A DNA stretch of 24,087 nucleotides, from positions 1 through 24,087 of IMG/VR virus record IMGVR_UViG_3300035162_003439; one strand, 5' to 3'. The notes under the pieces were generated by a model, which was given only the letters and a program-made list of their open reading frames with translations, was not told the origin of the DNA and ran no database searches. The position numbers and the translations under genes are program-made. Each line of letters begins with the position of its first letter. Positions within the stretch are counted from its first letter, which is position 1. Shown here piece after piece: positions 1 to 24,087 of the stretch. Source of the stretch: a virus.

Positions 1-1
1 C

Positions 2-3000
2 GAAATGAGAGAGCTCGTTCTTATTGACACGGATAGTAATGAGGATGGAACAGGAGAAGTAGAAGTTCAGGAGTTTGGTATTGTTGAAACTGATACAAAT
101 CTTCCGTACATAACCGGACTCGGAACTTTTGGTGCAAGAGTTAATTCTGGTGGTGGAGTTTCACTAACTTTCACTCCACAGCCAAATATTGCAGTTGATG
201 TTAAAACTTACACTCAAGCATTAAGAATTGAGGATGATAGTAGGGACCAAAGAAATTTTGGTAATGGACTATTTGTTACAAACTTTGCAAGATATGAAGG
301 AACAGAAAATGCGGTCAAGAAGACATTTACTTTGGAGCATAGATCTGCACCTATATTTGAGAAGTATTTCTTAGGAAATGATTCTGATATTATTAGTATC
401 AGCGCCAATTCAATTGAGATTCCGAATCACTTCTTTGTTTCTGGAGAAAAAATTCGTTATGATAGAAATGGCGGAATTACTTCATCTATTGGTATTGGTC
501 TAACAAATATTTCTGGAGTGGGTAATACGGAGTTCTTACCAATTGACACAGATTTATTTGTCATTAAAATTAGCGATAATAAGATACAACTTGCGTCTTC
601 TGCAGAAAATGCCCTTAAGAAGATTGCAGTTCCTATGGAAATCACAAGTGTTGGAATTGGAACTTCGCATAGATTTAGTGCAACTAATCAAAATTCAAGA
701 TGTCTCATCGCAATTGACAATTTAATCCAATCTCCAATTGTTTCTACCTCACAAACAACTGGTCTTTCCACTAATGTAAGTACCGTTGATAATATTATTA
801 AAATAAGTGGTATACAATCATACTTTGGATCAGATCTCGTAAAAATGGGTGACGAGATTATGAAGATTATGTCTGTCGGTGTAGGAAGTACAAACGCTGT
901 TAGAGTTAGAAGAGGACAACTTGGAACAAAGATTGGTACGGGAAACACTGGAGAACCAATTACTAAAGTTGTTGGGAACTATAATATTACAGATAGTGTA
1001 GTTCACTTTGCTGAAGCACCTTACGGTTTAGTTCCAATTGGTAGTACCACAAATCCACCAGATGAACGAGATTGGGAAGGTATTTCAGCAAGTTCTTCTT
1101 TCCAAGGAAGAATGTTCATGAGATCTGGTGTTGAAGATACTACACAAGATACCTACCATACAAATTATCTTTTTGATAGTCTTTCAAATAAATTTGATGG
1201 TAATACCTCGGTATATTCACTAACTTCCATTGGATCATCCGATATTACTGGAATTTCAACTGGAAATGCGATCATTCTTGTAAATGACATTTTACAAGGT
1301 CCTGGATTTAGTAGAGACTTTACATTGGGTGAAAATTCAGGTATTACTACTATTGCTTTCACTGGAACTGCTTCATCTACAATTACAGATGCTAATACTT
1401 CTGGATTACCTCTTGGTGGCGTTCTTCTTTCTCTTGGTTCTACTGAAGGATTTGGATATCAACCTTTAGTTTCTGCAGGTGCAACTGCTAAGGTTACTAA
1501 TGTAGGAGTTCTTACTGACGTTGCAATTGGCAATACTGGATCTGGATACAGAGTTGCTGAAAAGTATGAATTCCTTGTTGATACTAATGAGTTTATAGGA
1601 ATTGGTTCTACTAACGTGTTTATTCCTAATACGGGAAGTGTTCTTGATCTTCTCCCCCAATTGAATACTGGATCTAACTGTGAAATTGAGTTTGGAAGAG
1701 TTGCCGATCAATATGTCTCAGGAACTATTGTATCGTCCGCATCAACGTTTGTAAGATTTGATACGAACGATGCATTGTCCGTGGGAATTCCTACAGGAAC
1801 TAGAGCTCGCGTTATTGTATCAAATCCTCCAATTGGATTTGTTAATATTAGTGCTGCTTCTACAAGTGTTGGCATTGAAACTTCAAAATATCACGTTGGA
1901 TTTGCAACCATTATTAATGGAAACGTCTCCACTGCTATTTCTGTCACCAATAATTCTTCTCCAAGATTCTATCCTGCAAAATCAATCACTAATGTCGGAT
2001 ATAGTTCTATTACAGGTATAACAACTGTTACTACATCTACTGCTCATGGATTAAGTGAAGGTGAATCAATTGAGTTGTCTGGTATTGCATTTACTTGTAC
2101 ATACGCACCACCCATTAATGTCTCTGATGCCGATTATAATAATTTAACTGGTGTCACTACAATCACTACAGCAACACCACACCTCTTACAAGTTGGAAAG
2201 GGTGTTGTTCTGACAGGTATTGCATTCACTTGTGGTCTTGATAATGGTAGTTCTACTCACACATATCCAAGAACAACTGATCCTGCATATTGTGGAGTTT
2301 CAGTTATTGAAATTGTTAATTCCACAAAATTTGTTGTTAACACTGGTCCATCAACAGTTCCAACATTTTATCAAAGTGGTGGAACAATTCAAGGTGCAAT
2401 TATTGATGCTCCAAGGAAAAAGAATAAGTCTGCTACCGGAAATGATTTTGCATCTGGTGGATCTTCTGTATTAGCAGTTCTTTCACCCACATCATTTGTG
2501 GTTAATACTGGAGTCTCAACATGTCCTCACTTCTATAATAGATGTGGTAAAGTTAATAGGCCACTGTCTCTGTTTATTGACGATCCTTTAGCATATACAA
2601 ATATTCCTATTAGTTATGTTGGTGCAGCAAATTCTGGATTGAATGGAACAGTTGATATTGTTGTTGGTAATGGTTCTAGTATAGTTGATTTCTCTATCAA
2701 TAATAAGGGTATTGGGTATAAAGAAGGTGAAGTTCTTACAATTTCAACTGGTGGTCTTACTGGAATTCCTACAACAGGAACAACTAGCAACTTCAGAAAC
2801 TTTGAGTTGACAGTTCAAAAAGTATTCTCTGATGAGTTTACCGGATGGAGTGTTGGTGTTATCCAACCACTTGATGACCCATCATTTCTGTTTGATGGGG
2901 TAACTAGAGCATTTAATCTTTCCCTTGCAGGCAGTCAAATTTCTATTAGATCTCCAAGAGGATCTAAGGTTGATGTTGAAAAAGTTCTTATTGTCACTAT

Positions 3001-4423
3001 TAATGATATTCTTCAAGAACCAGGTAAAGGTTATGAATTCCCAGGTGGTAGTGTAATAAAATTTGCAGAACCACCAAAACCAGGTGATAGTTGTAAGATT
3101 CTTTTCTATAAAGGAACCGGAGATGACACTGATGTTATCTTTAGAGAGGTTATTGAAACTGTTAAAACAGGTGATACATTAACTCTTGGATATGATAGAT
3201 CTTCTGGACAACCTTCTACTTTACAAGAAGAACCAAGGACAGTAAACAACATCAATTCCACAGACCAAGTTCAAACTTTTGCATACTTTGGTCCAGGAAA
3301 CACTGAAGATGAAACTCTGTCAAGAAGAGTTAAGTGGTGCAGACAAACTGAAGATAAGATTATTAATGAAAAGCGTGTGGGAAAAGATAGAGAACTCTAT
3401 GAACCACAAATTCATCCATATGCATATATTACTAAGTCAGTTGGTATTGGATCTACAACAATCTATGTTGACAGATTAAGACCTTTCTTTAATGCAAGGA
3501 ATGAAAATGATACTGCCCTAACTTTCCAGAATAAATTTAAATTTGCAACTCAGACTGTGACTTCTGGAGCAGCAGCTACTGCTGTTGTAAGTGATACTGG
3601 GACCATCGCATCTATCGTCATATCTGATGGTGGTGTTGGATATAGCACCGCTACAGTTACTGTTGGATCTCCCTCTGTTGGATTTGTAACAGCAACAGCA
3701 AATCCAGTAATTGGTGTAGGAGAAACAATTTCTTCTATCACGATTACAAATGCTGGAACTGGATATACAAATACAAATCCACCTGTCGTTCTCATAAGTG
3801 AACCAAGTTATAGTGAAGAAGAGAACTTGGCTGGAGATTATGCTGGTGACTCCGGAATAATTGTTGGATTTGGAACAACTACAACCAGTGGACTCACTAC
3901 ACAATTTGTGTTTGATCTACACATCCCATTTGAGTCTAAATTGAGAGATGAATCTATAGTTGGAACAGCAGTAACCCTAAGTGGACTGGAACAAGGAGAT
4001 TTCTTCATTGTTTCAAATTCTAATGTTGGATCTGCAACAACATCAATTACATCACTTAATCAATCTGGTGGAACTGCAGGTGTTGGTAAATCCTTTGTTG
4101 ATAATGTTTATGTTGTTGCTCACTCAGAGAACATCATCAGAACAATTCGCTTGGATGCTGCTGGTGTTGGAATTGGAACAACTGTTTGTAGGAGAGTATT
4201 TACTAATGTAACTCAACCAAGATTTAATACTAGTGGTATTGGAACCCAATCTACATCAACCGTCTCTGGTTATGGTGACTATAGTTGGGGCAAAATTACA
4301 ATTGCATCAAGAGCAGGATTAAATACTTACACTGCATATACTGAAAATGGCATTCTTGGACTTACTACATCAACAAGAGTAGAGAGATCTACTCCATTGA
4401 AATTCAAGAACTACGTTACTTGA
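2..4423 (+). CDS. large virion structural protein, 5'-truncated by window edge (gene 7 position)
   Basis: The frame is open to the left edge. The first Met codon is at position 5, but the sequence there reads like protein interior, so the gene probably starts outside the window. About 1473 residues are visible. It is rich in Gly, Thr, Ser, Val and Ile with many short beta-strand-like repeats: GIGT/GVGST turns throughout, a 29-residue unit duplicated at 2012-2233, and two GxGY units at 3563-3799. A module with GDEIMKI and a following RRGQLGT lies at 794-970. Cys is scarce, and I see no signal peptide or membrane segment. It ends 40 bases before gp8, the place of baseplate wedge gene 7 in T4, but I see no direct gp7 similarity, so the gp7 role is positional inference. 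A virion (baseplate or fibre) role is likely from its neighbours and repeat style. TGA stop at 4421-4423. Confidence 0.75.
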   Translation, partial: EMRELVLIDTDSNEDGTGEVEVQEFGIVETDTNLPYITGLGTFGARVNSGGGVSLTFTPQPNIAVDVKTYTQALRIEDDSRDQRNFGNGLFVTNFARYEGTENAVKKTFTLEHRSAPIFEKYFLGNDSDIISISANSIEIPNHFFVSGEKIRYDRNGGITSSIGIGLTNISGVGNTEFLPIDTDLFVIKISDNKIQLASSAENALKKIAVPMEITSVGIGTSHRFSATNQNSRCLIAIDNLIQSPIVSTSQTTGLSTNVSTVDNIIKISGIQSYFGSDLVKMGDEIMKIMSVGVGSTNAVRVRRGQLGTKIGTGNTGEPITKVVGNYNITDSVVHFAEAPYGLVPIGSTTNPPDERDWEGISASSSFQGRMFMRSGVEDTTQDTYHTNYLFDSLSNKFDGNTSVYSLTSIGSSDITGISTGNAIILVNDILQGPGFSRDFTLGENSGITTIAFTGTASSTITDANTSGLPLGGVLLSLGSTEGFGYQPLVSAGATAKVTNVGVLTDVAIGNTGSGYRVAEKYEFLVDTNEFIGIGSTNVFIPNTGSVLDLLPQLNTGSNCEIEFGRVADQYVSGTIVSSASTFVRFDTNDALSVGIPTGTRARVIVSNPPIGFVNISAASTSVGIETSKYHVGFATIINGNVSTAISVTNNSSPRFYPAKSITNVGYSSITGITTVTTSTAHGLSEGESIELSGIAFTCTYAPPINVSDADYNNLTGVTTITTATPHLLQVGKGVVLTGIAFTCGLDNGSSTHTYPRTTDPAYCGVSVIEIVNSTKFVVNTGPSTVPTFYQSGGTIQGAIIDAPRKKNKSATGNDFASGGSSVLAVLSPTSFVVNTGVSTCPHFYNRCGKVNRPLSLFIDDPLAYTNIPISYVGAANSGLNGTVDIVVGNGSSIVDFSINNKGIGYKEGEVLTISTGGLTGIPTTGTTSNFRNFELTVQKVFSDEFTGWSVGVIQPLDDPSFLFDGVTRAFNLSLAGSQISIRSPRGSKVDVEKVLIVTINDILQEPGKGYEFPGGSVIKFAEPPKPGDSCKILFYKGTGDDTDVIFREVIETVKTGDTLTLGYDRSSGQPSTLQEEPRTVNNINSTDQVQTFAYFGPGNTEDETLSRRVKWCRQTEDKIINEKRVGKDRELYEPQIHPYAYITKSVGIGSTTIYVDRLRPFFNARNENDTALTFQNKFKFATQTVTSGAAATAVVSDTGTIASIVISDGGVGYSTATVTVGSPSVGFVTATANPVIGVGETISSITITNAGTGYTNTNPPVVLISEPSYSEEENLAGDYAGDSGIIVGFGTTTTSGLTTQFVFDLHIPFESKLRDESIVGTAVTLSGLEQGDFFIVSNSNVGSATTSITSLNQSGGTAGVGKSFVDNVYVVAHSENIIRTIRLDAAGVGIGTTVCRRVFTNVTQPRFNTSGIGTQSTSTVSGYGDYSWGKITIASRAGLNTYTAYTENGILGLTTSTRVERSTPLKFKNYVT
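794..970 (+). repeat. RG..GT-type module, copy 1
   Basis: A stretch of about 59 residues inside the large virion protein. It has the pattern hydrophobic strand, then GDEIMKI, then VRVRRGQLGT, then a Gly-rich loop ending in EPITKV. The same plan recurs at 12378-12573 in the DUF4815-type giant (GEEVIEY, then SISRGSNPIT and GTPVYKY) and at 17512-17685 in gp15 (DDEELFI, then LTVLRAQDKTTATEH and GAEVHVI). Similarity was judged by eye and the function is unknown. Confidence 0.5.
2012..2233 (+). repeat. in-frame duplicated 29-residue unit
   Basis: Copy 1 is at 2012-2098 and copy 2 at 2147-2233, each exactly 87 bases and offset by 135 bases. Both begin TG(I/V)TT(V/I)TT, carry a central His, and end GIAFTC; 17 of 29 residues are identical. 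Downstream a second pair repeats the motif FVVNTG.ST.P.FY (near 2325-2380 and 2495-2545), so the duplicated block may be larger. Both lie within the large virion protein and look like beta-structural domains. Confidence 0.75.
3563..3799 (+). repeat. GxGY beta-repeat pair
   Basis: Two successive units of the pattern GAxATAxV, then (T/G)xIxxIxI, then GxGY, then (P)xVxI. The first contains GAAATAVVSDTGTI and GVGYSTATVTV; the second contains ITITNAGTGYTNTNPPVVLI. The first unit is very close to one in gp14 (near 16296-16400: GAAATAVVSAAGTI and GLGYSTAPTITI). The genes even share the DNA string GGATATAGCACCGCT. Confidence 0.7.
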
Positions 4424-4428
4424 TGTTT

Positions 4429-4436
4429 GATAAATA
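4429..4436 (+). promoter_or_regulatory. T4-type late promoter before gp8
   Basis: GATAAATA, one base off the T4 late consensus TATAAATA (recognised by the phage sigma factor gp55). It lies in the 40-base gap after the preceding TGA stop, with 27 bases between the motif and the gp8 ATG. No clear Shine-Dalgarno sequence follows. Confidence 0.65.
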
Positions 4437-4463
4437 AAAAAAACTCCGTTTAACTGGCACAAA

Positions 4464-6014
4464 ATGGCTGCAATTATAACTGATCAAATTAGAATTTTGA
4501 ATGCGAAAAATTTTGTATCTGGAGTTAGTTCCAGTTCTAATGCATATTATTCGTTTATTGGATTACCCAATCCATCAGATTATCAAAGTGATTGGGATTC
4601 ATCTCCTCCTGCACCAAAAGATAATTTCTCCGAAGAGAATGATTATTGGGACACAATGATCGCTGTGAAAAAAATTAATTCCTCTGATGTTAGACAAGTA
4701 ATTCAAAAGAGAACTTGGACATCAGGTACAACTTTTGATATGTATCGTCATGATTATAGTGCTACCAATACTGCATCCGTGTCAGGTGCTACTAATTTAT
4801 ATTCAGCATCTTATTATGTACTGAATAGTGATTTCAGAGTTTATATTTGCCTACAAAATGGAACTAATCCCGACAATCCCAATGGAAGACCATCTCTAGA
4901 TGAACCGACGTTTACTGATCTAGAACCAAGATCTGCTGGATCCAGCGGTGATGGTTATATTTGGAAATATTTGTACACTATTAAAGCAAATGAAGTTGTC
5001 AAGTTTGAATCTACAGATTTCATGCCAGTTCCTGCTAATTGGGGATCAAGTGGTGATAATGCACCTGTAAGAGATAATGCTGTAGATGGTTCTATTAAAA
5101 TTGTAACTGTGACCAATGCCGGAGTTGGTATTGGAACTGCTAACTCAACATATACTAGAGTTCCTATTGAAGGTGATGGATCAGGAGCAGAATGCACAAT
5201 AACAGTTGGAGCAGACGCTAAAGTTAGTGGTGTTACCATTTCTAACCAAGGATCTAATTATACTTTTGGAAATGTAAACTTAATAGGTGGAAATGTTCCC
5301 ACAGGAACTACTATTCCAGAATTTAATGTTATCATATCTCCTCAAGGTGGTCATGGAAAAGACATTTATAGAGAGTTGGGTGCATACAATGTTTTATTGT
5401 ATTCTAGAATTGAAAATGATAACGAAAATCCTGATTTTATTACAGGAAACCAAATTGCAAGAGTAGGTGTTATTGAAAATCCAGAAGTTTCAACTGGAAA
5501 TGTATTAACCTCTGATAAAGCAAGTGTCCTTAGTGCCATCAAGTTGACCGGAATTGGATATAGTTCTGCTCTTTTTGATGCTGATTCAACATTTACTCAA
5601 ACTGTTGCGACAGCATCAACTGCTGTTGGTAGAGTTGTTAGTTACAATCAAACAACTGGTGTTCTTAAGTATTGGCAGGATAGAACTTCTTTTGGGTTTA
5701 CATCTGCTGGAGTTGGGATTACAAACCCAACATATGGATTTAATGTAGTTGAATTTACCTCTTCTCCAGATACTGGAGGAAATATTCAAATTACACCTTC
5801 AACTGGATCTGTTTTGGAGATTGACTCAAACTTTACTGGTATCACAACCGTAATAAATAATCGTACATATTATCTTGGTCAGTCATTTACGAGTGGAATT
5901 GCAGGTCCTGAAGTTAAAAAACATGCAGGAAATATTATTTACGTTGATAACAGACCTTCAATTACTAGATCATCTAACCAAAAAGAAGATATCAAAATTA
6001 TTTTGCAGTTCTAA
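4464..6014 (+). CDS. 8: baseplate wedge subunit gp8
   Basis: 516 residues. In T4, gp8 is a dimer in each baseplate wedge, assembled with gp10, gp7 and gp6. The C-terminus gives the clearest match: HAGNIIYVDNRPSITR and then EDIKIILQF parallel the T4 ending HSGEMIYMENRPPIIM and then EEINILFTF. In the middle, DGYIWKYLYTI matches T4 GDGYVWEYLFEI, and the N-terminal third has the expected WD, DYW and RTW features. T4 gp8 is 334 residues. Part of the extra length here is a Gly-rich insertion near residues 215-280 (about 5110-5300) containing AGVGIG, GDGSGAECTITV and NQGSNYTFG, a degenerate GxGY unit like those in neighbouring genes. The ATG is preceded by a late promoter but no clear Shine-Dalgarno. 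The next gene begins 6 bases after its stop. Confidence 0.93.
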   Translation: MAAIITDQIRILNAKNFVSGVSSSSNAYYSFIGLPNPSDYQSDWDSSPPAPKDNFSEENDYWDTMIAVKKINSSDVRQVIQKRTWTSGTTFDMYRHDYSATNTASVSGATNLYSASYYVLNSDFRVYICLQNGTNPDNPNGRPSLDEPTFTDLEPRSAGSSGDGYIWKYLYTIKANEVVKFESTDFMPVPANWGSSGDNAPVRDNAVDGSIKIVTVTNAGVGIGTANSTYTRVPIEGDGSGAECTITVGADAKVSGVTISNQGSNYTFGNVNLIGGNVPTGTTIPEFNVIISPQGGHGKDIYRELGAYNVLLYSRIENDNENPDFITGNQIARVGVIENPEVSTGNVLTSDKASVLSAIKLTGIGYSSALFDADSTFTQTVATASTAVGRVVSYNQTTGVLKYWQDRTSFGFTSAGVGITNPTYGFNVVEFTSSPDTGGNIQITPSTGSVLEIDSNFTGITTVINNRTYYLGQSFTSGIAGPEVKKHAGNIIYVDNRPSITRSSNQKEDIKIILQF

Positions 6015-6020
6015 AGAATT

Positions 6021-9000
6021 ATGCCACAGCAAACGAACCTTAATGTAGCACCATATTTTGATGACTTCGATCCGGTAGATGACTACCATAAGGTGTTATT
6101 TAAACCTGGATATCCAGTTCAGGCAAGAGAATTAACTACTTTACAATCAATTCTTCAAAATCAGATTGAAAAATTTGGTCAGCATTTTTTTAAAGAGGGT
6201 GCAAAAGTAATTCCTGGTAATACCGGATATACTCAATTATATTATTGCATTCAATTACAAAATACGTATCTTGGAGTTCCGGTAGCAGCATATGCTGAAC
6301 AATTAGTTGGAACTAAAATTATTGGAGAGTCTTCTGGTGTAAGTGCTGTTGTAGATAAAGTTCTTTTACCAGAAGATTCTGAGAGAGGAAATCTTACTCT
6401 ATACATTAATTATTTAAATTCTAGTACCACAAATAATGAAACTCAAACTTTCTCTGATGGTGAAAATTTAACATGCAATCAGATTATTTCTTCTGGTCTT
6501 CTTGGGAATACTAGTATTGCTATTGGAGCTCCTTTTGCAATAACAATTCCAGACGAGGCATCTGCTACTGGATCTGCTTTCCAAATTCAAGAAGGAGTGT
6601 ATTTTGTTCATGGTCATTTTGTTAATGTTAATACAGAAACTTTAATTCTTGATCAGTATGGGAATACACCTAATTATAGAGTTGGTCTATTCATAAACGA
6701 AGAAATTATAAATGCTGATGAAGACGACACACTAAATGATAATTCTCAAGGATTTAATAACTATTCGGCACCAGGTGCAGATAGACTTAAGATTTCTGTA
6801 AGTCTATTTAAAAAATCATTAACTGACTATAATGATGATCAATTTATTGAGTTAGCTATCATTGAATCGGGAAATATTAAATCCCAAACCAAAAGAGGAG
6901 ATCTTGGTGGTGGAGCAGGATATAAAGATTGGACAGATATTCTTGCAAGTAGAACATATGCAGAATCTGGCGATTATTATGTAAAGGCATTTGATTTATC
7001 TGTACACGAATCACTTAATAATGGAGTTGGAAATAGGGGAATATATAACGCAGGTCAATTAACTTTTGGAGGACAAACTCCAACTGATGACCTAATGCTG
7101 TATAAATTCTCTCCAGGTAGAGCATTTATACGAGGTTATGATATTGATATTACTAGTGTAACTTTTATTGATGTTCCCAAACCAAGAACAACCGCAACTA
7201 TTGAAGATCAATCAATAATTTACAATACTGGTCCAACATTAAGAGTCAATAGAACTTGGAGATCACCAAACGTTGGAGTTGGTAATACATATATTCTTAG
7301 TTTGAGAGACCAGAGGGTAGGTCTTGCTACAGATGGAACCGGTGGAACACCAGATCCTGCAGGTAGAGAGATTGGTGTTGCCAGAGTATATGATTATAGA
7401 TTAGAGTCTGGATCTTATGATACATCCAATGGAACTCTTAATGAGTGGAATCTTTCCCTGTTTGATGTTCAAACTACAGTAGATTTGGTTCTCAATCAAG
7501 CAACTACACTTTCAGTCCCTACTTTTGTTAAAGGTAATAGAAGTGGCGCAACTGCATTTATTAAAGATGCTGTTTCAAACTCAAATGCAGTATCACTTTA
7601 TGAGGTTGAGGGTGACTTTATTCCTAATGAAAGTTTGATATTTAATGGGGTTAATGATGGTAGAATTGCTACAGCAGTAACTGCTTATAATTTATCCGAT
7701 GTAAAATCTGTCTATGGAAGTAATAATAGATTAGTTGGAATCAATACCTTTGCTGCCGACGTTGTTCAAACCCCAACAATCGCAGTTGGAGTAGCAACAA
7801 TTACTAAAGCTTCTGGTGGAGTTAGCACTGTAAGAAGCACTAGTGATGCTCTTCCGGGATTATTTAAGGTTGGAAATCTTGTAGAATATACAAATCCATC
7901 AGCAACGATCACCGATCCCACTATGGGAAGAGTTACGAGTGTTGATACTGATTCTATTCAAATTGCTGCGGTTACTCCTGTTCCAGGAATTGTTAGAGGA
8001 TCTCTTCCCACTAGCTCAGTTGATGTTAATGATTTTAGATTAGTAACTACAAAACTTGATCCTTCTTCTGATAGCACCCTCTACACCAGACTGCCAAGAA
8101 CTGATATTGAATCTGTAGACTTTACTAATGCAAGTTTAACAATAAGAAAAGTTCTGAGTGTTGATATTGCTAGTGGTCAACTTTCTTCTAATATATCTGC
8201 AGAACCAAATGAAACATTTTTACCCTTTGATGAAGAAAGATATGCCCTGATTAGATCAGATGGAACAACTGAAGCATTATCCGCCGATAAACTCACTATT
8301 GCTAGTGGTGGAACAGCACTGAATATCTTTGGTCTTGGATCTGATGATACTGGTGCCTCTTTGATTGTATCGTTGAGAAAAGTCAAACCCACATCAAAAG
8401 TTAAAATTAAGAATAGAGTTAAATCAATAATTGTTGACAAATCAAATAATGCAGCTTCTGGTATTGGTTCAACAACTTTAAATGATGGTCTGGTATATGG
8501 TAATGGAAATTATCCTTATGGAACCAGAGTTCAGGATGCTACTATTTCTCTGAATGTTCCAGATGTTATTGATGTTCATGGTGTTTTTGAGTCTGCTGAC
8601 ACTAATAATGCCGCAGCACCAAAAATTTCTCTAATTAATATCAATAGTACCTCTACCACAACAGGAGAACTGATAGTTGGAGAATCTTTTATTGGACAAA
8701 CATCTGGAGCAAATGGCATTATCGCAGAAACCTTAACATCTGCACAGATTTCATACATATCCAAAAACGATAGTAAATTTATTGAGGGAGAGACCATAAT
8801 CTTCCAAGAGACCGGAATTCAGGCCATCGTGTCTGTTCTTACATCTGATAGTTTTGATATCTCTGAAAACTATAAATTTAGAACTGGTCAGGAAGATACT
8901 TTCTATGATCAAGGAAGAATTATAAGAAAGGAGAATAAGTCTGCTCCTGCTAAGAAACTGAAGATTTATTATAAGAGTGCATCTTTTGATTCGACAGATA

Positions 9001-12000
9001 ATGGAGATCTTACCACTGTAGAATCATATAAAAACTTTAATTATGGAACAGAAATTAAGGGTATTAATGGAGACGCTAATACTGATATAATTGATATTAG
9101 ACCAAGAGTCTCAGAATACACCGTTACTGAGGGATCTAGATCTCCTCTTGAGTTTTTTGGAAGATCATTTAATGGTGATGGAAATTCTGCGGCAAATGCA
9201 TTAGCATCTGATGAATCAATTTTAACAACATTCACCCATTATCTTGGAAGAATTGATAGAGTTTTCTTGGACAAAAAAGGCAAGTTCCAAATTTTATATG
9301 GAACACCATCAGAACTTCCACAACCTCCAAACCCAATTGATGATGCTTTAGAGGTTGCTACAGTCGCACTACCCCCATATCTCTACAATGTCAGTCAGGC
9401 ATCTTTAAAGTTCCTGGAGCACAAGAGATATCAAATGAAAGATATCAAAAAACTTGATAACAGAATTTCAAGTCTTGAGTATTATACCTCCTTAAATCTA
9501 CTTGAGGCAAATACAGCAAATCTTTTTGTCCCTGATGGCGAAGGATTGAATAGATTTAAATCTGGTTTCTTTGTTGACAATTTTACTGCATTTAATGCTC
9601 AAGAAACAAGTACACCTGTCAATAATAGCATTGATAGAGCGCATAAAGAATTAAGACCAAGGCATTATACAAACTCTATTGATCTGATTTTTGGACCAGT
9701 TATAAATGTAGATCCAACAGCAGACCTCAATTTTTCAACTATTGAGGGAAACAATATAAGAAAAGCAAATGATGTTATTACTCTTGATTATAGTGAAGTT
9801 GAATATATCAATCAACCATTTGCAACCAGAACAGAAAGCGTTACTCCATTCCTAATTAGTTTCTGGCAGGGAACTATGGAATTAAATCCTGCATCTGATA
9901 CTTGGGTAGACACTGTAAGAATTGAACCCAAGGTTATTGACGTTGAAGGTGATTATGCTGCTCAAGTTGCACTTCTTGAGAGAACAGAAAACTTTGACCC
10001 ACAAAGAGGATTTGCTCCTGTTGTTTGGAATTCTTGGGAGACTAATTGGACTGGATTTGAATTCAATGACACAACCACAAGAAGAACAACAACCACTACC
10101 GGTGGCACAAGAGGTGTTGGTGGTTGGATTAATGGTGGTAGTGGCGTTGCAAGATGGGTCAGAGATACAACTACAACAACTATTGAGGACACTGTTAGGG
10201 AAACAATACGAACCGACCAACAATCAAGGACTGGTTCTCAGTTATTTGTTCATGAACAGTTTGATCGTGAATCTGTAGGAGACAGAACTGTAAGTAGAGA
10301 TCTCATTCCTTTCATGAGGTCAAGAAATGTTGAATTTGTTTCTAAGAGAATGAAACCTCTTACAAGAATGCATGCATTCTTTGATGGGGAACAAGTTGAC
10401 AAGTACTGTGTTCCGAAACTTCTTGAAATTTCCATGTCATCTGGAACATTCCAAATTGGTGAAACCGTTATTGGTAGAATGTCCAGACCAGGACTTGCAC
10501 CTGCTGCAAGAAGATTAGTTGGAGAGGAAGCAAGAATTACATTTAGAGTTGCTCAATCAAATCACAGAGAAGGTGAATATAATGCACCTGATCAAGTGTT
10601 TAGAGAAAGTCCTTATGATGGAACATCTCTATCTGCAGTATATTCGGCAACATCAACAATCTTGAATATTGATACGTTCTCATTATCAAATGAAGCTCAG
10701 GGTGAATATTCCGGTGTTATTGCTGAAGGAATGATCCTAAAAGGTTCTACAAGTGGTGCAGAGGCAGTCATAACAGGACATAGACTTGTATCCGATTTGG
10801 CTGCAAATCTAACAGGTAGTTTCTTCATTCCAAACCCCAACTCAGTTAATCACCCAAGATTTGAAACTGGAACTAAAATATTTACCCTCACTAATGATGA
10901 GGACAACGATCCAGATGTAGCGACAACGATTGCTGAAGAAGCATTTGCTTCCTCAGGAACACTTGAGACGGTTCAAGAAAATATTATTTCAGTTAGAAAC
11001 GCTAGAATCGAAAGAAGACAAGAATTCCAAGAAAGAAACGTAAACACAAATCTTGGAACTCAGGTTGTTGGATCACAAGTTGTTGGACAAACAACTAGAG
11101 AGACTACTATTGGTTGGTATGACCCTCTTGCACAATCATTCTTAGTTGAGGAAGAGTCTGGAGTATTCGTCACTAAGTGTGATGTTTACTTTAGAACAAA
11201 AGATGACATGGATATTCCTGTGGTCTTCCAACTTAGAACTATGCAGAATGGTTTCCCAACACAAAAAATTCTCCCATTCTCTGAGATTGTTATTGATCCA
11301 GCAGACATTGAAACATCTGATGATGGATCGGTGGCAACAACAGTTGAGTTTAAAGCTCCAGTATTCTTGGAAGGTGGATTAGAATATGCAATTGCTCTTG
11401 CATCTAACTCTACAAAATATAGTGTTTATATTTCTAGGATTGGTGAGAATGATCTTTTAACTGATGCGTTTATCTCAAATCAACCATATCTTGGATCATT
11501 ATTTAAGTCTCAAAATGCTTCTACATGGGAAGCAAGTCAATGGGAAGATCTTAAATTTGTTATGTATAGAGCAGACTTCCTTGAGTCTGGTACTATTGAT
11601 TTCTACAGTCCAGAACTGTCTGATGGCAATAGACAAATACCCGTGCTTCAACCCGATTCTCTTGAGGTTTCTTCTAGAACCATTAGAGTAGGACTTGGAA
11701 CTACTGTACAGGATTCTGGATATCAAATTGGCAATACTTTCTTCCAAGGAGCAAGTCATACCAATAAAACAAATGCCACAGGTGTTCTGATTGGTGTTGC
11801 TGGCACTATTCCTAGAACAGCATTGTCAATTTCTAATGCAGGTATTGGTTTAACCCCAACTGATGGATCTACTACATTTACTGGCGTTAATCTTGTAACA
11901 CTAACTGGAAATGGCAGAGGTGCTCAAGCAACTGTTGCGGTTACTAATGGTCAAGTTACTTCAGCAACTATCACTGGATCTGGTGGTAATGGATATCAAA

Positions 12001-13598
12001 CTGGAGATGTTGTTGGAATTGATACTATTGGTGCTGCATCGGTAGGTAAAAATGTAAGACTTACCGTTTCAGGTATTGGTAAAACTAGTGAACTAATTCT
12101 TGACAATGTTCAAGGAGACTTTACTGTAGGTGGTCCACAATTAAATTATTTTAATAGCGTAGGTATTGCTCAAACTCTGAACAACAATTTACCTGCTGCA
12201 CCTGGTGGAAATGTTCAAATTGCTTCAATCAATGAAGTTACTAATGGACTTCATATTAAGGTGAACCATCAAAATCATGGAATGTATTTCCCAGATAATA
12301 GAGTAATTATTTCCGGAGTTCTTCCGGATGTTAAACCAACCAAATTAACTGCGGCATATTCTTCTAATTCCACATCAGGTCTTTCCGTTGAAAGTGCAAC
12401 ATCATTTTCTAACTTTGAAAATGTCAGTGTTGGATCTACGAATAGAGGATACCTCTTGATTGGAGAAGAAGTTATTGAATACAGTAGTGTAGATGGAAAC
12501 ACTATTGGGGGAAGTATTTCTAGAGGAAGTAATCCTATTACTTATCCCACCGGAACTCCTGTTTACAAATATGAACTTGGTGGAGTTTGCCTCCATAGAA
12601 TTAATAAAACTCATAATTTAAATGATGTTTCTATTGGAAGTTCAATTACCTTTGATTCATATAATATTAAACTTGATATGTCTGAGAAGTTTAATTCTAA
12701 CAATGATGATAGAAGTGAAGATGCACTTGGATTCCCTAAACTCTTTATGGGTATTACTGGATCTACTGGAGGACCAAATATTAAGGCAACTCAAAACATG
12801 CCATTTGAAATCATCACTCCAATAATACAAAATGTAACCACACGAGGAACTAGTATTAGTGCAGAAGTTAGAACTGTAACTGGGCAAAGTTTAAGTGGTA
12901 ATGAGATTGCTTATCTTGATGCTGGATTTGAACCAATTGTTCCAAATACGCCAAATTATCTTAGCAGTACAAGATTAATTTGTTCTAAGGTTAATGAAGA
13001 TGCTAAGTTAACAAACATTGAAGGTGCAAAATCTTTGCAAATGAGAGTTAATATGGTAACCACAGATTCCCATATTTCTCCGGTACTTGACGGTCAAAGA
13101 GTTAGTACTATCCTTTCCTCTAATAGAGTTGATAATCAAATTACCGATATTGCAAATGATTCTAGAGTTAAAGGAATCTTGACAGATCCAACTGCTTGCC
13201 AGTATATTTCTAAAGAAATTAAGTTAGAAAATCCAGCAACTTCACTGAAAGTTATTTTTGATGCTCATATCAATGACTTCTGTGATGTTAGAGTATTATA
13301 TGCTATTAGTAATAAAGATGGATTTGATCCAATCTTTATTCCTTTCCCAGGATATAAGAATCTAAATTCTAGAGGTCAAATTATTGATATTGCAAATAAT
13401 AATGGTGAATCGGATTCATTTGTATCTAAGACTCCTACATATGGATTTGATAGTGGTTCTATTGAATTTAAAGAACACACATTTAGTATTGATGAACTAC
13501 CCTCATTTAAAGTTTATAGAGTCAAAATTCTATTGACAGGTACAAATCAAACATATGTACCAAGAGCCAGAAACCTGAGAGTCATTGCCCTAGCATAA
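6021..13598 (+). CDS. giant DUF4815-type baseplate/tail-fibre protein
   Basis: 2525 residues. The N-terminus (about 15-66) has the DUF4815 hallmark: FDPVDDYHKVLFKPGYPVQ, then ARELTTLQSILQNQIEKFG. DUF4815 occurs in phage tail-fibre and baseplate proteins. A helical segment near 1132-1162 contains HKRYQMKDIKKLDNRIS and LEYYTSLNLLE. A Thr-rich linker lies near 1350-1400, IPFMRSRNVEF and HAFFDGEQVDKYC near 1429-1460, and YDPLAQSFLVEE opening a beta domain near 1700-1810; all are motifs I associate with this kind of fibre protein. GxGY, SSGA and RG..GT modules are interspersed. It fills the whole space between gp8 and the small pre-neck genes, where T4 has genes 9-12 and wac. I infer a large baseplate-attached or fibre protein; receptor binding is possible but not shown. 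The start is 6 bases after gp8 with only a weak Shine-Dalgarno-like AAAGAA. The final TAA shares its last base with the next ATG (TAATG). Confidence 0.88.
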   Translation: MPQQTNLNVAPYFDDFDPVDDYHKVLFKPGYPVQARELTTLQSILQNQIEKFGQHFFKEGAKVIPGNTGYTQLYYCIQLQNTYLGVPVAAYAEQLVGTKIIGESSGVSAVVDKVLLPEDSERGNLTLYINYLNSSTTNNETQTFSDGENLTCNQIISSGLLGNTSIAIGAPFAITIPDEASATGSAFQIQEGVYFVHGHFVNVNTETLILDQYGNTPNYRVGLFINEEIINADEDDTLNDNSQGFNNYSAPGADRLKISVSLFKKSLTDYNDDQFIELAIIESGNIKSQTKRGDLGGGAGYKDWTDILASRTYAESGDYYVKAFDLSVHESLNNGVGNRGIYNAGQLTFGGQTPTDDLMLYKFSPGRAFIRGYDIDITSVTFIDVPKPRTTATIEDQSIIYNTGPTLRVNRTWRSPNVGVGNTYILSLRDQRVGLATDGTGGTPDPAGREIGVARVYDYRLESGSYDTSNGTLNEWNLSLFDVQTTVDLVLNQATTLSVPTFVKGNRSGATAFIKDAVSNSNAVSLYEVEGDFIPNESLIFNGVNDGRIATAVTAYNLSDVKSVYGSNNRLVGINTFAADVVQTPTIAVGVATITKASGGVSTVRSTSDALPGLFKVGNLVEYTNPSATITDPTMGRVTSVDTDSIQIAAVTPVPGIVRGSLPTSSVDVNDFRLVTTKLDPSSDSTLYTRLPRTDIESVDFTNASLTIRKVLSVDIASGQLSSNISAEPNETFLPFDEERYALIRSDGTTEALSADKLTIASGGTALNIFGLGSDDTGASLIVSLRKVKPTSKVKIKNRVKSIIVDKSNNAASGIGSTTLNDGLVYGNGNYPYGTRVQDATISLNVPDVIDVHGVFESADTNNAAAPKISLININSTSTTTGELIVGESFIGQTSGANGIIAETLTSAQISYISKNDSKFIEGETIIFQETGIQAIVSVLTSDSFDISENYKFRTGQEDTFYDQGRIIRKENKSAPAKKLKIYYKSASFDSTDNGDLTTVESYKNFNYGTEIKGINGDANTDIIDIRPRVSEYTVTEGSRSPLEFFGRSFNGDGNSAANALASDESILTTFTHYLGRIDRVFLDKKGKFQILYGTPSELPQPPNPIDDALEVATVALPPYLYNVSQASLKFLEHKRYQMKDIKKLDNRISSLEYYTSLNLLEANTANLFVPDGEGLNRFKSGFFVDNFTAFNAQETSTPVNNSIDRAHKELRPRHYTNSIDLIFGPVINVDPTADLNFSTIEGNNIRKANDVITLDYSEVEYINQPFATRTESVTPFLISFWQGTMELNPASDTWVDTVRIEPKVIDVEGDYAAQVALLERTENFDPQRGFAPVVWNSWETNWTGFEFNDTTTRRTTTTTGGTRGVGGWINGGSGVARWVRDTTTTTIEDTVRETIRTDQQSRTGSQLFVHEQFDRESVGDRTVSRDLIPFMRSRNVEFVSKRMKPLTRMHAFFDGEQVDKYCVPKLLEISMSSGTFQIGETVIGRMSRPGLAPAARRLVGEEARITFRVAQSNHREGEYNAPDQVFRESPYDGTSLSAVYSATSTILNIDTFSLSNEAQGEYSGVIAEGMILKGSTSGAEAVITGHRLVSDLAANLTGSFFIPNPNSVNHPRFETGTKIFTLTNDEDNDPDVATTIAEEAFASSGTLETVQENIISVRNARIERRQEFQERNVNTNLGTQVVGSQVVGQTTRETTIGWYDPLAQSFLVEEESGVFVTKCDVYFRTKDDMDIPVVFQLRTMQNGFPTQKILPFSEIVIDPADIETSDDGSVATTVEFKAPVFLEGGLEYAIALASNSTKYSVYISRIGENDLLTDAFISNQPYLGSLFKSQNASTWEASQWEDLKFVMYRADFLESGTIDFYSPELSDGNRQIPVLQPDSLEVSSRTIRVGLGTTVQDSGYQIGNTFFQGASHTNKTNATGVLIGVAGTIPRTALSISNAGIGLTPTDGSTTFTGVNLVTLTGNGRGAQATVAVTNGQVTSATITGSGGNGYQTGDVVGIDTIGAASVGKNVRLTVSGIGKTSELILDNVQGDFTVGGPQLNYFNSVGIAQTLNNNLPAAPGGNVQIASINEVTNGLHIKVNHQNHGMYFPDNRVIISGVLPDVKPTKLTAAYSSNSTSGLSVESATSFSNFENVSVGSTNRGYLLIGEEVIEYSSVDGNTIGGSISRGSNPITYPTGTPVYKYELGGVCLHRINKTHNLNDVSIGSSITFDSYNIKLDMSEKFNSNNDDRSEDALGFPKLFMGITGSTGGPNIKATQNMPFEIITPIIQNVTTRGTSISAEVRTVTGQSLSGNEIAYLDAGFEPIVPNTPNYLSSTRLICSKVNEDAKLTNIEGAKSLQMRVNMVTTDSHISPVLDGQRVSTILSSNRVDNQITDIANDSRVKGILTDPTACQYISKEIKLENPATSLKVIFDAHINDFCDVRVLYAISNKDGFDPIFIPFPGYKNLNSRGQIIDIANNNGESDSFVSKTPTYGFDSGSIEFKEHTFSIDELPSFKVYRVKILLTGTNQTYVPRARNLRVIALA
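11905..12020 (+). repeat. GxGY beta-repeat inside the DUF4815-type giant
   Basis: Residues about 1962-2000 read GRGAQATVAVTNGQV, then a strand, then GGNGYQTGDVVGI. This follows the plan seen at 3563-3799 and 15840-16400 in other genes. Assignment is by eye. Confidence 0.55.
12378..12573 (+). repeat. RG..GT-type module, copy 2
   Basis: Residues about 2120-2184 of the DUF4815-type giant contain GYLLIGEEVIEY, then GNTIGGSISRGSNPIT, then GTPVYKYE. The order of elements matches the modules at 794-970 and in the C-terminus of gp15 (17512-17685). Confidence 0.5.
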
Positions 13599-13819
13599 TG
13601 CATAAAGTAAAAGATTATGTGGATCTCGTAAGAGATCCACATACAGGTGCCATTTTAAATCTAAACTCTTTAGATCATGAAAAATATGTTGAGAGACGTA
13701 AAGTGAAAAATAAAGAGCATCAAAAGGTACAGACTATTGAGGAAGAAGTTGCTAACCTTAAAGAGGATATCACAGAAATCAAATCACTATTAAAGGAGTT
13801 AATCAATGGATCCAAATGA
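13598..13819 (+). CDS. small coiled-coil protein
   Basis: 73 residues. The N-terminal half has VDLVRDPHTGAILN, a motif I associate with small proteins of marine T4-like phages. Residues about 28-70 are charged and heptad-like (VQTIEEEVANLKEDITEIK), predicting a short coiled coil. The ATG overlaps the stop of the giant upstream gene by one base, suggesting translational coupling. Its 3' end overlaps the next gene by 14 bases. The bases coding DYVDLVRDPHT form a perfect 12-bp hairpin (separate entry). The function is unknown; location beside virion genes and the coiled coil are compatible with a small structural or assembly factor, but nothing shows this directly. Confidence 0.8.
   Translation: MHKVKDYVDLVRDPHTGAILNLNSLDHEKYVERRKVKNKEHQKVQTIEEEVANLKEDITEIKSLLKELINGSK
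13616..13643 (+). repeat. perfect 12-bp inverted repeat with GTAA loop
   Basis: TATGTGGATCTC at 13616-13627 pairs perfectly with GAGATCCACATA at 13632-13643 across the four-base loop GTAA. As RNA the loop is GUAA, a GNRA tetraloop, so this should be a very stable hairpin starting 18 bases after the start of the 73-residue gene. No U-tract follows directly, so it does not look like a canonical intrinsic terminator. A role in RNA stability, processing or translation rate is possible. Confidence 0.85.
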
Positions 13820-13988
13820 TATAACATTAGATAATCTAACTAAAAGTTTTGAATACACTAAGTTAGCAGGAGAAATAGATAGTTGTGACGATGTTGAGCG
13901 AATTAAAAATATTGCTAAGTGTTTTTGCAAACTTTATTATAAACAACAGGAAACAATGTCAGCAATAGGTATTCCAAATGGCAACTAA
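13806..13988 (+). CDS. 60-residue protein of unknown function
   Basis: A small acidic-to-neutral, mostly helical protein: LTKSFEYTKLAGEIDSCDDV, then CFCKLYYKQQETM. Two Cys (CFC) lie in the C-terminal half. I recognise it only as the kind of short conserved gene found beside neck genes in marine T4-like phages. The start is well supported: AAAGGAG at 13792-13798 lies 7 bases before the ATG. It overlaps the preceding gene by 14 bases and the following gene by 11, so the three genes are probably co-translated. Confidence 0.75.
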   Translation: MDPNDITLDNLTKSFEYTKLAGEIDSCDDVERIKNIAKCFCKLYYKQQETMSAIGIPNGN

Positions 13989-14376
13989 AAACGTAACCTT
14001 TGATCCTGATGCTGATGTACCAAGAGGTGTAAATCTAACCATGTATGGTGGTTCAGATTTTGAAGTTAATTTTGTTGTCAATACGACATCAAATGCTGCG
14101 TTTGATTTAACAAATTATAGTGGATCTGCTGCTATGTCTAAAAGTGTGGCGATTGGAGCTACTCTTGGTATCACATCATCATTCACTGTTGGATTTACCA
14201 GTGCGTATGATGGAAAGTTTAAAATATCCTTAGGTGCTGTCAATACAAGAGCAACATCAGAAGGAAGATATGTTTATGATATTTTACTTAAACATGAAGT
14301 TGGTGGAGGATCAACTGTGCATCCTTTAATATCTGGTAACATATTAGTTGTTAATCCGGTTTCATCCGCACCATAA
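13978..14376 (+). CDS. small beta-sandwich virion protein (pre-neck)
   Basis: 132 residues. It follows the pattern of a small all-beta module common in phage virion proteins: a strand, FDLTNYSGSAAMSKS, then FTSAYDGKFKISL, then EGRYVYDILL, then PLISGNILVVNP. DLT.Y, GRYVYD and the closing G.I.V.P are the features I used. There is no signal peptide, membrane helix or Cys. It begins inside the 60-residue gene and ends inside the late promoter of gene 13: its TAA stop (14374-14376) is part of CATAAATA. It lies where T4 carries wac (fibritin), but it is not coiled coil and is not wac. A virion role is likely; the exact place is unknown. Confidence 0.75.
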   Translation: MATKNVTFDPDADVPRGVNLTMYGGSDFEVNFVVNTTSNAAFDLTNYSGSAAMSKSVAIGATLGITSSFTVGFTSAYDGKFKISLGAVNTRATSEGRYVYDILLKHEVGGGSTVHPLISGNILVVNPVSSAP

Positions 14377-14379
14377 ATA
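14372..14379 (+). promoter_or_regulatory. T4-type late promoter before gp13
   Basis: CATAAATA, one base off the T4 late consensus. Its TAA is the stop codon of the 132-residue gene. There are 22 bases to the gp13 ATG, with GAGGA at 14385-14389 as a possible but somewhat distant ribosome binding site. Confidence 0.7.
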
Positions 14380-14401
14380 TAGTTGAGGAATTAGTGTATA
14401 C

Positions 14402-15247
14402 ATGGCTCAACCAGCAAGTAGGTCGGACCTAATAAATTACTGCAAAAGGCAACTGGGAGCACCAGTTTTAGAAATCAACGTTGCTGATGAGCAAATTGAT
14501 GATCTAATAGATGATGCTTTGCAATACTTTCATGAAAGACATTTTGATGGTGTTGTTCAAACATATTTAAAGTATAAAATCACACAGGGAGATGTTGATA
14601 GGGGACGAGGAAGAGGAGGGAGCAATCCTGTAGGACTAGTTACTACAACCGCATCTTCAACTATAGATGGTTCATCTGTAACTTTTTCTTTTGAGGAAAA
14701 TAGTAATTACGTACAAGTTCCTCCACAAGTTATTGGAATAAACAAAATATTTAGATATGACGGGTCACAAACAGTGACTAATAATATGTTCAGTGTAAAA
14801 TATCAAATGTTCTTGAATGACATTTATAATTTTAGTTCTACTGAAATATTATCATATGCAATGACAAAAAGATATCTTGAAGATATGGACTTTGCATTAA
14901 ATACAGAGAAGCAGATAAGATTTAATCAAAGACAGGATAGACTTTACTTAGATGTTGATTGGGGAGAAGTATCTAAGGATGATTATCTTATCCTTGATTG
15001 TTATAGACTTTTAGATCCAAATGATTTTAGCAGAGTTTGGAATGATTCATTTCTTAAGAGATATGTAACTCAACTTATCAAAAGACAGTGGGGACAAAAC
15101 CTCCTGAAGTTCCAAGGAGTAAAACTTCCAGGTGGTATAGAATTAAATGGTAGACAAATATACGATGATGCTCAAAAAGAACTTGATGCAATCAGAGAAG
15201 TTATGTCTAACACTTATGAACTTCCTCCATTAGACATGATTGGTTAA
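14402..15247 (+). CDS. 13: neck protein gp13
   Basis: 281 residues, against 309 for T4 gp13. In T4, gp13 and gp14 form the neck joining the filled head to the tail. The N-terminus has the family look: LINYCKRQLGAPVLEINV, then ADEQIDDLIDDALQYFHERH. Further on are RYLEDMDFALNTEKQIRFN, LYLDVDWGEV and KRYVTQLIKRQWGQNLLKF, as expected for gp13 of cyanophage type. A short Arg/Gly-rich stretch (GDVDRGRGRGGS, near residue 65) interrupts the conserved N-terminal part. It is followed immediately by gp14 and preceded by its own late promoter, so the neck genes probably form a transcription unit. Confidence 0.93.
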   Translation: MAQPASRSDLINYCKRQLGAPVLEINVADEQIDDLIDDALQYFHERHFDGVVQTYLKYKITQGDVDRGRGRGGSNPVGLVTTTASSTIDGSSVTFSFEENSNYVQVPPQVIGINKIFRYDGSQTVTNNMFSVKYQMFLNDIYNFSSTEILSYAMTKRYLEDMDFALNTEKQIRFNQRQDRLYLDVDWGEVSKDDYLILDCYRLLDPNDFSRVWNDSFLKRYVTQLIKRQWGQNLLKFQGVKLPGGIELNGRQIYDDAQKELDAIREVMSNTYELPPLDMIG

Positions 15248-15251
15248 TCGT

Positions 15252-16703
15252 ATGCTTAATCCATATTTTCAGCAAGGGGCCGGATCTGAGCAAAATTTAA
15301 TTCAAGACCTTATCAATGAGCAGTTGAGGATGTATGGTATTGAGGTACATTATCTTCCAAGAAAATATTTGACCGAAAAAACAATTATTAGAGAAGTAAT
15401 ACAATCTAAATTTGACGATGCATATCCAATAGAAGCGTATATTGACAATTTTGAGGGATACAATGATAATACTACAATATTATCAAAGTTTGGTATACAA
15501 CAAGAGCAAGAATTAAATTTAATTATTTCAAAGGAAAGATTTGAAAATTATATCTCTCCTTTAATAAAGAATGAGCAGAATATAAAATTATCTACAAGAC
15601 CAAAAGAAGGAGATTTAATTTATTTCCCTCTTGGTGATAGACTTTTTGAGATTAAATTTGTTGAACATGAAAAACCATTTTATCAACTACAAAAGAACTA
15701 TGTTTATGAGTTGAGATGTGAACTCTTTAGATATGAAAATGAGGTTATTGACACCGGTATAGAAGATATTGATGATATTTTAACTGGTGGCGATAGTGAT
15801 GGTCTGATTGATGGAAGTGATGGACTTAGTAGTATTATCGGAAGTACTCAAACTCTCACCCTTGTTGGAAATGGTGTAACAGCAACAGCAGTTGCTGGAA
15901 TTATCACTGAGGGTGGCATTCGCACAATTACGATGACAAACAGAGGTGGAGGATACACATCTGTACCAAGAGTTGCAATATCATCTGCTCCAACAGGAGG
16001 GATTACTGGTATTGCATCTGCAGTTATGATTGGTGGAATAAACGTATGCAATCAAAGTGCCAATCCGAGAGCAAGATCTGTTCAGAATGCTGATATTGTA
16101 AATCCGGGATCTGGATATACAATTGCCCCTGGAGTTCAGTTTATTGGTGGTGGAGGTGCTGGTGCAGCTGCAACAGCGACAGTCGCTGATGGTATTGTAG
16201 GAATAATAACGATCACTGCCGGTGGATCTGGATATGTCACATCACCAACAATTACATTCAGCAATGAAGTATTCTTGACTGGTGTAAGTACTGCAGGTGC
16301 TGCTGCAACAGCAGTTGTCAGTGCTGCAGGCACTATCAGTGCTATTCGCTTTATTAATGCTGGATTGGGATATAGCACCGCTCCTACGATTACGATCGCG
16401 GATGCAAATTCGAGTTCTACTGGTGAGTTTGTATTTAACGAGATTGTAACAGGATCTAGTAGTGGGGCAACAGGTAGAGTCAGAGTTTGGAACACTGAAA
16501 CTAATGTTCTTGAGGTAGCAAACGTCACAGGAACATTTACTCTTGAAGAGAATATTGTTGGATCTACCTCAGGTGCAACACATCAACTTAGAAAAGTTGA
16601 TGTTAATCCGAGCGATGATGGATTCTCAGATAATGTTAATATAGAAACCGAGGCAGATTTGATTATAGATTTCAACGAATATAACCCATTCGGAATGCCC
16701 TAA
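15252..16703 (+). CDS. 14: neck protein gp14 with internal repeat insertion
   Basis: 483 residues from ATG 15252. The frame also offers TTG at 15240, overlapping gp13 by 8 bases. I prefer the ATG because the family begins MLNP(Y/F)F and it follows the gp13 stop by 4 bases, although neither has a clear Shine-Dalgarno. The N-terminal ~175 residues are typical gp14: MLNPYFQQGAGSEQNLIQDL, then INEQLRMYGIEVHYLPRKY, with FYQLQKNYVYELRCELFRYE further on. The last ~20 residues (ADLIIDFNEYNPFGMP) look like the normal family C-terminus. Between them lie about 255 residues of GxGY and SSGA repeats (15840-16605). T4 gp14 is only 256 residues, so this is a family core with an inserted domain array. The array may project from the neck surface (inference). 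Confidence 0.93.
   Translation: MLNPYFQQGAGSEQNLIQDLINEQLRMYGIEVHYLPRKYLTEKTIIREVIQSKFDDAYPIEAYIDNFEGYNDNTTILSKFGIQQEQELNLIISKERFENYISPLIKNEQNIKLSTRPKEGDLIYFPLGDRLFEIKFVEHEKPFYQLQKNYVYELRCELFRYENEVIDTGIEDIDDILTGGDSDGLIDGSDGLSSIIGSTQTLTLVGNGVTATAVAGIITEGGIRTITMTNRGGGYTSVPRVAISSAPTGGITGIASAVMIGGINVCNQSANPRARSVQNADIVNPGSGYTIAPGVQFIGGGGAGAAATATVADGIVGIITITAGGSGYVTSPTITFSNEVFLTGVSTAGAAATAVVSAAGTISAIRFINAGLGYSTAPTITIADANSSSTGEFVFNEIVTGSSSGATGRVRVWNTETNVLEVANVTGTFTLEENIVGSTSGATHQLRKVDVNPSDDGFSDNVNIETEADLIIDFNEYNPFGMP
15840..16605 (+). repeat. GxGY and SSGA repeat array inserted in gp14
   Basis: Successive units contain GVTATAVAGIITEGGI with GGGYTSVPRVAI; GSGYTIAPGVQFIGGGGAG; AAATATVADGIVGIITI with GSGYVTSPTITF; and GAAATAVVSAAGTI with GLGYSTAPTITI. 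They are followed by two units of the form F..(N/E)E.I.GS(S/T)SGAT (near 16430-16470 and 16540-16590). The repeats are imperfect at DNA level. The same unit types occur in the large virion protein, the DUF4815-type giant and, degenerately, gp8. Confidence 0.8.
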
Positions 16704-16706
16704 ATA
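16699..16706 (+). promoter_or_regulatory. probable late promoter before gp15
   Basis: CCTAAATA, a weaker match to TATAAATA than the other copies. Its TAA at 16701-16703 is the gp14 stop codon. The gp15 ATG is 40 bases further on, preceded by a good Shine-Dalgarno AAGGA at 16736-16740. Confidence 0.5.
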
Positions 16707-16746
16707 ATACCACTCTCAGTATATTGCAATTCTATAAGGACACACG

Positions 16747-17748
16747 ATGTTTGAATATTTTTATAACGAAATTTTGAGGAGAACTATTGTATCATTTGGT
16801 ACTCTTTTTAATTCAATAACTATCAAACAAACTAATTCTTCTGATAATGTGATCAACACTATCAGGGTTCCTTTGTCTTATGGTCCAACTCAAAAGTTTC
16901 TTGCAAGAATTGAACAGCAAGCAGACCTGAATAAATCAACTTCAATAACATTACCCAGATTATCATTTGAGTTTACTGGACTGACATATGATCCTACAAG
17001 AAAGGTAACAACCACACAACAATATACAGTAAAAGACCCAGATGATGGATCTGAGTCTAAAAAAATATACATGCCAGTTCCATATAATATGCAATTTGAA
17101 CTGAGTATTATGACAAAATTAAATGATGATGCTCTTCAAATTGTAGAACAAATTTTACCATACTTCCAACCAGCATATAATTTAACTGTCGAGTTAGTAG
17201 AGTCAATACAAGAAAAACGTGATATTCCAATAATCCTTGAGAATATCACCATGCAAGATGATTATGATGGAGATTTCACAACAAGAAGAGTTCTTCTTTA
17301 TACCTTAAGATTTACTGCTAAAACATATCTGTTCGGTCCTGCTACCTCTGCAACCAAGGATATTATCAAGAGATCTACCATCAGTTATCTTACTGGAACA
17401 GATGTATCAAATACAACAAGAGAACTTAGTTACTCTTCAGTTCCAAGAGCAACTAAGAACTATACAGGAGATGCTGCTACCACTGTATCTGAGGATATTG
17501 CTAAGACTAGTAAAATAATTGAAGTTGAGAGTATAAGTGGTCTGACTGCCAAATCTTATATTGCTATTGATGATGAAGAACTATTCATTAAATCCATCAC
17601 TGGCAATAAACTCACCGTCTTGCGAGCACAAGATAAGACAACTGCAACTGAACATCTTAGAGGAGCAGAGGTACATGTTATCAGTGCTGCCGATAATGCC
17701 TTGATTGCAGAAGGTGATGACTTTGGATTTAGTGGAACAATAACATGA
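16747..17748 (+). CDS. 15: tail sheath stabiliser / tail terminator gp15
   Basis: 333 residues, against 272 in T4. In T4, a gp15 hexamer caps the tail tube and sheath and docks to the neck. Matches are strong: MFEYFYNEILRRTIVSFGTL against T4 MFGYFYNSSFRRYATLMGDL, and QIVEQILPYFQP is identical. MPVPYNMQFELSIMTK, KRDIPIILENI and RRVLLYTLRFTAKTYLFGP complete the core (to about residue 200). The C-terminal ~110 residues differ. Residues 256-313 (17512-17685) form an RG..GT module with DDEELFI and VLRAQDKTTATEH, resembling modules in the large fibre-type proteins of this window. Shine-Dalgarno AAGGA is 6 bases before the ATG. The stop overlaps gp16 (ATGA). Confidence 0.96.
   Translation: MFEYFYNEILRRTIVSFGTLFNSITIKQTNSSDNVINTIRVPLSYGPTQKFLARIEQQADLNKSTSITLPRLSFEFTGLTYDPTRKVTTTQQYTVKDPDDGSESKKIYMPVPYNMQFELSIMTKLNDDALQIVEQILPYFQPAYNLTVELVESIQEKRDIPIILENITMQDDYDGDFTTRRVLLYTLRFTAKTYLFGPATSATKDIIKRSTISYLTGTDVSNTTRELSYSSVPRATKNYTGDAATTVSEDIAKTSKIIEVESISGLTAKSYIAIDDEELFIKSITGNKLTVLRAQDKTTATEHLRGAEVHVISAADNALIAEGDDFGFSGTIT
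17512..17685 (+). repeat. RG..GT-type module, copy 3 (gp15 C-terminus)
   Basis: A 58-residue module: KIIEVESISGL, then SYIAIDDEELFIKSITGN, then LTVLRAQDKTTATEHLRG, then AEVHVIS. It has the same order of elements as 794-970 and 12378-12573. It lies outside the part of gp15 that aligns with T4. Confidence 0.55.
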
Positions 17749-18167
17749 CAAACAAATTTGATAGTTTAAATAATGAATTCAATGTTAAAGGAGACATTGT
17801 GCAATCTGAAGTTGTTAGTGCTAAGATTGAAAAAGTAAAAGAAACCTCAGATGATATTAAAAAAGATTATGATTATACGCGAGGTAATCTTTATAGTATA
17901 ATCGAGAAGGGGCAAGAAGCAATAAATGGTATTTTGGAACTTGCACAAGAAAGTGAAATGCCTAGAGCATATGAAGTTGCAGGTCAATTAATTAAAAACG
18001 TTGCTGATGCCACAGATAAATTAATGGATCTTCAGAAAAAACTGAAGGATGTTGAAGAAGAAAAACAATCTCGCGGGCCCTCTACTGTTAATAATGCACT
18101 CTTCGTTGGATCTACTGCAGAACTTGCGAAGATGCTAAAACAGGGGGTAAAAGAAGAGAATAAATAA
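17745..18167 (+). CDS. 16: terminase small subunit gp16
   Basis: 140 residues, against 164 in T4. The small terminase recognises DNA and stimulates the gp17 motor. The family plan is visible: an acidic start, KKDYDYTRGNLYSIIEKGQE (T4 has DDYGVVRRNMHFQQQ), then a helical core with ESEMPRAYEVAGQLIKNVAD (T4 NADSPRHMEVFATLMGQM), a coiled-coil segment LMDLQKKLKDVEE, and the C-terminal NNALFVGSTAELAKML (T4 QNATVFMGSPTELMDEI). It overlaps gp15 through ATGA, suggesting translational coupling. Unlike T4, where genes 16 and 17 are adjacent, the large subunit is nearly 4 kb downstream here. Confidence 0.92.
   Translation: MTNKFDSLNNEFNVKGDIVQSEVVSAKIEKVKETSDDIKKDYDYTRGNLYSIIEKGQEAINGILELAQESEMPRAYEVAGQLIKNVADATDKLMDLQKKLKDVEEEKQSRGPSTVNNALFVGSTAELAKMLKQGVKEENK
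18159..18166 (+). promoter_or_regulatory. T4-type late promoter before coiled-coil gene
   Basis: AATAAATA, one base off TATAAATA. The gp16 TAA stop (18165-18167) overlaps its last two bases. There are 23 bases to the GTG start of the next gene, with CGGAG at 18174-18178 between them. Confidence 0.65.
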
Positions 18168-18189
18168 TAGAGACGGAGTTATATTAAAC

Positions 18190-20370
18190 GTGGCATTAAA
18201 GAAGCCTTCAGATTTTTTTGGTAAGAATAAAAACGATTTTGATAAAATCAAAGATACTGTTTCTGCGGAAAAAATTGAAACGGTATCCGAAGCTTTTAGT
18301 GCTTTCAAAACAAACCTAAATCATATTCAATCAATATCAGATTTCTCAGATACGGTTGAGAACTTTAAGGAAAATATTGATAGAGTTGAGAGTATTTCCA
18401 AAGAAATCTCAGAAGTAAAAGAGGATATTAGGGGACTGATTAGTAAAGAGGATTTAAATGAGGCAATGGTTGCCCATCTTCTCTTTGTTGAAGAATCCAT
18501 CAAAAAAATTGAAGGAAGAATAAAGAGTGTTAATGGCGATACCATTGATAAAATAAAAGAGGATTTTACAAACCTTTCCCGGACTGTAGAAAATTTTGTA
18601 GATGTTGATATTCCAAGTTATAAGAAATTAGTATCAGAATCTGAAATTAGATTTGATACTAGATTTTCAAATTTTAAGGGTCTGGTAGAAGAAGACCTTG
18701 ATGGTATTAGAGAAGATGTTAATAGAGAAGTAAACAGTGCCTTAGCAGATGTTGAGACAGTTAATGAAAATATACTATCAGAATTAAAGAAAGATTTAAA
18801 GCGGACAACAAAAGATGTCAATGAGACTGTAAGCAATCTTGTTAATGAAGAGTTTCCAAAATACAAAAAACTTTTTGCAGAAACAGAATTAAAAACTGAA
18901 CAAAGAGTTTCGGCTTATGATGATGCAATTGATAAATTAAACTTAATGGTGAAAGAATTCACCGAAAATGAAATTCCAAAGTATAGCAATCTATTAGTAG
19001 AAACTAAACTTAAATCCGAAAAAGAAGTAAAGCAATTAGAAAAAAATGTATTAGAAGAAGTTGAGTTTATCAAAGAAAAAATTGAACTTTTGTCCAATGA
19101 CGTTACAGAAAAAACCTCTGATATTGATTCATTAGTTGAATCGAAGGTTCAGGAATTGCAATCTACTATTGATGATTCTAAACAAAAAATAGGAGAGATA
19201 TCTAATGTATATACTTCTCTCTACAAAGATTTTAAAAATAGAGAAATTCATGAAAACAAAAAATTAGAGGAATACTCTGGAGAACTTGATAAGTTCTCTA
19301 AGAAATTTTCATTCTTTGAAGAAACTATCGCAGAAGATGTAAGAGAACTGCAAAATGTTCTAGACATTAGTACAACAAAATACTATGACATTCTCAAAAA
19401 TGAAGTAGGAGAATTTGAAGAAAATATGTCCAATCAAATTAAGGACTTGGAACTTAATTTAGTTGTTAATGAGAAGCATATTAAAAAACAAAATGAAAAT
19501 ATTGAGAGTATTAAAGAAGAAGTAAAAGATGTTATAGAGAGACTTCAAATTAATTCTATTGAGGAAAAGAATAAATCTTTATCAGAAAAAGTAGTTTATA
19601 TTGAAAAAATTCTCACAGAGTTTAATGAGAAAGCATTATTAAAAGAAGATAATCCAACTCTGCCAGGAGATGCATCAACAAAAAATTCTGCAGATCCATT
19701 AACTCCTCTGGATCAAAATTTTGTAACTATTGATCAATTACAAAATCACTATAAACTATTCATAAACCGAATTCAGCAACAAATTGCTACCATTGGTGGT
19801 GGCGGTGCTGGATTCATCAAGGATCTGGATGATGTTACCTTTGACCAAACCACAGGAACTAATCAATTACTCATTTACAATGGAGCGAAATGGGTTGGTA
19901 TTGCAAGCACATCAATTAGTGGAGAAAGCAAACTTGTAGATTTAACTGATGTTGATGCTAGTAATGTTGGTGATGGTAGATTTTTAAGGTATGATGCTTC
20001 TGCTCAAGAGTTTACATTTGCACCAGTATCGGCTACTAATCTTGAATTAATTGCTGGAGATATACAATCAGGTATTCTTACTACAACCAGTACCAGTGCT
20101 GCTGTGGTTATGTCTATAAGTGCATCTACATATAGATCTGCAAACTATCAGGTTCAGGTTACAAGAGGAAGTAATTATAATATGTCAACTATTAATATTA
20201 TTCACGATGGAACTAATACATATCAAGCTGAGTATGGCATAATCAATCAACCAATTGGAGTTGCTACATTCTCATCTGATATTAGTGGTGGAGCACTTAG
20301 ATTAATTGGTCATCCAACATTTTCATCAGAGACAACTTTTAAAGTAGTTTTTACTGCATTGGAAGTATAA
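18190..20370 (+). CDS. long coiled-coil fibre-like virion protein
   Basis: 726 residues from a GTG start, chosen because it follows CGGAG (18174-18178) by 11 bases and a late promoter by 23. Residues ~1-480 are almost entirely charged, heptad-like alpha helix rich in Glu, Lys, Asp and Ser without Cys, containing a repeated IPxYKKL motif (separate entry). A short linker holds DNPTLPGDASTKNSADP. Residues ~515-726 are beta-type, starting after a GGGGAG hinge: FIKDLDDVTFDQTTGTNQLL, then LVDLTDVDASNVGDGRFLRY. LxDV...G..L.Y repeats like these occur in phage fibres. The last ~100 residues (YQVQVTRGSNYN, IIHDGTNTYQAEYGI, ISGGALRLIG) look like a small beta tip domain also common in fibres. A trimeric helical stalk with a C-terminal head is the likely form. 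The attachment site is unknown; a neck whisker like T4 fibritin is one possibility. Confidence 0.8.
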   Translation: MALKKPSDFFGKNKNDFDKIKDTVSAEKIETVSEAFSAFKTNLNHIQSISDFSDTVENFKENIDRVESISKEISEVKEDIRGLISKEDLNEAMVAHLLFVEESIKKIEGRIKSVNGDTIDKIKEDFTNLSRTVENFVDVDIPSYKKLVSESEIRFDTRFSNFKGLVEEDLDGIREDVNREVNSALADVETVNENILSELKKDLKRTTKDVNETVSNLVNEEFPKYKKLFAETELKTEQRVSAYDDAIDKLNLMVKEFTENEIPKYSNLLVETKLKSEKEVKQLEKNVLEEVEFIKEKIELLSNDVTEKTSDIDSLVESKVQELQSTIDDSKQKIGEISNVYTSLYKDFKNREIHENKKLEEYSGELDKFSKKFSFFEETIAEDVRELQNVLDISTTKYYDILKNEVGEFEENMSNQIKDLELNLVVNEKHIKKQNENIESIKEEVKDVIERLQINSIEEKNKSLSEKVVYIEKILTEFNEKALLKEDNPTLPGDASTKNSADPLTPLDQNFVTIDQLQNHYKLFINRIQQQIATIGGGGAGFIKDLDDVTFDQTTGTNQLLIYNGAKWVGIASTSISGESKLVDLTDVDASNVGDGRFLRYDASAQEFTFAPVSATNLELIAGDIQSGILTTTSTSAAVVMSISASTYRSANYQVQVTRGSNYNMSTINIIHDGTNTYQAEYGIINQPIGVATFSSDISGGALRLIGHPTFSSETTFKVVFTALEV
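18601..19026 (+). repeat. repeats with ~40-residue period in coiled-coil stalk
   Basis: Three imperfect copies of a motif: DVDIPSYKKLVSESEIRFD (18601), NEEFPKYKKLFAETELKTE (18844) and ENEIPKYSNLLVETKLKSE (18964). The offsets are 243 and 120 bases, or 81 and 40 residues, so a near-constant 40-residue period with one degenerate copy is likely. Pro in each copy would interrupt the helix at regular intervals. Confidence 0.7.
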
Positions 20371-20400
20371 AACGTTTAAAAAATTAAAGAAGGTTGGAGT

Positions 20401-20408
20401 GATAAATA
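20401..20408 (+). promoter_or_regulatory. T4-type late promoter before DUF192 gene
   Basis: GATAAATA, one base off TATAAATA, in the 65-base gap between genes. There are 27 bases to the ATG. A strong AAGGAG at 20411-20416 follows, but it lies 19 bases before the ATG, too far for normal use. Confidence 0.65.
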
Positions 20409-20435
20409 ACAAGGAGTAGGTACTCTTTTAGTTGA

Positions 20436-22121
20436 ATGGCTAAGAACGGCAAATGTAAAGCAGGACAATATTACTGCTATACTGATAAAGTATGTAAAGC
20501 AATTCCTAAGGGTTTTATGGTAGACCCAGAGGGAATGCTTCGTAAAGAAAATGGACATTCCGTTGATGATAATAAAAACGGTAATGGTAATGGAGAAGTG
20601 AGTGAATCGAAAAGTGGTGATAGTTCTTTGCGTGACTGGTTTGGCAAGAGTAAGTCTTCTGATGGGAAGCCTGGTTGGGTTCAATTGGGCGGTAAATACT
20701 CAGGGAAACCCTGTGCTAAACAACCAGGACAAACTACAAAACCAAAATGTGGTTCCAGTAAAATGAAGCGCAATCTTTCTAAAGATGAGGAGCAAGCAGC
20801 TTTTCGTAGAAAGAACAAAAAAGATCCAAACCCAAATCGTTCAGGGAAGGCAATCAACGTGAAAACTGAAGAATTTATAACTCTACCACTCAATATAGAA
20901 ATCCCTAGTGATATTAGAGATTTTAACTTGGGACTTATGTTCCGTGAAAGTTTGGATATTAACAGTGGAATGCTATTCATCTTTGAAGAAGTTGAGCAGC
21001 AATCCTTCTATATGAAAGAAACAAAAATTCCTCTTGACATTGCGTTCATCACAGAGGATGGAATAGTTGAAAGCATCAAACAATTAGAACCGTATGACGA
21101 AACCCCAGTAACTTCCGAAGGAGAAGTTCTGTGTGCTTTAGAAGTAAATCGTGGATGGTTCGCAGAAAATAATGTTGAAGTAGGTGATGAAATTGAAATT
21201 GATGAGGCAGCGGGAGAAAAAGACGCTTGCTATCATAAAGTCAAGTCACGCTACAAAGTTTGGCCAAGTGCATATGCGTCAGGAGCACTTGTCAAATGTC
21301 GTAAAAAAGGTGCAAAGAATTGGGGCAATAGCACCAAGAAAGAAGAATTCTCTAATTGGAGAGATAATTACATTGCAACAGATTATGAATCGGTAGATAT
21401 CATAACACCAGAACCTTTAACCGCTACAAAAGGTATTGGTAGCGATATGCTTGATGAAGCATGCTGGAAAGGTTATGAGAAGAAAGGTATGAAAACTATG
21501 TTTGGAAAGAGATATCCAAACTGTGTTAAGAAGACAAAGAAAGAAGAAATTCAACTGATATCAAAAACTCCTTTAGATGAAAAGAAAGGTTGTATGCACA
21601 ATCATAAAGGTGAAGAGTGTCCAGTACATGGTATAAAAGAATGTCCTGGTTCCGTTGAAGAAGCAGTAAGAATGCCAGCAAAAACTGGTAATCTTGTCAG
21701 CGTTCTCTTCAGGTTTAGAAGTCAGACTATTATGTTGAAGATGTTCTTCCCTCAAGTATCTTTACCAACCAGATCTGATATTCAAGATCAAATTGATAAA
21801 ATATATCCTGGCGCGAAACTATTAACACACACAGTTTCCGACTATGAACCAGGACAACCAGTCCTACACGCAGAAGCAGCTGCGTGGACAAAAAAAGCAG
21901 GAAAAAATAAAGAAGGTGGACTCAACGAAAAAGGACGAAAGTCTTATGAAGCGCAAAATCCAGGATCTGACCTTAAAGCACCAAGCAAGAAGGTTGGAAA
22001 TCCCAGGAGGGCATCCTTCTGCGCTAGAATGAAAGGAATGAAGAAAAAGTTAACATCATCAAAGACAGCAAACGATCCAGATAGTAGGATCAATAAGTCT
22101 CTTAGAAAGTGGAATTGCTGA
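20436..22121 (+). CDS. mosaic protein: DUF192 domain plus several Cys-containing modules
   Basis: 561 residues, Lys-rich, with no signal peptide or membrane helix seen. Modules in order: (1) residues 7-30 with C7, C14, C20 and then a Gly/Asn linker; (2) 64-142 with SLRDWFGK, GWVQLGGKYSGKPC and FRRKNKKDPNPN; (3) 145-256, a DUF192 (COG1430) domain: GLMFRESL, GMLFIFE, SFYMKETKIPLDIAFI and ALEVNRGWF; (4) 264-300 with CYHKVKSRYKVWPSAYASGA; (5) 341-364 with ACWKGYEKKGM and RYPNCV; (6) 386-405 with CMHNHKGEECPVHGIKEC, His/Cys-rich and possibly metal-binding; (7) 410-480; (8) 484-561, GGLNEKGRKSYE to TANDPDSRINKSLRKWNC, resembling the DUF6321 type. The ATG is forced because an in-frame TGA precedes it. 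DUF192 domains are of unknown function, and modules like 1, 2, 4, 5 and 8 recur in marine phage proteins. The role is unknown; the place between terminase subunits and a late promoter suggest a late or virion function. Confidence 0.82.
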   Translation: MAKNGKCKAGQYYCYTDKVCKAIPKGFMVDPEGMLRKENGHSVDDNKNGNGNGEVSESKSGDSSLRDWFGKSKSSDGKPGWVQLGGKYSGKPCAKQPGQTTKPKCGSSKMKRNLSKDEEQAAFRRKNKKDPNPNRSGKAINVKTEEFITLPLNIEIPSDIRDFNLGLMFRESLDINSGMLFIFEEVEQQSFYMKETKIPLDIAFITEDGIVESIKQLEPYDETPVTSEGEVLCALEVNRGWFAENNVEVGDEIEIDEAAGEKDACYHKVKSRYKVWPSAYASGALVKCRKKGAKNWGNSTKKEEFSNWRDNYIATDYESVDIITPEPLTATKGIGSDMLDEACWKGYEKKGMKTMFGKRYPNCVKKTKKEEIQLISKTPLDEKKGCMHNHKGEECPVHGIKECPGSVEEAVRMPAKTGNLVSVLFRFRSQTIMLKMFFPQVSLPTRSDIQDQIDKIYPGAKLLTHTVSDYEPGQPVLHAEAAAWTKKAGKNKEGGLNEKGRKSYEAQNPGSDLKAPSKKVGNPRRASFCARMKGMKKKLTSSKTANDPDSRINKSLRKWNC

Positions 22122-22128
22122 GTAAGTT

Positions 22129-23784
22129 ATGTCTGATAATGTATACCTTGGCAATCCAAATCTAAAAAAAGCAAATACACCGATAGAATTCACACAGGAG
22201 CAAATCCTTGAATTTATGCGGTGTAAGGAAGATCCTGTTTATTTTGCAAACAACTATATTAAAATTGTTTCTCTTGATGAAGGATTAACTCAGTTTCATC
22301 CTTATGATTTTCAAGAGAAATTAATTAACAATTTCCATGAGAATAGATTTAATATATGTAAGATGCCACGACAGACTGGTAAGTCTACCACTGTTGTGTC
22401 ATATCTACTGCATTATGCTGTCTTCAATGACAGTGTTAATATTGGCATCCTGGCAAACAAGGCAGCTACAGCAAGAGAACTTTTAAATAGATTACAAACT
22501 GCATACGAAAACTTACCCAAGTGGATGCAACAGGGTGTGTTAGTATGGAACAGAGGTTCATTGGAGTTAGAAAATGGGTCTAAAATTCTTGCTGCTTCAA
22601 CTTCCGCAAGTGCTGTCCGAGGTATGTCATTCAATATACTCTTTTTGGATGAGTTTGCATTTGTTCCAAATCACGTTGCTGATTCGTTTTTTGCCTCTGT
22701 TTATCCTACTATTACTAGTGGTAAAAATACGAAAGTTATTATTGTCTCGACGCCACATGGAATGAATCACTTCTACCGCATGTGGCACGATGCGGAAAGA
22801 AGTAAAAACGAATATATTCCTACAGATGTTCATTGGTCTGAAGTTCCTGGTAGAGATGATGTTTGGAAAGAACAGACTATTGCTAACACATCAGAACAAC
22901 AATTTAAAGTTGAGTTTGAATGTGAGTTCTTAGGATCAGTAGATACATTAATTGCACCAAGTAAGTTAAGAACTTTAGTATATGATACTCCTATAAAACA
23001 AAGTGCAGGATTAGATGTATATGAATTGCCAAAAGAAAATCATGACTATGTTTGTACTGTTGACGTAGCAAGAGGCGTAGGTGAAGATTATTCTGCTTTT
23101 GTTGTAGTTGATATTACAGAGTTTCCTCATAAAATAGTTGCAAAGTATAGGAATAATGATATCAAACCAATGCTTTTCCCAAATATCATTTATGATGTTT
23201 GTAAAAATTACAATAGTGCTTTTATACTATGCGAGGTAAATGATATTGGAGATCAGGTTGCAAGTATCATACAGTATGACCTAGAATATCAAAACCTATT
23301 GATGTGTTCAATGAGAGGTAGAGCAGGTCAAATTGTTGGCCAAGGATTTTCTGGAAAGAAAACTCAACTTGGGGTCAAGATGAGTAAGACTGTTAAAAAA
23401 GTTGGATCACTCAATCTAAAGACAATGATTGAGAGTGATAAAGTTGTTTTTAATGATTATGAAATTATCTCAGAACTAACCACATTTATATCAAAACATA
23501 ATTCATTTGAGGCAGAAGAGGGATGCAATGATGACCTTGCTATGTGTTTGGTCATATATGCATGGTTAGTGGCACAAGATTACTTTAAAGAATTAACCGA
23601 TCAGGATGTTAGAAAAAGATTATATGAAGAGCAAAAAAATCAAATTGAACAAGACATGGCACCATTTGGATTTATGAGTGATGGTTTAGATGATAGTAGT
23701 TTTGTTGATGGTGATGGTGATAGATGGTTTAATGCGGCTACGGATGAGTATGGTGATAGATCTTATATGTGGGAGTATAGATAA
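22129..23784 (+). CDS. 17: terminase large subunit gp17 (ATPase and nuclease)
   Basis: 551 residues, against 610 in T4. It is the ATP-driven packaging motor docked on the portal, and also cuts the concatemer. The ATPase domain shows Walker A PRQTGKST (80-87), Walker B ILFLDE (170-175, catalytic Glu175) and the coupling motif STPHG (207-211). The RNase H-fold nuclease domain shows the three acidic residues in TVDVARGVGEDYSAF (Asp312), CEVNDIGDQ (Glu369) and GCNDDLAMC (Asp468 or Asp469). All key residues are present, so it should be active. It starts 7 bases after the preceding stop without a clear Shine-Dalgarno. The C-terminal tail after residue ~490 is acidic and Gly/Asp-rich (DDSSFVDGDGDRWF). 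The next gene follows its stop with no gap. Confidence 0.98.
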   Translation: MSDNVYLGNPNLKKANTPIEFTQEQILEFMRCKEDPVYFANNYIKIVSLDEGLTQFHPYDFQEKLINNFHENRFNICKMPRQTGKSTTVVSYLLHYAVFNDSVNIGILANKAATARELLNRLQTAYENLPKWMQQGVLVWNRGSLELENGSKILAASTSASAVRGMSFNILFLDEFAFVPNHVADSFFASVYPTITSGKNTKVIIVSTPHGMNHFYRMWHDAERSKNEYIPTDVHWSEVPGRDDVWKEQTIANTSEQQFKVEFECEFLGSVDTLIAPSKLRTLVYDTPIKQSAGLDVYELPKENHDYVCTVDVARGVGEDYSAFVVVDITEFPHKIVAKYRNNDIKPMLFPNIIYDVCKNYNSAFILCEVNDIGDQVASIIQYDLEYQNLLMCSMRGRAGQIVGQGFSGKKTQLGVKMSKTVKKVGSLNLKTMIESDKVVFNDYEIISELTTFISKHNSFEAEEGCNDDLAMCLVIYAWLVAQDYFKELTDQDVRKRLYEEQKNQIEQDMAPFGFMSDGLDDSSFVDGDGDRWFNAATDEYGDRSYMWEYR

Positions 23785-24054
23785 ATGAAACACGAAATCC
23801 CTGATATCATTAGAAAGAATTCTTTTGATTGCTTCAAGAGTTTGAATGCTGCTGAGAGAGCTATTGTTATGTATGGTGAGGATGAGTATCGTAAATCATT
23901 AGATCTTGAGAATGATGATGCTGAGTGTTGGAAGATACCTAGTGGAGAGTCAACCACCTTTGTTGGTTGGAATCCTATGTGTGTCCCAACAATGGATTAC
24001 ATCGTATGGAAACTAAAACGTCGTGAACAAATTGCGAAAGGAGAAATTTATTAA
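23785..24054 (+). CDS. 89-residue protein of unknown function
   Basis: The ATG follows the gp17 TAA directly, with GGGAG at 23771-23775 nine bases upstream. The protein is soluble and mixed in charge, with three Cys (FDCFKSL, AECWKIP, NPMCVPT) and a Lys/Arg-rich C-terminal helix (YIVWKLKRREQ). I do not recognise a family. Its stop overlaps the start of the next gene (TAATG). Its place between gp17 and a putative purM marks the change from virion genes to an accessory metabolic gene. Confidence 0.75.
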   Translation: MKHEIPDIIRKNSFDCFKSLNAAERAIVMYGEDEYRKSLDLENDDAECWKIPSGESTTFVGWNPMCVPTMDYIVWKLKRREQIAKGEIY

Positions 24055-24087
24055 TGGACTATAAAACTTCTGGTGTTGACATCATCA
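24054..24087 (+). CDS. purM: putative purM start (AIR synthetase), truncated by window edge
   Basis: Only 11 codons are visible: MDYKTSGVDII. This resembles the N-terminus of PurM (phosphoribosylaminoimidazole synthetase; E. coli has LSYKDAGVDIDAGN), and cyanophages are known to carry purM among their purine genes. The start is well supported by AAAGGAG at 24037-24043, 10 bases before the ATG, and by the TAATG overlap with the previous gene. The expected T4 gene here would be 18 (tail sheath), whose N-terminus I do not see. The evidence is short, so the product call is tentative, while a gene start here is likely. Confidence 0.6.
   Translation, partial: MDYKTSGVDII

Follow-up and report, generated by a model that had tools for sequence, protein, structure and literature searches.

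A 561-residue protein encoded by a virus of the T4-like cyanophage type can be pictured as beads on a string: small, Cys-bearing modules, most of them basic, among which DUF192 is optional and DUF6321 stands at the C terminus. Judged by sequence profiles, it belongs to a cyanophage virion protein family that has been catalogued but not characterised. The open reading frame (20436–22121, plus strand) is intact, begins with ATG and lies in the window, the whole 24,087-base virus record analysed here, in a T4-like cyanophage neighbourhood. New here is the link between the cyanophage modules and a set of three separate genes, found in other phages and often located beside head or packaging genes. 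We propose, with a probability of roughly 0.45, that the protein is a head- or packaging-associated virion component that most likely lies inside the head, binds nucleic acid and is anchored to the head by DUF6321.

Module composition

Nine segments, all on the plus strand, make up the protein. M1 (20436–20561, residues 1–42), delimited by a module profile and an alignment, is an N-terminal three-Cys module. M2 (20613–20864, residues 60–143), with the pattern LRDWFGK...C...PKC, is basic (pI 10.3) and occurs elsewhere as separate small ORFs. M3 (20868–21209, residues 145–258) is an acidic DUF192 domain (pI 4.1), matched by Pfam PF02643 at residues 153–255 (E 1.9e-25, 89.3 bits against a cut-off of 27); PDB entries 3m7a and 3pjy are structural relatives by both sequence and fold match, but their chains consist of DUF192 (PF02643, COG1430) alone, unlike the modular protein. 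M4, the CYHKVKSRYKVWPSAYASGALVKC module (21213–21341, residues 260–302), is basic again (pI 10.1) and overlaps a match to DUF5872 (PF19197, residues 267–308) that, at 13.8 bits, stays below the cut-off of 27.5. An acidic linker recognised by its module profile, M5 (SNWRDNY...DIITPEPL; 21342–21443, residues 303–336), leads to M6 (ACWKGYEKKGM...PNCVKK; 21444–21551, residues 337–372) and M7 (21567–21659, residues 378–408). M8 (21660–21869, residues 409–478) was assigned from its profile and a predicted beta-beta-alpha-beta structure. The C-terminal M9 (21870–22118, residues 479–561), basic (pI 10.4) and containing C529 and C561, is the DUF6321 region: PF19846, a 72-position domain, matches residues 489–559 (E 1.5e-21, 77.2 bits against a cut-off of 28.5), and GGLNEKGRKSYE is the start of this domain.

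Cys residues occur at positions 7, 14, 20, 93, 105, 233, 265, 288, 343, 363, 386, 395, 403, 529 and 561, and every one except C233 falls in a short module (three each in M1 and M7, two each in M2, M4, M6 and M9). The preliminary description of this DNA, made from sequence alone, had joined DUF192 in one frame with at least five Cys-containing modules; the frame is confirmed and six such modules were found. In a 51-row alignment, C93, C105, C529 and C561 are Cys in all 51 rows, C265 and C288 in 50, and C343 and C363 in 47. The His/Cys cluster pointed out earlier is likewise real, as the M7 pattern C-x-H...C-P-x-H...C is kept in 42 of 43 distinct copies, although H390 is His in just 20 of the 51 rows; by its conserved pattern M7 is a candidate metal-binding Cys/His module. 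With 73 Lys and 23 Arg against 31 Asp and 46 Glu (pI 9.1), the protein is also as Lys-rich as had been remarked.

Genomic position and family

The protein was correctly placed between the terminase subunits in the preliminary description. On the same strand, gp16 (terS; 17745–18167; PHROG 445, E 1.4e-56) lies upstream, and the start codon of gp17 (terL; 22129–23784; PHROG 2, E 1.1e-75) is found 7 bases past the stop codon of the modular ORF. By PHROG assignment the gene order in the window is head-tail adaptor, head closure, sheath stabiliser, terS, a fibre-like ORF of 726 residues (18190–20370), the modular ORF and terL. The gp16–gp17 position is common to the window and the S-SM1, S-SM2, P-HM1 and S-SCSM1 relatives; the exceptions are P-SSM2, in which the relative sits between gp15 and gp16, and S-SSM7, in which the stretch examined around it contains no terminase.

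Residues 49–561 match PHROG 727 (E 8.4e-156), a family without assigned function, and T4-GC 119 of S-SM2 is the orthologue (65.4% identity over 99%). The window protein has its profile, gp16–gp17 position and modules in common with PHROG 727/T4-GC 119, whose annotated members, some labelled as structural or virion proteins, range from 233 to 994 residues and differ in whether DUF192 and other modules are present. A wholly new gene family is ruled out by the PHROG 727 match. The earlier proposal of an undescribed component does not hold in the strict sense, because the family is already catalogued and its S-E7 copy is labelled 'structural protein', T4 GC0119. Whether the whole protein forms a characterised single family, the finding on which that proposal had been made to depend, has a divided answer: catalogued it is, but not characterised. 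A search of the open-access literature found no publication on T4 GC0119 or DUF6321.

By tblastn, 491 of 50,697 phage records match the protein, 77 of them in a single place spanning at least 80% of the query. No Escherichia entry appears in the organism tally of the 491 records, in agreement with the earlier statement that no T4 gene corresponds to it. A scan of genome contigs gave 33 loci with relatives, mostly from marine MAGs and single cells. The IMG/VR loci considered below are the best 80 of at least 596, 560, 595 and 336 confirmed stretches and cover part of that collection; close relatives of the window protein are over-represented in the sample drawn from the 596, and contigs within one collection are related, so that counts are not independent.

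In the 50 loci that extend more than 1.5 kb beyond the ORF, terL lies downstream in 46 and starts 7–16 bases past the main ORF in 34; among 31 loci with more than 3.5 kb upstream, terS lies upstream in 25, at distances of up to 5.6 kb. The close spacing to terL would suit a DNA-packaging accessory that works with terminase and is retained in particles incidentally, as would two related contigs (L221 and L231) in which the modules, here as separate genes, follow the order terS-M4-M2-M9-terL-portal (the L221 portal being P22-like by Pfam). We consider this explanation quite unlikely, because the module proteins of S-SCSM1 and S-CREM2 are marked or listed as virion proteins but terS and terL are not, because DUF6321 lies beside the major capsid protein (MCP) gene in other phages, and because the neighbours of the S-SSM7 relative, in the stretch examined, include no terminase gene.

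A structural or assembly role at the tail fibres or baseplate is very unlikely. Fibre-like ORFs do adjoin the gene or lie near it in the window, S-SM2, S-SCSM1 and RN05-S, and the gp16–gp17 interval has been described as a hot spot of variable genes. Against this, stand-alone modules lie near head or packaging genes in podoviral-type records, and the window protein has no match to a PHROG tail family at E 0.1.

Virion membership of relatives

Virion proteomics, suggested in the preliminary description as a check, is already published for relatives. S-CREM2 splits the module set between ORF137 (M8 and M9) and ORF160 (M2, M6 and M4). Both appear in the virion mass-spectrometry table of that phage, with 4 unique peptides and 4.1% coverage for ORF137 and 7 unique peptides and 13.1% coverage for ORF160, and the terminase genes are absent from it (Table 3, PMC10665884). 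The coverage of ORF137 is low, and authors caution that some proteins may just persist in the CsCl suspension. In the S-SCSM1 record, S-SCSM1_29 (42662–44215; M1, M2, M4, M6, M8 and M9) is annotated 'virion protein', a label that terS, terL and the M8-only S-SCSM1_30 do not carry.

The S-SM2 record attaches the note 'similar to Synechococcus phage S-SM1 protein' to VrlC, gp13, gp14, gp15, T4-GC 119, gp18–gp21, gp23, gp3 and T4-GC 190. In the stretches examined, gp16, gp17 and the listed replication genes have no such note, and between 102 and 151 kb it is found on gp23, gp3 and T4-GC 190 only, with the replication, metabolic and hypothetical genes around them lacking it. According to Sullivan et al. 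(2010), the S-SM1 virion contains 41 proteins, of which T4-GC 190 is named as one. The record notes suggest that T4-GC 119 too would be present in the S-SM1 virion, and it is still called 'hypothetical protein' in the S-SM1, S-SM2 and P-SSM2 records. The S-SM1 note is an imperfect marker, as it is absent from scaffold gp22 and from T4-GC 112, which in P-SSM2 is nevertheless a 'virion structural protein'. Taken together, virion membership of the family is well supported by way of its relatives.

Module order and copy number

Profiles of the nine segments were searched over the ORFs of the first 90 loci, and module order was counted in the 57 complete M9-bearing ORFs of loci L001–L080, with ORFs cut by contig ends dropped. 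These 57 relatives display 23 module orders, which bears out the modular character claimed for the protein. M1 occurs in 43, M2 in 54, DUF192 in 34, M4 in 53, M5 in 26, M6 in 51, M7 in 32, M8 in 45 and M9 in all 57; a DUF192 match is thus absent from 23, and M6 is doubled in 6. M8 is also found as an ORF of 103–119 residues abutting the main ORF in 11 loci. M2 precedes M4 in each of the 53 ORFs with both, M9 is the final module in 57 of 57, and nothing follows DUF6321 in 82 of 83 matches; in S-SSM7, outside the set of 57, M9 is not last and M1 follows it.

At the E limits used, M9 matched 504 places in 504 phage records, M4 366 in 366 and M2 349 in 349, many of these records being near-duplicates. 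With one place per record, M9, M4 and M2 give the impression of different components of a single set, not of copies that can be exchanged. The earlier picture of interchangeable units survives for the variety of orders, the optional DUF192 and the doubled M6. Free interchange is contradicted by the fixed order of M2 and M4, the terminal M9 and the single place per record. Profiles run on ten records (nine phages and the Bellamy contig of IMG/VR) gave a single M9 match in 10 of 10, single M4 and M2 matches in 8 of 10, a single M1 match in 5 of 10, one or two M6 matches in 9 of 10, and one or two M8 matches in 6 of 10. For M6, tblastn found 112 places in 112 records, but profiles detected it twice in each of S-E7, S-SSM7 and the Bellamy contig, so that a single copy per record is not proposed for this module. 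As a separate observation, M6 was the sole module detected in 42 ORFs of at least 140 residues in one locus set (A13).

Stand-alone modules in other phages

DUF6321, fused in the window, is a stand-alone ORF of 77–137 residues in 76 of the 80 best IMG/VR loci retrieved with a podovirus-led profile. The small DUF6321 gene adjoins the MCP gene in P-SCSP1g and in HTVC201P, in the latter between scaffold and capsid and two small genes from the scaffold; it lies two genes from MCP in HTVC115P and three in DSL-LC04, where a cement gene is also linked. In the Planktothrix phage Pag-Yong1 a holin gene and a 'needle head' gene lie close to it, and the stretch around it contains no annotated MCP. With a more divergent M9 profile, a separate M2 ORF accompanied stand-alone M9 in 49 of 77 loci, and M4 was present too in 48 of the 49. 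Over both M9 sets, all three modules form separate adjacent small ORFs in 54 of 153 loci, with M4 directly before M2 in each and gaps that are mostly zero or small. Weak partial M9 matches inside M1 were left out of the M9 alignment set.

MCP, portal, scaffold or terL was found in 36 of 76 stand-alone-M9 loci of the podovirus-led set and in 53 of 77 of the divergent-profile set; where a locus extends at least 3.5 kb to either side, the head/terL panel matched in 12 of 23 and 12 of 13, respectively. Iterated T4 profiles, which over-collected (108 matches for MCP_T4, 65 for gp15_T4), were left out of these counts. The figure of 36 of 76 is only suggestive, since a random gene would often fall within 5 kb of a head hallmark, and the other 40 loci showed none with the small panel used. 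The gene orders are stronger evidence for linkage to head and packaging genes than this proximity count. Major head protein PHROG 371 matched 9 of 150 neighbour proteins in a first sample (150 of 159 proteins, 27 of 29 loci) and 16 of 148 in a second (148 of 182 proteins, 22 of 27 loci).

Stand-alone modules are strongly basic. Median net charge is +19 for M4 (n = 54), +28 for M2 (n = 55) and +26 for M9 (n = 153), with median pI values of 10.5, 11.4 and 11.7, compared with a median pI of 5.1 for 741 other ORFs of 150–500 residues (mechanical, not length-matched), 3.2% of which exceed 10.5. At least two Cys residues are present in all 55 M2 and all 153 M9 ORFs, but 13 of the 54 M4 ORFs contain none; a Cys pair is thus general for M2 and M9, not for M4.

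These properties also bear on a role on the outside of the capsid, as a decoration, cement or neck protein that would stabilise the shell and use its Cys pairs as extracellular disulfides. The virion membership of relatives, the linkage with MCP genes (and with a cement gene in DSL-LC04) and the conserved Cys pairs of M2 and M9 all agree with such a role, which we nevertheless regard as rather unlikely. So high a positive charge would be atypical of outer shell proteins. Moreover, P-SCSP1u encodes a stand-alone DUF6321 protein of 84 residues, 100% identical to the P-SCSP1g copy, and yet the available part of its cryo-EM report describes a capsid of MCP alone, free of decoration proteins, and a portal-tail built of gp16, gp22, gp23 and gp28, with gp20 and gp21 unmentioned. 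As far as that part of the report goes, DUF6321 is not described as an ordered component of shell or tail. The P-SCSP1u protein may be internal and disordered, or it may be absent from the virion; the cryo-EM data fit both equally.

Fusions of DUF6321 to other domains, together with its place at the C terminus in the 57 complete cyanophage ORFs and at the protein end in nearly all matches, raise a different possibility: DUF6321 could be a head-sorting tag, and the module string cargo or cargo adaptors that are injected and target the host once it is infected. Polyvalent proteins accompany the injected DNA, and one locus (L119) encodes a 1218-residue protein with ART-PolyVal (ADP-ribosyltransferase of polyvalent proteins) and a C-terminal DUF6321; another (L103) combines DUF6321, NUDIX and DUF2213 in 868 residues. 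In S-CREM2, the ORF with M2, M6 and M4 is six genes away from a cytidylyltransferase that was detected in the virion (PMC10665884). A tag is harder to reconcile with the prevalence of cargo-free DUF6321 ORFs among the best loci, with the internal position of DUF6321 in L103 (residues 131–199) and with S-CREM2 ORF160, which has no M9 match and is nonetheless in the virion table. We hold this explanation to be possible but doubtful. If it were correct, DUF6321 would mark cargo proteins in marine phage genomes.

The stand-alone genes also clarify the Pfam family DUF5872. One stand-alone M4 passes its cut-off (39.7 bits) and aligns with the first part of the family, and one stand-alone M2 matches positions 50–101 at 24.5 bits, below the cut-off. 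Because stand-alone M4 and M2 match successive parts, DUF5872 seems to span M4 plus M2; in the window protein, by contrast, M2 stands before DUF192 and apart from M4.

Proposed role in the phage head

In the reading that we favour, M4, M2 and DUF6321 are a unit of separate adjacent genes elsewhere and would have been joined into one protein in the cyanophages with further modules added, evolution probably having proceeded by fusion and not by fission. Besides the virion membership of relatives, the gene linkage and the basicity, this reading draws on the L119 and L103 fusions and on the P-SCSP1u description. The protein would enter the head and remain with the packaged DNA, its basic modules contacting that DNA and DUF6321 serving as head anchor, and it might be ejected along with the DNA. 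The acidic DUF192 adds nothing to the DNA-binding part of this proposal. A functional comparison, drawn from general knowledge and not implying homology, can be made with the T4 internal head proteins IPI–IPIII and Alt, which are basic and virion-borne and have no role in the shell.

A bolder version, which we put forward tentatively and consider doubtful, is that M4, M2 and DUF6321 form a widespread trio of strongly basic, protamine-like virion proteins that bind packaged DNA. The trio, with Cys pairs in M2 and DUF6321, would do so in marine tailed phages that are unrelated to one another and might also cross-link the DNA, and the T4-like cyanophages would have joined it into one protein and added DUF192 and the candidate metal-binding bead. 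DUF5872 is also listed for the Chrysochromulina parva virus genome (PMC12085832); if the protamine-like version is true, the presence of DUF5872 (M4 plus M2) in an algal virus would mean that part of the set is not confined to phages.

The occurrence of the three modules as separate small genes near packaging or capsid genes hints at a common, as yet unnamed job in the phage head. T4-like cyanophages are abundant ocean viruses, and the link between modules and small genes gives DUF5872 and DUF6321, two uncharacterised Pfam families, a common context in which they can be tested. Should the set bind packaged DNA, it would constitute a nucleoprotein system common to several phage groups.

Predicted structure

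A Pfam search recovered the name DUF6321, which the preliminary description had missed. Profile searches of separate modules, as earlier recommended, gave no PDB sequence match for M9, M2 or M4 at E 5 and nothing credible for M8. In Foldseek searches of the PDB at E <=0.001, DUF192 chains were the only matches; a separate M8+M9 model (pLDDT 80, pTM 0.38) had none at this limit, and as the fold-comparison rows barely cover M9, a new fold is not proposed. The full-length AF2 model, built from 51 rows, has a mean pLDDT of 58 and a pTM of 0.24. Islands of higher confidence coincide with M1, M2, part of DUF192, M8 and M9 and are separated by low-confidence stretches, an arrangement that is compatible with beads on a string, short of proof. 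Segment 367–413, spanning M7, has pLDDT below 50. M6 is predicted to form a two-strand hairpin (pLDDT about 58–68), and M1 is predicted to contain strands, with pLDDT about 80 over residues 11–30. For M8, comparison with the ribosomal LX/eL20-like fold gave a best VIA-align Z of 6.3 (rmsd 2.9, 67 aligned residues), in the range of common arrangements.

The cytidylyltransferase gene (T4-GC 190) lies close to open reading frames (ORFs) bearing module M6, the ACWKGYEKKGM-containing unit of the 561-aa protein, in four cyanophages: S-CREM2 (L092:609-5236), S-SSM7 (locus L093), P-HM1 (L095) and S-PM2 (L101). The product of this gene has been reported present in virions of S-SM1 (Sullivan et al. 2010) and of S-CREM2 (PMC10665884), and its proximity to the M6 ORFs therefore suggests that this neighbourhood constitutes a second virion-protein locus. 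Outside the cyanophages, a weak M6-like match (E 0.05) was seen in Haloarcula californiae tailed virus 1 (NC_021330.1, 11027-11110).

DUF6321, the C-terminal domain of the 561-aa protein, also occurs at the C-terminus of a protein of 1218 aa that carries an ADP-ribosyltransferase (ART-PolyVal) domain (L119:1557-5210), and is combined with NUDIX and DUF2213 in an 868-aa protein (L103:1604-4207).

In the window, a 726-aa ORF with a GTG start (18190-20370) is placed between terS and the 561-aa modular ORF. In a PHROG search, parts of it match tail-fibre and unknown-function families; by eye, its sequence appears coiled-coil-like. PHROG matches also identify a gp14-like protein (487 aa, 15240-16703) and a gp15-like protein (333 aa, 16747-17748), and in each of the two the C-terminal part is matched by PHROGs for virion structural, baseplate or tail-fibre proteins, not by connector or sheath families.
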